Positions 1 through 64,000 of a stretch of DNA of 64,000 nt are shown here, one piece after another (the first letter of the stretch is position 1; each line of letters starts with the position of its first letter). The DNA lies in contig CALKXJ010000005.1 of NCBI GenBank assembly GCA_938003835.1, positions 124,001 to 188,000 on the forward strand, in the 5' to 3' direction. This DNA is from an uncultured Bryobacteraceae bacterium. GTDB lineage: Bacteria > Acidobacteriota > Terriglobia > Bryobacterales > Bryobacteraceae. The position numbers were made by a program, and so were the translations under genes. The notes below the pieces were generated by a model. The model had not been told where the DNA came from. It was given only the letters and a program-made list of their open reading frames with translations, and made no database searches.

Positions 1-224
1 CGGCCGGCGTTCTCGAATGCGAGGGCGGCTGGTACGCCATCCTCCAGTTGCCGCGGACGCGCAGCGACGAGGAGTGGGCGCTCGAACTGCTGCGAGGCGA
101 CGGCGTGCTAGCGCAGCCCGGCTACTTCTATGACCTCGACCAGGAAGCCTGCCTGGTGGTGAGCCTTCTGGTCGAACCCGAGGTTCTCCGCGAAGGCATC
201 TGCCTCCTGCTCGCACGCCTTTAG
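1..224 (+). CDS. C-terminal end of a PLP-dependent class I/II aminotransferase (partial)
   Basis: The reading frame is open from the window edge (first whole codon at base 3) to a TAG at 222-224, giving the last 73 residues. It contains PGYFYDL followed by a short linker and LVVSLLVEPEVLREGI. This resembles the C-terminal small domain of alanine/aspartate-type aminotransferases, where a PGxFF motif precedes an Arg-free LSLLTP strand. The catalytic lysine lies outside the window, so the substrate cannot be judged. The stop overlaps tail-to-tail with the stop of the dehydrogenase on the other strand. Confidence 0.7.
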   Translation, partial: AGVLECEGGWYAILQLPRTRSDEEWALELLRGDGVLAQPGYFYDLDQEACLVVSLLVEPEVLREGICLLLARL

Positions 225-1186
225 GTTTTCGGCCCGGCGACGACGTGCGTGGGCCTGCCGGCAAGGAAGTTCTCGACGTTCTCGAGCGCCAGGCTCAAGC
301 CTGCCTCGAGCGCCTCGCGCGTCACTCCGGCCGAATGGGGCGTCAGCACGACGTTGGTCAGGCGAGTGAGCGGGTGGCCGGCCGGTAACGGCTCCACCGC
401 GAACACGTCCAGGCCGGCGCCGCCCAGGTGGCCGCTCGCCAGCGCCTCCACGAGCGCCTCCTCATCGACGATGGGGCCCCGCGCGGTGTTGAGAAAAATG
501 GCGCCGGGCTTCATCATGGCGAACTCGCCGCGGCCGATCATGCGCTCGGTGGCCGGGCTGAGGCGCAGATGGAGGCTCACCACGTCGCTTTCGCGATAGA
601 GCCGCTCGAGGGGAACCATCTCGAAAGGCAATTCCGGCTTGGCATGAAAGCTCCAGGCGATGACCTTCATGCCCAGCGCCTCGCCGAGCCGGGCGAAGCG
701 GCTTCCGATGGCGCCCAGGCCGATGATGCCAAGCGTCTTCCCAGTAAGCTGCGTGACGAAGCCCTTCGGCCAGGCGCCCCGGCGAACCTCGGCGTCCAGG
801 TGAACAAGGCGGCGCGCGACGGCCAGCATGAGCGCCAGACAGTGTTCGGCGATGGCCGGCGCCGATACCGCAGGCGTGTTCGTCACCGTGACGCCACGCT
901 CGGCCGCCGCCGCAAGATCGACGTTATCCGTTCCCGTGCCCCAGAGCGACAGCAGGCGCAGCTTCGGGCACGCCTCGAAGACTTGGCGGGTGAACTTGGA
1001 GGAAGAGCGGATGTTGATGACAATGTCGGCCTCGCGGATGCGCGTGATCAGATTCTCCACCGAGCCGGGCAGCGTGTCGAAATAGTCGAGATGGTAGCGG
1101 CCGCGCGTCTGCTCGCGCCAGCGCTCGTAGGCGCGGCTGGGAGCGAGTACGGCAGGTGCGTCGTCCGGGATCACGATTCGGAGCAT
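221..1186 (-). CDS. D-2-hydroxyacid dehydrogenase (NAD-dependent)
   Basis: The 321-residue protein has the fold order of the D-isomer 2-hydroxyacid dehydrogenases. An N-terminal substrate-binding half is followed by a Rossmann domain with GLGAIG near residue 155. The catalytic Arg lies in LNTARGP, the Glu in VFAVEPLP and the His in LTPHSAG. Such enzymes interconvert 2-keto acids and D-2-hydroxy acids, including 3-phosphoglycerate, glyoxylate and hydroxypyruvate; the substrate is not fixed by sequence. There is no C-terminal ACT domain, so it is not a typical SerA. A GTG lies one codon before the ATG chosen. The stop overlaps the stop of the convergent aminotransferase. Confidence 0.88.
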   Translation of the reverse strand: MLRIVIPDDAPAVLAPSRAYERWREQTRGRYHLDYFDTLPGSVENLITRIREADIVINIRSSSKFTRQVFEACPKLRLLSLWGTGTDNVDLAAAAERGVTVTNTPAVSAPAIAEHCLALMLAVARRLVHLDAEVRRGAWPKGFVTQLTGKTLGIIGLGAIGSRFARLGEALGMKVIAWSFHAKPELPFEMVPLERLYRESDVVSLHLRLSPATERMIGRGEFAMMKPGAIFLNTARGPIVDEEALVEALASGHLGGAGLDVFAVEPLPAGHPLTRLTNVVLTPHSAGVTREALEAGLSLALENVENFLAGRPTHVVAGPKT

Positions 1187-1272
1187 CACCCTGACAGGCT
1201 ACACGACGCCAGGAGGCCCCGGCGGCCTGAGCGATCGAAACGCTAGGATGGAAGCAAGAGGCATTCTCAGCT

Positions 1273-1896
1273 ATGGCGAAGAGTTTGATCGGACTGTTCG
1301 TTGCTGCGGCAGTGGCTTTCGGCCAGTATTCAGCCAAGCCCGCCGGAGCCCCTCCCTCGGAGCTGGCGCCGGCGATCGCCGCCGAGCTCCAGAAACAGGG
1401 GCTTCAGGTGTTCTCCGGCGATGGCAAGCTTTACTGCGAGGTCTGGCTGCGCGCTAAGGCGCCGCAAGGGCCGGAGGTGAGCGAGCAGAATGTGATGCTC
1501 AAGAGCATCCCCCACGGAGCGCTCCTTGGAGCCATCCGCTTCGCCCAGACCGGCAAGGACCGGCGGGGAATCGCCATTCAGCCCGGGCTCTACACGCTCC
1601 GATTCTCCTACTATCCCGAGGATGGCGCGCACATGGGCGTCGAGCCGAATCGCGACTTCCTCATCCTCTCGCCGGCGTCCGAAGACACCGACCCGCAGGC
1701 GACGCCCAGCTTCAACCAGCTCATGCAAATGAGCCGCAAAGCTTCGGGGACGAACCATCCCGCCTCGCTCCCACTGTGGCGGGTGGACAGCAACTTCAAC
1801 GAGGGCTTCGCGCAGGTGGGCGAGGACTGGGTCTGGAGCACGAAGCTCGGCGACATCCCCGTTTCCATCATCCTGATCGGCATCAACCAGCACTGA
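1273..1896 (+). CDS. Conserved exported protein of unknown function
   Basis: The 207-residue protein starts with a short signal peptide (Lys3, then a hydrophobic run to about residue 17 ending in AFGQ). The mature part contains YTLRFSYYPEDGAHMG and NQLMQMSRKASGTNHP. I recognise this pattern from acidobacterial hypothetical proteins, but I know of no assigned function. No catalytic motif, membrane segment or repeat is visible. It stands alone between two minus-strand genes, so it is probably transcribed from its own promoter. Export is predicted from the signal peptide only. Confidence 0.7.
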   Translation: MAKSLIGLFVAAAVAFGQYSAKPAGAPPSELAPAIAAELQKQGLQVFSGDGKLYCEVWLRAKAPQGPEVSEQNVMLKSIPHGALLGAIRFAQTGKDRRGIAIQPGLYTLRFSYYPEDGAHMGVEPNRDFLILSPASEDTDPQATPSFNQLMQMSRKASGTNHPASLPLWRVDSNFNEGFAQVGEDWVWSTKLGDIPVSIILIGINQH

Positions 1897-1900
1897 GCGC

Positions 1901-2776
1901 TCATGCGGCCAGTGCGGCCCGCATCTCATCGACGGCTTTGATCAGGCTCTTCACCGGGTCCCCGAGCGGCAGGTATTCCATGGCGATGTGGCCGCGGAAA
2001 CCGGTCTTCGCGATTGCCCGGTAGATGTTCGGGTAGTTCAGTTCGCCGGTTCCGGGGTCGTTCCGGCCGGGATTGTCGGCGACGTGGAAGACCTCGGTGA
2101 CGGGCGCCGCCTCCTGGATCGTGCGGATGACGTTTCCGATCTGCACCTGCTCGTGATAGATGTCGAACAGCAAACGCAGGTGCGGATTGTCCACCTCGCG
2201 CACCAGGCGCAGCCCATCGACGCAGGTCGCCAGAAAGTAGCCCTTGTGGTTCACCTTGTTGTTGAGCGGCTCGATGATGAGCGTCACGTTGTGGCGCGCG
2301 GCCAGCTCGGCGGCGCGCTTGCCGCTTTCGACCAGGCTCGCCCACTGCTGCTCATAGGTCCGCTCCGGGATTGCGTTGCCGCTCATCAGCAGCAGGCGGG
2401 GAACCTCGAGCTTCTTGGCGACAAGGATGTTCTTTTCCACCTCCCTGAGCAGGTTCTCCCGCTGCGCCGGATCGAGCATCGAGACCGGTTCTCGGCTCCA
2501 GTTCGGCACCGAGCTCAGGGCATCGATCGCCAGGCGAAAGCTCCGAAGCGTCTTCTTGACACGCTCGATATCGGCGTCCGACCAAGCGGTATGTTCGCCG
2601 ACGAGCTGGACCGACTGGATGCCGGCTTTGGCGGCGATTTCGAGTTTTTCCTCGAAGGACCCCTTCAGGGTCCAGAGCATCAGCGAGCTGGTGATGGGGG
2701 CCTTCTCCGGCGCAGGCTGCGCGGCCTCAGCCAGCGCGGCTGCGGCGCTTGCCACAAACAGATCCCTTCGCCTCAT
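1901..2776 (-). CDS. Tat-exported sugar phosphate isomerase/epimerase (hydroxypyruvate isomerase-like)
   Basis: The 291-residue protein begins MRRRDLFVASAAAALAEAA, a twin-arginine-type signal, and then has an AP-endonuclease-2/xylose-isomerase TIM barrel. Metal-ligand positions typical of hydroxypyruvate isomerases can be seen: Glu in LIIEPLN, Asp-x-x-His in LFDIYHEQ, His in FHVADNP and Glu in IAMEYLP. The family isomerises or epimerises small ketoses or hydroxypyruvate with a divalent metal. A Tat signal fits folding in the cytoplasm before export. The gene heads a minus-strand group with a sialidase and other sugar enzymes. The exact substrate is unknown. Confidence 0.85.
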   Translation of the reverse strand: MRRRDLFVASAAAALAEAAQPAPEKAPITSSLMLWTLKGSFEEKLEIAAKAGIQSVQLVGEHTAWSDADIERVKKTLRSFRLAIDALSSVPNWSREPVSMLDPAQRENLLREVEKNILVAKKLEVPRLLLMSGNAIPERTYEQQWASLVESGKRAAELAARHNVTLIIEPLNNKVNHKGYFLATCVDGLRLVREVDNPHLRLLFDIYHEQVQIGNVIRTIQEAAPVTEVFHVADNPGRNDPGTGELNYPNIYRAIAKTGFRGHIAMEYLPLGDPVKSLIKAVDEMRAALAA

Positions 2777-2784
2777 AACCTTGC

Positions 2785-3939
2785 TTACCGTGAGCCTATC
2801 ATGCCGTCTTCGAGGAAATCGATTCCGAAGCGGGTGAAGGTGATGAACTGAGACCGCTCGCTCACGCCGCGCTCCCAGAGCACGCCGATCGAGCGGTCCT
2901 CGAGCACCGTCAGGTCGGAGTAGGCCGCCAGGCCGCCGTAGAGCAACCGCTCGACGGAGAAGGTCTGCCCCTCGTCATAGCTCAGGCGCACCACCAGCCG
3001 GCGCCGGCCCGGACCGGCCGGCCCGGTCCAAAGGATGCGGCTGGGCTCCCCCGCCCCCTCGAAGGAATAGCGCTCGATGGCGGTGCAGACCGGCGTGACA
3101 TTCTGGCCGGGCACCGGCTCGGACCAACTGGCGCCGCCGTCGGAGCTGAAAGCCAGCCAGCGATGCTCGCCGGCACCTTGGCGGGCGTCCATTAGGATCG
3201 CGCCATCGGCCAGCTCGACCAACTGATTTTCGTCGGTCTGCGCCCGCACCAGAGCGCCGCGCTTCCAGGAGGTCCCGCCGTCGTCGCTCGAAAGCACATA
3301 GGCACGCATCAGGCTGGTGCGGCCGGAGAAGCCGCCGAGGGAGATGAAAAAGTCGAAGCTGTCGGGCCGCATGGCCGCCGGCACGACGAGCCGCCCGGCG
3401 CGGGTCTGGATGGCCCCGCCGGGCCCGAAAAACATCGCGCCCCAGTGGTCGACGTCCCGCGCCAGGCGCGTCAGATCAATTGCCTCGGACCAGGTGGCGC
3501 CATGGTCGTCGCTCCAGCGCGCCCAGGCTTGATTGTCAAAGGTGCCGGGGCGCGAGGAGGCCGTGCCCCGACCCGGCTCCCACCGGTTGAAGAACACCCA
3601 CAAACGACCCTTGTTCCGGTCGAGCACCGGCGTCGGATTGGAGGCTGCCCAGCCCGGCCCGGGGTCGTCCAGCACGACGAGCGGGCTCCAGCTGGCGCCC
3701 CGGTCCCGGCTGCGCTTGATCACCAAATCGATGTCACCGCCGCCCGGATCGCTTCGATTCTCTTTGCGCCCCTCGGCAAAGGCAAGGAGCGTGCCGTCGG
3801 CCGCAGTGACGATGGCCGGGATGCGGAAGGTGTGATAACCTTCCGTGCCCGACCGGAAGACATCCACGTGAACCGGCCGCACGGCGGAGAACGCCCCGCC
3901 GGCGGCAAGCAGGAGCACAAGAACGACTCCCCCCATCAT
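2785..3939 (-). CDS. Secreted exo-alpha-sialidase (neuraminidase-like, six-bladed propeller)
   Basis: The 384-residue protein has a signal peptide (residues 1-19), a FRIP motif at residues 38-41 and four Asp boxes of the S/D-x-D-x-G-x-x-W type (SRDRGASW, SDDHGATW, SDDGGTSW, SSDGGASW). FRIP plus repeated Asp boxes is the hallmark of bacterial sialidases (GH33), which release terminal sialic or related nonulosonic acids from glycans. Asp boxes alone also occur in non-sialidase propellers, so substrate specificity is inferred. GGAGG precedes the start. It lies 8 bases upstream of the isomerase gene in the same direction. Confidence 0.85.
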   Translation of the reverse strand: MMGGVVLVLLLAAGGAFSAVRPVHVDVFRSGTEGYHTFRIPAIVTAADGTLLAFAEGRKENRSDPGGGDIDLVIKRSRDRGASWSPLVVLDDPGPGWAASNPTPVLDRNKGRLWVFFNRWEPGRGTASSRPGTFDNQAWARWSDDHGATWSEAIDLTRLARDVDHWGAMFFGPGGAIQTRAGRLVVPAAMRPDSFDFFISLGGFSGRTSLMRAYVLSSDDGGTSWKRGALVRAQTDENQLVELADGAILMDARQGAGEHRWLAFSSDGGASWSEPVPGQNVTPVCTAIERYSFEGAGEPSRILWTGPAGPGRRRLVVRLSYDEGQTFSVERLLYGGLAAYSDLTVLEDRSIGVLWERGVSERSQFITFTRFGIDFLEDGMIGSR

Positions 3940-3948
3940 TCGACCTCC

Positions 3949-4950
3949 TCAACTGTGGAGAGAAATGTCCTTGCCGGAAGTCGCCGACTCGACCAGCGCC
4001 CGCGTCACCTCCACTGCATAAGCCGCTTCCGGAGCGGTGATGCGCTCCGGCTGCCGGTTGTTCCGGACGCACTCGCAGAAATAGATCAGCTCTTCGCGCA
4101 AGGCGCCGCCGGCTACGCCGGCCATCAGCGGGCCGTAGCTGACGTCCGGCGTCTCGAAGCCTGTTTCCGTCCAGAAGGTGAGCGCGCCCGGCTCCAGCCT
4201 CACGTTGCCCACGCCGCGCGTGGCAACCAGGTGAAAGGCGTCATCCAGGCCCACGCCCGCCTGCTGCGGCAGCAGCCAGATCGTCTCCACCACCCCGATG
4301 GTTTCCTTTTCGAACTCGATGATTCCCCAAAAGACGTCGGCGTGGCGGACACCGGTGGCGTTGCGCTGGTAGCCTCGCACGCGGCGCACCCGCTGGCCGG
4401 TGTACCAGAGCATGAGGTCGACGTCGTGGATGGAGTTCTCGAGCGCCGGATGCGTCCGCTGGTAGCGTTCGAGCAGCGTCTTGGGCCGGTTCCGGCGCGC
4501 GTGCATGGAGACGATGCGCCCGAGGCGGCCGGCGGCCACTGCCTCCTTGAGCAGGCGGTACTTGGTCTCGAAGCGCAGGATGTGGCCGACCATCAGGATG
4601 CGCCCAGCGGTCTCGGCCGCCTGGATCATCAGTTCGCAGTCGCCCGGATCGAGCGCCATCGGCTTTTCGACGAAGACATGCTTGCCCTCGGCGAAGGCGT
4701 GCAGCGTCGGCTTGGCGTGCGCGTCTTCGCTGGTGACGACGTCGACGGCATCGAGCTCCGCGAGCGCGCAGAGCTCCTCGAGCGATGCGCAGACCCGCGG
4801 GATGCCGAACTCCGCCGCCAGTTGCCGGGCGCGGTCGACGTCGGTGTCAAAGACCGCGGGGACCTCGACGCCGGCCAGTCCGCGAAACGCTTCCAGATGG
4901 CTCCGGCCGAACGAGCCGCAGCCCACCAGACCGATCCTCACCGGTTTCAT
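3949..4950 (-). CDS. Gfo/Idh/MocA family NAD(P)-dependent oxidoreductase
   Basis: The 333-residue protein starts with the Rossmann motif GLVGCGSFG. It carries the family EKP motif (VEKPMAL, about residues 95-101) that places the substrate-binding lysine, then a dehydrogenase C-terminal domain with a His-Asp motif (SIHDVDLM). Members oxidise or reduce sugars, inositols or glycosides. No signal peptide is seen, so it is cytoplasmic. It is 9 bases from the sialidase gene and read in the same direction, so it may handle a sugar released outside the cell; that link is inference. Confidence 0.9.
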   Translation of the reverse strand: MKPVRIGLVGCGSFGRSHLEAFRGLAGVEVPAVFDTDVDRARQLAAEFGIPRVCASLEELCALAELDAVDVVTSEDAHAKPTLHAFAEGKHVFVEKPMALDPGDCELMIQAAETAGRILMVGHILRFETKYRLLKEAVAAGRLGRIVSMHARRNRPKTLLERYQRTHPALENSIHDVDLMLWYTGQRVRRVRGYQRNATGVRHADVFWGIIEFEKETIGVVETIWLLPQQAGVGLDDAFHLVATRGVGNVRLEPGALTFWTETGFETPDVSYGPLMAGVAGGALREELIYFCECVRNNRQPERITAPEAAYAVEVTRALVESATSGKDISLHS

Positions 4951-5007
4951 GCCATGCCTCCCTCTGCCTAGTTGAGCAGAAACGGGGCGCGCCGCAAAGC
5001 CGGGCGG

Positions 5008-6108
5008 TCAGAGGCGCTTCAGGCGAACGGGCAGCCGGACCACAAGGTTCTTCCCGGGCGCCGTATGGCAGTTGAGGACTTCGAAATCGAGCGTGAGCGA
5101 CTGCTCGCCTGCGGGCGCATCGGCGGCGAGCGAAACCGTGGCGGCGGCAGCCTGCATCGGCTTGATTTCGATTTCGCGGGCACTGAGCCAGCTTGGCCAG
5201 CCGGCGGGCCGGAGGCGGAAGGCGAGGGCTGAGCTGTTGCGGAAACGCAGGGCGGCCGACCGCTGCTTCTGTGTCAGCGCTAGCGCAGGCGTATCCAGGC
5301 GCACGGCCCCTTCCCACAGCCCCCGCAGCAGCGCTTCCTGGCCCCAGAGCTCGCCGCCCATCCAGGCCACGGTGCGCCGTGCCGCCAGGGCCTCCCGCAC
5401 GCCCGCGCTATCGACGTTGCGCACGAACACGAGCGTGATCGCCCGCCCGTCTTCCTCGCTCTCGGTCATCGGGGCGTGGATATCCGTGTTGGCGAAGACG
5501 GCGAGGTTCTTCTCCGCCATCCAGGCGAAGCCTCCTGCATAGACCGTCCGGCCGTTGACCAGCTCGAAGCCCTGGAACAGGCCTTCTGCATGGAGGGGCG
5601 CGATCTCCGGAAACCACTGCTCGGGGCGCTTCCAGCCGGGATGGTTCCAGAAGACGAAAGCGCCTTGCCGTCTTGCCTCACGGAGCGCCGCGGCGAGCTC
5701 GAGTCTCTTCGTCGAGTTGAAGTCGGTGACGAACAGCGCGTTAAAATGCCACTCCCCTTTGGTGATCTCGATGCCGGGGATCAGCAGGATGCCGAGCTCC
5801 TCGGCCCGGGCCTGGGCAAGGCGGTAGGGCTCGGAGATGTCGGTGCTGACATGCGGGTCGTGCGGATGATAGTCATCGTGGTCGGTGATCGAAATCGCAT
5901 CCAGGCCGCCGCGCCAGGCTTCGAGCACCCGCACCACGGGCCAGACCATGCCGTCGGAGAAGACGGTGTGCATGTGGAAGTCGCACTTGAGGGTCCGGTA
6001 GCCGGCCACGTTGGGCACCGGAAGCTGCTTGCGCTGGAGCTGGGCGGAGGCGGCCGAAACGAACAGCAGGACGGGCAGCGCCGCTCGAATCAGAGTTCGA
6101 AGTCTCAT
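5008..6108 (-). CDS. Exported PHP-domain phosphoesterase (Sb-PDE-like)
   Basis: The 366-residue protein has a signal peptide (residues 1-22, ending ASAQ) and a PHP metal-binding core. DFHMHTVFSDG supplies the first HxH motif, ITDHDDYHPHDPH the second, then IPGIEITK, WNHPGWKR and NTDIHAP. The PHP fold holds a metal cluster that hydrolyses phosphoesters. The motif spacing and VFSDGMVWP resemble the Sb-PDE family of phosphodiesterases. Residues after about 250 form a beta-rich C-terminal domain. It lies between the Gfo/Idh gene and a sugar-acid dehydratase on the same strand. Confidence 0.82.
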   Translation of the reverse strand: MRLRTLIRAALPVLLFVSAASAQLQRKQLPVPNVAGYRTLKCDFHMHTVFSDGMVWPVVRVLEAWRGGLDAISITDHDDYHPHDPHVSTDISEPYRLAQARAEELGILLIPGIEITKGEWHFNALFVTDFNSTKRLELAAALREARRQGAFVFWNHPGWKRPEQWFPEIAPLHAEGLFQGFELVNGRTVYAGGFAWMAEKNLAVFANTDIHAPMTESEEDGRAITLVFVRNVDSAGVREALAARRTVAWMGGELWGQEALLRGLWEGAVRLDTPALALTQKQRSAALRFRNSSALAFRLRPAGWPSWLSAREIEIKPMQAAAATVSLAADAPAGEQSLTLDFEVLNCHTAPGKNLVVRLPVRLKRL

Positions 6109-6113
6109 GATCC

Positions 6114-7286
6114 CTATTCGATCACATGGAAACGGGAGAGCGCCTGCTCGTCGACGGAGAGTCCCAGGCCCGGGGTGTCATCGGAGAGATCGATCGAGCC
6201 GTTCTCCGGTTGCGGCTCGCCGACGAACAGGTACCAGAACAGCTCGTTACCCACTTCGACGTCCACGACAGGGAAGAACTCCGCCATCGGTGCGTTGAGC
6301 GAGGCCATCACGAGGTGGTAGTTGTGCATCTGGCCCGCATGCGGCACCACCGGCACCGAATGAGCCTCGGCAAGCGCGGCGATCTTGCGCGCCTGCGTGA
6401 GGCCGCCGACGCGATTGGTGTCGAACTGGATGTAATCAAGGGCCCGGGCTTCGAGAAGCTGGCGGAAGCCGTAAAGAGTGAACTCGTGTTCGCCGCCGGC
6501 GATCGGCACCCCGGTGGTGGTGCGCAGCTCCGCGTAGCCGTGGATGTCGTCGGGGATGAGCGGCTCCTCGACCCAGCGCAGCCCGTAGGGCTCCAGCCGC
6601 ACCAGCATCCGCCGGGCATACTCGAGCGTCCAGCCCATGTAGGCGTCAGCCATCAGGTCCACTTCTTCCCCGACCACCTCGCGCACGGTGCGCACCAGCT
6701 CGAGGTTACGCTCCATGCCCGCGGCGCCATCCGCCGGCCCCCAGCCGAAGCGGAGTTTCATGGCCCGGTACCCCTGCTCCTTATAGCGATGCGCCTCCCC
6801 GGCCAAGGCTTCGAGCGGCTGTGCATACAGGCGGCTGGCGTAGACCGGGATCCGTGGCTTGGTGCGTCCTCCCAGCAGGCGAAACACGGGCTGCCTGGCC
6901 GCCTTCCCCATCAGGTCCCACAAGGCGATGTCGATGGCGCTGATCGCCGCCATCACCACGCCTTTGCGGCCGAAGGCGATCGTGCGGCGGTACATCTGCT
7001 GCCAGAGGAGCTCGGAGTCGAACGGATTGGCGCCGATGAGCAACGGCCGCAGGTATAGGTCGATCGCCTCCTTGGCCAGCCGGGGCGCCAGCGCCGCGTT
7101 GCCGATGCCCACCTCGCCGCTGTCGGTGAAGAGTTCCACCAGCAGCCAGCCGTGAAACCGAAAACCCAGCATCGAGGTTTCGGGTGTTGAGACCAGGTCC
7201 ATCGGGTTGGTGCAGTAGTGTGGCGGCAGAGGCTCGACCGGCCCCCTCCACTCGACAACCCGGGTTCGCACTTCGGTGATCTTCAT
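6114..7286 (-). CDS. Enolase-superfamily sugar-acid dehydratase (L-rhamnonate dehydratase-like)
   Basis: The 390-residue mandelate racemase/muconate lactonising enzyme has predicted Mg ligands Asp214, Glu240 and Glu266 and a general-base His316 (VVPHAGQ). The segments FGWGPADGAAG and ASLNAPMAEFFP align with the WGPHDG and TFTNTPFSEF regions I recall from E. coli RhmD. That points to dehydration of L-rhamnonate or a related 6-deoxy sugar acid to a 2-keto-3-deoxy acid. GGAGG lies 7 bases before the ATG. It is the first gene of the minus-strand group ending at the isomerase. No signal peptide. Confidence 0.85.
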   Translation of the reverse strand: MKITEVRTRVVEWRGPVEPLPPHYCTNPMDLVSTPETSMLGFRFHGWLLVELFTDSGEVGIGNAALAPRLAKEAIDLYLRPLLIGANPFDSELLWQQMYRRTIAFGRKGVVMAAISAIDIALWDLMGKAARQPVFRLLGGRTKPRIPVYASRLYAQPLEALAGEAHRYKEQGYRAMKLRFGWGPADGAAGMERNLELVRTVREVVGEEVDLMADAYMGWTLEYARRMLVRLEPYGLRWVEEPLIPDDIHGYAELRTTTGVPIAGGEHEFTLYGFRQLLEARALDYIQFDTNRVGGLTQARKIAALAEAHSVPVVPHAGQMHNYHLVMASLNAPMAEFFPVVDVEVGNELFWYLFVGEPQPENGSIDLSDDTPGLGLSVDEQALSRFHVIE

Positions 7287-7362
7287 CTGGAGTCCTCCTT
7301 CCGGGTAAGACCATTGTCGGCGATTCCCGATCGGATGCTACCATGGCCCGTTTGGAGCCCGT

Positions 7363-8469
7363 ATGAGAAAAACGCGAGCCGGCCTGTTTCTTTTCATTTT
7401 CATGACGCTCACGCTCGGCGCTGCCGAGCGGCGGGCCAAGAATGTGATTCTCTTCATCGGCGACGCCGCCGGCGTGGCCACCATCAATGCCGCGAGCATT
7501 TACCAGCACGGCCGGCCGCAGGCGCTCTATCTGCACCAGATGCCGCACGTGGCGCTGATGGACACCTCGACCGCCTCGCAATGGGTGAGTGACTCGGCCG
7601 CGGGCATGACCGCGATCGTCACCGGGCGCAAGACCCACAACGGCATCATCTCCCAGGGCCCGGATGCCGAGCGCGGCAAAAAGGACGGCACGCCACTGAA
7701 GACGATCCTCGAGTATGCCGAGGAGCGCGGCCTGGCCACCGGCGTCATTACCAACAGCCCCGTGGCCGACGCCACGCCCGCTGCCTGCTACGCGCACGTC
7801 AATGACCGCCGCAAATGGGGCGAGATCTTCGCGCAGGTCTGGCAGCCGCGTTTCGGCGACGGCATCGACCTGATCATCGGGCCGGGGCGGGAACGGGTGA
7901 TGAAGGAGACTCGCGCGGCGGGGCACGATCCCGAGACGGCCTTGAAGGGCCGGCTGTTCTTTTCGCTCGATGCCGTTCCGGCCGAGGCGGCGCGGCCTGT
8001 GGTGCTGCTGGACGACCCCGACTTCGACCTGGTGGCCGCCGTCGAGCGCGCCATCCGGATCTTAGCAACCAACCGGGCTGGCTTTTTCTTAATGGTCGAA
8101 TCGGACTGCCATACGAACCGGATCGCGCGGGGGCTCAGGCGGGTGATCCTGATGGACGGTGCGGTGCGCCGCGCCGCGGAGCTGACCAAGCCCACCGAGA
8201 CGCTGATCCTGGTGACGGCGGATCATTCCTATGATTTCCGCATCCACCGGGGCCGGCGCGACGAGCCGCTGCTGCCTGAGGAGGCCTCGCTCGACGACAA
8301 GGCCGACAGCGTGCGGCTCACCAACGTGCGGCGCGATGACGACCATACGGCCGAAGAGGTGATCGTCGCGGCGCAAGGTCCGGGCGCCGAGCGCGTGCGC
8401 GGCTTTCTGGCCAACACGGACCTGTTCCGCATCATGCTGGCCGCCTGGGGCTGGAAAGAAAATCGGTGA
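7363..8469 (+). CDS. Alkaline phosphatase
   Basis: The 368-residue protein has a signal peptide (residues 1-20), metal-binding Asp34 in NVILFIGDAAG, nucleophile Ser78 in the SDSAAGMTA motif, an ESDCHTN motif where classical enzymes have EGGxIDHAxH, and TADHSY with metal ligands. This order matches the PhoA superfamily of periplasmic phosphomonoesterases. The deviating ESDCHTN segment may alter one metal site. It is shorter than PhoA (about 450 residues) and lacks the crown insert. The last codons and the TGA lie inside a REP-like repeat. Divergent from the sugar-acid dehydratase gene. Confidence 0.87.
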   Translation: MRKTRAGLFLFIFMTLTLGAAERRAKNVILFIGDAAGVATINAASIYQHGRPQALYLHQMPHVALMDTSTASQWVSDSAAGMTAIVTGRKTHNGIISQGPDAERGKKDGTPLKTILEYAEERGLATGVITNSPVADATPAACYAHVNDRRKWGEIFAQVWQPRFGDGIDLIIGPGRERVMKETRAAGHDPETALKGRLFFSLDAVPAEAARPVVLLDDPDFDLVAAVERAIRILATNRAGFFLMVESDCHTNRIARGLRRVILMDGAVRRAAELTKPTETLILVTADHSYDFRIHRGRRDEPLLPEEASLDDKADSVRLTNVRRDDDHTAEEVIVAAQGPGAERVRGFLANTDLFRIMLAAWGWKENR

Positions 8470-8492
8470 CAGTATACTCAATCCCCAATTTC
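8458..8492. repeat. REP-like interspersed repeat, copy A
   Basis: The core GACAGTATACTCAATCCC with flanks ending CAATTTC matches the copies near 39568-39655 and 45843-45876. This single copy contains the TGA stop codon of the alkaline phosphatase at 8467-8469, so the last residues of that protein are repeat-encoded. No transposase lies nearby. The form (about 35 bases, sometimes paired and inverted) is what REP elements mobilised by RAYT-type Y1 transposases look like; that class is inference. Confidence 0.75.
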
Positions 8493-8545
8493 GCGGCGGC
8501 TCCGGTACGCTAACAAGGGAGGTACGATAGCCTCGTGGCGGGGCC

Positions 8546-9673
8546 ATGCGCGTGCTGCTTCGAGGTGGATCCGTCGCCGGGAAGCCCTGCCGGTTTTGCG
8601 GTGAGGCCTCGCCGCCCGTGAGCTCAACGCTGGGCTTCTGCCGCTCCTGTTTGCGCGAGCGGCCCGCTGAGGCCGCTGCCTGCGCCGAGGCTGCCCGCGC
8701 CCGCCTCCGCCGGTCCTTCGATCTTCCGGAGGGCCCGCCCCGCACGGCCGGGGCGCCCACCTGCCCATTGTGCGTTCACGCCTGCCAGATCGGCGAAGGG
8801 CAGCGCGGTTTCTGCGGCCTGCGCACCACAAGAGGTGGCCGCCTGGTACACTTGGCGGGGACGCCGGCGCGGGGCCTGCTCGAGTGGTACCGCGATCCGC
8901 TACCCACCAACTGTGTGGCCGACTGGGTCTGCTCCGGGAGCGCGATGCGCGGCTATCACAACCTCGCCGTCTTCTATGAAAGCTGCACGCTCGACTGCCT
9001 GTTCTGCCAGAACTGGCACTTCCGGCGAACGCCGGCCTCGGCGCCGGGAATGTCGGCGCGCGAGCTCGCCGACGCCGCCAACGAGCGGACCTGGTGCGCC
9101 TGTTTCTTCGGCGGGGATCCGGCTTCGCAGTTGCCTCATGCGCTCGCCGCCGGGCGGCTGCTGGCTGCCCGCGGCGTGAAGGTCTGCTGGGAAACGGCGG
9201 GCACGTCGAACCCGAGGCTGTTGGACCGCGCCGTCGAGCTGGCGCTCGAGAGCGGCGGCTGCATCAAATTTGACTTGAAAGCCTACGACGAGACGCTCCA
9301 CCGCGTTCTAACCGGAGCTTCCAACGCGAGGACGCTCGAGAACATCGCCCGCGCGGCGCGGAGGATCCGCGAGCGGCCGGAGCCGCCGCTGGTGGTGGTG
9401 AGCACGCTGCTCGTGCCCGGTTATGTCGACGCCTCCGAGGTGGAACGCATTGCCCGGTTCGTGGCTGGACTCGACCCGGAGATCCCGTACGCCCTGCTCG
9501 CCTTTGCCCCCTCCTTCGCCATGGCGGATTTGCCGACTACCTCCGCCCGGCACGCGGCGGAAGCCGAGGCCGCCGCACGCCGGGCCGGGCTGCGGCGCGT
9601 GCGAATCGGAAACCGCCATCTGCTCGGGCCGGATTACGCCGCCACGGGCATCAGAAATCGAACAGGTAATTGA
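8546..9673 (+). CDS. Radical SAM protein, PflA-like / AmmeMemoRadiSam-type
   Basis: The 375-residue protein has a small N-terminal Cys cluster (Cys15, Cys18, Cys32, Cys35) and a second set, CPLCVHAC (from Cys73) and FCGLR (Cys90), typical of the AMMECR1/Memo-associated radical SAM family. The CxxxCxxC cluster motif is Cys147, Cys151 and Cys154, followed by QNW. Such proteins bind a 4Fe-4S cluster and cleave SAM, and many resemble pyruvate formate-lyase activases. No AMMECR1 or Memo partner is in the window, so the substrate is unknown. The last 23 bases overlap the convergent DUF5916 gene. Confidence 0.87.
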   Translation: MRVLLRGGSVAGKPCRFCGEASPPVSSTLGFCRSCLRERPAEAAACAEAARARLRRSFDLPEGPPRTAGAPTCPLCVHACQIGEGQRGFCGLRTTRGGRLVHLAGTPARGLLEWYRDPLPTNCVADWVCSGSAMRGYHNLAVFYESCTLDCLFCQNWHFRRTPASAPGMSARELADAANERTWCACFFGGDPASQLPHALAAGRLLAARGVKVCWETAGTSNPRLLDRAVELALESGGCIKFDLKAYDETLHRVLTGASNARTLENIARAARRIRERPEPPLVVVSTLLVPGYVDASEVERIARFVAGLDPEIPYALLAFAPSFAMADLPTTSARHAAEAEAAARRAGLRRVRIGNRHLLGPDYAATGIRNRTGN

Positions 9674-11942
9674 ACTTGAAGTAAACCACGCGGCTGAGCG
9701 TGCGCCGGCGGATCTCGTGCGGGTCCAGGTAGTCCCCGGTCAGGCTCCGCGAGTTGTACACGAAGAAAAAGCCCGTGCTCGAGGTCGAAAGCAGCGCCAG
9801 GCGGATGTTGGCGCCGGCCTGGCGGTCCTGCGAATTGTACTGAATGAGCGACTGCAAGTAGCTCTTCGCCGTCAACGACCAGTTGAAGCGAACCGAGGCC
9901 AGATCGACGTGGAAGTTGCCCTCCGCGAGGTTGATGAAGTTGCGCAGGTAGCCTCCACTCAGCGTGACGTTTTGCCCGTGCCGGTAGCCGCCGTTGACGC
10001 TGATGGTGCGGATGGAGCCGCCATAGAAGCCGCCTGCTGAGAAATTGCCGTCGGCGAACAGCGGGGCCGTGGGATCGGTCATGTAGTTGAGGACCACCTC
10101 GTCGAAGGAGTACCGGCCCGGCGGGATCGAAACATCGCGGTGCACCTGAAACGGCCCGTCCAGCCGCTCGAAGTTGCGGTTCCAGGCGATGCCCAGGCGC
10201 CCGCCGTTCTGCCAGCGGGTGTCGAAGTGGTAGTGGTCGAAGCCGGACTCCAGTTGATTGGTGCCTATCGTGTACCAGCGGTTCACCTGGAAGTGCGGGG
10301 ACCAGTTCCGCAGGTGCTTTCCTTCGGGGTGCGCGGTGTACCGGTAGCCGAAGGCGGGTTTTCGATATCCGATGCGCCGGACGAATCCCACTTCGGGATT
10401 GAAGGCCTCGCCCACCTCCATCCAGCCAAGGTCGATCCGGTGGTGCTCGTTGTCGTACTCGAAGGAGGAGGCATAGGCGTGCTCGCGGCCGGCCAGGCCC
10501 GGCGTGTCGGTCTTGGCCACGTAGTTGAACCAGTTGGCGTAGCGGCCAAGGCCGAAGTTGGCGTCCGCGCCGAAGGTCCGGTTGTAAGGCGCGTGCAGCT
10601 CCGAGCGGCTGGTCGAGGACCGGTTCACGCCGATCAGGCCGATCGAAGAGCGGTTGGCGAGCTCGCGGCTGACGCGAACCACGCTGAAGTTGTTGGCCGG
10701 GGCGACCTCGGGCACCTCCGAAGTCTGCATGTCGAGCAGGCCAAGCTGGTAACGGCCCACCTTACCGCTGAGGCGGAGCCCCGCGTCGATGGGAACCTCC
10801 ACTCCCGAAGGATCGATGCCGATACGGCGCGAAAAGAAGATCTCGACTTCCCGTGGCGTGCCGAACTCGAAAAAGCCCGAATTCTCCAAAAAGAACGGCC
10901 TCTTTTCCGGGAAGAACAGATCGAAACGCGTCAGGTTCACCTGCTCTTCGTCGACCTCGACCTGGGCGAAGTCGGTGTTGACGGTGAAATCGAGCGTCAG
11001 GCTCGAGCTCAGGCCGTACTTGACATCCAGGCCGGCGTTGCGGGCAAACCGCGAGGGCGCGCCGGAGACGTAATCCTGCGTGAGCCCGCCCAGGACGTAG
11101 GGCAGCAGTTTGAGGTTCCGCTGCGGCGCAAGCGTCAAACCTTCCAGCTGGCCGGCCAGCTCCACCTGCGTGAAATAAAAGGCGCGCGAGATGGGAGCCC
11201 AGAACGACTGCTCATTGCGGCGGCGCAGGTTCCGCATGATGTTGAGACCCCAGACGCGCTCCCCGCCGGGGCTGTAGCGGAGCGTTTTGAGCGGAATCAC
11301 CATCTCGCTCTCCCAGCCGCGAGGGGTCACCTGAGCGCGCACCCACCAGACACCGTCCCAGTTGAGGTTGAGCGCGGCCGCTCCGCCGCGCTGCGAGCCC
11401 GAGCCACGACTTCCCTGCCCGCCGGCGCGCGCCGGCATGCCCGCCCCGCCGCGTCCTAATCCCGCTTTCGAGACCTGGGCGTCGTACTCGATGCCCGTGG
11501 GGCTGGTTCCGAACACGAAGGCGTTCTGGTGGTCGTGGAACGTGTCGAGGAGGATCTGGATCGAGTCGGTGTCGGTGAGTACGGCGTCGCGCCGGTTCTG
11601 CGTGACGACGATGTTGGCCGGCTCGGAATCAAAGCAGATGATGCCCACGTAGAGCGTGCGGTCGTCATAGGCGAAGCGGACTTCAGTGCGCTCGGTTGCG
11701 GGCTGCCCTTCGTGAGGTTCCTGCTGGATGAAGTCCGTAGCCGGCTCGATGGCCTCCCAGAGCGGCTCGTCGACCCGCCCGTCGAAAACCGGCGCCTCGC
11801 GGATACGCACGGCGCGGACACGCCGCGTCTCGCCCGCAGGTGCGATCGAGACGGCGGAGCCGGAATCGGATTGCGGGCACGCTGCGGGGAGCACCGCGGC
11901 GAACAGGAGCGGGAATCGAAACCAGCGAAACGGCCACGCCAT
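9651..11942 (-). CDS. DUF5916 outer-membrane protein with N-terminal CBM9-like domain
   Basis: The 763-residue protein has a signal peptide (cleavage around residue 22). A domain at about residues 45-160 has PVFDGRVDEPLWEAI, the usual opening of carbohydrate-binding module 9-like domains. About 500 beta-rich residues follow, ending in YFKFNYLFDF, an aromatic C-terminal strand typical of outer-membrane barrels. The layout fits DUF5916 proteins, often labelled as hydrolases or barrels of unknown role. A Gly/Arg-rich linker lies near residues 165-190. Its function is not known; a role in glycan binding or uptake is a guess. Confidence 0.82.
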   Translation of the reverse strand: MAWPFRWFRFPLLFAAVLPAACPQSDSGSAVSIAPAGETRRVRAVRIREAPVFDGRVDEPLWEAIEPATDFIQQEPHEGQPATERTEVRFAYDDRTLYVGIICFDSEPANIVVTQNRRDAVLTDTDSIQILLDTFHDHQNAFVFGTSPTGIEYDAQVSKAGLGRGGAGMPARAGGQGSRGSGSQRGGAAALNLNWDGVWWVRAQVTPRGWESEMVIPLKTLRYSPGGERVWGLNIMRNLRRRNEQSFWAPISRAFYFTQVELAGQLEGLTLAPQRNLKLLPYVLGGLTQDYVSGAPSRFARNAGLDVKYGLSSSLTLDFTVNTDFAQVEVDEEQVNLTRFDLFFPEKRPFFLENSGFFEFGTPREVEIFFSRRIGIDPSGVEVPIDAGLRLSGKVGRYQLGLLDMQTSEVPEVAPANNFSVVRVSRELANRSSIGLIGVNRSSTSRSELHAPYNRTFGADANFGLGRYANWFNYVAKTDTPGLAGREHAYASSFEYDNEHHRIDLGWMEVGEAFNPEVGFVRRIGYRKPAFGYRYTAHPEGKHLRNWSPHFQVNRWYTIGTNQLESGFDHYHFDTRWQNGGRLGIAWNRNFERLDGPFQVHRDVSIPPGRYSFDEVVLNYMTDPTAPLFADGNFSAGGFYGGSIRTISVNGGYRHGQNVTLSGGYLRNFINLAEGNFHVDLASVRFNWSLTAKSYLQSLIQYNSQDRQAGANIRLALLSTSSTGFFFVYNSRSLTGDYLDPHEIRRRTLSRVVYFKFNYLFDF

Positions 11943-11989
11943 CGAAAACGAGTATCAGAACCCGGTAATCCGAATTATATCCCGGGCCC

Positions 11990-13021
11990 TCAGAATCCCT
12001 CGGGCACCACCCAGAAGCTTTCGCGCCAGTCGGCGCCCGGGGCGATCCACTGAAGTTCGGGATAGCGGCCGGCGTGGTGAAGGTTCAGCCCGTTGGTGAG
12101 GGCGGCCATCGGTTCGATGGCGACAAAGGAGCCCGCAGGCGGCGCATAGACGACCCCCACGCCGTACTTCGGCCCGAACAGCACGGTGACTTTCTCGCGG
12201 GCGCCCTCGAGCGAGAACGCCGCCCGGCCCGCCTCGTCCCGCACAAGGCCGGTGAAGACGTCGTCGAGCGAGTTCTCGCCGAGCACCACCGGATCGGGCA
12301 GGCTCATGGGCTTGCGCTCGCCGGTCGGCACCAGAAGTGGCGAAAGCACCACCTGCTCGCGGGCGCCGATGCGCACCCTCCAGCTCTGGCGCGGCGAGTC
12401 GTGCACCTGGAAGTACGGGTGATAGCCGATCGACACCGGCATCGGCTCGGTCGACCGATTCTCAAGACGCGTGATGACCTCCAGAGCGCCTCCGGAGAGG
12501 ACGTAGGTCATCTCGATGAGGTGGGCGAACGGGAACTGCGCCATCAGGTCCGGGTAACGGGCAAAATCCAGGCGGCTGGTGACCCAGGCGGAGCGTTCAT
12601 CAGCGCCGAGCCCGGCAACCTCCCAGTGCGGCCAGAACAGCAGCAGCCCGTGGATGGGCAGCTTGTTGGCGTCGCGCCGGAGGTTGCCGAGCGAGTCGTT
12701 GAGGAGGTAGCGCTTTTTGTTCGCGTAGAAGGCGTCCTGGTCGAGGCGGTTCGCCCAGGGCGCCATGAACGGGTTGCCCGCCAACCTGGGCCTGGCGCGC
12801 CAGGCGGCCAGCGTCTCCTCCGGCCACCAGAAGACGTTCTTGCCGTTCACCTTCATCTCGTAGGCGTTGTTGCCGAAGGTGACGGCGATGGAGACCTCGA
12901 TGCGGCGGGAGGCGTCGAGGAGCCTGACCACGCGGACGCCGTCCTGGGTCGTAATCAGGGCCGAGAAGTCGGCGGCGCTCGAAAAAGAAGAAATTGTCAT
13001 GGCGAGAATCAGTCGTCGCAA
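11990..13021 (-). CDS. Aldose 1-epimerase (galactose mutarotase-like), probably exported
   Basis: The 343-residue protein has the mutarotase fold motifs: catalytic His in IGYHPYFQ, Arg-rich strands and the likely base Glu in FVAIEPMAA. The enzyme interconverts alpha and beta anomers of aldoses. With the TTG start at 13021 the first 18 residues (MRRLILAMTISSFSSAA) look like a signal peptide; the ATG at 13000 would remove the charged part. The TTG sits just after the sulfatase stop with a weak TAGG site. The context with sulfatase and DUF5916 suggests extracellular or periplasmic glycan processing. Confidence 0.85.
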   Translation of the reverse strand: MRRLILAMTISSFSSAADFSALITTQDGVRVVRLLDASRRIEVSIAVTFGNNAYEMKVNGKNVFWWPEETLAAWRARPRLAGNPFMAPWANRLDQDAFYANKKRYLLNDSLGNLRRDANKLPIHGLLLFWPHWEVAGLGADERSAWVTSRLDFARYPDLMAQFPFAHLIEMTYVLSGGALEVITRLENRSTEPMPVSIGYHPYFQVHDSPRQSWRVRIGAREQVVLSPLLVPTGERKPMSLPDPVVLGENSLDDVFTGLVRDEAGRAAFSLEGAREKVTVLFGPKYGVGVVYAPPAGSFVAIEPMAALTNGLNLHHAGRYPELQWIAPGADWRESFWVVPEGF

Positions 13022-13027
13022 GGAAGC

Positions 13028-14569
13028 CTACTTTTTCTGCTTGTCGGGATCGACCTCCGGCACCCGTAGCTCGCGGCGCAGGCGCGCCAGCTCGGCCTGG
13101 AGCTCCTTCTGGACGCGCTCGTAGCGCGGGTCGTCATAGACGCTGTGCAGCTCGTAGGGATCGAGCTCGAGGTCGAACAGCTCCCACTCGCCGGTTTCGT
13201 AGTAATGAATGAGCTTGTGCGTGCGGGTGGTGACTCCGTAATGCCGGGCCACGCCGTGCACCGCCGGCGGGCCTTCATAGTAGTGGTAATAGAAGCTCCG
13301 GCGCCAGTCGCGGGGCGATTCGCCTTTGAGCAGCGGCACCAGGCTGCGGCCTTGCATGTCGGCGGGAACCGGCACGCCCGCGATCTCGAGGAATGTTTCC
13401 GGCAGGTCCAGGTTGGAAACCAAGTGCGCGTCGCGACTGCCGGGCCGCGTCAGGCCGGGCCAGCGGACGATCAGCGGCGTCTTCAGGGACTCCTGATACA
13501 TCCAGCGCTTGTCGTACCAGCCGTGCTCGCCGAGGTAGAAGCCTTGATCGGAACTGTAGATCACCACCGTGTTTTCGGCCAGGCCCTCTTCGTCGAGAAA
13601 ACGCAGCAGGCGGCCCACGTTGTCATCCACGGAGGCGATGCACCGCAGATAGTCTTTGATGTAGCGCTGGTATTTCCACCGCACCAGCTCGCGGCCGGAG
13701 AGATTGGCACGGAAGAAGGCTTCGTTCTCCGGACCGTAGACGGCGTCCCAGGCGCGCTTCTGTTTCTCGGTCATCCGGGCAAATTCATCCTTGCCGGCAA
13801 AGGCCGAGACCAGCTTCAGGTCGTAGTCATCGATCAGGTGGCGGCCAATTTCCATGCCCTGATTGCGCGCCGGGCTGGCCCGGTGGCTGTAGTCGTCAAA
13901 CAGCGTGGGCGGCTCCCAGATCTGAATCCCGCTGTAGAGGGTGAGCCGCTCGATGGGCGGCATCCAGTTCCGATGCGGCGCCTTGTGCTGGCTCATCACC
14001 AGGAACGGGCGGGTTGGGTCGCGCCGGCGCAGCCAGGCAAGCGTCAGGTCCGTGATGATGTCGGTGGCGTAGCCTTCGTGGCGGCGCTTGCCCCCGGCAA
14101 AGAGCATGTCGGGATTGTAGTAATGGCCCTGGCCGGGGAGGATCTCCCAGGCGTCGAAACCCGTCGGATCGGTCTGGAGATGCCACTTGCCGAAGAGGGC
14201 GGTCTGGTAGCCGGCCTTTTGCAAGAGCTTGGGAAAGGTCTGCTGCGAGCCGTCGAAGGGGATCGCGTTGTTGATCACCCCGTTCAGGTGGCTGTATTTG
14301 CCCGTGAGGATCACGGCGCGGCTGGGAGCGCAGATCGAATTGGTGACTAAGGCATTCTCAAAGAGCATTCCCTCGCGCGCCAGCCGGTCCAGATTGGGCG
14401 TGTGATTGATCTTCGAGCCGTAGGCGCTGATGGCCTGATAGGCGTGGTCGTCGGCAAAGATGAACAGGATGTTGGGCCTGCCCTGCTGTTGCCCGTAGCC
14501 CAAGGCTGCGCACAAGCCCAGCACAAGCGCCCACAGGCACCACCCTGCAGCTCTCGTTGGTGATTGCAT
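13028..14569 (-). CDS. Exported type I sulfatase
   Basis: The 513-residue protein (ATG 14569 chosen because it gives a clean signal peptide ending YGQ and has AAGG upstream; an ATG at 14602 is possible) has Asp40/Asp41 in FIFADDHA. The sulfatase signature is CAPSR at residues 80-84; Cys80 would be converted to formylglycine. KYSHLNG follows, and later [12 protein letters not shown] supplies metal ligands. It would hydrolyse sulfate esters on glycans, resembling N-acetylglucosamine-6-sulfatase or arylsulfatase A types. A maturing enzyme (FGE or anSME) is needed and is not evident here. Confidence 0.88.
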
Positions 14570-14648
14570 AAGCCTGCGCCTTTCTGCGCCACCAGGGCGC
14601 ATCGCCCAGGAAGAGTATCACAGCCTGCCGGGCGTGCGCCCGCTTCGA

Positions 14649-15116
14649 TCAGCGCCCCCTGGCGAGCTGGGCGATGACAGGCTGAACCAGGCGGGCGTAG
14701 TCGGCCCACGCCAACCGGATCAGCTCGCTGTGCGTGCCGGCGTTGAAGGCAATCTCCTCGTCCTGGGTGAGTGTCTCGTCGGCGAAGACCTTCATGCCGT
14801 AGAGATTGCCGAACGGCGGCATGGCCCCCGTCTCGCAACCCGGGAACTTGTCCTTGAACTCGGCTTCGGTCGCCAGGCGCACCGAGGCGGCGCCGGCCAC
14901 CGCCTTGAGTTTCTCCAGATCCAGTTGGTAGGAGGCCGGCAGCACCGCCATGGCGAGCTCGCCGTCGAGCATCACCATCACCGTCTTCGCCAGCTCCTTG
15001 CCGCGGATGTGAGCGCTGGCGGCGATCTCTTGCGCGGTATAGGCCACCGAGTGACTGATCGTGACGTACTTGACCTGATTGTTGTCGAGGAACTCTCGCA
15101 GTTTCTGAACCGCCAT
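14649..15116 (-). CDS. YbaK/EbsC-type aminoacyl-tRNA deacylase
   Basis: The 155-residue protein matches the YbaK/ProX-like editing domain: HSVAYTAQEIA near the N terminus, KTVMV with the conserved Lys, and the GAMPPFG loop. These proteins hydrolyse mischarged aminoacyl-tRNAs such as Ala- or Cys-tRNA(Pro). The ATG at 15116 is preceded by GAGGAGG at 6 bases, whereas the longer frame would start at a TTG inside that spacing. It is a free-standing cytoplasmic protein and the gene is monocistronic. Confidence 0.88.
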   Translation of the reverse strand: MAVQKLREFLDNNQVKYVTISHSVAYTAQEIAASAHIRGKELAKTVMVMLDGELAMAVLPASYQLDLEKLKAVAGAASVRLATEAEFKDKFPGCETGAMPPFGNLYGMKVFADETLTQDEEIAFNAGTHSELIRLAWADYARLVQPVIAQLARGR

Positions 15117-15636
15117 CTTCAACCTCCTCGCCTCCGGAGCGGCTCGCGCAATTCTGCGCCGCCGGTTGCCGGCGCGTTCTGGCCCAATCTTAGCGCCGGC
15201 CGCCCTTCCTGCTCAACCCCGATTGCACTTTTGTGCAAGCGGGTTGGGCGATCCGGCAATCGGGACCAGGCGCCGGACGGGCGCGGCGCGGTGGCCCGGC
15301 AGGGCTCGATCCGCATGGCTTCAACAGGTTACGACGAGGCAGCAGCCCGATGAGAGGATTGGCACGCCGATTGCCCGTAACTCTTACGGATGCCGGTGGC
15401 TGAGGGTCGATCTCGGGGGCGGTCGGGGGAACGGCTCGCCTAGAGCCCGGACACCTCTCCTCGGACTGTCGCCCTGGCCGCCCTCCGAGGGCGACGCTTT
15501 CGGGCGGGTGGACGCGGAGGAGGTCCTCCCGCCCGATAGGATCGCCCCCTCGAAGCCGCTTGCCTCCTGTCCGGCGTTGCTCGGGCGAGATTCCTTGCTC
15601 CCTCGACCCTCTCCGTGAGATCTAAATTCTGTGGGG
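15117..15636. other. Gene-free region with strong hairpins, between ybaK-like and yhhQ-like genes
   Basis: This is the only stretch above 300 bases without a convincing gene. Open frames inside it have no recognisable domain. It holds a long hairpin at 15214-15246, a hairpin CCGTAA-CTC-TTACGG near 15390, an 8-bp stem 15468-15475/15488-15495, and a 9-bp stem 15500-15508/15528-15536. The sequence 15487-15494 can pair either with 15468-15475 or with 15542-15551, so two folds compete. I found no RNase P, SRP, tmRNA or preQ1 riboswitch signature. It may be an unrecognised small RNA or a leader of the downstream transporter; GC-rich DNA also folds by chance. Confidence 0.35.
15214..15246. other. 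Near-perfect hairpin (about 14-bp stem, TTTT loop)
   Basis: CAACCCCGATTGCAC and GTGCAAGCGGGTTG pair almost fully around a TTTT loop. It lies between two divergent genes, so it is not the terminator of either, and no T-run follows on either strand. It could be part of a small RNA or a protein-binding site. Confidence 0.45.
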
Positions 15637-16356
15637 ATGAGTGCGCACCGGTTCCGCTACCTGGACACGCTGATTCACGTATTCGTCGTCGTCCTGATGG
15701 TCTCGAACCTGGTGGGTCCCAAGATCGTGGCCATCGGGCCGTTTCGCATCAGCGGGGCCCAATTGCTGTTCCCCATCACCTACATCTTCGGCGACATCTT
15801 CACGGAGGTCTACGGCTATGCCGCCTCCCGGCGCGCCATCTGGACAGGCTTCTTCGCCTCCGCTCTGCTGTCGGTGATGGGCCTCATCGCGGTGGCGCTG
15901 CCGCCGGCGCCGGACTGGCCGGATCAGGAGGCCTTCGCCACGGTCTTCCATTTCGTGCCGCGCATGGTAATCGCCAGCCTGCTGGCCTACTGGGCAGGCG
16001 AATTCTCCAACGCCTTCGTCATGGCGAAGTTGAAGTTGCTCACCAAGGGCCGCCATCTCTGGGTGCGCACCATCGGCTCGACCGCCGTGGGACAGGCCGT
16101 CGATACCACCGTGGTGATGATCATCGCCTTCGGCGGGAGTCTCAGCGCCGAGCTCATCGCCACGTTGATCATCTCGGGCTATCTGGGCAAGGTGCTCTAC
16201 GAGGCCGCCGCCACGCCCCTCACCTACGCCGTGGTCAACTTCCTCAAGCGGAAGGAGGGTGTGGACGTCTTCGATTACTCGACCGACTTCAACCCCTTCG
16301 CCTTCGGCCGTCCCCACCAGGCGCCCCAGCGGGCCGGCAGCCCGGCGGCCGACTGA
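15637..16356 (+). CDS. YhhQ/VUT-family queuosine precursor transporter
   Basis: The 239-residue membrane protein has about six hydrophobic segments and family motifs: LVGPKIVAIGPF, FPITYIFGDIFTEVYGY, GEFSNAFVMAKLK and the buried charged segment STAVGQAVDTTV. VUT/YhhQ proteins import queuosine precursors (preQ0/preQ1). I chose the ATG at 15637 over a GTG two codons earlier. The Pro/Ala-rich C-terminal tail (after residue 225) is probably cytoplasmic. The 5' region is long and structured, but I do not see a preQ1 aptamer. Confidence 0.88.
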   Translation: MSAHRFRYLDTLIHVFVVVLMVSNLVGPKIVAIGPFRISGAQLLFPITYIFGDIFTEVYGYAASRRAIWTGFFASALLSVMGLIAVALPPAPDWPDQEAFATVFHFVPRMVIASLLAYWAGEFSNAFVMAKLKLLTKGRHLWVRTIGSTAVGQAVDTTVVMIIAFGGSLSAELIATLIISGYLGKVLYEAAATPLTYAVVNFLKRKEGVDVFDYSTDFNPFAFGRPHQAPQRAGSPAAD

Positions 16357-16362
16357 TATACT
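16354..16362 (+). promoter_or_regulatory. Extended -10 promoter for the DUF2203 gene
   Basis: TGA-TATACT provides TGn plus a good -10 hexamer, 50 bases upstream of the DUF2203 start. The TGn bases are the stop codon of the transporter gene. No -35 match is visible at 17 bases. Confidence 0.45.
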
Positions 16363-16411
16363 TGTCAGCAGAGAGCCTCCATCCCGCTAAACGGCATCAG
16401 CACGAGGGGGA

Positions 16412-16852
16412 ATGCCACGCTACTTTACGTTGCGCCAGGCCCAGCAACTGCTTCCAATCGTCGAGGCGGAGTTTCGCCAGGCGCTGCGCGTCAAGCGGGA
16501 ACTCGACGGCGCTGCGCGTGAACTGGCGGGCTACTCCAAGCACCTGTTCCTGGCCGGCGGGGCGGTGGTCGACCAGCGTAAGTTCCTGTCGCTGCGCTCG
16601 CGGCGCGACGCGCTTGCCCGGCGCCTTAAGGAGATGCTCGAAGCCATCCAGGAGCATGGCTGTCAGGTCAAGGATCTCGAGCTGGGCCTCGTGGACTTCC
16701 CGACGCTCTACTGCGGCAAGGAGGTCTGCCTGTGCTGGAGGCTCGGCGAGCCGGAGATCGCCTGGTGGCACGAAACCGACGAGGGCTATCGCGGCCGCAA
16801 GCCGATTGATCAGAACTTTCTGGACAACCACCGCGGGGACGACCTCGCCTGA
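16412..16852 (+). CDS. DUF2203 family protein
   Basis: The 146-residue protein matches DUF2203: opening YFTLRQAQQLLPIV, a charged helical middle, then GCQVKDLELGLVDFP, CLCWRLGEPEI, WWHETDEGYRGRKPI. It is predicted to be cytoplasmic and helical with a C-terminal beta part. No function is established for the family. It is followed tail-to-tail by the amidohydrolase gene, with adjacent stops TGA/TCA. A possible promoter overlaps the end of the upstream transporter gene. Confidence 0.85.
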   Translation: MPRYFTLRQAQQLLPIVEAEFRQALRVKRELDGAARELAGYSKHLFLAGGAVVDQRKFLSLRSRRDALARRLKEMLEAIQEHGCQVKDLELGLVDFPTLYCGKEVCLCWRLGEPEIAWWHETDEGYRGRKPIDQNFLDNHRGDDLA

Positions 16853-17605
16853 TCAGCCCCCGAGCAGAGCAGCGGCGGTGCCCCACAGGATCTCGTGTTT
16901 TACCTCGGGCGCGACTTCGAGAGAGAGGATCTTGCCGAACTCCGTCGCGGCGCTTTCCGGCAGATCCGAACCGATCATCAAACGGCCGGCGGGCACATGG
17001 GCCAGCACCTCCAGGACCTGGTGCGGCATCAGCGTTGACAGTTCCAGGTAGATGTTCGGGCAGACGGAGGCGGCAACGATCGCTTCGGCTGCGTAGATGC
17101 CGCCACCGGAGTGCGCCAGCACGATACGGAGCTCGGGGAAGCGCCGCGCCGGCAGGATGAACAGCGACGGAAGCGCGAAGGGCGCGCCGGCGCCGGTGTG
17201 GCAGATCAGGGTCAGGCCGAACTCGAGCGCGGTTTCAAAGAAGAAGTCGCTGCGCGGCGAGATGGGATTGAGGCCGTGGTACTGCGGCTGGAGCTTCAGG
17301 GCGCGGAAGCCGAAACGCTCCACCGTGCGGCGGACCTCGTCGCGAAACTCTCGCTCAGGGACCTGCCAGGGAGCAACGCACGCCGCCCCTGCCAGCCGGT
17401 CCGGCCAGGCGCGCACCGCCGCGCCGATCTCGTCATGGGCCGCCCGGGGATCGTCCACGACCGGGAACGGGATCGCCAGGGCGCGGTCGATGCCCGCAGC
17501 GTCCATCCAGGCGAGCATCCGGGACGCGGCGAACCTCCGCCCGCTGTGGCGCGCCGTCCCCAGGTGAGTGTGGGCGTCGAAGATGCGAAAACCGTCACGC
17601 ACCAC
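16853..17605 (-). CDS. Amidohydrolase-2-type metal-dependent hydrolase, last gene of the hopanoid operon
   Basis: The 250-residue protein begins FRIFDAHTHLG, the first HxH metal site of the amidohydrolase superfamily. Other metal-site residues are in KLQPQYHG, ICHTGAG, VLAHSGGG and IGSDLPES (terminal Asp). Family members are TIM-barrel hydrolases or decarboxylases. The GTG start at 17605 lies inside the end of hpnD, with AAAGGGGG upstream, so it is co-translated with the hopanoid genes. Its substrate is unknown; a role in hopanoid side-chain chemistry or recycling is only suggested by position. Confidence 0.83.
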   Translation of the reverse strand: MVRDGFRIFDAHTHLGTARHSGRRFAASRMLAWMDAAGIDRALAIPFPVVDDPRAAHDEIGAAVRAWPDRLAGAACVAPWQVPEREFRDEVRRTVERFGFRALKLQPQYHGLNPISPRSDFFFETALEFGLTLICHTGAGAPFALPSLFILPARRFPELRIVLAHSGGGIYAAEAIVAASVCPNIYLELSTLMPHQVLEVLAHVPAGRLMIGSDLPESAATEFGKILSLEVAPEVKHEILWGTAAALLGG

Positions 17606-18467
17606 GCCCCCTTTCCTGCACCAGCGCCTGGACCAGAATAATCAGTTTCTCCCATGCGGGGACGCGTACGCGGCGGTCGAGCACGTCGAAATCGCACCGT
17701 TCGATCCGCTCGAGCAGGCGCCGGTAGATGCGGATCAGCGCCCACAAGGAGGGCCGGCTGGAGGGCTCGACCAGCCCGACCAGGGGCGCCGATTCTTCGT
17801 AGTAAGCCCGGGCGCGCCCGGCTTCGAACCGCATGAGGCGGCGAAACGGCTCGCTCATCCGCCCGTCGAGCAGGTCCTCGCAAGCGACGCCGAAACGCCG
17901 GAGATCCTCGGCGGGCAGGTAGATCCTGCCCATTCGGGCATCCTCGGCCACATCCCGCAGGATGTTGGTGAGCTGAAAGGCGATGCCGCACTTCTCCGCC
18001 AGTGGGAGAGCCTCCGCGGACCGGAAGCCGAACACGTAAAGTACCGACAGGCCCACCGCGGAGGCCACCTGGTAGCAGTAGCGATACAGCTCCTCGAAGG
18101 TCTCGATGGCGCGCGGCTCCAGGTCCGACATCACCCCGTCGATCATTTCGAAGAAATACTGCCGGGGGATGTCGAAGCGAAGTACGGTGTCCTGAAAGGC
18201 CGGCCAGAGGGGGTGTTCGGGCAGCCGGCCGTCCAGCGCCGCCCGGAGTTCCTCGCGCCAGCGCTCCAGAGCCTGCCGCGGTGAGCCATACCCGTAACGG
18301 CCCGGCTCGTCGCTGATGTCATCACACAGGCGGTTGAAAGCGTAGAGCGCGCACATGGCGTCGTGCCGCGCCCGGTCGAGCAACAGAAAGGAGTAATAGA
18401 AGTTCCGCGCGCGCCGGCGCGCCATGCGCCGGCAGTAGGCGTAGGAGGTCTCGATCTCCTCCCTCAT
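17595..18467 (-). CDS. hpnD: Presqualene diphosphate synthase HpnD
   Basis: The 290-residue trans-isoprenyl diphosphate synthase (squalene/phytoene synthase type) has two Asp-rich motifs: CDDISD at residues 48-53 and NILRDVAED near 167. Also visible are YYSFLLLD at the start and GRIYLPAEDL. HpnD condenses two farnesyl diphosphates to presqualene diphosphate. It overlaps hpnC by the 4-base ATGA and runs into the amidohydrolase. The HpnD rather than HpnC call rests on the YSFxxL opening, the AFQLTNILRD motif and gene order. Confidence 0.9.
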   Translation of the reverse strand: MREEIETSYAYCRRMARRRARNFYYSFLLLDRARHDAMCALYAFNRLCDDISDEPGRYGYGSPRQALERWREELRAALDGRLPEHPLWPAFQDTVLRFDIPRQYFFEMIDGVMSDLEPRAIETFEELYRYCYQVASAVGLSVLYVFGFRSAEALPLAEKCGIAFQLTNILRDVAEDARMGRIYLPAEDLRRFGVACEDLLDGRMSEPFRRLMRFEAGRARAYYEESAPLVGLVEPSSRPSLWALIRIYRRLLERIERCDFDVLDRRVRVPAWEKLIILVQALVQERGRGA

Positions 18468-19408
18468 GGCGCCACCCGCCCCGCCAGGCGGAACAGGCCG
18501 CCGAGCAGCAGGCCGAAGCGCTCCGGCCGCGTAATCACCGGGCGCGCCGTAAGCACGTCGTAATCACGCCGGCGGATCTTCTCGAGTATGCGCAAACCGC
18601 CGCGGCTGAACAGGTCAATGTCGAGCGCCAGGCGCGGCCCCACCTTCCCCGCCAGCGGCAAGCCCCGGCGGAAAAACTCCTCGGCCACCTCGACCGCCTC
18701 GCGCATCGCGGCGCGGAAGCCCGGCGTGGGCCGCCGCTCGCCGATGTCCTCGACGGAGGCGCCGTGCCGGGCGAGCAGTTCGAGCGGCAGGTAGACGCGC
18801 CCCTTGTCGAAGTCGACGGCAACGTCCTGCCAGAAGTTCGCCAGTTGCAATCCGGTGCAGGTGAAATCGGAGAGCCGCCCGAGCTCCTCGTCGCGGTAGC
18901 CGCACAAATGAAGCACGAGGCGTCCCACCGGGTTGGCCGAATACCGGCAGTAGTTGAGAAGCTCGTCGAAGTTCCGGTAGCGCGTCACCGTCTGGTCCTG
19001 GACGAAGGCGCGGATGAGGTCGGCCAGCGGCTGGCGAGGCAGCTCGTGTCGCTCCAGGGTGTCCCTCAGCGCGACGAACACCGGATGGCGCGCCTGGCCG
19101 CGATAGAGCGCCTCGAGTTCGCCCTCCCACCAGGCCAGCAGACGCAGGCTCCGTTCGCGGTCGCCGATCTCGTCGCCCAGATCGTCGGCCCAGCGGCAGA
19201 AGGCGTACAGGTTGTAGAAATCCTGGTGGAGCCGCCGCGGCAGCAGGAAACTGACCACATGGAAGTTCTCGTAGTGCGAGCGCGCCAGCCAGCGGGTGTA
19301 GGCGCGGGCCTCCTCGGGCGTGAATCGGCGTTCGAGCAGCTCCGGTGAATCGACAAAGGCCTTGGGTGTAACGAAGGCGTCGTTCAGGGCTGTCCCGCCG
19401 GAGAGCAC
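18464..19408 (-). CDS. hpnC: Hydroxysqualene synthase HpnC
   Basis: The 314-residue squalene-synthase-like protein has SHYENFHVVSFLLP, RWADDLGDE (Asp75, Asp76, Asp79) and NFWQDVAVDFDKGR as the second Asp-rich motif. HpnC converts presqualene diphosphate to hydroxysqualene. The open frame runs upstream into the dehydrogenase gene, but the natural start is the GTG at 19408, with AGGTGA 4 bases before it. The stop overlaps the hpnD start (ATGA). The FAD enzyme that finishes squalene (HpnE) is not in this operon. Confidence 0.9.
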   Translation of the reverse strand: MLSGGTALNDAFVTPKAFVDSPELLERRFTPEEARAYTRWLARSHYENFHVVSFLLPRRLHQDFYNLYAFCRWADDLGDEIGDRERSLRLLAWWEGELEALYRGQARHPVFVALRDTLERHELPRQPLADLIRAFVQDQTVTRYRNFDELLNYCRYSANPVGRLVLHLCGYRDEELGRLSDFTCTGLQLANFWQDVAVDFDKGRVYLPLELLARHGASVEDIGERRPTPGFRAAMREAVEVAEEFFRRGLPLAGKVGPRLALDIDLFSRGGLRILEKIRRRDYDVLTARPVITRPERFGLLLGGLFRLAGRVAP

Positions 19409-19419
19409 CGGCTCACCTG

Positions 19420-20460
19420 CTAGGGGATGATGGCCGTCTTCATGTGGCCATTGTGACTCATCAGGTGCTGCATCACCTCGAGCAGGTTGGCCAGCGGCTC
19501 GACCCCGTTGACGAAATCCCTCGCCGTAATCTCTCCCCGCGAGACCGTCTCGAGAGCCTTGCGGATATGCTGCGGCGTGTGGTGAAAGCTGGCCTTGCAG
19601 GTGATCTCGGAGTAGTGCAGCAGGGAGGTGTCGAGTGCAATCCGGCTGCCGTTGGGGCAGCCGCCGAAAAAGTTCACCACGCCGCCTCGGCGCACGAGCT
19701 TGACCGCCATCTCCCACGCCTCGGGCTGGCCCACCGCTTCGATGACCCGATCGGCGCCGCGACCCTCGGTGAGATCCCGTACCGCTCGCTCCAGGTCCGT
19801 CCGCTCATCGGCGATCAGGAATTCCTCGGCGCCCATCTGCGCCGCTCGCTCGAGCTGCGTCTGGCGGCGGCCGATCGCGATGACGCGCGCTCCCCGCACG
19901 TCCGCCAGCCGGACGAACATCAGGCCGATCGGGCCGAGACCGAGCACCACCACGTTGTCACCGGCCTCGACCCCCGTCTCCTCGATTCCCCGGATCACGC
20001 AGGCTAGCGGCTCCACCAGCGCCGCATCCTGATAGCTGACGTGGTCCGGAATCTGATACGTGTTCTTCTCGACGATCCGCGCCGGGATGCGAATGTACTC
20101 GGCGTACGCCCCGTTGTTGAACAGCAGGTCCTCGCAGAGATTCTCCACCCCACGGCGGCAGTAATAGCAGGCGCCGCACGGGGCGGAGTTGGCTGCCACC
20201 ACGCGCTGGCCCACCCGGAACTTGCGGACCGCGCCGCCCACGCGGACCACGTCGCCGGCCAGTTCGTGCCCGAACAGCGCCGGTGGAACGATCATCCGCG
20301 CGTGATATCCCCGGCGAAACACCTTGACGTCGGTGCCGCAGGTCAGGGCGGCCCTGACGCGCACCAACAGATCGCCTTCCTGAATCTCTGGAACGGCCAC
20401 TTGCTCGACGCGGAGGTTCTCCCGCCCGTAGAGCACGGCCGCCATCATCTTGCTAGTCAC
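19420..20460 (-). CDS. Zinc-dependent medium-chain alcohol dehydrogenase in the hopanoid operon (second)
   Basis: The 346-residue MDR protein has catalytic-zinc residues in LTCGTD and FGHELAG, a four-Cys structural zinc lobe (CGACYYCRRGVENLC), and a Rossmann GLGPIGL. Such enzymes interconvert alcohols and aldehydes or ketones with NAD(P). The GTG start at 20460 has AGAGGA upstream; it lies 12 bases after the previous dehydrogenase and 11 bases before hpnC. The pair of MDR genes between hpnG and hpnC is unusual. A role in reducing an aldehyde or lactol in hopanoid side-chain synthesis is inference. Confidence 0.88.
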   Translation of the reverse strand: MTSKMMAAVLYGRENLRVEQVAVPEIQEGDLLVRVRAALTCGTDVKVFRRGYHARMIVPPALFGHELAGDVVRVGGAVRKFRVGQRVVAANSAPCGACYYCRRGVENLCEDLLFNNGAYAEYIRIPARIVEKNTYQIPDHVSYQDAALVEPLACVIRGIEETGVEAGDNVVVLGLGPIGLMFVRLADVRGARVIAIGRRQTQLERAAQMGAEEFLIADERTDLERAVRDLTEGRGADRVIEAVGQPEAWEMAVKLVRRGGVVNFFGGCPNGSRIALDTSLLHYSEITCKASFHHTPQHIRKALETVSRGEITARDFVNGVEPLANLLEVMQHLMSHNGHMKTAIIP

Positions 20461-20472
20461 TTGTGACGTCCT

Positions 20473-21528
20473 CTATGGCAGAACAACGATTTTCAACGAT
20501 TCGCCGTCCGGATGCAAGGCCAGCGCGATGCCCTCGCCGATGCGGTCCAGCGGCAACCGATGGGTGATGAGCTCCTCAACGGGTATGACGCCGTTGAATA
20601 CCAGTTCAGCCGACTCGCGCTGCAAGTCCACGCTGGCGCTGTAGCAGCCGAACAACATTCTCTCTTCCTTACAGATGGCCGCGCCGGAGACTTCGATGCG
20701 CTCTCTCTCCGAGGTCTGCGCAAACAGCAGGATCCGGCTTCCCGGACGCGAGCAGCGTACCGCCTGCTCCACAATGCCGGGGGCCGAGGCGGCCACAATC
20801 ACCACGTCGGCGCCGCGGCCGTCGCTCAAGTTCCGGACCTCGGCCTCTAAGTCTACAACGAACGGGTCCCACGCGCATTCGGCTCCGAAGCGGAGGGCCA
20901 GCCGGCGCCGGCGCTCGATCCGGTCGGTGGCCACGATCCGCGAGCCGCGCAAGTGCACCAGCATGGTGAAGATGAGCCCGATCGGCCCCTGGCCGAGGAT
21001 CGCCACCAGCTCATCCGGCTGCGGATCGAGCTGAGCCACCGCTTTGAGGCAGGTATTCACCGGTTCGACCAGGCAGGCCCGCTCCGCCGGGACGCCGTCG
21101 GGCACGCGCTCGAGCCCCCGCGGCACGATCCAGTCCATGACCTTGACGTATTGCGCAAAGCCCCCGCCCGCCGGCTCCCAGCCGGCCGTCACTCCGACGC
21201 GCTTGTAGGTCTCGCACTGTGCATACAGCTTCTTGCGGCAATAAAAGCACTCCAGGCACGGCACATGATGAAAGACCACGACGCGGTCGCCGGGGCGAAC
21301 CTCGTGGACGCCCTCGCCCACCCGCTCGACGATGCCCGCCGTCTCGTGCCCGAAGATGCGCGGCGGCGGCAGCAGGTCGTATTCGATCTTCTTGAGGTCC
21401 GTGTGGCAAATCCCGCACGCTTCAACGCGCAGCAACAGCTCTCCCGGGCCGATCCGGGGCACGGGCACGGGCTCCACCGACACGCGCCCCTGGCCGCGGT
21501 AGACGGCCGCCTTCATCGTCGAAGTCAT
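20473..21528 (-). CDS. Zinc-dependent medium-chain alcohol dehydrogenase in the hopanoid operon (first)
   Basis: The MDR protein (351 residues from ATG 21528) has ACGICHTD and FGHETAG for the catalytic zinc, CLECFYCRKKLYAQC for the structural zinc and GQGPIGL for NAD(P). A TTG at 21552 has AGGAGAG 4 bases upstream inside hpnG and would add eight residues. It lies 4 bases after hpnG. It clearly differs in sequence from the adjacent MDR, so this is not a recent tandem duplication. Substrate unknown; placement directly after hpnG suggests it acts on the ribosyl side chain. Confidence 0.88.
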   Translation of the reverse strand: MTSTMKAAVYRGQGRVSVEPVPVPRIGPGELLLRVEACGICHTDLKKIEYDLLPPPRIFGHETAGIVERVGEGVHEVRPGDRVVVFHHVPCLECFYCRKKLYAQCETYKRVGVTAGWEPAGGGFAQYVKVMDWIVPRGLERVPDGVPAERACLVEPVNTCLKAVAQLDPQPDELVAILGQGPIGLIFTMLVHLRGSRIVATDRIERRRRLALRFGAECAWDPFVVDLEAEVRNLSDGRGADVVIVAASAPGIVEQAVRCSRPGSRILLFAQTSERERIEVSGAAICKEERMLFGCYSASVDLQRESAELVFNGVIPVEELITHRLPLDRIGEGIALALHPDGESLKIVVLP

Positions 21529-21532
21529 GACA

Positions 21533-22234
21533 TCAGAAGCGACAGTCCGCAAGGAACTCTCCTAAAGCCTCCGCCGCCACCTTCGCCCGCCGACGCAGAT
21601 GCCATAGTTCGGGAAGCCGGGCGGCCGGCTCGCGCAAGGCGGCCAGCAGCAGCCTTCCCGAGCTGATCCGGCCATCGGGAAGCCGCGCGCCCTCCAGGTC
21701 GCAGCCAAAGCTTTCCTCGGCCGTGTCGGTGACGGCTCGAATCGCGTAAAACGGCAGGCCCCAAGCGGAAGCTCGGCCGGCCAGGGCCGCCGACTCCATG
21801 TCGACGGCGTGGGCGCCGGACTCGTAGAGGTCCCGCTTGTCTTGCCAGGTCCGGACGATGCAATCCTGGGAGAGCAGTACCCCCGACCTGTAGGGCCGCG
21901 GGCATTGCGGCACGACCGCGGGATAACATTCCGAATCCGGCCCGCGCACCTGGTGGGCGACGAAGATCTCACCGGCCGCCAGCGCCGGGTCGAGACCTCC
22001 GCAAAAGCCGGTGCTGATCACGGCGGACACCTCCGCCCGCCGGCCTGCCATCTCCAGCGCATCCAGGGCCAGGCGTTTGCCGGCGCCGTTGGCGACGAGC
22101 AGCAGGCGGCGATCCGCGAGCACCCCTGCGCAGCAGTAGTCGAGCGGCCACCGCAGTCGTTCCAGGCGGGCAAGGTGCGGCTCGATCCCTAAGAACTCGC
22201 GCCTCTCCGCCGCCACCAGCACCAGCGTCTTCAC
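21533..22234 (-). CDS. hpnG: Hopanoid-associated phosphorylase HpnG
   Basis: The 233-residue nucleoside phosphorylase-like protein has ISTGFCGGLDP, the AVDMESAALA motif (ribose-binding Glu) and RAVTDTAEES (catalytic Asp region). HpnG removes adenine from adenosylhopane to give ribosylhopane or its phosphate. It starts with GTG right after the hpnA stop and ends just before the first MDR gene. It sits between hpnH/hpnA and the dehydrogenases, matching the biochemical order of adenosyl transfer, adenine loss and side-chain maturation. Confidence 0.87.
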   Translation of the reverse strand: MKTLVLVAAERREFLGIEPHLARLERLRWPLDYCCAGVLADRRLLLVANGAGKRLALDALEMAGRRAEVSAVISTGFCGGLDPALAAGEIFVAHQVRGPDSECYPAVVPQCPRPYRSGVLLSQDCIVRTWQDKRDLYESGAHAVDMESAALAGRASAWGLPFYAIRAVTDTAEESFGCDLEGARLPDGRISSGRLLLAALREPAARLPELWHLRRRAKVAAEALGEFLADCRF

Positions 22235-22235
22235 C

Positions 22236-23213
22236 TCAACAGTATCCGTTGGCGCGGAACCAGGCGACCGCCCGGGCCAGCGCGCTTTCGACAGGCGAAG
22301 GCGAGTAGCCCAGCTCGCGGGCCGCCTTCGCGTGAGTGACGAACATCTTCTTCCGCGCCATCCGGACGCCGTCGAGCGGCGCCAGCGGTTCGCGCCCGCT
22401 CAGGTAGGCCCAAGCGGTCGAAATAACGCCTGCAACGTAAGCTACGCCGTAAGGGATGCGCCACCTGGGCGCCGGAATGCCGCTAGCTGCCTCCAGCTTC
22501 TCGAAGATTTCGCCCAGCGTCAAATTCTGGCCCCCCAGGATGTAGCGCTCGCCCGGACGGCCCCGCTCGCATGCCAGCCGGTGTCCGATGGCCACGTCTC
22601 GCACATCCACCAGGTTCAGGCCGGTGTCGAGGCTGGCCCGCATGGCGCCGCGCAAATAATCGACGATTGTCTTGCCCGTGGGCGTAGGTTTGAAATCATG
22701 GTCTCCGACAGGCGCCGTGGGGTTGACGATGACCACGGGCAAGCCCTCGGCGGCGTAGCGTAGCGCCACCTGCTCGGCGAGGAACTTCGAACGCTTGTAG
22801 GGGCCCACCATCTCCTTGAGACTTACCGGCGTCGTCTCGTCGCCCAGGCCGTTCGCCGGAATGCCGATCGCGCCCACCGTGCTCGTATACACGATCCGCT
22901 CGAGGCGCGCCGCACGCGCCGCTTCAAGCACGTTCCGCGTGCCATCGACGTTCGAGCGGTACGTCTCCTCCGGATTGCGCACCCAGAGGCGGTAATCCGC
23001 CGCGACGTGGTAGGCGACTTCGCAGCCATCCACCGCGCGCCGGACCGCCTCAGGGTCCCGCAGATCTCCTCCTACAACCTCCACCTCCTCCAACTCCCGC
23101 AGCCGCGCCGGATTGCGCACGAGCACGCGGACGCGCTGGCCGGCCTCCACGAGATACCGCGCCACGTGCCAGCCGACGAAGCCGGTGGCGCCGGTGACGA
23201 GCACAGGCTTCAC
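22236..23213 (-). CDS. hpnA: Hopanoid-associated sugar epimerase-like SDR HpnA
   Basis: The 325-residue extended SDR has TGATGFVG at the N terminus, YTSTVGAIG, and the YxxxK catalytic pair in YKRSK. The GTG at 23213 is chosen because GGAGG lies 7 bases upstream and the protein then starts MKPVLVTGATGF, as in its family; a longer frame to 23255 lacks a good site. HpnA is a conserved hopanoid-cluster dehydrogenase whose reaction has not been settled. It follows hpnH by 57 bases. Confidence 0.87.
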   Translation of the reverse strand: MKPVLVTGATGFVGWHVARYLVEAGQRVRVLVRNPARLRELEEVEVVGGDLRDPEAVRRAVDGCEVAYHVAADYRLWVRNPEETYRSNVDGTRNVLEAARAARLERIVYTSTVGAIGIPANGLGDETTPVSLKEMVGPYKRSKFLAEQVALRYAAEGLPVVIVNPTAPVGDHDFKPTPTGKTIVDYLRGAMRASLDTGLNLVDVRDVAIGHRLACERGRPGERYILGGQNLTLGEIFEKLEAASGIPAPRWRIPYGVAYVAGVISTAWAYLSGREPLAPLDGVRMARKKMFVTHAKAARELGYSPSPVESALARAVAWFRANGYC

Positions 23214-23270
23214 GGTCCGGCCTCCGCCGATCGCCCGCCCGGCCTTGACCGCCACCCTCGCGGTGCCCGT

Positions 23271-24380
23271 CTACCGCAGCGCCCAGCCGAGCAGTCGAAA
23301 GTTGTCCGTGAATTTTGCGTTGATCCCCAAAGCCGCGGACGGCTCATAGCCGCAATGCACCATGCAATGCTCGCACCGCGGATCATTACCCGCGCCGTAG
23401 TTCTCCCATGGCGTCTTCGTCATCAACTCTTCAAAGGTCTCGTAGTGGGCGTCGGTGATCAGGTAGCAGGGGCCCTTCCAGCCCCGCACGTTGTATGTCG
23501 GGTTGCCCCAGGCCGTGCAGGGAAGATCGCGCTCGCCTTTCAAGAAATCCTGGTAGACCGGCGTCGTGTTCAGCGGAAAGCGCCGCGCCAGTTCGTCGAT
23601 GTTTTTGAACTTTTCGTGAATGTCCTCCCGGGTCATGAAGATCTCGCGATCGTTGACGGCCGCGTACCCATACGCAGGCGAGAGCATGTGACCGTCAACG
23701 CCGAACTGGCGCAAATATTCAAACAGCGCCGCGATCTCCTCCATGTCGGTTTGCGCGTACACGGTGGTGTTCGTGCAGACCTTGAAGCCCGCCGCCTTGG
23801 CCGCCTTGATTCCTTCGACCGCCTCGCGGAACACTCCGGGCCGCTCGACGATCAGGTCATGCGTCTTCTCCAGCCCGTCCAGATGAACGTTGAAGAAGAA
23901 GCGGTCGTCCGGGGTGTACTCATGGAGCTTCTTGCGCAGGAACATCCCGTTCGTGCACAGATAGATGTGCTTGCGCCGCGCCAGGATCTCGCGCACCAGG
24001 CGAGCCAATTCCGGATAGAGCATCGGCTCGCCGCCGCAGATGGAAACGATCGGCGCGCCGCATTCCTCAACCGCGCGCAGGCACTGCTCAACGGTGAGCT
24101 TTTCGGTGATGGTGGATTCGTACTCGCGGATCCGGCCGCATCCGGTGCAGGTCAGGTTGCAGGCGTGCAGCGGCTCGAGCATCAGCACCAGCGGAAACTT
24201 CTTGTCGATCATCGGATGCGGCCGCCCGGCGCCCGGCTGTCGCGTCGAGTGGATGATGCGGAACGGGTTACTGCCGTTGGCGGGCTCGCCCGCCCGCACC
24301 TGCCACTCCGGACGGGGCCGCAGCTTGTTTCGCGCGATATAGCCGGCCAGCCCGGCCGTCATCGACAGGGGAAACCTCAT
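23271..24380 (-). CDS. hpnH: Adenosyl-hopene transferase HpnH (radical SAM), with N-terminal insertion
   Basis: The 369-residue protein carries CNLTCTGC (Cys74, Cys78, Cys81) for the radical SAM 4Fe-4S cluster, ICGGEPMLYPE, and a Cys-rich C-terminal region (CEHCMVHCGYEP). HpnH joins the 5'-deoxyadenosyl radical to diploptene to make adenosylhopane. Between GYIARNKL and KKFPLVLMLEPL there are about 35 extra residues (23-58) that I do not expect in the family. It overlaps shc by ATGA. Confidence 0.9.
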   Translation of the reverse strand: MRFPLSMTAGLAGYIARNKLRPRPEWQVRAGEPANGSNPFRIIHSTRQPGAGRPHPMIDKKFPLVLMLEPLHACNLTCTGCGRIREYESTITEKLTVEQCLRAVEECGAPIVSICGGEPMLYPELARLVREILARRKHIYLCTNGMFLRKKLHEYTPDDRFFFNVHLDGLEKTHDLIVERPGVFREAVEGIKAAKAAGFKVCTNTTVYAQTDMEEIAALFEYLRQFGVDGHMLSPAYGYAAVNDREIFMTREDIHEKFKNIDELARRFPLNTTPVYQDFLKGERDLPCTAWGNPTYNVRGWKGPCYLITDAHYETFEELMTKTPWENYGAGNDPRCEHCMVHCGYEPSAALGINAKFTDNFRLLGWALR

Positions 24381-26314
24381 GCCGCAGCCCCCCGCACGCG
24401 CTCCCGGGCTTTCAGGAATTGCGCCAGCGCCAGCACCGGGAAGGAATCCCGATAGAGGTGATAGGTGAGATAGAAGACTTTGGGGAAGCCGGTTCCCGTC
24501 GCCAACTCCTCATCCCAGCCGCCATCGTCCCGCTGGGTGGCGACCAGAAACTCGACAGCCCGTTCCACGGCGCTCGAGCTCGCATCGCCGGCCGCCAGCA
24601 GGCCGAGCAAGCCCCAAGCAGTTTGAGAAGCAGTGCTCGGGGCGGCCACGAAGGCGCCCTGCTCGTAGCTGGCACAGCTTTCGCCCCAGCCGCCATCCGG
24701 ATTCTGCACCGAGCGCAGCCAGGCCGCCGCGCGGATGAAGGCTTCCGAACCCGCCGGAATGCCCGCCGCACGCAATCCGCGCAGCGCCAGGAAGGTTCCG
24801 TAGATGTAATCCACCCCCCAACGGCCATACCACGCGCCGGTTGGCTCCTGCGTGCGCTTCAAATACTCAACACCCGCCCGGATGGCCGGGTGGTCTTTGC
24901 CGAGACCGTGCCGGCACAGCGCCTCGAGCACCCTGCCGGTGATGTCCGGGCAGGTGGGATCGAGCATGGCGTTGTGGTCGGCGAAAGGCACAAAAGCCAG
25001 CGGCTCCCAGTCGTTATCGACGTCGAAGGCCGCCCAGCCGCCGTCGCGCGACTGCATGGCGAGCAGCCACCTCACCGCCCGTTGCTCGGCTGCCCGCTGC
25101 GCGCCCCGATCGCTGGCCTCCAGATGCCGGAGGGCCAGCAACACCATGGCCGTGTCGTCGATGTCGGGGTAGAATTCGTTGGCGAATTCGAAATACCAGC
25201 CGGCCGGCTCGACATGGGGCCGCTTGACCGACCAGTCGCCCTTGCGCCGCACCTCCTTGGAGAGCAACCAGTCCGCCGTCGTCCGGGAGACCTCCCGGGA
25301 GAGCGCCCCGGCTTCGCCGAGCGCGAAGGCGGCGATCGCCGTGTCCCAGACGGGCGAGAAGCAGGGCTGAAAGAAGAAGCGCTCGCCGTCGTCCACCATC
25401 AGGTTGTAGAACTGGCGCTCGGCCTCACGGCGGTCCGGATGGTCCGGCCCGTAGCCGAGCAGCTCGAGCGCCATGATGGCGTACATCATCGGCGGGTAGA
25501 TCGCCCCGAGCCCGTCGGAATAGCGTGTTCGTTCGAGCATCCACCGCTCGGCCTTGCGGATCGCATGGCGGCGAATGGCTTTCACTCCGAAGCGCTCCCA
25601 GAGCTTCAGCAGGCGGTCGGTCAGCAGGAAGAAATTGCGCCAACTCACCAGGCGGCTCTCCCAGGCGAAGGCGAGCGGCTTGCCCGGCAGGAAGAGCTCT
25701 TCGAGCGTGAAGTCGGCCGGTAAAGGCCGCGGGCGGTTCAAGGCCTGCACAATCGCCAGCGGGATCACAATGGCCCGCGTCCAGGACGACATCTGGTAGA
25801 TGAAGTCCCACGGCAGCAGGATCATCTCCGGAGGCACCGATGGGCAGTGTTCCCTGGGATAGAGCCCGAACAGGCTCAGATTGATCTTGACGTAGCTGTT
25901 GACAGCCTGGATGCCGCCGAGCTCGAGGATGCGCCGGCAGGCGGCCTTCAGAGCCGGATGATCCGCTGGGAGGCCCGCGGCCTTGAGGGCGAAATACGCC
26001 TTCACCGAGGCGCTGACATCGGCGGGCCCTTCGGGATAAATGTTGAACCCTCCGTCGGGAAGCTGCCGGGCGAGAATCGAGCGGACGGCTTTATCCACTT
26101 TCGGCCGTGAGGGCGGATTCCAGGCACCACCCTGCGGGGGATGCAGCCAGAGTTCGAGCAGGATGTAGTCGGACTCGAGCGTCGTGTCCGCCGTCAGGTC
26201 ACCCCACCAGAAACCCTGTTGTCGCCGTTTGGCCAGAAGGGCCTCCGAAGCACGGCCCAACGCCTGCGACGCGGCCTGGAGTTGAGCGTCAGCAACCGGG
26301 ATTGGAGAACTCAT
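24377..26314 (-). CDS. shc: Squalene-hopene cyclase
   Basis: The 645-residue cyclase has the catalytic DxDD motif at Asp384-Asp387 (YPDIDDTAM) and several QW repeats, for example QSRDGGWAAF, QNPDGGWGE and QRDDGGWDE. Length is normal for squalene-hopene cyclases, which are monotopic membrane enzymes converting squalene to hopene and hopanol. It overlaps ispH by ATGA and hpnH by ATGA, so isoprenoid supply, cyclisation and side-chain extension are coupled. Confidence 0.95.
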   Translation of the reverse strand: MSSPIPVADAQLQAASQALGRASEALLAKRRQQGFWWGDLTADTTLESDYILLELWLHPPQGGAWNPPSRPKVDKAVRSILARQLPDGGFNIYPEGPADVSASVKAYFALKAAGLPADHPALKAACRRILELGGIQAVNSYVKINLSLFGLYPREHCPSVPPEMILLPWDFIYQMSSWTRAIVIPLAIVQALNRPRPLPADFTLEELFLPGKPLAFAWESRLVSWRNFFLLTDRLLKLWERFGVKAIRRHAIRKAERWMLERTRYSDGLGAIYPPMMYAIMALELLGYGPDHPDRREAERQFYNLMVDDGERFFFQPCFSPVWDTAIAAFALGEAGALSREVSRTTADWLLSKEVRRKGDWSVKRPHVEPAGWYFEFANEFYPDIDDTAMVLLALRHLEASDRGAQRAAEQRAVRWLLAMQSRDGGWAAFDVDNDWEPLAFVPFADHNAMLDPTCPDITGRVLEALCRHGLGKDHPAIRAGVEYLKRTQEPTGAWYGRWGVDYIYGTFLALRGLRAAGIPAGSEAFIRAAAWLRSVQNPDGGWGESCASYEQGAFVAAPSTASQTAWGLLGLLAAGDASSSAVERAVEFLVATQRDDGGWDEELATGTGFPKVFYLTYHLYRDSFPVLALAQFLKARERVRGAAA

Positions 26315-27306
26315 TTCGTCGCAATCGTCGTCAACCGGGACACCGCCTGCCCCAGCTCCGGAGGCAGGGCGAAACGGACATCTTCGTCCTTGAGAACCAT
26401 TTCCTCGACCCTGTCGAAGCCCAACCGGGCGAGCGAGGCAACTAGCCGCTCAACAAGCACCTCCGGAGCCGAGGCGCCGGCCGTTACCGCTACGGTTTCG
26501 ACGCCATCGAACCACGCCGGATCGACCTCGGTCTCGTCGTCCACCAGGTGCGCCGGAACTCCGTTCTTTTCGCAAACCTCGACCAGCCGCCTGGAGTTGG
26601 AACTGTTTTGCGAGCCGACAACCAGCAGGAGCTGGCAAAGCGGCGCCACAGCCTTCACCGCCAACTGGCGGTTCTCTGTGGCATAGCAGATATCCTGCGC
26701 CGGCGGCCCCTCGATGGCCGGAAAGCGTCGCCTCAAGCGCGCCACAATCTCGCGCGTCTCATCCAGGCTGAGCGTCGTCTGCGTGAGATAGACTACGCGC
26801 GAAGGATCCGGCACTTGGACGGCGTCAGCCTCCTCCTCGGAGGAAACCACCACCGTGGAATCAGGCGCTTCGCCCATCGTGCCGATGACCTCGTCGTGAT
26901 CCCGGTGGCCGACCAGAATGATCGTGTAGCCCCGGCGGGCATACCGAACCGCCTCCAGGTGCACCTTGGTCACTAGCGGGCAGGTCGCGTCGATGACTTC
27001 GAGGCCCCGCTCGCGTGCCTGGCGCCGCACCTCCGGCGAGACGCCATGGGCGCTGAAGATCACCCGTGCGCCCGGCGGCACTTCATCGAGTTCGTCCACG
27101 AAGATCGCCCCGGCCCTCCGCAGATCCTCCACCACATGCCGGTTGTGGACAATCTCTTTGCGCACCCAGATCGGAGGCCCGTATAGCTCCAGAGCGATCT
27201 TGACCACGTCGATGGCCCGCACCACGCCGGCACAAAAGCCGCGCGGTGTCAGCAAGATCACCCTCTTCCCCGTCGGCTCGCTCGAGCCCAGCTTTTGAGC
27301 GTTCAT
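26311..27306 (-). CDS. ispH: 4-hydroxy-3-methylbut-2-enyl diphosphate reductase IspH
   Basis: The 331-residue protein has the three cluster cysteines: Cys25 (GFCAG), Cys109 (DATCP) and Cys207 (DICYATENRQ), plus SAHGVSP and HRDHDEV. IspH makes IPP and DMAPP at the end of the MEP pathway. The ATG at 27306 lies about 10 bases after a predicted transcription start; a longer open frame would extend over the promoter. It heads the hopanoid operon, a logical place for precursor supply. Confidence 0.95.
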   Translation of the reverse strand: MNAQKLGSSEPTGKRVILLTPRGFCAGVVRAIDVVKIALELYGPPIWVRKEIVHNRHVVEDLRRAGAIFVDELDEVPPGARVIFSAHGVSPEVRRQARERGLEVIDATCPLVTKVHLEAVRYARRGYTIILVGHRDHDEVIGTMGEAPDSTVVVSSEEEADAVQVPDPSRVVYLTQTTLSLDETREIVARLRRRFPAIEGPPAQDICYATENRQLAVKAVAPLCQLLLVVGSQNSSNSRRLVEVCEKNGVPAHLVDDETEVDPAWFDGVETVAVTAGASAPEVLVERLVASLARLGFDRVEEMVLKDEDVRFALPPELGQAVSRLTTIATK

Positions 27307-27322
27307 GAGGGAACTCTCTCGG

Positions 27323-27331
27323 ATTATAGCA
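27323..27331 (-). promoter_or_regulatory. Extended -10 promoter of the ispH-hopanoid operon
   Basis: On the minus strand the sequence TGC-TATAAT gives a perfect -10 hexamer with the TGn extension. Transcription would start near 27316 and leave a leader of about 10 bases before the ispH ATG. No -35 match is seen at 17 bases, which is acceptable for extended -10 promoters. Confidence 0.6.
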
Positions 27332-27395
27332 GGCGACCCCAATTCGGCCGCGCGGTGTTACAGTAAGGATGGAAGTTGGCCTCGGGAGGTGGAGC

Positions 27396-27596
27396 ATGCA
27401 AGCGAAGGCCGCCTTCACACCCGAACTCCACGATGAGGAGCGGGAGCTTCTCATCGAACTGCTCGAAGCCGAGTGCCGGCGCCTGCCGGTCGAAATCCAT
27501 CACAGCCACCACGGCGAGTTTAAGGAGCACCTGCGGCGGCGGCTCGCCCTGGCCGAAGCTGTTCTGGAGCGATTAAAGCAGCCGGAGAAGTGCTAG
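27396..27596 (+). CDS. Small conserved helical protein of unknown function
   Basis: The 66-residue protein (MQAKAAFTPELHDEE...) is mostly helical and charged, with ELLIELLEAE and IHHSHHGEFKEHLRRR. Similar short proteins with an E-L-L-E-x-E then H-H-[ST] pattern occur in many bacteria without known function. The ATG at 27396 has GGGAGG 6 bases upstream, far better than the ATG at 27369. No membrane or Cys motif. It is divergent from ispH and lies 46 bases before the FkbM methyltransferase. Confidence 0.72.
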   Translation: MQAKAAFTPELHDEERELLIELLEAECRRLPVEIHHSHHGEFKEHLRRRLALAEAVLERLKQPEKC

Positions 27597-27627
27597 GCGC
27601 TCTGTCCGAGGCACTCCGGAAGGCTCG

Positions 27628-27636
27628 TGCTATAGT
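27628..27636 (+). promoter_or_regulatory. Extended -10 promoter, possibly giving a leaderless FkbM transcript
   Basis: TGC-TATAGT ends 6 bases before the GTG start of the methyltransferase gene. Initiation at the usual distance would start the mRNA at or within one base of that GTG (27643). No Shine-Dalgarno sequence is present between them. Confidence 0.45.
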
Positions 27637-27642
27637 CGCGGT

Positions 27643-28557
27643 GTGAGCAAGCGAAAGGCTCTCGCACTTTTTTGCGCCGCGGCCGCGGCGGGCGCGTTCT
27701 TGTGGTTTGGCCGGGAAACACTGCGCCTTGCCTGGTTGGTGGCGCGCGGCCGCAGCCCGCACTGCTCCATCACGCAGGCCCTCCAGAGCACCGCTCACCG
27801 CCGCTCGCTCACTCAAACGAAAGATCGGATCCTCGCCGCCAGCCGCCGCCTCGAGGAGGATCCCGCCGGCTACGTTCTTTGGGAAACGCCCCACGGGAAG
27901 TTTTGGATCACGCGGGGCAATGACTACTTCCTGCCCTTCCATCTTGCCGAACAGCAGGTCGGCCTCTATGACCGGCCGGGACCCGGTGTCCGGCCCGGCG
28001 ACGTGGTGCTGGACTGCGGCGCCAATGTGGGCGTCTACACGCGCCACGCGCTCGAATTGGGCGCCCGGCTGGTCGTGGCGATTGAGCCGATGCCCGACTC
28101 AGTCGAATGTTTGCGCCGGAACCTCGCTGCGGAGATTGCCGCGGGCCGTGTTATCGTCTGCCCGAAGGGCGTCTGGGACAAGGAAGACTGGCTCACGCTT
28201 TACGTGGACCCGGAAAACACCGCAGCGGCAAGCTTTCTTCACAGAGATCCGAAGGCGCGCGCCGTCGAGCGCGTTCCTCTCACCACAATCGACAATCTGG
28301 TAGCTGAGCTGGGGCTGGAGCGGGTGGACTTCATCAAGATGGACATCGAGGGGGCGGAGCCCAACGCCCTGCGGGGGGCCGTCCAGACGCTACGGCGTTT
28401 CCGCCCGCGCTTGGCACTTTCCACCTATCACGCGCCCGACCATCCAGCGGCAGTTCCGGCGCTTGTGCGCGAACTGGTTTCTGATTATCGAGGGGTTTGC
28501 GGAGCCTGCTCCGAGTCAGAGGGTAGGATCAGGCCTGAAGTCATGTTTTTCCACTGA
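27643..28557 (+). CDS. FkbM family methyltransferase, membrane-anchored
   Basis: The 304-residue protein has an N-terminal hydrophobic segment (residues 6-22) and then the FkbM fold: VVLDCGANVGVYTRHAL (SAM-binding), VVAIEPMPDSVECL, VPLTTIDNL and VDFIKMDIEGAEPNAL (the family's DIEGAE motif). FkbM enzymes methylate sugar or polyketide hydroxyls. The membrane anchor and neighbouring glycan genes suggest O-methylation of a surface sugar. Start is GTG with no Shine-Dalgarno site and a promoter immediately upstream. Confidence 0.87.
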   Translation: MSKRKALALFCAAAAAGAFLWFGRETLRLAWLVARGRSPHCSITQALQSTAHRRSLTQTKDRILAASRRLEEDPAGYVLWETPHGKFWITRGNDYFLPFHLAEQQVGLYDRPGPGVRPGDVVLDCGANVGVYTRHALELGARLVVAIEPMPDSVECLRRNLAAEIAAGRVIVCPKGVWDKEDWLTLYVDPENTAAASFLHRDPKARAVERVPLTTIDNLVAELGLERVDFIKMDIEGAEPNALRGAVQTLRRFRPRLALSTYHAPDHPAAVPALVRELVSDYRGVCGACSESEGRIRPEVMFFH

Positions 28558-28576
28558 GGCTCCGTCGGGAGACAGA

Positions 28577-28605
28577 TCGAGGGTGGCAGCCAATACCACC
28601 CTCGG
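28577..28605. terminator. Bidirectional hairpin between convergent genes
   Basis: CGAGGGTGG and CCACCCTCG form a 9-bp perfect stem with a 9-base loop between the ends of the FkbM (plus) and PEP-CTERM (minus) genes. No long T-run follows on either strand, so the terminator call rests on position and stem strength. Confidence 0.5.
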
Positions 28606-28638
28606 ATTCCTCCAAATATGAACGCTGACGACCCGGTG

Positions 28639-29217
28639 CTAGCTTTGGGAGCGGCGGCGACGGGCCCATAGCCCGAGAGCCACCAGCCCAAAACCGGCAA
28701 GAGCCATGCTAGCCGGTTCAGGTGTGTAAACGGTCAGCCTGGCACGGCCCTCGTCATCATCTGTGGACCAGACGTAGAAGCCAAACCGGTCGCCGGCGTT
28801 CAAGGTGATTCCGCCGACCCACCCGCTCTGTCCCAACGGCCCATTGTTGTTTGACAATTTAGTTAGCGTCCAGCTCCAGCCGCTGCCGCTCCAAACTCCG
28901 CGGAAATATCCGGCTTGGTCATAGTAGGGGGTACGGTTATCCCATGTCTGGTACGACCACAGGAACGAGAAAATGCCCGCGGTCGACACGTCCCAGCCCA
29001 CCGTCGTAAGAATTGTCCGGCCTGAACCGGTGTCACTGCCGTACAGCGTCACGCCCCACGGCGCTGCCGAAGCGTCAAACCACCCGTCCCCTCCACGCGG
29101 ACGAAATTCAGCCAGCAACGGATCAAACTGCCCGCTGAAAACTACCGGGCTCGCCGACAACACGGCGGGGATCAATGACAGAACTGCGATCGCAATCAAC
29201 CGGCTACGCACCCACAT
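28639..29217 (-). CDS. PEP-CTERM sorting-domain protein
   Basis: The 192-residue protein has a signal peptide (residues 1-22, ending LSASP) and ends with a PEP-CTERM tail: TPEPASMALAG, then a hydrophobic stretch and the basic WARRRRSQS. PEP-CTERM tails are recognised and cleaved by exosortase (EpsH) and go with exopolysaccharide production. The middle is rich in Gly, Ser, Trp and Tyr and has no known domain. The ATG at 29217 fits the signal peptide better than one at 29241. No exosortase is in the window, but glycan genes adjoin. Confidence 0.85.
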   Translation of the reverse strand: MWVRSRLIAIAVLSLIPAVLSASPVVFSGQFDPLLAEFRPRGGDGWFDASAAPWGVTLYGSDTGSGRTILTTVGWDVSTAGIFSFLWSYQTWDNRTPYYDQAGYFRGVWSGSGWSWTLTKLSNNNGPLGQSGWVGGITLNAGDRFGFYVWSTDDDEGRARLTVYTPEPASMALAGFGLVALGLWARRRRSQS

Positions 29218-29280
29218 TTTCACTCGTGTCCTCTCCAACATACGCGTCTGTGAGCGACGGCACCTTGCGCCATCAGGTTC

Positions 29281-29309
29281 AGTTTACACAGCTCCCCCGA
29301 ACTCGTCAA
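29281..29309 (-). promoter_or_regulatory. Sigma-70 type promoter of the PEP-CTERM gene
   Basis: On the minus strand TTGACG (29304-29309) and TAAACT (29281-29286) are separated by exactly 17 bases, and the -10 has a TG extension (TGTAAACT). It lies about 64 bases before the start codon. No sigma-54 -24/-12 pair was found, although that type is common for PEP-CTERM genes. Confidence 0.55.
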
Positions 29310-29323
29310 GCAAAAACTCCACC

Positions 29324-29356
29324 TAGTACTGAATTGGCAGGTACTAATCTGGTACT
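29324..29356. promoter_or_regulatory. Three GTACT boxes upstream of the PEP-CTERM promoter
   Basis: AGTACT, GGTACT and GGTACT occur at about 29325, 29340 and 29351; the last two are 11 bases apart, one helical turn. The cluster ends 15 bases upstream of the predicted -35, a normal place for activator binding. Confidence 0.35.
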
Positions 29357-29376
29357 GTTCAAAACCGCGGCCGGTC

Positions 29377-30342
29377 TCAGCCTCTTGCGCCCGCGCCGCT
29401 CGCGCGTAGCCAGCGAGCGAACCGTTGGAGACCTTCTACGAGCTCCGTCTTCGGTCCGTAGCCGAGTAGGACACGGGCTTTGTCGATATCGGCCCAGGTC
29501 CGGGGCACCTCACCGGGCTGCTCCCGGATTCGCTTTATATTCGCCTTGACACCGAGCACCTCTTCGAGGCACCGCACTAGCTCGGCCAGGCTTACCATAC
29601 GGTTGTTGCCCAGATTGATCACCTCGTAGGGCGATCCCTGGTAGTCGATCGCCGCCCGCACGCCGGCGATGATGTCATCGATATAGGTGTAGTCCCGGCT
29701 GGTCGTTCCGTCACCGAACATCGTTATCGGCTCACCCGCGAGCATCGCCCGCGCGAACTTGTGGATCGCCAGGTCCGGCCGCTGCCTGGGCCCGTAAACG
29801 GTAAAAAAGCGCAGCGCCAGGAACCGGGTCCCGTACAAATGGCTGTAGACGTGGCCCAGCAGCTCGCCGCTGACTTTCGTGGCCGCATACGGGCTGATGG
29901 GCCGCAGCACGGGAGTCGACTCCCGCCACGGAACATCCGGATTGACTCCGTAGACGCTGCTCGAAGAGGCAAACACGAACTGCCGGACTCCCCAACGCCG
30001 GGCCAGCTCGAGCAGATTCTGCGTACCCCGGACGTTGACCTCCTGGTAGGCGATCGGATCCTGAATCGATGGCCGCACGCCGGCCTTCGCGGCCAGGTGG
30101 ACGATGACGTCGTAGCCGCCCTCCAGGAGGCCGGCAAGCAGGCCGAGATCCCGGATGTCGCCCTCCACCAACCGGTAGTGGTCGTTGGTCAGATGGGGAG
30201 CGATGTTTCGCCGTTTGAACTCCGCCGGGTAGAAGGGATCGAAATTGTCCACCGCGGTCACCCGCCAGCCCTCGCCGAGCAGCCGGTCGGCGAGATGGCT
30301 CCCGATGAAGCCTGCGGCCCCGGTGATCAGAGCGTGCCGGAT
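29377..30342 (-). CDS. UDP-glucuronate-epimerase-type NAD-dependent epimerase, likely ATC start
   Basis: The extended SDR has FASSSSVYG, the YxxxK pair in YAATK, RFFTVYGPRQRPD and FGDGTTSRDYTYIDD, as in 4-epimerases of UDP-glucuronate/UDP-galactose. The first standard start (GTG at 30261) would delete the NAD motif TGAAGFIG, which is in frame just upstream. The frame is open to a TAA and contains no ATG, GTG or TTG before it. The first plausible codon is ATC at 30342, with AGGAGG 4 bases before, giving 321 residues and an N terminus RHALITGAAGFIGSHL. Product: nucleotide-sugar epimerase for surface glycan. Confidence 0.85.
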   Translation of the reverse strand: MRHALITGAAGFIGSHLADRLLGEGWRVTAVDNFDPFYPAEFKRRNIAPHLTNDHYRLVEGDIRDLGLLAGLLEGGYDVIVHLAAKAGVRPSIQDPIAYQEVNVRGTQNLLELARRWGVRQFVFASSSSVYGVNPDVPWRESTPVLRPISPYAATKVSGELLGHVYSHLYGTRFLALRFFTVYGPRQRPDLAIHKFARAMLAGEPITMFGDGTTSRDYTYIDDIIAGVRAAIDYQGSPYEVINLGNNRMVSLAELVRCLEEVLGVKANIKRIREQPGEVPRTWADIDKARVLLGYGPKTELVEGLQRFARWLRASGAGARG

Positions 30343-30383
30343 GACGCCTCCTGGTCGCCTCTCGACGGCTTATTGCCGCCCGA

Positions 30384-32543
30384 GTGTACTACTCTAACAC
30401 TGTAGTGCTGCGCATTTTGCTTGCTGCCGCGGGACTGGCGGTAGCCGCCTGGGGCCTCACCCATCCCGGATTCCGCGACGCCGAGGGCATCCCGACCGGA
30501 GCGCTCTGCCTGCCGGTCTCGGCGGGCGCGGCTCTTGCTGTGCTCGCCGCCGGATGGAGGAGGCCCTGGCGGCAGGCTGCGGCCTGGTTCGCGCTGGCCC
30601 TGGTGGGACAAGCTGCCTCGCTCCAGATGATCGACGCAGGCGTGCGCCTGCACTACCAGCATTATCGACCGCTCGGTTGGCTGCTGGAGCACAGGCCGTG
30701 GCTGACGGCCTTGGTCGCCCTGCAAGCCCTTGCCGTGTTGGCCGGCTGGCGCTCCCGGCTCCGGCCCTTCCTCAGTTGGCTGCGGCGCAATTTTCGCCTC
30801 TGGCAGGTGGCCGGCCTGGCGCTGGTGCTCTGGTTCCCCGCGGCTACGGTCTCCGAAGACGTCCGCTTCTATGTCGCCGAACTCGCTTTTGCCGCCCTGC
30901 TTCAGACCCTTGCGCTGCTGAACATCATCCTGGTGGCCTGGAGCCTGCCGGAAGGCCGCCTGGCCGCCGCATCGCGCTTTGCGCCGGAGTCGCCCGACAC
31001 GCGCCGCGGCGAGCGCGGGCCCGACCGGCTCGCCCTGGCGGCTGCCGTTTGGGTGAGTTGCCTGGCCGCCGCGCTGAGCTGGTTCTCTTACGAACGGCAC
31101 CCGCATATCCCCGACGAAGTGGTCTATCTGATCCACGCCCGCTACTTCGCCGAAGGAAAGCTGTGGTTGTCGCCTCCGCCCGTTCCAGCGGCCTTCGACA
31201 TCGATTTGATGAACCTGGAGCCGGACCGGTGGTTTTCGCCGGTGCCTCCGGGCTGGCCTGCCGTGCTCGCCCTCGGCGTGCTCGCCGGTGCACCCTGGTT
31301 GGTCAACCCGCTGCTGGCCGGCCTCAACGTCCTGCTCGCCTTCGCCCTCCTCCGCCGGCTCTACGATCGCTCCTTGGCGCGCCTCTCGCTCCTGCTGCTC
31401 GCCTGCTCGCCCTGGCATGTGTTCATGGCGATGAACTTCATGACGCACACCCTCACGCTCACGCTGGCTCTGGCCGCCGGCCTGGGCCTGATGCGCGCTA
31501 TGCGCCAGGGCAAGCCAGGGTGGGCCGCCGTGGCCGGGCTGGGCGCTGCGGGCGCCGGGCTGGTGCGCCCCCTGGAAGGGTTCACCCTCGGCTGCCTGCT
31601 GGCGCTCTGGCTTCTCGCCGCCCGGCAGAATCTCCGGCAAAAGTTCACCGCTCTGGCCGCGTTTGCCGCCGGCGGAATCCTCCTCGGGGCGCCCGCGCTT
31701 GTTTATAACCGCCTGCTTACGGGCGATGCGCTCAAGTTCCCGATCATGGCCTACACCGACAAGTATTACGGGCCGAATTCGAACGCACTCGGATTCGGAC
31801 CCGATCGAGGCCTGGGCTGGGCCATCGACCCCAATCCCGGCCACAGCCCCTTCGACGCGCTGGTGAACGCCAACCTGAACACCTTCTCGATCAACATCGA
31901 ACTATTCGGCTGGAGCACGGGCTCGCTGTGGTTAGCCGCCCTCTACCTGTTCTCCGGGCGGCTGCGCAGGCCGGACTGGCTTATGCTGGCGCTGTGCGCG
32001 GCCATCTTCGCCGTCCACTTTTTCTACTACTTCAGCGGGGGACCGGACTTCGGGGCCCGCTATTGGTATCTGATGCTGATCCCGCTCATCGCCTTCACCG
32101 CCGGCGGGCTGGCGCGCCTCGAAGAACTACTGCCGGCAGCCGAAAAACGCATCCGCGCCGGCCTGGCGGCACTGTGCCTGATGGCGCTCGTCAACTATTT
32201 CCCCTGGCGCGCCATCGACAAGTACCACCACTACGAGCACATGCGCCCCGACGTGCGGGAGCTGGCCCGCAAGCTCGATTTCGGAGCTTCGCTCGTGCTG
32301 GTCCGCGGCGACCGCCACCCGGACTACGCCTCCGCCGCGGTCTACAATCCGCTGGAGTTGCGCGCGCCGGTGCCGGTGTATGCCTGGGACCGCAACCCGC
32401 AAGTGCGCCGCCAAGTGATCGAGGCCTACCGGGATCGTCGCATCTGGATTCTCGAGGGACCCACGCGCACCGGCGCGGGCTACCGCGTCGCAGCCGGCCC
32501 GCTCAGCCCCGAGGCCGCCCTGGCGCTGTCGGAAACCCCATGA
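30384..32543 (+). CDS. GT-C fold membrane glycosyltransferase (ArnT/PMT-like)
   Basis: The 719-residue protein has about 12-13 hydrophobic segments. The acidic loop motif after the segment near residue 235 reads HPHIPDEVVYLIHARYFAEGKL; its P-D-E corresponds to the catalytic acidic site of GT-C enzymes. A periplasmic C-terminal part follows residue 610. Such proteins move a sugar from a polyprenyl-phosphate donor to protein, lipid A or glycan. Start is GTG at 30384 or 30405. The stop overlaps the next gene (ATGA), opening a coupled glycan operon. Confidence 0.8.
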   Translation: MYYSNTVVLRILLAAAGLAVAAWGLTHPGFRDAEGIPTGALCLPVSAGAALAVLAAGWRRPWRQAAAWFALALVGQAASLQMIDAGVRLHYQHYRPLGWLLEHRPWLTALVALQALAVLAGWRSRLRPFLSWLRRNFRLWQVAGLALVLWFPAATVSEDVRFYVAELAFAALLQTLALLNIILVAWSLPEGRLAAASRFAPESPDTRRGERGPDRLALAAAVWVSCLAAALSWFSYERHPHIPDEVVYLIHARYFAEGKLWLSPPPVPAAFDIDLMNLEPDRWFSPVPPGWPAVLALGVLAGAPWLVNPLLAGLNVLLAFALLRRLYDRSLARLSLLLLACSPWHVFMAMNFMTHTLTLTLALAAGLGLMRAMRQGKPGWAAVAGLGAAGAGLVRPLEGFTLGCLLALWLLAARQNLRQKFTALAAFAAGGILLGAPALVYNRLLTGDALKFPIMAYTDKYYGPNSNALGFGPDRGLGWAIDPNPGHSPFDALVNANLNTFSINIELFGWSTGSLWLAALYLFSGRLRRPDWLMLALCAAIFAVHFFYYFSGGPDFGARYWYLMLIPLIAFTAGGLARLEELLPAAEKRIRAGLAALCLMALVNYFPWRAIDKYHHYEHMRPDVRELARKLDFGASLVLVRGDRHPDYASAAVYNPLELRAPVPVYAWDRNPQVRRQVIEAYRDRRIWILEGPTRTGAGYRVAAGPLSPEAALALSETP

Positions 32544-33553
32544 GCAGCCACGCGACCGGGTATCCGGCTTGGCCGTCGCCGGAGGGCCTCTTTGCGGGCG
32601 TGCGCGTGCTGGTCACCGGGGCCGCGGGCTTCATCGGTCGCTGGGTGGCCCGCCGTCTCAGTCAAGCCGGCGCGGATTTGGTCCTGCCGGTACTGGAACG
32701 CAGCACGGCTGAGGCGGTCTTTGCCCGCTACGGCATCCGTGGGACAATAGTCGAATTGGATTTGGGGAGTCAGCAGAGCCTGGAGCGGCTTCTCGGAGAG
32801 GCAAGACCGGCCGTGCTCATCAACCTCGCCGGCTACGGCGTCAACCGGAGCGAGCGGGAGGAACCTTTGTTTTGGCGGATCAATGCGGACCTGCCGGCCG
32901 CGCTGGCGCGCGCGATATCGAGGCACCGCGAACGCGGTTGGCCGGGCGCAGCTCTGGTGCACGCCGGCTCGATCGCCGAGTACGGACCGATCGGCGGGAA
33001 CCTGGCGGAGGACTCTGAAGCGCGGCCAGTGACGCTTTACGGCAAGACCAAGCTTGCCGGCACGAGTAGCCTGGCCGAGGTTTGCCGCGATCGCGGCCTC
33101 CCGGCGGTGACTGCGCGGCTCGCTACAGTGTACGGACCCGGCGAGCAGCCCGGCCGGCTGCTGCCGACGCTGCTGGCCGCCGGAGCCGGGCCGGTGCCGC
33201 TCAGCGCCGGCCTGCAAAAGCGCGATTTCACCTATGTCGAGGACGTGTCCGAGGGCATACTGCGGTTGGCTGCGAGCCGCCCCGCGCCCGGGGAAGTCGT
33301 CAATCTGGTGACCGGCGTTCTGACCACCGTTCGCGAATTCGCCGAGATCGCGGCCCGGGTGCTTGAAATCGAGCCGGAGCGCCTCAACTTCGGCGTCCTG
33401 CCCACGCGCCCGGACGAGGAGATGGATCATTTGCCTGTCACCAACGCCCGGCTGCGCCGGCTCACGGGCTGGACGCCGCCGACCGGCATTGCCGAGGGAG
33501 TGCGCCGCACGCGCGACTTTCTCGCCCTCGCCTCTCAAGGAGACCGCCGATGA
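32540..33553 (+). CDS. NAD-dependent epimerase/dehydratase (SDR) of the CDP-sugar operon
   Basis: The 337-residue extended SDR has TGAAGFIGRW, the catalytic YxxxK in YGKTK, ARLATVYGPGEQPGR and RDFTYVEDVSEG. The family epimerises, reduces or dehydrates nucleotide-bound sugars. In a set with rfbF, rfbG and a sugar C-methyltransferase, the likely job is the 4-keto reduction that finishes the branched deoxysugar. ATGA overlaps join it to the GT-C gene before and the GT2 gene after. Confidence 0.87.
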   Translation: MSSHATGYPAWPSPEGLFAGVRVLVTGAAGFIGRWVARRLSQAGADLVLPVLERSTAEAVFARYGIRGTIVELDLGSQQSLERLLGEARPAVLINLAGYGVNRSEREEPLFWRINADLPAALARAISRHRERGWPGAALVHAGSIAEYGPIGGNLAEDSEARPVTLYGKTKLAGTSSLAEVCRDRGLPAVTARLATVYGPGEQPGRLLPTLLAAGAGPVPLSAGLQKRDFTYVEDVSEGILRLAASRPAPGEVVNLVTGVLTTVREFAEIAARVLEIEPERLNFGVLPTRPDEEMDHLPVTNARLRRLTGWTPPTGIAEGVRRTRDFLALASQGDRR

Positions 33554-34347
33554 GCGATCGCCGCGAGCCCGACCTGTCGCTCGTGTTGCCCTGTTACAAC
33601 GAAGAGGCTCTGGTCCGCCAGACCGCCACCCGCCTCATCGACGCCTTCCGCGCCGCCGGAATCGATCTCGAGCTGGTGCTGGTGGACAACGGCTCGAGCG
33701 ACGCCACCGGGGAGATCATCGACGAGATGGTGGCCGAAGGCCTGCCGGTGGTCAAAGCGGCGGTGGAGGTCAACCAGGGCTACGGCCTGGGAGTGCTCAC
33801 GGGTCTGCGCTGCTCGCGGGGGCGCTTCGTGGGTTTCATGTGCGTGGACGACCAGGTTCACCCCCACGACGTGGTCCGCCTCTACGAGGTCGCCGCCAAG
33901 GCCAAGACGCCCAAATTGTTCAAGGTGCGCCGCCGTTTCCGCCTGGACGGGCGCTTCCGGCGCATCGTTTCGTTCGCCTACAACCTGCTCGCCACGCTGC
34001 TGTTCGGCAACCTCGGCTCGACCGATCTCAATGCCAATCCCAAGATCCTGCCCCGCGCCCACCTGGAAGCGATGAAACTCTCCTCCAAGGACTGGTTCCT
34101 CGATGCGGAGGTGATGATCAAGGCCAAGCGGATGGGCCTGCCGGTCTATGAAATGAACGTCTTCGCCCTGATGCGGGCCGAAGGCGTCTCCCACGTGCGG
34201 CCCGCCACGTGCCTGGAGTTCCTGCGAAACCTGGTTCACTATCGCTTCGGCGAGGGGCGCAAGGCGCTGGAAGTGCCGCGCGCCGATCAGATCACCGCCC
34301 CGCTTGGCGCCGCGGACGCCGGCCAGAAGGTGAGCGCAAAGCGGTGA
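33550..34347 (+). CDS. Glycosyltransferase family 2
   Basis: The 265-residue cytoplasmic protein has the GT-A opening LSLVLPCYNEEALV, VLVDNGSSDAT and a metal-binding DD in FMCVDDQVHP. It lacks strong membrane helices, unlike ArnC, but resembles polyprenyl-phosphate glycosyltransferases of the dolichol-phosphate mannose synthase type. It may load a sugar onto undecaprenyl phosphate for the GT-C enzyme two genes upstream; this pairing is inferred. It overlaps both neighbours by 4 bases. Confidence 0.85.
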   Translation: MSDRREPDLSLVLPCYNEEALVRQTATRLIDAFRAAGIDLELVLVDNGSSDATGEIIDEMVAEGLPVVKAAVEVNQGYGLGVLTGLRCSRGRFVGFMCVDDQVHPHDVVRLYEVAAKAKTPKLFKVRRRFRLDGRFRRIVSFAYNLLATLLFGNLGSTDLNANPKILPRAHLEAMKLSSKDWFLDAEVMIKAKRMGLPVYEMNVFALMRAEGVSHVRPATCLEFLRNLVHYRFGEGRKALEVPRADQITAPLGAADAGQKVSAKR

Positions 34348-35597
34348 GGGCCCCCCTCCATCGGAAGCGGTCCACCTGTCGCGGCTGCGCGAGCTCGCGC
34401 CTGCGGATGTTCCTCTCGCTCGGCGAAATGCCTCTGGCGAACTCCTTTCTCGCCGACCCCTCCGAGTTCGACACCGAAAAGCGCTTTCCGCTGGAGGTCT
34501 ACTTTTGCGAGGACTGCACGCTGGTACAGCTCCTGGATGTCATCGACCCGGAGGTGCTGTTCTCCAATTACGTTTACGTTTCGGGAACCTCCGAGACCAC
34601 GCGGGCCCACTATCGCCGCTATGCCGAGGCGATCGTCGAGCTGCTCGGCCTCGGCCCGGCCGACCTGGTGGTCGAGGTGGCGAGCAACGACGGAAGCCTG
34701 CTCGAGGAGTTCCAGCGCCGCGGCGTGCGGGTGCTGGGCGTAGAGCCGGCCCGCAACATCGCCGAGCAGGCCAACCGCAATGGCATTCCCACTGTCGAGC
34801 AGTTCTTCAACTCCGCGCTGGCGGTAGAGCTGCGTGAGGCACACGGCCCCGCCCGAGCCGTCCTGGCCAACAACGTGCTCGCCCATGTCGACGATCCGGT
34901 CGATTTCCTAACCGGCTGCCGGGAGCTCATCGATGGCGATGGCCTGGTGATCGTCGAGGTGCCTCATCTCAAAGAGCTGATCCTCAACCTCGAGTACGAC
35001 ACGATTTATCACGAGCACCTGTGCTACTTCTCGGCTGCGGCTCTGATCCGGCTGGCCGAGGCGGCGGGGCTCACCATCGTGCGCATGGATCGCGTGCCCG
35101 TGCACGGCGGTTCGCTCCGCATTTATGCCGGTCGAGCCGGGCGCGGGCGCGAGACGGGCGCCGGCGCGCTCGAGCTGGCGCGCGAGGAGCGGGAGCTGGG
35201 CCTCAGCGACGCCGCGCGCTACGAGCGCTTCGCCGGCGATGTCGCCGGAAACCGGCGCCGCCTGCTCGATTTGCTCGAGTCGCTTCGCGCCCAGGGACGG
35301 ACGCTCGCCGGCTACGGCGCGCCCGCCAAGGGCAACACGCTGCTCAATTACTGCGGCATCGATACGCGGCTGCTGCCCTTTACCGTGGATCGGAATCCGT
35401 GGAAAGTGGGGCGGTACACGCCCGGCATGCACATCCCGGTGTTGCCTGTGGCGGCGCTCGAGGAGCGCCGCCCGGATTACACCTTGATTCTGCCCTGGAA
35501 CATCGCCGGGGAGATCATCGCCCAGCAGGCCGGTTACCGGCGCGCGGGCGGGCGCTTCATCCTCCCGATTCCGGAACCTCGCATCCGAGACGTATGA
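34344..35597 (+). CDS. Sugar C-methyltransferase (NovU/TcaB9-like)
   Basis: The 417-residue SAM enzyme has a zinc site at the N terminus (Cys12, Cys15, Cys55, Cys58), LGEMPLANSFL, the SAM motif VVEVASNDGSLL at 109-120 and IYHEHLCYFS at 221-230. Tyr222 and His225 lie where TcaB9-type enzymes keep the catalytic residues. The C-terminal domain with YGAPAKGNTLLNYCG is also typical. It adds a methyl to C3 of a 4-keto-6-deoxy nucleotide sugar. The start is the GTG at 34344 overlapping the GT2 stop (GTGA). Confidence 0.9.
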   Translation: MRAPLHRKRSTCRGCASSRLRMFLSLGEMPLANSFLADPSEFDTEKRFPLEVYFCEDCTLVQLLDVIDPEVLFSNYVYVSGTSETTRAHYRRYAEAIVELLGLGPADLVVEVASNDGSLLEEFQRRGVRVLGVEPARNIAEQANRNGIPTVEQFFNSALAVELREAHGPARAVLANNVLAHVDDPVDFLTGCRELIDGDGLVIVEVPHLKELILNLEYDTIYHEHLCYFSAAALIRLAEAAGLTIVRMDRVPVHGGSLRIYAGRAGRGRETGAGALELAREERELGLSDAARYERFAGDVAGNRRRLLDLLESLRAQGRTLAGYGAPAKGNTLLNYCGIDTRLLPFTVDRNPWKVGRYTPGMHIPVLPVAALEERRPDYTLILPWNIAGEIIAQQAGYRRAGGRFILPIPEPRIRDV

Positions 35598-36364
35598 AGG
35601 TCGTGATTCTGGCCGGCGGGCGCGGCACGCGCCTGAGCGAAGAAACCACCACCAGGCCCAAGCCGATGGTCGAAATCGGCGGCCGCCCCATCCTCTGGCA
35701 CATTATGAACATCTACGCCAGCCACGGCTACAAAGATTTCCTCGTGGCCTGCGGCTACAAAGGCGAGATGATCAAGGAGTACTTCCACAATTTCTCGATC
35801 TTGAACAGCGACTATGTCGTCAATCTTCGCGACGGCTCGCGCGAGATCGTGAGCGGCTCCGGGCTGGACTGGCGCGTCGGCCTGATCGACACCGGTTTGG
35901 AGACGATGACGGGCGGCCGCCTGCTCCGGCTGCGCCCGTGGCTCGCCGAGGGGACATTCATGGTCACCTACGGCGACGGCGTGGGCGATATCGACATTAC
36001 AGGCCTGGTTGCCTTCCACCGCCGCCATGGCAAGCTAGCCACCGTCACCGCGGTGCACCCGCCGGCGCGCTTCGGCGGCCTGGTGCTCGACGGCGACGGC
36101 GTCGTCGAGTTCTCCGAGAAGCCCCAGACCGGCGAGGGCTGGATCAACGGCGGCTTCTTCGTCTTCGAGCCGGGCGTCCTCGACTACCTCACCGGTGACG
36201 ACACCATCCTGGAACGCGAGCCGCTCGAGCGGCTAGCCCGCGAAAGCCAGCTCATGGCGTGGCGTCACACCGGTTTCTGGCAGCCCATGGACACGCTGCG
36301 CGAAAAGGAACTGCTTGAAACCCTTTGGGCCTCCGGCAAGGCCCCCTGGAAGATCTGGAAGTGA
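35594..36364 (+). CDS. rfbF: Glucose-1-phosphate cytidylyltransferase
   Basis: The 256-residue nucleotidyltransferase starts [19 protein letters not shown], with the signature GGxGTRL and PKPMVEIGG, then [10 protein letters not shown] (metal-binding Asp) and the C-terminal [10 protein letters not shown]. Length and motifs fit RfbF, which makes CDP-glucose from CTP and glucose 1-phosphate. The ATG overlaps the methyltransferase stop (ATGA) and the stop overlaps the rfbG start (GTGA). Confidence 0.93.
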
Positions 36365-37368
36365 GTTTCTGGAGCGACCGCAACGTCTTTGTCACCGGCG
36401 CCACCGGCCTGCTCGGTTCCTGGCTGGTCGAGGCGCTCCTCGAGCACGGGGCCCAGGTCACCTGCCTGGTTCGCGACTGGGTGCCCGCGAGCAAGCTGGT
36501 CCGCGACGGGCTGCTCGAGCGCACCAATGTGGTCCGCGGCGAACTCGAGGATCTGGCGCTGCTCGTCCGCGCGCTGAACGAGTACGAGATCGACACGGTC
36601 TTCCATCTGGGCGCCCAGACGATCGTGGGCGCCGCCAACCGCTCGCCGGTCGCGACCTTCGAGAGCAACGTCGCAGGCACCTGGAATCTGCTCGAGGCCT
36701 GCCGCCTGATGCCGAAGCGGATCGAACGGATCGTCATCGCCTCGAGTGACAAGGCATACGGGGCGCACCCCAGGTTGCCCTATACGGAGGAGTTCCCCCT
36801 TCAGGGGCGCTACCCCTACGATGCCTCGAAGGCCTGCGCCGAACTGGTGGCCTTCTCCTACTTCCACACCTACGGCCTGCCCCTGGCCATCACGCGCTGC
36901 GGGAATCTGTTCGGGGGCGGAGACCTGAACTTCAACCGGCTGGTGCCCGGGACCATCCGGGCGGCCCTGCGCGACGAGCCGCCCGTGATCCGCAGCGACG
37001 GCACGCTCGTGCGCGACTACTTCTATGTCCGCGACGCCGTCAGCGCATATCTCCTGCTGGCGGAGAATCTCCCCCACCGGGACCTGCTCGGCGAGGCCTT
37101 CAACTTCGGCAACGAGCGCCCGCTCTCGGTGCTCGAGATGGTGCGGCTGATCCTGGACCTTTGCGGCAAGACAACGCTCGAGCCGAAGATCCGGAACGAG
37201 GCCACTCACGAGATTCCCGAGCAGGCGCTCGATTGTTCGAAGGCGCGCCGCCTGCTCGGCTGGCAGCCCCGGTACACGCTCGAAGAGGCGCTCCGGGAGA
37301 CGATTCAGTGGTACTGGGAGCGGTCGGTGGCTGAGCGTTCGCACCCGCTAGTGGGAGGGCACGCCTGA
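36361..37368 (+). CDS. rfbG: CDP-glucose 4,6-dehydratase
   Basis: The 335-residue extended SDR has [36 protein letters not shown] and the YxxxK pair in YDASK, then [15 protein letters not shown]. These are hallmarks of RfbG, which makes CDP-4-keto-6-deoxyglucose. The start is GTG at 36361, inside the GTGA overlap with rfbF. The open frame further upstream is a shadow of rfbF. The product is the expected substrate of the C-methyltransferase in this operon. Confidence 0.92.
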
Positions 37369-37370
37369 GG

Positions 37371-38783
37371 ATGAGTCGCCCCGCGGTGGCCATCCTGGGC
37401 GCCGGGCCGGCGGGCCTGGGGGCGGCCCTCCGGCTGTCGCGCCGCGGCGTATTCGACGTAGCCGTGTTCGAGCGCGGGCGCTCGGTCGGGGGCAACGCGG
37501 GCTCGTTTGAAGTCGATGGGCTCAGAGTCGATTACGGCAGCCACCGGCTTCATCCCTCCTGCCAGCCGGAGATTCTCGCCGACATCCGCACCCTGCTCGG
37601 AGCCGACTTGCTCGACAGGCCCCGCCACGGCCGCATCCGCCTGCGGGGCCGCTGGGTCCATTTCCCGCTCCAGCCCCTCGACCTCATGCGGAATCTGCCG
37701 GTGGGTTTTCTGGCCGGCGTCGCGGGTGACGCCCTGATCAAGCCCTTGCGGCTGAAGGCAGGCGACTCGTTCGCGAGCGTGCTCGAGCGCGGCCTCGGCC
37801 GCACCATCTGCCGCGATTTTTACTTCCCCTACGCGGTGAAGATGTGGGGCCTGGCGCCGGAGGAGATCGACCCCGTGCAGGCCGAGCGGCGCGTCTCCGC
37901 CGGCTCGCTGGTGAAGATGGCGCGCAAGATCCTCCATGCCGTGCCGGGATTCAAACCGCCCGGGGCAGGCCGCTTCTACTATCCGCGCCGGGGCTACGGC
38001 CAGATCAGCGAGGCATACTTCGAGGCCGCGCGTCGCGCCGGCGTCGAGGTGCATTTCGGAACGACGGTCACAGCCGTGGAATGGCGCGACGGCCGCGCCC
38101 TGGCGGTGCGGGCGTCTTCGGCGGAGGCGGAGTTGCGCCTGGAGACGCAGCAGGTCCTCTCGACGATTTCGCTGCCCGTACTGGTGCGCGCGCTCGATCC
38201 GCCCGCGCCGCCTGTGGTGCTCGAGGCGGCAGGCGCGCTGCGCTACCGGGCGATGATCCTCATTTACCTGGTGCTCGAGGCTGACCGCTTCACCGAGTAC
38301 GACGCGCACTACTTCCCGGAGCTCGACATCCCGATCACGCGCCTGTCGGAGCCCAAGAATTATTCGCTTGCCGACGCGCCGGGCATGACGGTTCTTTGCG
38401 CGGAGCTGCCCTGCCGCACGGCTGACCCGGTCTGGAGCGCCTCCGACGGGGAGCTGGGGCAGCTCGTGCTGGGAGCGCTGGAACGCGCGGCGATCCCCGT
38501 GCGCGCGCCTCTGCGGCGCGTCCTCACCCGCCGGCTCGAACAAGCCTACCCGATTTACCGGCGCGGGTGGCGCGAGCCCTTCGACCGCATCGACGAGTTC
38601 CTCGATTCCATTGATGGCCTGATCACGTTCGGCCGCCAGGGCCTGTTCGCCCACGACAACACCCATCACGCCCTCGCCATGGCCTACGCCGCCGCCGATT
38701 GCCTCGACGAGCAGGGTGAGTTCGACCGCAGGCGCTGGGCGGCGCACCGGCTCGAGTTCCAGTCTCACGTGGTCGAAGACTGA
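37371..38783 (+). CDS. FAD-dependent amine-oxidase-like protein of the glycan operon
   Basis: The 470-residue protein has a dinucleotide motif LGAGPAGLGAALRL, the GG motif RSVGGNAGSF and GSHRLHP. A C-terminal FAD-contact region contains HHALAMAYAAADC. It resembles the NAD(P)/FAD oxidoreductases related to protoporphyrinogen oxidase and UDP-galactopyranose mutase that recur in exopolysaccharide clusters. The reaction is unknown. It begins 2 bases after rfbG, so it belongs to the operon. I considered HpnE, but the HR-x-H-P and gene context fit the glycan family better. Confidence 0.78.
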   Translation: MSRPAVAILGAGPAGLGAALRLSRRGVFDVAVFERGRSVGGNAGSFEVDGLRVDYGSHRLHPSCQPEILADIRTLLGADLLDRPRHGRIRLRGRWVHFPLQPLDLMRNLPVGFLAGVAGDALIKPLRLKAGDSFASVLERGLGRTICRDFYFPYAVKMWGLAPEEIDPVQAERRVSAGSLVKMARKILHAVPGFKPPGAGRFYYPRRGYGQISEAYFEAARRAGVEVHFGTTVTAVEWRDGRALAVRASSAEAELRLETQQVLSTISLPVLVRALDPPAPPVVLEAAGALRYRAMILIYLVLEADRFTEYDAHYFPELDIPITRLSEPKNYSLADAPGMTVLCAELPCRTADPVWSASDGELGQLVLGALERAAIPVRAPLRRVLTRRLEQAYPIYRRGWREPFDRIDEFLDSIDGLITFGRQGLFAHDNTHHALAMAYAAADCLDEQGEFDRRRWAAHRLEFQSHVVED

Positions 38784-38812
38784 CACGCCCGCGGCGGTTA
38801 AGATGAGGGGTT

Positions 38813-39613
38813 ATGCCTCGAAGCCGCACCCCCGTGATGGCGGGCAACTGGAAGATGTACAAGACGCCCGCCGAAACCGTTGCCTTCTTTGAGCAGTTCC
38901 TGCCACTCGTGGCCGGCGCGGATCACCGCCGGATCGTCATCTGTCCGCCCTTCGTCAACCTGGCCGCGGCCGTGCAGGCCAGCGCGCAAAGCGCTGTCGA
39001 GATCGGCGGGCAGGATCTGTACTGGGAGCGCGAAGGCGCCTACACCGGCGAGGTGTCCGGCGAGATGCTGGCGGCGGTGGGCTGCCGCTGGGTGATCGTC
39101 GGACACAGCGAGCGCCGGCAGTACTTCGGCGAAACCGACGCTTCGGTTTTGAAAAAGACCGCCGCGGCGCTCCGCGCGGGCCTGACGCCGATCGTCTGCG
39201 TCGGCGAGCGGTTAGAGGAGCGCGAAGCGGGCCGGACCGAGCAGGTGCTGGCTCGCCAGTTTGCCGGCGGCGTCGCCGGCCTGTCTGCCGAAGAGTTCGC
39301 GCGGATCGTCATCGCCTACGAGCCGGTCTGGGCCATCGGAACCGGCAAGACCGCCACGCCCCAGATCGCCGCCGAGGCCCATGCCTTCCTCCGTGCGCAG
39401 GCCCGTGCGCGCTATGGCGAGACCGCAGCGGCGGGACTGCGGATTCTCTACGGCGGCAGCGTCAAGCCGTCGAACATCCAAGGCCTGATGGCCGAGGAGG
39501 AGATCGACGGGGTGCTGGTGGGCGGGGCGAGCCTGGAGCCGGCCTCCTTTGCCGCCATCGTCGGCTGGGAAAATGGGGACAGTATACTCAATCCCCAATT
39601 TCGGCCCGCCTGA
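38813..39613 (+). CDS. tpiA: Triosephosphate isomerase with repeat-derived C-terminal tail
   Basis: The 266-residue protein has all TIM active-site elements: GNWKMYK (Lys14), VGHSERR (His), AYEPVWAIGTG (Glu) and the phosphate loop YGGSVKP. It interconverts dihydroxyacetone phosphate and glyceraldehyde 3-phosphate. The native protein should end near VGWE; the final residues NGDSILNPQFRPA are encoded by an inserted REP-like repeat. The stop codon lies in the loop between two inverted repeat copies. Confidence 0.95.
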   Translation: MPRSRTPVMAGNWKMYKTPAETVAFFEQFLPLVAGADHRRIVICPPFVNLAAAVQASAQSAVEIGGQDLYWEREGAYTGEVSGEMLAAVGCRWVIVGHSERRQYFGETDASVLKKTAAALRAGLTPIVCVGERLEEREAGRTEQVLARQFAGGVAGLSAEEFARIVIAYEPVWAIGTGKTATPQIAAEAHAFLRAQARARYGETAAAGLRILYGGSVKPSNIQGLMAEEEIDGVLVGGASLEPASFAAIVGWENGDSILNPQFRPA

Positions 39614-39655
39614 GCCCCAGAAATTCGGGATTGAGTGTACTGTCACCGAATTTCC
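39568..39655. repeat. REP-like repeat, inverted pair (copy B)
   Basis: Arm 1 (39568-39602) contains GACAGTATACTCAATCCC; arm 2 (39620-39655) carries the reverse complement with a few changes. The two can form a hairpin of about 35 bp with a 17-base loop. The tpiA stop (39611-39613) lies in the loop and the mutL ATG starts one base after arm 2. The paired arrangement matches BIME-type REP doublets. Confidence 0.8.
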
Positions 39656-41581
39656 ATGGGCCGCATACGGATCTTGCCGGACGCTGTCGCCAACAAGATC
39701 GCTGCCGGCGAGGTGGTCGAGCGGCCCGCTTCGGTGGTCAAGGAGCTGCTCGAGAACTCGCTCGATGCCGGCGCCGGCTCGGTACGCATCGAGGTGGAGA
39801 AGGGGGGCCGCCGGCTCATCCGCGTCGTCGACGACGGCTGCGGGATGATGCGCGACGACGCGATGCTGGCCTTCGAACGCCACGCCACGAGCAAGCTGGC
39901 GGATGCGGGCGATCTGCTGGCGATCGCGACTCTTGGTTTTCGCGGTGAAGCACTGCCCTCCATCGCCGCCGTCTCCCGGCTGGAGCTCATCACCAAAACG
40001 GCGAATGAGCAAGTGGGCACACGGGTGGAGATCGCGGGCGGAAAGCTGCTGCGCTGTGACGATGCGGCCTCGCCGGTCGGGACGGCCGTGACCGTGCGCG
40101 ACCTGTTCTATAACGTCCCGGCGCGGAAGAAATTCCTGCGCTCGGAGCAAACTGAGCTGGCGCAGATCGCCTCCCTGGTCACGCACCACGCGCTGGCGCA
40201 CCCGGAGAAGAGCTTCGAACTCCGCCATGAAGGCAAGCCGCTGCTCGAGGCACCGGCCGTTGCGACACCCGGCGAGCGCGTCTTTCAAATCTTCGGCAGC
40301 CAGACCTTTGCCGAGCTGATCGAGCTCGCCGAGCGCACGGCGACGCTGGAGGCGCCCGCGGCGGAAGGACAGCCTCCGGAGCAGCGCCGCTTCCGTCTCA
40401 CAGGCTTCATCAGCCGCCCGCAGCTCCGCAAGCTCAACCGCAACTCGTTATTCATCTTCGTCAACCGGCGTCCGGTGCGCGACCGGCTGATTCTGCATGC
40501 CATCGCTGCGGCCTACCACAACGTGCTCCCGCCCGGCGCCTATCCGGTGGCCCTGCTTTTTCTCGACTGCGACTACGACGAGGTGGACGTCAATGTCCAC
40601 CCGGCGAAAGCCGAGGTTCGCTTCCGCCACGCCGGCTTCGTCCACGACTTCATCCGTGACGCCGTGCGGGCGCAGCTCGTCGAATCGCGCCCGGCCTCGA
40701 GCCTTCCCGCGGCGGTGATGAAGCCGCCCCAGCCGGCCGCCGAGCTGCCCTTCTCCGATTTCACACAAGCGATCGAGAACCAGAGCTTCGACCGCCCGCC
40801 AAGCGAGCTCGAGGCTCCGGCCGGCGAACAGCCCCCTGAAATCACGCTCCGTTCGCCGGCTGCCCCCGCTCCGCGGCTCGATTTCGGCTCCGCACCCATC
40901 GAGCTCCCGGAGCAGGCGGGCCAGGTCCGGCTGAAGATCCCCGACAGCCACGGCCCTTTGCCTGAGGGCGCCTGGCAACCGGAGGCGCCCGATCTGGCGG
41001 CGCTCCGAGATCTCCGGCCGCTCGGCCAGCTCCATAACAGCTTCATCGTTGCCGCAGGCGCCGACGGGCTCTGGATCATCGACCAGCATGTGGCTCACGA
41101 GCGGATTCTCTTCGAGCACCTGTTGCGCCAGCGGGCCTCGGGAAGCGTCGAGCGCCAGCAGCTGCTGTTGCCGATCGTGCTCGAGCTCACGCCGGCGCAG
41201 ATGGCCGACTACGAGCGCATTGCGCAAGAGCTGGCCGCCTCGGGCTTCGACATCGAGCCGTTTGGGGCGCGCGCCCTGGCGGTGAAGGCGGCCCCGGCGG
41301 CCTTGTCGGCCGCCGACATCGAGAACGTCGTTTTCGAGATTCTCGAGATCGCCGAGAGCGAGCTGCGCCGGCTCTCGCTCGAGGACCTGCGCCGCGCCGT
41401 AGCGGCGTCGGTGGCCTGTCGCGCGGCCATCAAGGTGAATACGCCGCTCGAGCCGGCCAAGATCGACTGGCTGCTTCAGGCGCTGGCGCGGACCGACTGC
41501 CCGATGAGCTGCCCGCACGGCCGGCCCATCGCCCTGCGTTACGCGACGCGCGAGATCCTAAAGAGCTTCCACCGGATCTGA
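39656..41581 (+). CDS. mutL: DNA mismatch repair protein MutL
   Basis: The 641-residue protein has the GHKL ATPase motifs: VVKELLENSLDAG (Glu30, Asn34), DDGCGM and ATLGFRGEALPSI. The C-terminal dimerisation and nuclease domain has IDQHVAHERILFE and CPHGRP, so it should be an endonuclease-type MutL, although the metal motif reads DQHV rather than DQHA. A Pro/Ala/Glu-rich linker covers about residues 350-450. The ATG directly follows a REP-like repeat, leaving no Shine-Dalgarno site; the open frame seven codons further is repeat sequence. Confidence 0.95.
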   Translation: MGRIRILPDAVANKIAAGEVVERPASVVKELLENSLDAGAGSVRIEVEKGGRRLIRVVDDGCGMMRDDAMLAFERHATSKLADAGDLLAIATLGFRGEALPSIAAVSRLELITKTANEQVGTRVEIAGGKLLRCDDAASPVGTAVTVRDLFYNVPARKKFLRSEQTELAQIASLVTHHALAHPEKSFELRHEGKPLLEAPAVATPGERVFQIFGSQTFAELIELAERTATLEAPAAEGQPPEQRRFRLTGFISRPQLRKLNRNSLFIFVNRRPVRDRLILHAIAAAYHNVLPPGAYPVALLFLDCDYDEVDVNVHPAKAEVRFRHAGFVHDFIRDAVRAQLVESRPASSLPAAVMKPPQPAAELPFSDFTQAIENQSFDRPPSELEAPAGEQPPEITLRSPAAPAPRLDFGSAPIELPEQAGQVRLKIPDSHGPLPEGAWQPEAPDLAALRDLRPLGQLHNSFIVAAGADGLWIIDQHVAHERILFEHLLRQRASGSVERQQLLLPIVLELTPAQMADYERIAQELAASGFDIEPFGARALAVKAAPAALSAADIENVVFEILEIAESELRRLSLEDLRRAVAASVACRAAIKVNTPLEPAKIDWLLQALARTDCPMSCPHGRPIALRYATREILKSFHRI

Positions 41582-41595
41582 GCGGCCGCGCGAGC

Positions 41596-44500
41596 TCACC
41601 ACTCGACGCGGCCCACCACGATATGGTGCATGCGCGAGGTGCCGATGTCGGAGAAGCTGCCGCGCCCGATCCCGGCGAAGGTGCCGAAATTGGCCCGGTT
41701 AGTCAGGTTGAAGACCGAGTTTGGATCAGCAAACTGCGGCTCTTTCGTCGGGTTGTTGACGTCCCAGCGGAGCTGGAAGCGCACACGCTCGGTAATGTTG
41801 AACCATTTCGACATCGACAACTGCGTCCACTTCAACCCTGGCGCCTCGAAGGTATTCCGGCCCAGGTTCCCTGCCGTGAACGGGTCCGGATAGGCAAAGG
41901 CATCCCAGTTGAAGTAGCGGTTCTGCGCGCTGAGCGGGAACCGATGGGGGCCGATGTCCCAGTTCTTGACCACGCCTTGCTGGTGCGGCAAGACGGCATT
42001 GGGCCGGCGTACGCCGGGCAGGTAGCGGTGCGGGCTGCCGTCGAAGGTGACGCTCACCGGCGGCCCGCTCTGGAAGGTCTGCGTCCAGGCAAAATCCCAG
42101 CCGCCAAAGGCCCAGTGACTCCAACCGCCCGAGTTCATCCACCGGCGTCCCTTGCCGAAGGGTAACTCCGCGGTGAAGACGCTGACGAAACGATGCCGGA
42201 TATCGTAATTGGCTCGCCCTTTCTCCAGACTCCGGTTGTACCAGGTGATGCCGGAGGCGCCGCCGTCGGCATCGGCATTATTCAAGGTCTTGCCCCACTG
42301 GTAGAAGGCATTGAGCGTCACGCCCGACGAATAGCGCTTTTCGAAGCGCAGCGTGCCCATATGATGCGTGTTGTGGCCGTAGTTGGCGTAGTGCTGGATG
42401 CTGCCGAACTGGGTAAAGGGCTTGTAGTTCTGCACCGCCTGGAAGATCTGGTTCAACACCGCCAGGTCACGCGAGATGTCCAGTCGCACGACGTTGATGT
42501 CCCAATTGTTGAGCAACCCGATGCCGGCCGAGCCCTGGTAGAGGAGCTCCGTCACCCAGGTGGGCGAGAGCTGGTATTGGATGCCGGCCGACCACATCTG
42601 CACGTACGGCAGTCGCATGTTCGGGTCATACCAGGAAGCGGCCCGGCCGGCATAGTTGGTGCCCTGGAAGGGAACGCTGCCGTCGGGCGCCAGAGTGAAA
42701 CGGATGGGCGGCGGGCCCTGAGACAGGTAAAAGGCCACGCGCGGGTCGCCCGGCGGGGGTTGCACTACTGCGGTCGCCAAATACTCCTCGAAATTCTGGT
42801 TGGTGCCGTTGGTCATCAGGTCGACGTGAGTGATGCCGTAGCTCGCCCGGAAGACCGCCCGCGGATGGAAGGTCCAGGCCATGCCCAGGCGAGGCGCGAA
42901 GTTGTTCAGATCCTTGCCGGCCAGCGGGCGCTTGCCGTGCACGATGGCTCCCGCCCGCCCGGTGAGCGGATCGATCGCCGCCGGATCGAACTGGGACTGC
43001 TGGCCGTATTTGGTAATGAAGGGCGATTCGTAGCTCCAGCGCACGCCGAGCTCGAGCGTCAAGTTGCGCGCGGGCCGCCAACTGTCCTGCACGTACCAGG
43101 CGTGATGCCACCAACGCGGTAGCCAGGTCGCGGCATTATCGGTAAAATCCGCCCGGATGACCGAACCCAGCAGAAATGCGGCGAAGTCGTTGCCCGTGTT
43201 CGGGCGAAACGGAAAATCGGTGCCGCCCATCCGGTAGCGGCCCGAAGGGAAGGTCTCGGCCAGCGCATTGTAACGCGTGCGGATCAGCTCGTAGCCGAGC
43301 TTGAAGGTGTGCCGGTTGTAGACCTTCGTAAAGTTTTCCTGGAAGGTGAAGTCCTCGCCGACTTCCTGGCTTCTTCCCCCGGGACCGAAACCGTAGAAGC
43401 GCGCGCCGCCGGCGGTGAGGAAATCGGGAAAGGTTCGCGAGTCGACGTTGGGAATGCCCAGTTTGCCCGCCCAGCCTTGCCCGTAGGTTTCCGGAGTTGC
43501 CGTGAAGGTCCGCCGGTTCATGCCGAGGCGAATCTCGTTGATCATCGTGGGGCCGAGGGTGTAAGTGTCAGAAATCACGATGTTGTGCTGCTTGATGGGT
43601 TGGACGTAGATGTTGCCGTAAAGGGTGTTCACCTCTTCGCGCAACGGCCGCACCGGCCGAGTCAGGCTCCGGTGGTCCACCAGCGAGTAGCGCCCGAAGA
43701 TCTTGTGCATGGAAGTGAACTGGTGGTCGATCTTGGCGTCGTAACGCCGAAAGTCGTAGGCGCCGAAAGCGGGAATGGTGAGATTGTTGTTCGGTCCGTT
43801 GGCCGTGATGTCGCCCGTCTGGGTCTGGTCGCGCCAGGGCTTGAGCTCGAGGACCTTGCGCGCCACGGGATCGAAGCGGGCCTGCGGGATGCGGTTGCCC
43901 GGGAACGGATCGCGCACCCAGGTGTTGCCCTCCAGGCGCGTCGAAGCCGGGTCGTAGATCGGCAGGCCGCGCCCGCCAAAGGAAAAATCACCGGCGTACA
44001 TCTCGGGCGAAGGCACCGTGCCGATGAACGTCTCCGATACCTTCTCCCAGTGCTGCTGGAAGCCGAAGAACCAGAAGGTCTTATCCTTTCGGATCGGCCC
44101 GGAAGCCGTGGCGCCCCACTCGTGATAATCGAAGGCGCCGGTGCGCGGCAACTGTTCAAGGAAGGCCCGGTGGATCAACTTGCCGTTGGTGTAGCGGTCC
44201 TCGACCGAGCCATGGAAAGCGTTGGTGCCGCTTTTGAAGACCGCGGTGAACAGTCCGCCGGCCGAATGGCCGAATTCGGCCGGCGTGCCCGTGGTCCACA
44301 GCTTGAACTCCTGGATGGAGTCGAGCGAGGTGATCATCGTCCGCGTATAGTCGCCGACCTGACCCACGACCGGCTCCTTGGCGTTGACGCCGTCCAGGGC
44401 GTAGCCGAGGGCGCGCTGGCGCTGGCCGACGGCATGCTGCCCGTTGATGTTGGTCATGCCGGGCATGTAGAGCAGGACGCGGTGCATGAACTTCTGCATG

Positions 44501-44958
44501 ACCGGCAGGCGCACCACCAGCTTGCTTTCGAGGATCTGGCCGCTGCCCGCCGTCTCGGTCTCGAGCAGCGGGACCGCCGCCTCGACCCGCACCGACTCGG
44601 CGACGCTTCCGAGCTCGAGCTGGACATCGACGCGGAGCTGCTCGTTGATGCGCGCCACGATGCCGCTGCGCACGAAGGTTTTGAAGCCCTGCGCCTCGAC
44701 GGTGAGCTCGTAGTTGCCCGAGCGCAGATTGGGCAGATAGTAGGCGCCAACGGAGTTGGTCTCGGTTTCGTAGACAAACGAACGGCCGACATCGACCGCG
44801 CGCACCTTGGCGCCGGGCACGACGGCGCCGGTGGCGTCGGTGACGGTGCCGAGCAGCGTCGCGGTGCCCGTCGTCTGCGCCAGGATGACGCCGCTCAGCA
44901 GCAGCAACCCGAGCGAGGCCGCAAAAACACGAAGCCTCAAGCCGTGTGTACGTCGCAT
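41596..44958 (-). CDS. Oar-like TonB-dependent outer-membrane receptor with carboxypeptidase-regulatory domain
   Basis: The 1120-residue protein has a signal peptide (residues 1-28), a carboxypeptidase-regulatory-like beta-sandwich (about 30-115; GTVTDATGAVVPGAKV), a plug region with ALDGVNAKEPVVG, and a long C-terminal barrel ending HHIVVGRVEW. This is the Oar/TonB receptor type expanded in Acidobacteria, usually taking up oligosaccharides or other large substrates. The ATG at 44958 has GGGGTGA 4 bases upstream; the frame continues to 45828 only as a shadow of iclR. Likely controlled by the divergent IclR regulator. Confidence 0.9.
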   Translation of the reverse strand: MRRTHGLRLRVFAASLGLLLLSGVILAQTTGTATLLGTVTDATGAVVPGAKVRAVDVGRSFVYETETNSVGAYYLPNLRSGNYELTVEAQGFKTFVRSGIVARINEQLRVDVQLELGSVAESVRVEAAVPLLETETAGSGQILESKLVVRLPVMQKFMHRVLLYMPGMTNINGQHAVGQRQRALGYALDGVNAKEPVVGQVGDYTRTMITSLDSIQEFKLWTTGTPAEFGHSAGGLFTAVFKSGTNAFHGSVEDRYTNGKLIHRAFLEQLPRTGAFDYHEWGATASGPIRKDKTFWFFGFQQHWEKVSETFIGTVPSPEMYAGDFSFGGRGLPIYDPASTRLEGNTWVRDPFPGNRIPQARFDPVARKVLELKPWRDQTQTGDITANGPNNNLTIPAFGAYDFRRYDAKIDHQFTSMHKIFGRYSLVDHRSLTRPVRPLREEVNTLYGNIYVQPIKQHNIVISDTYTLGPTMINEIRLGMNRRTFTATPETYGQGWAGKLGIPNVDSRTFPDFLTAGGARFYGFGPGGRSQEVGEDFTFQENFTKVYNRHTFKLGYELIRTRYNALAETFPSGRYRMGGTDFPFRPNTGNDFAAFLLGSVIRADFTDNAATWLPRWWHHAWYVQDSWRPARNLTLELGVRWSYESPFITKYGQQSQFDPAAIDPLTGRAGAIVHGKRPLAGKDLNNFAPRLGMAWTFHPRAVFRASYGITHVDLMTNGTNQNFEEYLATAVVQPPPGDPRVAFYLSQGPPPIRFTLAPDGSVPFQGTNYAGRAASWYDPNMRLPYVQMWSAGIQYQLSPTWVTELLYQGSAGIGLLNNWDINVVRLDISRDLAVLNQIFQAVQNYKPFTQFGSIQHYANYGHNTHHMGTLRFEKRYSSGVTLNAFYQWGKTLNNADADGGASGITWYNRSLEKGRANYDIRHRFVSVFTAELPFGKGRRWMNSGGWSHWAFGGWDFAWTQTFQSGPPVSVTFDGSPHRYLPGVRRPNAVLPHQQGVVKNWDIGPHRFPLSAQNRYFNWDAFAYPDPFTAGNLGRNTFEAPGLKWTQLSMSKWFNITERVRFQLRWDVNNPTKEPQFADPNSVFNLTNRANFGTFAGIGRGSFSDIGTSRMHHIVVGRVEW

Positions 44959-45006
44959 AAAATCACCCCGGCTCGTGATCTTATCACCGGCCGAGGAGGC
45001 TGTCAA

Positions 45007-45034
45007 TGAAATTTTACATTTCACGATGTGAAAT
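45007..45034. promoter_or_regulatory. Predicted IclR operator between the receptor and regulator genes
   Basis: A perfect inverted repeat ATTTCAC-GAT-GTGAAAT (45018-45034) is preceded by another half-site TGAAAT at 45007-45012, giving TGAAAT-N5-ATTTCA as a second palindrome sharing the middle half-site. The site sits in the 105-base gap between the divergent genes and overlaps the likely -35 of the regulator gene. Confidence 0.65.
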
Positions 45035-45063
45035 ATGGGCCCGGCTTCGGATACTCTAGGAAC

Positions 45064-45846
45064 GTGCCGTCCCGGGCGAAACCTCCGCGCGCGCGGCCGG
45101 TTCAAGTCGTCGTCAAGACCTTCGAAATCCTGGAGGCGCTCGACCGCTTTGGCGAACCGGGAGCCCCGCTCGGCGAGCTCGCGGAAGCCGTGCGCCTGCC
45201 CAAGCCGACGGTCTATCGCATTCTCCGCACGCTCGAGCCGCTCGCCTACGTGGTCGTCGACGGGCGCCGGTACCGGTTGGGCGACCGCCTGAGAGAGCTC
45301 GGGCAGCCCTCGCTGGCCACCGCGATCACCCGGCTGGCCCGGCCGGCGATGGCGCGGCTGCTGGCTCGCTTCGAGCATACGGTGAATCTCGCGATCGTCG
45401 AGGGCGATCAGCTTGTTTACAAGTGCATGCTCGAGGGCTTGCGCTCCGTCCGGATGCAATCCATTCCCGGCTCCTACATCCCGATGACGCGCTCGGCGCT
45501 GGGCAAGTGTATCCTCGCCTACCAGCCTCCTGAGCAGATCGAACGGGTCGCACGCCGCGAGCAGTATGCGCGCGACGCCGCCGATCCGCGACTGAGGAAG
45601 CTCATGCGGGAATTGGCGCGGGTGCGCCAGCGGGGATACGCCATCGACGATCAGGAAGTCGAGGCGGGACTGCGCTGCGTCGGTTGCGCCATCTTTGACA
45701 AAGAGGGCCGGCCGGTGGCGTCGATCAGCGTCTCGGGCGCGAGCAGTCTGTTGAGCATGCCCGAGATGCGGCGTATCGGGGCCGCCGTGCGGCAGGCCTG
45801 CCAGGAGGTCTCCGCGGGACTCGGCCACGCGCCGCCGGAACCCTAA
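45064..45846 (+). CDS. IclR family transcriptional regulator
   Basis: The 260-residue protein has an N-terminal winged helix (about residues 15-75; LGELAEAVRLPKPTVYRILRTL cut to LAEAVRLPKPTVYRIL as core) and a C-terminal IclR effector domain with SALGKCILAY, RGYAIDDQEVEAGLRCV and ISVSG. IclR proteins bind inverted repeats and respond to small carbon metabolites. GTG 45064 is chosen over GTG 45028, which lies inside the operator. A -10-like TACTCT ends 6 bases upstream. It probably controls itself and the receptor. Confidence 0.88.
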   Translation: MPSRAKPPRARPVQVVVKTFEILEALDRFGEPGAPLGELAEAVRLPKPTVYRILRTLEPLAYVVVDGRRYRLGDRLRELGQPSLATAITRLARPAMARLLARFEHTVNLAIVEGDQLVYKCMLEGLRSVRMQSIPGSYIPMTRSALGKCILAYQPPEQIERVARREQYARDAADPRLRKLMRELARVRQRGYAIDDQEVEAGLRCVGCAIFDKEGRPVASISVSGASSLLSMPEMRRIGAAVRQACQEVSAGLGHAPPEP

Positions 45847-45876
45847 TTGGGGACAGTATACTCAATCCCCATTTCC
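45843..45876. repeat. REP-like repeat, copy C
   Basis: The core GGGGACAGTATACTCAATCC is the same as in the other copies, with one A missing in the following CCCATTTCC. The TAA stop of the IclR gene (45844-45846) is at its left edge. It separates iclR from the ccm operon. Confidence 0.75.
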
Positions 45877-45902
45877 GCGGCCCGGCCTGTTCCGCCGGAG
45901 GG

Positions 45903-45908
45903 TATACT
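45903..45908 (+). promoter_or_regulatory. Possible -10 box of the ccm operon
   Basis: TATACT lies 36 bases upstream of the ccmE start in the only gap before the operon. No -35 or TGn support is visible. AAGGGGG about 5 bases before the ATG is the ribosome-binding site. Confidence 0.35.
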
Positions 45909-45944
45909 GGAGTTTAAAAGCGGCAGAGAGGCAAGGGGGTTAGG

Positions 45945-46370
45945 ATGAAGCGCCACGCCAAGTTCGTCGCCGTCGTTGCCGTGATTATCGGCTCTCTGGT
46001 CTGGCTCGCCCTGGGCGGCATCAACGAGTCGAAAACCTATTACAAGACCGTCGCCGAACTGCGCGAGATGGGCGACCGGGCGCTCGAGAAACGGCTTCGC
46101 GTCGCCGGGGACGTCGAAGAGGGCTCGATCGTCCGAACGGGCCGCGAAGTCCGCTTCGTGCTCCGGCAGGACGATCTCCGGCTCACGGTGATTTACGACG
46201 GCGCCGAACCGTTGCCGGACACGTTCCGCGACGGGGCCCAGGCGCTGGCCGACGGCAAGATGGGCGAAGACGGCGTCTTCCGCGCCAGCAAGATCCAGGC
46301 GAAATGCGCTTCCAAGTATGAAGCCAAACCCGGCTCGGAACCCCTGCGGCGCATCTCGCGGACCATGTAA
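45945..46370 (+). CDS. ccmE: Cytochrome c maturation heme chaperone CcmE, CxxxY variant
   Basis: The 141-residue protein has an N-terminal anchor (residues 7-23) and the CcmE OB-fold beta barrel (RLRVAGDVEEGSI, VRFVLRQDD, LTVIYDGAEPLPDTF). CcmE normally binds heme covalently through His in HxxxY. Here the motif is Cys121-Ala-Ser-Lys-Tyr125 in AKCASKYEA, the CxxxY form known from Desulfovibrio and archaea (System I*). It would carry heme from CcmABCD to CcmF. First gene of the ccm operon. Confidence 0.92.
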   Translation: MKRHAKFVAVVAVIIGSLVWLALGGINESKTYYKTVAELREMGDRALEKRLRVAGDVEEGSIVRTGREVRFVLRQDDLRLTVIYDGAEPLPDTFRDGAQALADGKMGEDGVFRASKIQAKCASKYEAKPGSEPLRRISRTM

Positions 46371-46400
46371 GAGGGTTCAAATCAAAGGGGCTCTATTTTC

Positions 46401-48413
46401 ATGGAGAATCTGGGCGCTCTGGCAATCCTGCTGGCCTTCGCGCTGGCCGTTTACTCAATCGCGGCCTCGATCGTCGGAAAGCTGAAGAGCCGGCCGTACC
46501 TCATCGTTAGCGCCGAGCGGGCGGTCTACGCGATCTGGTTCCTGCTGACTTTCGCCTCGGCGCTGCTGGTCCACGCCCTCCTCACGGATGACTTTCGCCT
46601 GGCTTACGTGGCCGGGCACAGCAACCGCGACCTGCCCGTGCTTTACAAGTTCGCCGCCTGGTGGGGCGGCCAGGAAGGCTCGCTGCTGTTCTGGTCCTGG
46701 ATCCTGGCCTCCTACGCCGCGGTGGTCGTCTACACGAACCGGCGCCGCTTCCGCGACATGATGCCTTACGTCACCGCGACGTTGATGGTGACGATGGCAT
46801 TCTTCCTGTTGCTCATCGGCTTCGTCGTGAGCCCGTTCAAGGTGCTGGCCGTCGGCCGCGAAGTGGTTGCCGCGCCGGACGGCCGGGGACTGAATCCGCT
46901 GCTTCAGTACTGGGCGATGGCACTGCATCCGCCGGCGCTGTATCTGGGCTTTGTCGGCTTCGTGGTGCCTTACGCCTTTGCCATGGGATCGCTCATTACT
47001 CGACAGCCGGGCGACGCCTGGATTCACACCACGCGCCGCTGGACGCTCGTCACCTGGGGCTTTCAGAGCGCGGGAATTCTGCTCGGAGCCGGCTGGGCCT
47101 ATGCGGTTCTGGGCTGGGGCGGCTACTGGGGCTGGGACCCGGTGGAGAACGCATCGCTGCTGCCCTGGCTGACGGCGACCGCCTTCCTGCACTCGGTGAT
47201 GATGCAGGAGAAGAAGGGAATGATGAAGGTCTGGAACATGGTGCTGGTCTCGGCCACCTTCATCCTGTGCATCTTCGGCACCTTCATCACGCGCAGCGGT
47301 CTGATCAGCTCGGTGCATTCGTTCGCGCAGTCGCCCATCGGCTATTACTTCGCCGTGTTCCTGGCGCTGCTCGTCGCCGGTACGGCGTGGCTGATCCTGG
47401 ACCGGCTGGATTATTTGAAGAGCGAATCGCAGCTTGAAAGCGTGGTCTCGCGCGAGTCCTCCTTTCTGTTCAACAACCTGATCCTGGTGGCGAGCTGCTT
47501 TGCGGTGCTCTGGGGCACGCTGTTCCCCGTGATTTCGGAGGCCTTCACCGGCGAGCAGATCACCGTCGGGCCGCCGTTTTTCAACCGGGTGAACATCCCC
47601 ATCGGCCTGTTCCTTTTGTTTCTCACCGGCGTCGGGCCGCTCATCGCCTGGCGCAGAAGCTCGCTCGAGAGCTTGCGCCGGGCCTTCTTGTGGCCCGTGA
47701 TCGGCGCGGTGGCGACCGCCATACTGCTGGTGGCATTCGGCGTCCGCCACTTCTACGCCGTGATGTGCTTCTCGCTGTGCACCTTCGTCGCCTGGACCAT
47801 CGTGGCGGAGTTTTACAAGGGCGCGCGGGCCATCCGCAGCCGCACGGGCAAGAATTGGGCGATGGCCGTGGTCGAGTTGACGCACCGGAACACGCGCCGT
47901 TACGGCGGCTACGTCGTGCACATGGGCATCGTGTTGATGTTCATCGGCTTTGCCGGAGCGGCCTTCAACCGGGACGTCACCGAGGAGGTCAAGATCGGCG
48001 ATTCGATCCGGCTGGGAGGCTACGAGCTGAAAATCGCCAAGCTCGACCAGGGACGCAACCCGAACTACTCCTGGCACCACGCCGCAGTCGAAGTCTATCG
48101 GGATGGCCGCAAGCTCGACACGCTGCACCCGGAACGGCGTTTCTATTTCGCCAGCGAGCAGACGACCTCCGAGGTCGCCATCCGCCGCCAGCTCAATCAT
48201 GACCTGTACCTGAACTTCGCCGGCATCTCGGAGCAGACGCAGAACGCGGTCATTCAGGTTTACCTCTTCCCGCTGGTCTCGTGGATCTGGATCGGATCGG
48301 CCGTGCTGTTTTTCGGTACGATCCTCTGCCTGATTCCGAGCAAGGTGAAGCTCCAGTACGCCCGCACGGAGGTGGTCGGCGTAGCCAAAAGGCAGGCGCC
48401 GGTTCGACAGTGA
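46401..48413 (+). CDS. ccmF: Cytochrome c heme lyase subunit CcmF
   Basis: The 670-residue integral membrane protein has about 14 hydrophobic segments. The periplasmic WWD motif is WGGYWGWDPVENASLLPW (residues 239-256), preceded by ALHPPALYLG and followed by GTFITRSGLISSVHSF, with conserved heme-ligand histidines. The C-terminal periplasmic domain includes NRDVTEEVKIGD. CcmF transfers heme from CcmE to apocytochrome CxxCH sites. Length is normal. It follows ccmE by 30 bases. Confidence 0.94.
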   Translation: MENLGALAILLAFALAVYSIAASIVGKLKSRPYLIVSAERAVYAIWFLLTFASALLVHALLTDDFRLAYVAGHSNRDLPVLYKFAAWWGGQEGSLLFWSWILASYAAVVVYTNRRRFRDMMPYVTATLMVTMAFFLLLIGFVVSPFKVLAVGREVVAAPDGRGLNPLLQYWAMALHPPALYLGFVGFVVPYAFAMGSLITRQPGDAWIHTTRRWTLVTWGFQSAGILLGAGWAYAVLGWGGYWGWDPVENASLLPWLTATAFLHSVMMQEKKGMMKVWNMVLVSATFILCIFGTFITRSGLISSVHSFAQSPIGYYFAVFLALLVAGTAWLILDRLDYLKSESQLESVVSRESSFLFNNLILVASCFAVLWGTLFPVISEAFTGEQITVGPPFFNRVNIPIGLFLLFLTGVGPLIAWRRSSLESLRRAFLWPVIGAVATAILLVAFGVRHFYAVMCFSLCTFVAWTIVAEFYKGARAIRSRTGKNWAMAVVELTHRNTRRYGGYVVHMGIVLMFIGFAGAAFNRDVTEEVKIGDSIRLGGYELKIAKLDQGRNPNYSWHHAAVEVYRDGRKLDTLHPERRFYFASEQTTSEVAIRRQLNHDLYLNFAGISEQTQNAVIQVYLFPLVSWIWIGSAVLFFGTILCLIPSKVKLQYARTEVVGVAKRQAPVRQ

Positions 48414-48453
48414 AGTCCCCGTGACCAGCCCTCAGTTCCGCTAGAGCCGATTC

Positions 48454-48873
48454 ATGCTTCTCGTTGTCGCCGCCCTGCTCGTCACCGGCGCGATTCTCTT
48501 CACTTTGCTGGTGCGCCAGAAAGATCTCCCGGCGCCCGAGCCGGTCTCGCCCGTCGAACACCTGGAGGAGCGCAAGGCGCGGATTTACGATGGCCTGCGC
48601 GATCTGACGTTCGAGTTCCGGGTGGGCAAGCTTTCCGAAGAGGACTACCAGCGCACCAAGGCGGACCTCCAGGCGGAGCTGGCAAGGGTGCAAGCGGAGA
48701 TCGAGGCGGTCTTGAAAAAAGCGCCCGCGCCGAAAGTTGCTCCGCCCCTCGTTCCAGCGAAGCCCGAGCCGGCCGGGGATCTGTTCCACTGCCCGCACTG
48801 CGGCGCGGCTTTTGAGAGACCGATGAAATTCTGCGGCGAATGCGGCCAGCCGATGAGGGGAGGCGAGGCCTGA
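48454..48873 (+). CDS. CcmI-like membrane-anchored zinc-ribbon protein
   Basis: The 139-residue protein has one N-terminal membrane segment (residues 1-19), then a helical stretch LEERKARIYDGLRDLTFEF with GKLSEEDYQ, like the helical region after the anchor in CcmI. A Pro/Ala linker follows, then a C-terminal zinc ribbon with two CxxCG pairs (HCPHCGAAF, FCGECGQPM). It has no LRCxxC motif, so it is not CcmH. Its place between ccmF and ccmA suggests a helper for heme attachment or apocytochrome handling; the function is inferred. Confidence 0.75.
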   Translation: MLLVVAALLVTGAILFTLLVRQKDLPAPEPVSPVEHLEERKARIYDGLRDLTFEFRVGKLSEEDYQRTKADLQAELARVQAEIEAVLKKAPAPKVAPPLVPAKPEPAGDLFHCPHCGAAFERPMKFCGECGQPMRGGEA

Positions 48874-49841
48874 TGCGGTTGCTCCTGATGCTGATCGCCG
48901 CAACGCTGTCGGCCGCGGTCGACGGCAAGGTCGTCAACCGCACGCGCGAGAAGCCGCAGCCCGGCGCCGTGGTCACCCTATACCGGCTCGGCGGTACTGG
49001 CATGCAGCCGGTCCAGACGGTGAAGACCGATGCGGAGGGCGCCTTCCGGATCGAAGCCAAAGTCGAGGGACCGCACCTGCTTCAGACCATTTACGGCGGC
49101 GTGATCTACAACCGCATGATCCAGCCCGGCAGCGCGACCAGCGGCTTGACGCTCGAGGTTTTCGAGTCGTCGCGCCAGCCCGGCGCGGCGCGCGTCACAC
49201 AGCACATGGTGCTGCTCGAGCCGCTCGGCGGGGTATTGCACGTCAACGAAAGCATCGTCTTCGACAATCCGGGCAAGCTCACCTACAACGACCCCAACGG
49301 CGGCACGCTTCGTGTCTTCCTGCCGGAAAGCGTACGCGGCGCACCGCGCGTCGCGATCACCGCGGGCCAGGGAATGCCGGTGGAGCGCAACGCTGTGCCC
49401 ACGGACAAACCGAACGTGTACAAGATCGACTTTCCGGTGAAGCCGGGTGAGACCCGCTTCGACCTCACCTACGTGCTGCCCATGCCGGAATCGAGCACGT
49501 TTTCCGGCCGAATCCTCCACGGCGGCGGTCCCGTGCGGTTGGTGGCGCCTCGCGGCGTCACCTTGAGCGGCGACGGCATCCAGATGATCGGCCAGGAACC
49601 CACGACCCAGGCTTCCGTCTATCAGGTCGCCGGCAAAGAGTACGCCGTGCGGATCGAGGGCACCGGCCAGTTGTCGGTATCCGAATCCGGCGAGGGCGGC
49701 CGCGGCCGGGGAATCCAGACGATTCCCGCGCCCGTCTACGATGCGCTGGCGCCGATAATCGGCCTGGCTTTCCTCATCCTGCTGCTCGGCTTCCTCCTGC
49801 TGTATCGCCGCGGCTCGCCCGGCGACGCCCGGAGCCGCTGA
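48873..49841 (+). CDS. Membrane protein with carboxypeptidase-regulatory-like domain, within the ccm operon
   Basis: The 322-residue protein has a signal peptide (residues 1-15), a carboxypeptidase-regulatory-like beta-sandwich (VDGKVVNRTREKPQPGAVVTLYR), further beta-rich domains and one C-terminal membrane helix (about 296-314) followed by RRGSPGDARSR. Most of it would lie in the periplasm. The start overlaps the previous stop (TGATG) and the stop overlaps ccmA (TGATG). No role in cytochrome maturation is known; tight coupling on both sides argues that it works with Ccm. Confidence 0.75.
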   Translation: MRLLLMLIAATLSAAVDGKVVNRTREKPQPGAVVTLYRLGGTGMQPVQTVKTDAEGAFRIEAKVEGPHLLQTIYGGVIYNRMIQPGSATSGLTLEVFESSRQPGAARVTQHMVLLEPLGGVLHVNESIVFDNPGKLTYNDPNGGTLRVFLPESVRGAPRVAITAGQGMPVERNAVPTDKPNVYKIDFPVKPGETRFDLTYVLPMPESSTFSGRILHGGGPVRLVAPRGVTLSGDGIQMIGQEPTTQASVYQVAGKEYAVRIEGTGQLSVSESGEGGRGRGIQTIPAPVYDALAPIIGLAFLILLLGFLLLYRRGSPGDARSR

Positions 49842-50539
49842 TGACGACTCTGGCGGCGGAGAACCTCTGGAAGTATTACGGTGACCTGCCCGCCCTGCGC
49901 GAGGTGACCTTTTCGGTTTCCCGCGGCGCCTGCCTTGCCCTGCTGGGCCGCAACGGCGCCGGCAAGACCACCCTGTTGAAGCTGCTCGCAGGGCTGGTGC
50001 GGCCGGCCAAGGGCTGCGTGACGATCCTGGGACGCGCGCCCCGGGAGGCCGCCGCTCGCGCCCGCCTGGGCGTCCTCGGCCACGGCATCGCCGTCTATGA
50101 CGAGCTTTCCGCCCTGGAGAACCTGATGCTGTTCGGCCGACTTTACGGCCTTGCCGAGCCGCGCCGGGCCGCCTTGGAGTGGCTCGAGAGGACCGGACTG
50201 GCGCACGTGCGCGACAGCCCCGTCCGCGAGTTTTCGCGGGGAATGCGCCAGCGGCTGGCCCTGGCCCGGGCGCTTCTGCACAACCCCGACGTGCTCCTGC
50301 TCGATGAACCGTTCACGGCGCTCGACGATCGCGCCATCGGCGTTCTTCAGGCCCTGCTGCGCGATGCTCTGGCCCAGGGCCGCACGATTGTCATGTCGAC
50401 GCACCAGTTGCGGGAGGCGCTCGAGCTGGCCACGCATGTCGCTTTGCTCGTGCGCGGGCGTCTGGCGCACTTCGGCGAACGGACGCCCGAGATGCTCACC
50501 GAGCCGGGCCGGCTCTACCGCCAGTACGGGGAGGCCTGA
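49841..50539 (+). CDS. ccmA: Heme exporter ATP-binding protein CcmA
   Basis: The 232-residue ABC ATPase has Walker A GRNGAGKTT (residues 36-44), a signature FSRGMRQRLALARA in place of LSGGQ, Walker B VLLLDEPFTALD and a switch His in MSTHQ. CcmA powers release of heme-loaded CcmE from CcmC with CcmB. The call as CcmA rests on direct coupling to ccmB and ccmC. It overlaps its two neighbours by one base. Confidence 0.9.
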   Translation: MTTLAAENLWKYYGDLPALREVTFSVSRGACLALLGRNGAGKTTLLKLLAGLVRPAKGCVTILGRAPREAAARARLGVLGHGIAVYDELSALENLMLFGRLYGLAEPRRAALEWLERTGLAHVRDSPVREFSRGMRQRLALARALLHNPDVLLLDEPFTALDDRAIGVLQALLRDALAQGRTIVMSTHQLREALELATHVALLVRGRLAHFGERTPEMLTEPGRLYRQYGEA

Positions 50540-51219
50540 TGCGTTTCCTCCGCCAAAGCCTCGCCGTCGCCGCCAAGGATCTGCGGTCGGAACTGCGCAG
50601 CAAGGAGGCGCTCAACGCCTCGCTCGCCTTCGCACTGGTCATCCTGCTACTGTTCAGTTTCGCCTTCGATCCGACCGCCGAAACCACACGCGAGATCTCG
50701 GGCGGGCTGCTGTGGCTGGTCTTCGCCTTTGCCGGCACGCTGATGCTGAACCGCTCCTTCGCGCGCGAGTTGCCCAACGACTGCCTGGACGCCCTGGTGG
50801 CCTCGCCGGTGCCGGCCTCGGCCCTGTTTCTCGGCAAAGCGCTTGCCAACCTCGTCCTGCTGCTGGCCGTCGAGCTGGTCAGCCTGCCGGTGTTCGGCGT
50901 CTTTTACAACGTGCGGTGGCTGCCGCACCTTCTTCCCTTACTCGGCGTGCTGGTGCTCGCCACCTGGGGGCTGGCGGTCATCGGCACGATGTTCAGCGCG
51001 CTGACCGTCAACCTGCGCCTCCGCGAGCTCATGCTGCCCGTGCTGGTCTATCCGATGATCATCCCCGCGCTGATGGCCGCCATGCAGCTCACCACCGTGC
51101 TGCTGGCCGGCGAGCCGGTCACGGGCGACAACTGGCTATGGGTGCGCCTGCTGGTCGCTTTCGACCTGATCTTCACGGCCCTGGCGCTCGCTTTGGTGGA
51201 GACGGTATTGTTGGGCTAA
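50539..51219 (+). CDS. ccmB: Heme exporter membrane protein CcmB
   Basis: The 226-residue protein has six hydrophobic segments and CcmB motifs: an N-terminal DLRSELRSKEALNAS, FAGTLMLNRSFARELPN, LDALVASPVPASALFLGK and VYPMIIPALMAA. It forms the membrane part of the CcmAB transporter. The first and last bases overlap ccmA and precede ccmC by 20 bases. Length is normal. Confidence 0.92.
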   Translation: MRFLRQSLAVAAKDLRSELRSKEALNASLAFALVILLLFSFAFDPTAETTREISGGLLWLVFAFAGTLMLNRSFARELPNDCLDALVASPVPASALFLGKALANLVLLLAVELVSLPVFGVFYNVRWLPHLLPLLGVLVLATWGLAVIGTMFSALTVNLRLRELMLPVLVYPMIIPALMAAMQLTTVLLAGEPVTGDNWLWVRLLVAFDLIFTALALALVETVLLG

Positions 51220-51239
51220 TACGGGAGGGAACAGATGTG

Positions 51240-51926
51240 ATGAGGAGAACGATTCTTTACGCGCTGGCGGCACTCGGCGCGCTCTGGCTGGTCCGCAACC
51301 TGTATGTTATTCTGCTGGCGCTGCCCGACGAAGTGGCGCAGGGTGCCATCTATCGGATCTTTTTCTTTCACCTGCCGGCCTGGTTCACCTGCTTTGCGGC
51401 GTTCTTTGCGGCCGGCGTGGCCAGCATTTTCTACTTGGTCCGCAAGAGCCCGGCCTATGACGCTTTCGCGGTCGCGGCGGTCGAGGTCGGCGTCGCCTTC
51501 ACCGCCATCGGCCTGGTGACGGGCATGGTTTGGGCGCGGATCATCTGGGGCATCTGGTGGACCTGGGATCCGCGCCTCACCTGGGCCTTTATCACGTTGC
51601 TGGTCTATCTGGGCTACCTGATGCTCCGCCACGCCATCGACGAGGCGGCTGAGCGTGCCAAGAATTCCGCCGTGCTATGCATCTTCGCCTTCGCCTCGGT
51701 GGTGATCACCTACAAGGCGATCGACTGGTGGCGCACACAACACCCCGGCGCGGTGCTGAGCTTCCGCACCGGCGGCGGCACCATCGATCCGGCCATGGAA
51801 TCGATGATCTTCCAGAACTGGTTCGCCCTGCTTTTGGTGGCCTTGGCGCTGGTGTTGATTCGGATGCGCCAGGAGCGGCTGGAACGCGAACTCGATGCTC
51901 TCCGCCGCCGCGCCCATGCCCTCTGA
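51240..51926 (+). CDS. ccmC: Heme handling protein CcmC
   Basis: The 228-residue membrane protein has six hydrophobic segments, His44 in FFFHLPAW and the WWD motif WGIWWTWDPRLTW at 103-115. CcmC attaches heme to CcmE. The ATG at 51240 has GGGAGGG upstream; a GTG one codon earlier is also possible. The open frame further upstream is a shadow of ccmA and ccmB. Confidence 0.93.
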   Translation: MRRTILYALAALGALWLVRNLYVILLALPDEVAQGAIYRIFFFHLPAWFTCFAAFFAAGVASIFYLVRKSPAYDAFAVAAVEVGVAFTAIGLVTGMVWARIIWGIWWTWDPRLTWAFITLLVYLGYLMLRHAIDEAAERAKNSAVLCIFAFASVVITYKAIDWWRTQHPGAVLSFRTGGGTIDPAMESMIFQNWFALLLVALALVLIRMRQERLERELDALRRRAHAL

Positions 51927-51937
51927 GGAGTCGCCCC

Positions 51938-52093
51938 ATGGATGAACGCAATTTCCTGTTCCTGTTCTACGGCCTGGCCGCCGTCTGGATCCTGCTCGCC
52001 GGCTATGTGCTGACCCTCGCCGCCCGCGAGAAGCGCCTCGAGCGGCAGATTGATACGCTAAGACGAATGCTCGAACAGCGGGAGAAGGATTGA
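51938..52093 (+). CDS. ccmD: CcmD-type small membrane protein
   Basis: The 51-residue protein has one membrane helix (LFLFYGLAAVWILLAGYVLTL) shortened here to residues 7-27, followed by a charged tail EKRLERQIDTLRRML with coiled-coil character. Size, topology and position directly after ccmC are those of CcmD, which stabilises CcmABC and releases holo-CcmE. GAGGAG lies 7 bases before the ATG. Confidence 0.85.
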   Translation: MDERNFLFLFYGLAAVWILLAGYVLTLAAREKRLERQIDTLRRMLEQREKD

Positions 52094-52095
52094 AG

Positions 52096-53439
52096 ATGCA
52101 ACGCAGGAAACTTCTTCAAATGGCTGCCGGCGTCTCCGCCGGCGTTCTTGCCCGACGGGAGGCCGTCGCCGCGGCTCAGGTCGAACGGGCCACGCGCGGC
52201 ATGCCTTCGCCCAAGATTAAAGACATTCAGGTGATCGCTACCGCTCCGGAAGGGCTGCGCCTGGTGGTGGTCAAGATCCTCACCGACCAGGACGGCCTCT
52301 ACGGCTATGGCTGCGGCACCTTCACCCAGCGGGCCGAGCTGGTGGTGGCGGCCGTCGAGCGCTACCTCAAGCCGCTCCTAGCCGGCAAGCCCGCGGACCG
52401 GATCGAGGACGCCTGGCACCTGTGCTACAACAGCTCCTACTGGCGCAACAGCGGCGTGCTCAACAACGCCATCAGCGGCGTGGACATGGCGCTATGGGAC
52501 ATCAAGGGCCGCCAGGCGGGCATGCCCGTCTACCAGCTCCTAGGCGGCAAGTGCCGCGAGGCGGCTGACTGCTACGCGCATGCAAGCGGCGCCGAGATTC
52601 CCGAGGTGATCGACAACGCCAAGCGCCTCATGGCGCAAGGCTTCCGCCACATCCGGCTCCAAGTGGGCGTGCCAGGCATGGCCGGCTACGGCGCCGGCCG
52701 GAGCGAGGCGCGCGTGGCTGCGCTGCACAACGCCCCGGTCTTCGAGCCGGCGGCCTACATTCGCCGGACGCTTCAGATGCTCGAGGCGGCGCGCAAGGAG
52801 CTGGGCGATGAGGTCGAGCTGCTGCACGACGTTCATGAGCGCATCACGCCCACGCAGGCGCTACAGTTCTGCCGGGACGTCGAGAAGTTCCGCCTGTTCT
52901 TCCTCGAGGATCCGGTTTCACCGGAGGACATCGGCTACTTCCGGCTGATCCGCCAGCTCTCCTCGGTGCCCATCGCCATGGGCGAGTTGTTCAACAGCCC
53001 GCACGAGTGGACGCCGCTCATCGCCGAGCGCCTGATCGACTACATCCGCGTGCACGTTTCGCAAGCCGGCGGGCTGACCCCGTGCCGCAAGATGGCCGCG
53101 CTCGCCGAGGCCTTCGGCGTCCGCACGGCCTGGCACGGCCCGGGCGACGTCTCGCCGATCGGCCACGCCTGCAATGTCGCGCTGGACCTGGCCTGCTGGA
53201 ACTTTGGCATCCAGGAGTATACGCCCTTCCGCGAGCGCACGCGCGAGGTCTTCGACGGTTGTCCCGAGATGAAGGACGGCTACCTTTGGGCCAACGAGAA
53301 GCCGGGCTGGGGCATCGAGGTCAACGAGGCTGCGGCGAAGAAGTATCCGTTCGGCTTCAACGAGAAGGGCGAGCGCCAGCGTCTCAACGGCGGCTGGGGC
53401 GAGGTCCGGCGGCGCGACGGCACGATCATCAAGCAGTGA
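52096..53439 (+). CDS. Tat-exported D-mannonate-dehydratase-like enolase superfamily protein (ManD/RspA)
   Basis: The 447-residue protein begins MQRRKLLQMAAGVSAG, a twin-arginine signal. It then has the ManD-type motifs: Asp245 and His247 (LLHDVHERITP), Glu271 (FLED), Glu297 (MGELFN) and His347 in WHGPGDVSP. ManD enzymes dehydrate D-mannonate or D-gluconate; many relatives have weak or other activity. Export is unusual for this group. ATG 52096 is used; a TTG two codons earlier overlaps the ccmD stop. The end overlaps the convergent DUF72 gene by 11 bases. Confidence 0.86.
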   Translation: MQRRKLLQMAAGVSAGVLARREAVAAAQVERATRGMPSPKIKDIQVIATAPEGLRLVVVKILTDQDGLYGYGCGTFTQRAELVVAAVERYLKPLLAGKPADRIEDAWHLCYNSSYWRNSGVLNNAISGVDMALWDIKGRQAGMPVYQLLGGKCREAADCYAHASGAEIPEVIDNAKRLMAQGFRHIRLQVGVPGMAGYGAGRSEARVAALHNAPVFEPAAYIRRTLQMLEAARKELGDEVELLHDVHERITPTQALQFCRDVEKFRLFFLEDPVSPEDIGYFRLIRQLSSVPIAMGELFNSPHEWTPLIAERLIDYIRVHVSQAGGLTPCRKMAALAEAFGVRTAWHGPGDVSPIGHACNVALDLACWNFGIQEYTPFRERTREVFDGCPEMKDGYLWANEKPGWGIEVNEAAAKKYPFGFNEKGERQRLNGGWGEVRRRDGTIIKQ

Positions 53440-54190
53440 GGCGGCTGCCGGGCCCAACCAGCCGGACGAGCATCCGGGCATTGTCGATCGCGTAACCGCC
53501 CGCGTCGTTGTTGAAATAGGCGTAGACCGGCCGGCCTCCGGCGAGCCAGGCACGCACGTGCGCGGCCCAGGCGGCAAGCTCCTCTTCGGAATAGCGCGAG
53601 GCAAAAAGCTCGCGCGGGCCATGGAAGCGCAGGTAGATGAAGGGCGCTGCCGTCTCGAGCGGAGCGCACGGGTAGCGGGAGGAGTGGCCGATCACCAGGG
53701 CGGCGCCGTTCCGGGCCGCCAGCGCCTCGACCTCGCGCGTGAACCAGCTCGCGTGCCGGAACTCGAGTGCCAGCTGCCGCGCCCCGAGCCTCCGGCTGAG
53801 CTCGAAAAACCTCTCGAGTCGCGCCGCGTCGGCCCTGAACGACGGCGGCAATTGCAGCAGGAGGGGCCCGAGCTTGTCGCCCAAGTGAGAGGCGTGGTCG
53901 AGAAACTTCCGCCACGGCTCCTCGACCTCTTCCAGCCGCCGCGTGTGCGTGACCACCTTGCTCACCTTCACGGCGAAGAGGAAGCCCGCCGGTGTGCCGG
54001 CCGCCCACTTTTCGAACGTCTTCGGCTGCGGCAGGTGATAGAAGGAGTAGTTGACCTCGACGCTGTTGAAGTGCCGGGCGTACCAGGCCAGATAATCGGA
54101 AGACTTCAGCTCCTCAGGGTAGAAACTCCCGCGCCAGGAGCCGTAGGTCCAGCCCGAAGTCCCCGCGTAAAATTCGCCTCGTTTCGCCAT
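53429..54190 (-). CDS. DUF72 family protein
   Basis: The 253-residue protein shows the DUF72 motifs: GTSGWTYGSWRGSFYP, the FNSVEVNYSFYHLP strand, FAVKVSKVVTHTRRL, ALEFRHASWF and VYAYFNNDAGGYAIDNA. DUF72 proteins have a TIM-barrel-like fold; their function is unclear. The ATG at 54190 starts the family N terminus; the longer frame is a shadow of holB. It is the last gene of the long minus-strand run. Confidence 0.88.
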   Translation of the reverse strand: MAKRGEFYAGTSGWTYGSWRGSFYPEELKSSDYLAWYARHFNSVEVNYSFYHLPQPKTFEKWAAGTPAGFLFAVKVSKVVTHTRRLEEVEEPWRKFLDHASHLGDKLGPLLLQLPPSFRADAARLERFFELSRRLGARQLALEFRHASWFTREVEALAARNGAALVIGHSSRYPCAPLETAAPFIYLRFHGPRELFASRYSEEELAAWAAHVRAWLAGGRPVYAYFNNDAGGYAIDNARMLVRLVGPGSRLTA

Positions 54191-54191
54191 C

Positions 54192-55217
54192 TCAGGCCGG
54201 CCGGAGCGCCGCCACCAGAGCGTCCAGGGCAACGCTCTTCTGGATATTGCGCCGCAGGAACGCGGCCAGCTCGTCGACCTCGCGCACGGCACGCTCGAGC
54301 CAGCGGAAACTGATGCGGGCCGCAAGCGCCTCGAGCTCCGCCTTCCGGTCGGCATTGCGCAGCTCGGAGGCGCCCTCGCGGAGCCGCATCAGATCCTCGA
54401 GCAGCAGATACAGCACGCGGAGATAAGGCTCGAGCTTTTCGGCGCGCGCCGCCGCGAGCCGCTCGGCGTGGGAAGCCCAGGCGGAAAAGCGCGCCGCGCC
54501 GGAGGCCGCCGCCAGCAGCGCCAGCATCGCCTCGCGCCGCCGGTCGTAGGCCTCCAGATCGAGCGAGACGGCCAAGCCGGGACTGCCGTCGGCCAGGCGG
54601 ATCCGCCGCTCGGCGTCCTCGAGGCCGCGCATCCGGGCGAATTCCCGCATCTCCTCGAGCGAAAGCGGGGCCAGATAGAACTGCACCGAGCGCGAGCGGA
54701 TCGTCGGCAGCAGATCGTAAACGTTGGATGCCGTGAGCACCAGCACGAGGTGATCGGGCGGCTCCTCGAGTGTCTTCAGAAGCGAGTTCGCCGCCTGCTC
54801 GTTGGCCCGGTCCACCTGGTCCACCAGGAAGACGCGCCGATCGCCTTTGAGCGGGCGGAGCTGCGCCTGCTCCTTGAGCAGCCGCATCTGCTGGATCGAG
54901 ATCTGCCGGAGCGGGCCTTCGGGCGGGAAGGTGAGGAAGTCCGGATGCGTGGCGAGCATCAGCGGGTCGGAGGCCCGGTCCTCCGAGCTCAACTTTTCGC
55001 GTTCGGCCAGCAGTTCGACGTTGGGCGGCAGGCTCAAATCGTCCTGCTCGATCCTGGCCGCATCGCCCAGCAGGGCCGCCGCCACCCGCCGGGCCAGCGT
55101 CGCCTTGCCCACGCCCTCCGGCCCATAAAAGAGCAGCGTATGCGGCAGGCGCCCGGATGTGATCATCCGCTCGAGTGCGCGCACCACGGCCGGGTTGCCG
55201 GCGAAGTTCTCAATCAC
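54192..55217 (-). CDS. holB: DNA polymerase III delta-prime subunit (clamp loader)
   Basis: The 341-residue AAA+ protein has LLFYGPEGVGKATLARR (Walker A), RRVFLVDQVDRANEQAANSLLKTLEEPP (Walker B plus the conserved LLKTLEEPP) and SRSVQF (SRC-like motif). The delta-prime zinc finger cysteines are not seen, which occurs in some phyla. GTG 55217 overlaps the end of tmk; M1 further upstream is a shadow. The tmk-holB pairing is widespread and supports the call. Confidence 0.88.
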   Translation of the reverse strand: MIENFAGNPAVVRALERMITSGRLPHTLLFYGPEGVGKATLARRVAAALLGDAARIEQDDLSLPPNVELLAEREKLSSEDRASDPLMLATHPDFLTFPPEGPLRQISIQQMRLLKEQAQLRPLKGDRRVFLVDQVDRANEQAANSLLKTLEEPPDHLVLVLTASNVYDLLPTIRSRSVQFYLAPLSLEEMREFARMRGLEDAERRIRLADGSPGLAVSLDLEAYDRRREAMLALLAAASGAARFSAWASHAERLAAARAEKLEPYLRVLYLLLEDLMRLREGASELRNADRKAELEALAARISFRWLERAVREVDELAAFLRRNIQKSVALDALVAALRPA

Positions 55218-55872
55218 TGTCCGCCCCCACCACCGGCGCCACAGCGTGCCAGACATCCTCGGCCACTTTCTCCGGCGTCCGCCGCCCGTCGATGACGCGG
55301 AAGCGCTCCGGCTCGCGCCCGATCAGAATCCGGTAGCCCTCGGCGACCCGGCGGTAGAACTCGGCCGATTGCTCGTCCATGCGCGTCTCCCGGCCGCCCG
55401 CCGCCTGGTTGCGGGCCCGCGCCCGCTCGAGAGCCGTCTCGAGATCGATCTCCAGGTAGACCGTCAGGTGAGGCTTCAGGCCGCGGCAGGCCACCCGTTC
55501 GACGGCCCGCACCGCCTCCTCCCCCAGACCGCGCCCGAAGCCTTGATAGACCAGCGTCGAGTCAGCGAAGCGGTCGGAAAGGACAATTTCGCCGCGCGCG
55601 AGCGCCGGCAGGATCACCTCATCGATATTCTGCGCTCGCGAGGCGAAATAGAGGAGAAGCTCGGCCTCCGGGGTCAGCCCGGCATGAGACCGGTCGAGGA
55701 GAATGCTGCGAATCTTCGCGCCGATCGCGGTGCCGCCGGGCTCCACCGTCACGAGCACGCGGCGCCCGGCGTGCCGGAGGCGTTCGGCGAGCAGGTGCAT
55801 CTGCGTGGTCTTGCCGCTGCCGTCGAGTCCTTCGAAGGTGAGGAACAGCCCGCGCGGCTCAGTCGTAGACAT
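55210..55872 (-). CDS. tmk: Thymidylate kinase
   Basis: The 220-residue kinase has the P-loop FEGLDGSGKTTQ, the DR(Y/F) motif SDRFADSTLVYQG and EPGGTAIG. It phosphorylates dTMP to dTDP. It overlaps the uracil-DNA glycosylase gene by 14 bases and holB by 8. This order links nucleotide supply, uracil repair and replication in one operon. Confidence 0.93.
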   Translation of the reverse strand: MSTTEPRGLFLTFEGLDGSGKTTQMHLLAERLRHAGRRVLVTVEPGGTAIGAKIRSILLDRSHAGLTPEAELLLYFASRAQNIDEVILPALARGEIVLSDRFADSTLVYQGFGRGLGEEAVRAVERVACRGLKPHLTVYLEIDLETALERARARNQAAGGRETRMDEQSAEFYRRVAEGYRILIGREPERFRVIDGRRTPEKVAEDVWHAVAPVVGADSD

Positions 55873-56617
55873 AGTGCAAGACCTTCTTGAGATCCTCCCA
55901 GGCCTCGCGTTTGGCGTTCTGATTATACGGCCGCAACAGGAACGAAGGGTGGTAGGTGATCATCACCGGGATGTCGCGCCAGCGGTGCCAGCGGCCGCGC
56001 AGGCGCGTGACGCCCTCCTTGGTCCCCAACAGCGCCCGCGCCGCCACCCCGCCCAGCGCGCAGATCGCCTTCGGCCGGATGACGGCGAGCTGCCGGTAGA
56101 GGAACTGGCCGCAAATCTCCATCTCGTCCGGCAGCGGCGTGCGGTTCTCCGGCGGCCGGCACTTGACCACGTTGCAGATGTAGACGTCCTTGCGACGCAG
56201 CGGGATGCCCTCCCGCTGCGCTGTGTTTTCGATCATCTGGGTCAGAAGTTGGCCGGCGCGCCCGACGAAGGGAATCCCCTGGGCGTCCTCGTCCGCCCCC
56301 GGCCCTTCGCCGACGAAGACCAGCTTCGCCTGCGGGTTGCCCACGCCGAAGACGATCTGCGTGCGGTGCTCGTGCAGGCGGCAGCGGCGGCAGTCTCCGA
56401 TGTCCTCGCGAATCTTCTCGAGCGTGTCATCGGCCGGCGCGAGATCCGAAACCAGCTCCTCGAGCAGCGGGGCCTGCGCCAGCGGCGCACCGGCGGCCTC
56501 CGGCGGAGCCTCCCGGTTTTCGCGCGCACTCTTCTGGGGAGGCCGGCGCCGGTAAAGGCTCGAGAAGCCCAGATCGCGGTAGAAGGCCAGGTAGCGCCGC
56601 AACAACTCCGGGCTCAT
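55859..56617 (-). CDS. Family 4 uracil-DNA glycosylase
   Basis: The 252-residue protein has [10 protein letters not shown] (first two cluster Cys), [35 protein letters not shown], and the catalytic-loop HPSFLLR. Family 4 UDGs carry a 4Fe-4S cluster and remove uracil from DNA. An N-terminal helical extension of about 70 residues resembles the one found in fusions to bacteriophage SPO1 polymerase-related proteins. It overlaps coaBC (ATGA) and tmk. Confidence 0.9.
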
Positions 56618-57828
56618 TGCGCGGCGTGCAGGGCCAGGCGGAGTCTGACGGCGTGGTCGAAGATGGCGCCCGCCACCTCAAGTTTGGACGCCCGCGGCAG
56701 GCGAACCACCTCGCCGGTGCGCATCACCAGCGTCACCTCGTTCTCGTCGGCGCCGAAGCCGGTCTCCTCGGGCCCGACCAGGTTCGCCACGACCATGTCG
56801 CAATTCTTCGATTCCAGCTTTCGCCGCGCCTCGGCCACCAGGTTCTCGGTCTCGGCGGCGAAACCGATCAGCAGCCGGTCACCCTTCTTCTGGCCGACTT
56901 CGGCGAGGATGTCCGGCGTCGGCTCGAGCTCGAGCGACAATCTCATCGCCGTCTTCTTGATCTTGTGCTCGGGCACGCGAGCCACGTGGTAGTCGGCCAC
57001 TGCCGCAGCCTTGACAATGATCGTGGCCTCCTCCAGGTGCTCGAGCACGGCCTTGCGCATCTCGAGCGCGGTTCGCACCCGCACCACCCTCACCCCGTAC
57101 GGCTCAATCAGGTTCACGGGACCCGAGACGAGGATGACGCGAGCCCCACGGGCCGCGGCGGCCTGCGCCAGCGCGTAGCCCATCTTGCCGCTCGAGCGAT
57201 TGGAGATGAAACGCACCGGGTCAATCGGTTCCTCGGTCGGCCCGGCCGTCACCAGCACGGTTTCGCCCTCGAGATCCCGCTGCTTGCCGGCTAAGGCGTG
57301 GACCACGGCGGCGATGCGTTGCGGCTCGGGCAGGCGCCCCGGCCCGGTCATGCCGCAGGCCAGCGGGCCCTCTTCGGGCTCCATCACCGTGTGGCCGCGC
57401 TCGCGCAACAGGCGGACGTTCGCCTGGGTGGCCGGATGCAGCCACATGTGGGTATTCATGGCCGGGGCCAGGACCACCGGACCGGTGAAGGCCAGGTAGA
57501 GGGTCGTGAGAAAATCGTTGGCCAGCCCGTGGGCAAAGCGTGCTAGCAGGTCCGCCGTGGCCGGCGCAACGACCATCATCTCGTGCTCCTCGGCGACGCG
57601 GATGTGCTCGACGGCGCTCGCCAGAACCTGCTCGCCGCCTTCGGAAGCAAACAGCTCCGTGATGACCTTCTTGCCGGTCAGGGCGGCGAACGTGAGCGGG
57701 CGAACGAACTCCTGCGCCGCCAAGGTCATGACCACCTGAACGGAAAAGCCGCGCTCCTGGAGCAATCGCACGAGCTCGGCAGCCTTGTACGCGGCAATGC
57801 CGCCCCCAACGCCGAGCACAACGTTCAT
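56614..57828 (-). CDS. coaBC: Bifunctional phosphopantothenoylcysteine decarboxylase/phosphopantothenate-cysteine ligase
   Basis: The 404-residue protein begins with the flavodoxin-like decarboxylase half (GVGGGIAAYKAAELVR, LAPAMNTHMW and the active-site Cys in PLACGMTGPGRLPEP). The ligase half follows (VLVTAGPTEEPIDPVRFISNRSSGKMG and AAVADYHVA). It makes 4'-phosphopantetheine for CoA. It follows rpoZ by 15 bases, the classical order gmk-rpoZ-coaBC. Confidence 0.95.
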   Translation of the reverse strand: MNVVLGVGGGIAAYKAAELVRLLQERGFSVQVVMTLAAQEFVRPLTFAALTGKKVITELFASEGGEQVLASAVEHIRVAEEHEMMVVAPATADLLARFAHGLANDFLTTLYLAFTGPVVLAPAMNTHMWLHPATQANVRLLRERGHTVMEPEEGPLACGMTGPGRLPEPQRIAAVVHALAGKQRDLEGETVLVTAGPTEEPIDPVRFISNRSSGKMGYALAQAAAARGARVILVSGPVNLIEPYGVRVVRVRTALEMRKAVLEHLEEATIIVKAAAVADYHVARVPEHKIKKTAMRLSLELEPTPDILAEVGQKKGDRLLIGFAAETENLVAEARRKLESKNCDMVVANLVGPEETGFGADENEVTLVMRTGEVVRLPRASKLEVAGAIFDHAVRLRLALHAAQ

Positions 57829-57843
57829 GGGAGTGAGCCTCCG

Positions 57844-58092
57844 CTAGAAGCGACCGGGGAGAACCTCAGCCTTCTCCCGGCTCTCCTTGACCGGGTCCCA
57901 GTATTTCACCAAACCCCGCCGGACCTCCTCCATGGCCGTCACCGTCGGCTTCTTGGAGGCGGTCGGCAGAAAGGAGCGGGCGCCGCTCTGAAGCTGGCGT
58001 GCCCGTTTCGCCGCCACGATGATGAACCGATAGGTGCTCTGCTCCGGGTCGTCCGGAATGGCGTACATAGGTGCTCGTGTGGATTTCTCCAT
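57844..58092 (-). CDS. rpoZ: RNA polymerase omega subunit
   Basis: The 82-residue protein has the omega core YRFIIVAAKRARQLQSGA, followed by KKPTVTAMEEVRRGLVKY. Omega stabilises the beta-prime subunit of RNA polymerase. Position between gmk and coaBC is conserved in many phyla. It is 45 bases after gmk. Confidence 0.92.
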   Translation of the reverse strand: MEKSTRAPMYAIPDDPEQSTYRFIIVAAKRARQLQSGARSFLPTASKKPTVTAMEEVRRGLVKYWDPVKESREKAEVLPGRF

Positions 58093-58137
58093 ATTGCAAT
58101 CACTTACCGTCTGGCGCCGCGTCGCAAGGCCGCGTCC

Positions 58138-58746
58138 TCACACATCGAAGCTGGCCAGGATCGGCCCGATCTCCTCCTCCATCCGGACCCGCCGCAGCCG
58201 CTCGGCCCGGATGATGGCGGCCAGGTCGGCCACCGCGGTCTCCAAATCGCGGTTCACCAGCACGTAATCGTATTCGCGGAAACTCTTGATCTCCTCGCGC
58301 GCTTCCCGGAGCCGCCGCTCGATCGCCTCGTCGGAGTCCTCTGACCGTGCTCGCAAGCGCTGCTCCAGGATGTCGCGGGATGGAGCCAGGATGAAGATAC
58401 TGACCGCGTCCGGTATCTCTCTTTTCAATTTTCGCGCACCTTGGACGTCGATGTCGAGTACCAGATCCCGGTTTTCGCGCCGCGCCTGCTCCCAGTAGCT
58501 GCGGTGCGTGCCGTAGTAATGCCCGAAGACCTCGGCCCATTCGAGAAACTCGCCGCTTCCCAGCCGGGTCTCGAACTCCTCCCGGCTGATGAAGTGATAG
58601 CTTTCGCCCGGCCGTTCGGCGCCGCGCGGGGCCCGTGTCGTGTAGGAGACGGAAAACAGCAGGCGGGGATCGGCGGCCAGCACGCGCGCCAGCAACGTCG
58701 ATTTGCCGGAGCCGGAAGGCGCCGAGACGATGTAGACGACGGTCAT
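58138..58746 (-). CDS. gmk: Guanylate kinase
   Basis: The 202-residue kinase has the P-loop SAPSGSGKSTL, SVSYTTRAPRGAE, the GMP-binding GESYHFIS and YGTH, and DIDVQGA. It phosphorylates GMP to GDP. The ATGA overlap with yicC shows coupling; rpoZ follows. Confidence 0.95.
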   Translation of the reverse strand: MTVVYIVSAPSGSGKSTLLARVLAADPRLLFSVSYTTRAPRGAERPGESYHFISREEFETRLGSGEFLEWAEVFGHYYGTHRSYWEQARRENRDLVLDIDVQGARKLKREIPDAVSIFILAPSRDILEQRLRARSEDSDEAIERRLREAREEIKSFREYDYVLVNRDLETAVADLAAIIRAERLRRVRMEEEIGPILASFDV

Positions 58747-59648
58747 TCCAGATTCAGAGCCTGCTCGCGAATCTTCTCGATCTCGGCCTTGGCTTCGAGG
58801 GCCAGGCTGGTGATCCCCAGGCCCGGCCCGGCGACGCCCGCGGTCTTCGACAGGATCGTGTTGGTTTCCCGGTGCATCTCCTGGAGCAGGAAGTCCAGGC
58901 GCTTGCCCACCTCGCCGCCGGCTTCGAGCATCTGCTCGATCTCGCCGGCGTGGATCTTCAACCGGGCCACCTCCTCGGAGATGTCGCTGCGGTCGGCCAG
59001 GATGGCCGCCTCCTGCGCCAGCCGCTGGGGATCGATCTGAGCGCCGCCGAGCAGTTCGGCGAGCCGCCGCCTCAATCGTTCCTCGAAGGCGCGGACCGCC
59101 TGAAGGCGCAGTTCCTCCAGCCGGTCCGCCAGCTCGAGGAGAGCCCGCGCCCGCTTGCGCAGTTCGGCCGCGATCTGGGCGCCTTCCCGCCCGCGGAATT
59201 CATTGAGGAGCGCTGCGGCCTCCCCCAGGGTCTCCAGAAGACCGCGCTCGAACTCCTGGCCCGGCTCGGCCTCGGGCGCCAGCGCCAGAACGCCGGGAAA
59301 GCGCAGGACCGCGTTCAGGTCGGGCTCCCCGGCGATGCCATAATCGGCGGCAGCCTGCCGGAAGGCGGCCAGGTAAGCCTCGAGCAAGCGCCGGTTCAGG
59401 GTGAGCGCGCCCGCCTCCGGCGTCCGCCTCACCTCAACGCGGACCTCCACGTGTCCCCGCACCAGCGCCCGGCTCAGCACGCCCCGCATCGCGCATTCCA
59501 GCGCGTCGAGCTCCGGCGGCAGATAGAAGCGCAGGTCCAGGCCCCGGTGATTGACGCTCTTGAGGCTGACCACCACCTCCGCCCCTTCGAGCGGTTTGAG
59601 CAGCCGGGCAAATCCCGTCATACTGCGGATGGGCCTCGACGCTGTCAT
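58743..59648 (-). CDS. YicC/YloC family endoribonuclease
   Basis: The 301-residue protein has RSMTGFARL at the start, SVNHRGLDLRFYLP, and the C-terminal block RLDFLLQEMHRETNTILSK with SLALEAKAEIEKIREQ. YicC/YloC proteins are endoribonucleases acting on RNA. ATG 59648 is preferred: it overlaps the transporter stop (ATGA) with GGGTGAG upstream. The order yicC-gmk-rpoZ is widely conserved. Confidence 0.9.
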   Translation of the reverse strand: MTASRPIRSMTGFARLLKPLEGAEVVVSLKSVNHRGLDLRFYLPPELDALECAMRGVLSRALVRGHVEVRVEVRRTPEAGALTLNRRLLEAYLAAFRQAAADYGIAGEPDLNAVLRFPGVLALAPEAEPGQEFERGLLETLGEAAALLNEFRGREGAQIAAELRKRARALLELADRLEELRLQAVRAFEERLRRRLAELLGGAQIDPQRLAQEAAILADRSDISEEVARLKIHAGEIEQMLEAGGEVGKRLDFLLQEMHRETNTILSKTAGVAGPGLGITSLALEAKAEIEKIREQALNLE

Positions 59649-61468
59649 GGGCTCACCCATGCGTCCGGCTCCAGGTACTGGAGCTCGTGCAGCCGCTGGT
59701 AGATGCCGCCGCCGGCCACCAACTGCTCGTGGGTGCCGATCTCGGTGATGCGCCCGGCTTCGAGCACGACGATCTTGTCGGCGCGCCGCACCGTGGAGAG
59801 CCGGTGTGCGATGACGATCACCGTCCGGTTGGCCATCAGGTTGGCCAGCGCCCGCTGCACAAGCAGCTCCGATTCCGAATCGAGATGCGAGGTCGCCTCG
59901 TCGAGGATCAGGATCGGCGCGTTCTTCAGCAAAGCGCGCGCGATGGCGATCCGCTGCCGCTGGCCGCCGCTCAGTTTGACGCCGCGCTCGCCCACTACGG
60001 TGCCGTAACCCTCCGGCAACCGCTCGACGAACTCCTCGACCAGAGCGTTCCGGGCCGCGGCGCGCACCTCCTCGTCGGTTGCATCCCGGCGCCCGTAGCG
60101 GATGTTGTTGGCGATGGTGTCGTTGAACAGAAAGGTCTCTTGCGCGACGATTCCGATCTGGCGCCGGAGCGTGGCCAGCTTGAGGTCCCGCACGTCGATG
60201 CCGTCGATGCGGACCGCTCCTTCGGTGACATCGTAAAAGCGCGCCGCCAGAGCCGCAAGCGTGGTCTTGCCCGCGCCGCTCGGGCCGACTAGCGCCACCA
60301 CCTCGCCGTGGCGCACCTCGAGGTTGATATTCTCCAGGCGAAATCCGTTCGACGAGCCCGGATAATGGAAGCCGACCCGGTCATAGACAATCGCCTGCTC
60401 GAACCTCTCGAGCGGCACCGCGCCCGGCCGGTCCCTGATCGTCTCCTCGCGGTCCAGGTATTCGAAGACCCGCTGCGAAGCCCCGAGCGCCTGCTGGAAG
60501 ATGTTATGGATGCCGGCCAGGCGCTTCACCGGCTCGTAGAGCATCAGGAGCGCCACGACAAACGTGGTGAACTCGCCGGCCGTCATCGCCCCGGCCTTGA
60601 TCTGCTCGCGCGCGTAAGTCAGCAGCGCCACCACAGTAAGCGCGCCGAACAGTTCGATCACCGGCGTCGCCGCCGCCTGGAGCGCCACATAGCGCAGCGA
60701 CGCCGCCTTGTAGCGCAGTCCCGCCAGGCGGAACCGGCGCGACTCGTGCCCCTCGCCGGCGAATGACTTCACCACCTGGTGCCCGCCGAGCGCCTCCTGC
60801 AAGATCTGGTTCAACTCGGCGGCGTGGTCCTGCGCCCGCCGCGTCGTGCGCCGGATGCGCCGTCCCAGCCGCAGCGTCGGCGCCAGCACGGCGGGCAACA
60901 CCGTCAGGCTGACCAGCGACAACCGCCAGTCCGTGTGCACCAGCACGTATCCGAGCGCCAGCGCCGTGAAGCTCTGCCGGAGAAGATCCGCCAGGATATG
61001 CGAGGTGGCCACCTGGATCTTCTCGACGTCGGCCATGATCGATGACATCAGCCGCGCCGTCGGGTGCATTTCAAAGAAATGCATGTCCTGCCGGAGGACA
61101 TGGTCGAAAACCCGCTGGCGCAGGTCGGTGATCGCCGAAAGACCCACATAGTTGACCGCGTAATTGCCCAGATAGTCGCAAGCTCCCTTGACCAGGAAGA
61201 CCAGCAGGATGCCGAAGGCCACCATCGTCCAGACGTTGCGAATCCAGCCGGGCACGAGGTAGTGGAGGTAGACGGGTTCGCCGAGAAACCGGAACAGGAC
61301 CACGGGCGCCTCGGGCGAGGCGGGATTGAGCACGCGGTCGAAGATCGGCCCGATGAGCAGAGCGATCATGGCGTGCGCGGCGCCGGCGATGGCCATCAGC
61401 ACGACCGAGGCGAGCAGGATGGCCACGTAGGGCCGGACAAAGCGGAGCAGGCGCAGAATCTCCCTCAT
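59645..61468 (-). CDS. MsbA-like ABC exporter (fused permease and ATPase)
   Basis: The 607-residue half-transporter has six membrane segments in its first 330 residues, then an ABC domain with Walker A VGPSGAGKTT, signature LSGGQRQR, Walker B ILILDEATS and the H-loop IAHRLST. MsbA-type exporters flip lipid A core or other lipids across the inner membrane. The neighbour glycosyltransferase family 9 gene supports an envelope lipid role. ATG 61468 overlaps the GT9 stop (ATGA). Confidence 0.9.
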   Translation of the reverse strand: MREILRLLRFVRPYVAILLASVVLMAIAGAAHAMIALLIGPIFDRVLNPASPEAPVVLFRFLGEPVYLHYLVPGWIRNVWTMVAFGILLVFLVKGACDYLGNYAVNYVGLSAITDLRQRVFDHVLRQDMHFFEMHPTARLMSSIMADVEKIQVATSHILADLLRQSFTALALGYVLVHTDWRLSLVSLTVLPAVLAPTLRLGRRIRRTTRRAQDHAAELNQILQEALGGHQVVKSFAGEGHESRRFRLAGLRYKAASLRYVALQAAATPVIELFGALTVVALLTYAREQIKAGAMTAGEFTTFVVALLMLYEPVKRLAGIHNIFQQALGASQRVFEYLDREETIRDRPGAVPLERFEQAIVYDRVGFHYPGSSNGFRLENINLEVRHGEVVALVGPSGAGKTTLAALAARFYDVTEGAVRIDGIDVRDLKLATLRRQIGIVAQETFLFNDTIANNIRYGRRDATDEEVRAAARNALVEEFVERLPEGYGTVVGERGVKLSGGQRQRIAIARALLKNAPILILDEATSHLDSESELLVQRALANLMANRTVIVIAHRLSTVRRADKIVVLEAGRITEIGTHEQLVAGGGIYQRLHELQYLEPDAWVSP

Positions 61469-62367
61469 GCCGTCACCCGCAGCCGTTCGAGCGCCGCCAG
61501 CACCTCGGCCGGCTCGATCCCCTCGATCCCCTCTCGGTTCACCAGCACTTCCGCCGGGGCGCGCCACGGTCCCCAGATGCGCGGATCCGACGGGCCGAAG
61601 ATCACGACTGCGGGCACGCCGAGGGCTGCCGCCATGTGCGCCGGGCCGCTGTCGTTACCGAGGAAGACGGTCGCGCCGGCGATCAGATCCTTGATCTCGG
61701 CGAGGGGTCTGGCGCACAGCGTCCGGAACCGCGCGAACGGGCTCAGGTCATCGCCTGCCGCGCCGATGAAGACAGGCTCGATCCCCCAGGCCCCGGCCAG
61801 ATGCCCGGCGACAACCAGAAAGTGGCCCGCCGGCCAGGTCTTCTCCGGCGCCGAGGCGACCGGGTGAATCACCGCGTAGGGGCCGGCGGCCTGCCGAGGC
61901 TGTGCGGCGAGCTTCGCCCGGGGAATCTCCGCGTGCGGTACGCCCAGAAAAAAGAGCGCCGAGGCCAGATGTTCGGCCGTGTGCACCACCCGTTCCTCTC
62001 CCAGTATCTCCTGCGCCCGCGGAATCCGGATCCCGTAGCTCCAGGCCCACCTGGCGTGTCCGAACCCCGCGCGGACAGGCGCCCTCGAGACGAAGGTCAG
62101 CCACGCCGCACGATTGCCGCCGTGCAGGTCGAGACACAGATCCGCGCCCCACGCGGCCACCCGCGCCGAGGAAGGCTCGAGCAGCTCATCGACGTCCTCG
62201 CTGCCTTCGAACACCGCGCGAAAGCGCTCTTCCACTACGATCCCGATCCGCAAATCTCCCCGGAATCGCTTGAGCAGCGCCAGCGCCGGCGTCGTCAGCA
62301 CACAATCGCCGAGCGAGCGCAGCCGAACAATCAGCAGGCGCGCGCCCGGCGGCAGACGTTCGATGAT
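61465..62367 (-). CDS. Glycosyltransferase family 9 (heptosyltransferase-like), likely ATC start
   Basis: The 300-residue protein has LLIVRLRSLGDCVLTTPAL, the GT9 opening, ADLCLDLHGG, IHPVASAPEKTWP, and the donor-site FLGNDSGPAHMAAALGVP. GT9 enzymes transfer heptose or similar sugars to lipid A core. The first ordinary start is GTG 62301, which removes the conserved RLRSLGD segment. The frame runs up to the Trm112 stop without ATG, GTG or TTG; tandem ATC codons (62367, 62364) follow AGGAGG. I take ATC as the likely start. Confidence 0.83.
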   Translation of the reverse strand: MIERLPPGARLLIVRLRSLGDCVLTTPALALLKRFRGDLRIGIVVEERFRAVFEGSEDVDELLEPSSARVAAWGADLCLDLHGGNRAAWLTFVSRAPVRAGFGHARWAWSYGIRIPRAQEILGEERVVHTAEHLASALFFLGVPHAEIPRAKLAAQPRQAAGPYAVIHPVASAPEKTWPAGHFLVVAGHLAGAWGIEPVFIGAAGDDLSPFARFRTLCARPLAEIKDLIAGATVFLGNDSGPAHMAAALGVPAVVIFGPSDPRIWGPWRAPAEVLVNREGIEGIEPAEVLAALERLRVTA

Positions 62368-62385
62368 GCCTCCTGTCGCCGTCCC

Positions 62386-62562
62386 TCAGGCCCCCTCGTC
62401 GAATCTGGCTTCCTCGAGCAGCATCACCGGAATGTCGTCCCGGATCGGGAAGACGCGCCGGCAGGTCCGGCACAGCAAGCCCTTGTCGTCGTCTTTGAGC
62501 ACCAGCGACGTCTTGCAGACGGGACAGACCAGCAGCTCGAGCAGCTCGGTCGAAATCGGCAT
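62386..62562 (-). CDS. Trm112 family small zinc-ribbon protein
   Basis: The 58-residue protein reads [20 protein letters not shown] at the start, then [18 protein letters not shown]. Two CxxC pairs (CPVC, CRTC) and the [11 protein letters not shown] ending define the Trm112/UPF0434 (YcaR) family. In eukaryotes and archaea Trm112 activates methyltransferases; bacterial roles are less clear. It lies 12 bases after the KDPG aldolase gene and 18 before the likely GT9 start. Confidence 0.85.
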
Positions 62563-62574
62563 CGCCGTGCGCCC

Positions 62575-63240
62575 TCAGGCCGCCTTCTTCAGCTCCTCTC
62601 GGGCCGCGGCGATCACCTCGAGGAATTTCCTCGCGCGTTCGGTGAAGATCTCGTAGCGGCCCTCCTTGATCGTCTTGGCGTCGACGAGCTCGGCGCCCAC
62701 GGCGACCGCACAGGCTCCTGCCTTCAGGAACTCACCCGCCGTCTCGAGGTTGACGCCTCCGGTGGGAATCATCTCGATCTGCGGGAAGGGCGCTTTGAGC
62801 GCTCGGATGTACTTCGGTCCGCCGACGTTGCCGCAAGGGAAGATCTTGACGATGTCGGCGCCGGCCTCCCAAGCCGTGAGCACCTCGGTGGGCGTCAGCG
62901 CGCCCGGCATGATCACCTTGCCGTAGCGCTTAACCATCTCGATGGTGGCCAGCTTCAGGCTCGGCGTGACGAAAAACTCCGCCCCGGCCAGCATCGAGAT
63001 CCGCGCCGACTCCGGATCGAGCACGGTGCCGGCGCCCAGCACGATCTTGTCGCCGAACCGGTCGGCCACCGCTTCGAGCGCCTGGATGGCGCCCGGCACC
63101 GTCATGGTGATTTCCGCGGCCCGGATGCCTCCCTCATAGATCGCCTCGACTGCCTTGATGGCGCTTTCGGCGCTCGAAGTTCGCACCACGGGAACGATGC
63201 CGACATCCCGGATAAAAGACAGGACCGTCTCCTTATTCAT
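62575..63240 (-). CDS. eda: KDPG/KHG aldolase
   Basis: The 221-residue TIM barrel has Glu43 (AAEITMTVPGA), the phosphate/aldol region LGAGTVLD and Schiff-base Lys132 (IVKIFPCG), with PTGGVNL near the end. It cleaves 2-keto-3-deoxy-6-phosphogluconate and 4-hydroxy-2-oxoglutarate. The upstream lactonase gene is 15 bases away, fitting a sugar-acid (Entner-Doudoroff type) step. Confidence 0.9.
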   Translation of the reverse strand: MNKETVLSFIRDVGIVPVVRTSSAESAIKAVEAIYEGGIRAAEITMTVPGAIQALEAVADRFGDKIVLGAGTVLDPESARISMLAGAEFFVTPSLKLATIEMVKRYGKVIMPGALTPTEVLTAWEAGADIVKIFPCGNVGGPKYIRALKAPFPQIEMIPTGGVNLETAGEFLKAGACAVAVGAELVDAKTIKEGRYEIFTERARKFLEVIAAAREELKKAA

Positions 63241-63255
63241 AGCTCTCCCATCTTA

Positions 63256-64000
63256 TCAACGGCCGCCGGGAGCCTGCCGCCAGCGTTCGAATTCCAGCCC
63301 CGGCCGGTCCACCCGGAACTGGACCAGCCGGCCTTTCTCCGCTTCGGTGACGTAACAGGTGCGCCCGTCGGGCCCGCCAAAGCAGAGGTTCGTCGGTCGC
63401 GCCCCGAGGACGTCGATCTCACGCAAGAGCTTGCCCTCGGGGGAAACCTTCGCCACGGTGCCCTTTCCCCACCGGGTGATGTAGAGGTTGCCATCGACGT
63501 CACAACGCATGCCGTCCAGACCGTGGTCGGCAAATTCGATCACAAGCCGCCGGGCCCCCAGGCGCCCGCCCCGCTCGATCCGGAAGGCCCAGACCTTCCG
63601 TTGCACGGTCTCGTTGACGTACAGGGTCCGCCCGTCCGGGCTCACCTCGATGCCGTTGGTGGTGCCCATATTCTCTCCCACGCGTTCCACCTTGCCGTTG
63701 CGGTCGATGCGCCAGAGCTGGCCGGTGCCCGCCTTCCAGTTCGGATCGCTGGCCCAGAGCGTCTCATCGGGGCCGATCGCCAGGTCGTTCGGCTGGTTCA
63801 TCCGCGGCTCGTGGGCGAACACCTCGATGCGGCGCGTCGCCAGGTCCACGCGCAGCACGTTGTGCCCGGTGTAATCGGCGATGTACATCCTGCCGGCCCG
63901 GTCGAAGCGAATGCCGTTGCCCAGGCTACCGGGGGGCATCTCCAGAAAGACCTCGCCCCGGCCGTCGGGCGTCACGCGCCCGATGGTGGGCTGGCGGGCG
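63256..64000 (-). CDS. SMP-30/gluconolactonase-like six-bladed propeller (partial, start beyond the window)
   Basis: The frame is open through the right edge. It has LGNGIRFDRAGRMYIADY, RMNQPNDLAIGPDETLWASD, NMGTTNGIEVSPDGRTLYVNE and GLDGMRCDVDGNLYITRWG. These are the metal-binding and loop motifs of SMP-30/gluconolactonase proteins, which hydrolyse sugar lactones. A GTG at 63975 is internal. No signal peptide can be assessed. It is upstream of the KDPG aldolase gene, which fits sugar-acid breakdown. Confidence 0.85.
   Translation of the reverse strand, partial: ARQPTIGRVTPDGRGEVFLEMPPGSLGNGIRFDRAGRMYIADYTGHNVLRVDLATRRIEVFAHEPRMNQPNDLAIGPDETLWASDPNWKAGTGQLWRIDRNGKVERVGENMGTTNGIEVSPDGRTLYVNETVQRKVWAFRIERGGRLGARRLVIEFADHGLDGMRCDVDGNLYITRWGKGTVAKVSPEGKLLREIDVLGARPTNLCFGGPDGRTCYVTEAEKGRLVQFRVDRPGLEFERWRQAPGGR

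Follow-up and report, generated by a model that had tools for sequence, protein, structure and literature searches.

Few genes with an AUC or AUU start have been documented. One of them, pcnB of E. coli, is said to have its expression limited by its AUU start. The infC gene, which encodes IF3, is described as starting at ATT in E. coli and at ATC in Streptomyces, while Streptomyces sigR is reported to start at GTC with AGGAGGTG and to be repressed by IF3 through this GTC (PMC5472188). In S. aureus, conserved AUU and AUA starts with an extended Shine-Dalgarno sequence (SD) are described, with an activity in poor medium of about 10% of that of AUG (PMC13009471). The pncA gene of Borrelia burgdorferi (BBE22) is reported to start at AUU, and an N-terminus that it needs was missing from its truncated annotation (PMC13398362). 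A literature search of partial coverage, on ATC starts in Acidobacteria and on AUC/AUU or non-canonical starts, returned nothing on the gene described below.

The window, that is the whole stretch of 64,000 nucleotides analysed here, originates from an uncultured Bryobacteraceae bacterium and harbors on its minus strand an NDP-sugar epimerase gene (SDR family, PF01370; 29377..30342, 321 codons plus the stop when read from ATC). Judged from its sequence, translation of this gene very probably begins at AUC with the ordinary initiator tRNA, recruited by a strong SD. The frame is bounded upstream by an in-frame TAA (30370..30372, minus), and from this stop to the first canonical codon, a GTG (30259..30261, minus), it holds not a single ATG, GTG or TTG. 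This GTG is located 27 codons into the frame, downstream of the motif TGAAGFIG, so that its use as a start would drop 27 residues and with them the whole NAD-binding motif. The proposed start, ATC (30340..30342, minus), occupies the position of the Met in homologues and is preceded by the SD AGGAGG (30347..30352, minus) with a 4-nt spacer, CGTC. These features had been claimed in the sequence-only reading of the DNA: TGAAGFIG in frame upstream of GTG 30261, no canonical codon between the TAA and this motif, and AGGAGG followed by four bases and ATC at 30342-30340. All of them are confirmed on the minus strand.

Anti-SD matching over the candidate starts of the frame yields 6 nt at a spacing of 4 for ATC, 4 nt at a spacing of 12 for the GTC codon immediately preceding it, 4 nt at a spacing of 8 for GTG 30261, and no match for CTG 30330. 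In 1.26 Mb of the source genome, a match of at least 6 nt is found for 111 of 822 predicted genes, a generous measure as it was taken at the best canonical codon among the first 30, and for 266 (2.0%) of the 13,306 ATC codons located in frame inside genes, which represent the chance background. The 4-nt spacing is on the short side of the genome's distribution and common to 16 of the 111 strong-SD genes. In the predicted fold, part of the SD lies inside a small hairpin of unremarkable energy (z -0.83, 39 of 200 shuffles folding as well). An Rfam search of 29000-30700 returned no match that would point to a riboswitch or another known RNA in the leader, and a consensus scan of 29100-30700 turned up nothing promoter-like ahead of the gene. 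Independently of the SD, coding signal extends upstream of the first canonical start.

The translation from ATC matches PF01370 with 209.1 bits (cut-off 20.9) over the complete profile (1-240 of 240), from residue 4 onwards. SDR-type NDP-sugar epimerases/dehydratases are characterized by the motifs TGxxGxxG and YxxxK, and both TGAAGFIG and YAATK are intact in this translation. The best-scoring solved structures are 5u4q, named dTDP-glucose 4,6-dehydratase, and 6zl6, named epimerase domain-containing protein; among the NCBIfam equivalog models, none of the 25 listed (of 32 matched) reaches its curated cut-off. The predicted product is an intact SDR-type nucleotide-sugar epimerase, and the identity first proposed for it is borne out as epimerase/dehydratase.

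The sole syntenic orthologue found belongs to another genus of Bryobacteraceae (genome G033) and is 70% identical. At the exact codon of the ATC it exhibits ATT, preceded at a distance of seven bases by AGGAG, and the frame from the ATT back to the in-frame stop is free of canonical codons. In both genomes the epimerase is adjacent to a divergent gene of 719 aa in the same arrangement (30384..32543, plus strand; 62% identical over 651 residues), beyond which the same two genes are found, coding for another epimerase (59%) and for a glycosyltransferase of GT2 type (80%). The divergent neighbour was found in 12 of 237 family genomes, and only in the source genome and G033 does the epimerase stand divergently beside it: the other ten loci show nothing closer than distant relatives (25-29% identity) in compared stretches that extend no more than about 1.5 kb beyond the match, one of them ending with its contig. 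Ungapped comparison of the two orthologues gives 1 identical residue of 14 upstream of the ATC/ATT as against 21 of 27 between ATC and GTG. In the latter stretch, the identities at the three codon positions are 0.89, 0.89 and 0.52, which is the signature expected of a translated protein. Taken together, these values indicate that selection acts at the protein level on the codons ahead of GTG 30261, and that the AUH codon is the edge of this stretch.

The start position was further compared among 107 relatives, own locus included, that score at least 300 bits, three duplicates having been dropped and two contig ends skipped. In 102 of the 107, a canonical codon is present at -16 to -5 from the GxAGFIG anchor, and in 36 relatives the nearest one falls exactly at the codon of the ATC (-7), as ATG (27), GTG (6) or TTG (3). 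Five loci are devoid of a canonical codon in this interval: the source gene (L001), the G033 orthologue with its ATT at -7 (L006), a Puniceicoccaceae relative of 58% identity with only ATT/ATA at the start position (L069), and L047 and L095, with a canonical codon farther upstream (-36/-47 and -42, respectively). Other relatives at about 70% identity in Bryobacteraceae have canonical starts, ATG in L043 and GTG in L038 (Bryobacteraceae bacterium RSWS6). A class-level search for close relatives (399 genomes, E 1e-118) revealed none that was new, and a phylum-level search (396 genomes, E 1e-125) four more, three with ATG in this very position and the fourth (L389) with TTG three codons before it. 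Alignment with orthologues, which had been proposed as a check of the start position, favours ATC, as nearly all relatives have a canonical codon at or near this place, and it adds the ATT of the syntenic orthologue. ATC is the only candidate in which SD, position and conservation come together; with AUU at the same codon in an orthologue from another genus, this argues for an AUC start, and ATC, as proposed earlier, ranks as the best start of the frame.

The ATT of G033, together with the conservation that begins there, makes both a dead gene and a base-call error unlikely. The former would mean that the start codon has decayed in an epimerase gene being lost or silenced, initiation being too weak to matter. 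Such decay would be in line with the mostly canonical starts elsewhere and with the patchy occurrence of the gene in Bryobacteraceae (a match at E 1e-85 or better in 52 of 237 family genomes), but the frame is open with TGAAGFIG and YAATK intact, dN/dS is well below 1 (dN 0.25 and dS 0.91 over the gene, compared to G033), no more than 111 of the 822 genes have so strong an SD match, and the codon is non-AUG at the same place in two genomes. Decay is therefore considered very improbable.

The epimerase is not the only such case, as a second gene of the window, overlooked in the sequence-only reading, shares this organization. The GT9 (heptosyltransferase-type) glycosyltransferase gene (PF01075; 61465..62364, minus) has no canonical start; its proposed start, ATC at 62364-62362, follows the SD AGGAGG (62369..62374, minus) after 4 nt, as AGGAGG-CATC-ATC. 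An SD-independent scan of 464 kb of the source genome for coding signal extending at least 15 codons upstream of the first canonical start returned four ORFs, two of which, both with AGGAGG-N4-ATC, are the epimerase and GT9 genes of the window. GT9 matches at E 1e-20 or better are present in 223 of the 237 family genomes, and the start regions were read in 70 of these, nearly all best-scoring, with 69 being usable. A canonical codon is located at -30 to -11 of the RLRSLGDC anchor in 67 of the 69 loci, mostly at -17, and the only loci without a canonical start are those of the source genome and G033. The source genome has ACA at -17 and ATC at -13 after AGGAGG, while G033 has ATC at -20, nine bases after GAGGAG. 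A third genome (G162) exhibits ATC at -17, yet GTG at -14 and -25. That the same two genera are without a canonical start in both the epimerase and the GT9 gene is suggestive, in a test that was prompted by the scan of the source genome itself. The GT9 gene probably starts at ATC, the case being weaker than that of the epimerase because the proposed codon is four codons downstream of the usual start. This second AUC gene suggests that the lineage tolerates AUC/AUU starts in a few genes.

The other explanation touched on above, a consensus or base-call error concealing a true ATG, would take only one substitution in a draft of 38 contigs that shows a single-base oddity elsewhere (an in-frame TGA versus Trp, C2 near 177090), but an independent genome has ATT at the same codon, and the GT9 gene is a second one with AGGAGG-N4-ATC; such an error is rated slightly less probable even than decay. 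Least probable of all is translation from another codon of the frame, for example CTG 30330 or GTG 30261: G033 has TTG in place of this CTG, from which a start would retain TGxxGFIG, but there is no SD match at the CTG and a weak one at the GTG, the TTG of G033 is 19 nt from its AGGAG, conservation begins at the ATC/ATT, and a GTG start would delete the NAD-binding motif.

A single AUH start inherited from the common ancestor of the source genome and G033 finds no support in the gene trees: the epimerase tree (59 rows) and the GT9 tree (30 rows), both weakly resolved, do not group the two genomes. In the former, G033 groups weakly with L038 and L009, both of canonical start. Two independent start-codon changes in the source genome and G033 are possible on the basis of these trees.

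The frequency of such starts was surveyed in 1,263,633 bases of the source genome (5.0 Mb, 38 contigs), comprising 1014 predicted genes, of which 822 have a score above 40. This survey yielded three candidates for an ATC or ATT start: the epimerase, the GT9 gene and a NUDIX hydrolase-like gene with ATT (L235 19209-19661, source genome C4, plus strand). This ATT shares bases with the stop codon of the upstream gene (ATTAG) and is preceded at 8 nt by AAGGAG, and the NUDIX gene has matches in 18 of 19 other family genomes searched, which begin at NUDIX residues 1 to 6. With three candidates in the entire survey, a genome-wide shift to AUC/AUU starts is not supported. The SD scan returned 15 distinct ORFs with positively scored entries, 3 with ATC/ATT and 12 without, so that the scan alone is weak and homology carries the argument. 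In 660 kb of G033, one further SD-preceded ATT was found, with a negative coding score; the G033 epimerase itself falls outside the survey filter due to a TTG four codons after its ATT. Control stretches of 200 kb each from genomes G182 and G231 contain no ATC/ATT case and one CTG case each, that of G182 being positively scored.

Coding signal upstream of the first canonical start was observed for seven ORFs of the source survey, including both ATC genes and one gene with an in-frame TGA in a signal peptide; C2:102747 and C2:193152 were rejected as non-canonical starts since by eye both begin at a canonical ATG, and C7:154664 and C8:152371 are the remaining two. G033 contributes five ORFs of the same type, and G182 and G231 a single one apiece; two of the five were inspected more closely. 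Three further observations were made in the course of these surveys. In the source genome, the TGA of C2 near 177090 (minus strand) is in frame within an apparent signal peptide and corresponds to Trp in a G033 homologue, representing either a nonsense change or a consensus error. In G033, a long ORF of C5 near 119906 (L333) is split by an in-frame TAG and otherwise reads on. Also in G033, a gene of C3 near 27700 (L176) has no canonical start near its apparent N-terminus, with a candidate CTG behind GGAG just past the preceding stop.

Concerning the mechanism of initiation of the epimerase at AUC, the simplest account would be that the usual initiator tRNA pairs with this codon as a near-cognate, aided by the SD and at reduced output: the strong SD 4 nt upstream would recruit the ribosome, and the ordinary initiator tRNA would start the protein. 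A dedicated initiator tRNA with a GAU anticodon reading AUC is improbable on the 30 of the 43 tRNA loci covered: three tRNAs carry CAT there, and the GAT tRNA resembles an ordinary Ile tRNA beside Ala(TGC). Alignment of 16 IF3 sequences of the family displays nothing distinctive by eye in the source genome or in G033 that would point to an altered IF3. Going by the literature, AUC would initiate less efficiently than AUG, with IF3 selecting against it, so that the codon probably holds the epimerase at a low level. Regulation controlled by IF3 is plausible by analogy, and the AUC codon may either serve regulation or be simply tolerated. In Bryobacteraceae, infC itself shows an ATG start located 15 to 19 codons ahead of the conserved N-terminal motif, with no recognisable SD, in 15 of 16 readable loci (19 fetched: L142, L368-L385), which leaves the infC analogy without a local anchor. 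It is conceivable, if doubtful, that AUC/AUU codons are true starts in a small set of genes of this Bryobacteraceae-type Acidobacteriota lineage, including envelope-sugar genes such as the epimerase and GT9 genes, without canonical start in the same two genera, and that this set would form a shared translational class of low output or tuned by IF3, infC itself being AUG.

Gene callers that take only ATG, GTG and TTG would shorten genes of this kind or make them look dead. The presence of two of them in one window, with counterparts in another genus likewise devoid of a canonical start, suggests that such genes may be found by comparing relatives, and yields a few candidates for ribosome profiling in the Acidobacteriota, a phylum that has been little studied.

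Compared with the described systems, the epimerase shares with infC an AUU/AUC start of a conserved gene. The infC start is part of a feedback loop on IF3 itself, whereas the epimerase gene encodes a metabolic enzyme, and infC starts at ATG in 15 of the 16 Bryobacteraceae loci. The gene also resembles pcnB of E. coli in its AUU/AUC-type start. As described, Streptomyces sigR likewise uses a very rare start codon that follows a strong SD of AGGAGG type, and was misannotated by start prediction, and S. aureus cvfC1 (AUU), ccpN and citZ (AUA) likewise combine non-canonical starts with a strong SD. Borrelia pncA is the counterpart among metabolic enzymes, its shorter annotation lacking a needed N-terminal part. 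The evidence differs in kind: the repression of sigR by IF3 was shown by experiment, the S. aureus starts were mapped by ribosome profiling and reporters, and that of pncA was confirmed by biochemistry and a crystal structure, whereas the start of the epimerase is deduced from sequence. Start codons of this sort, as described for infC, pcnB, sigR and cvfC1, are rare but established, and the epimerase adds to this known kind.
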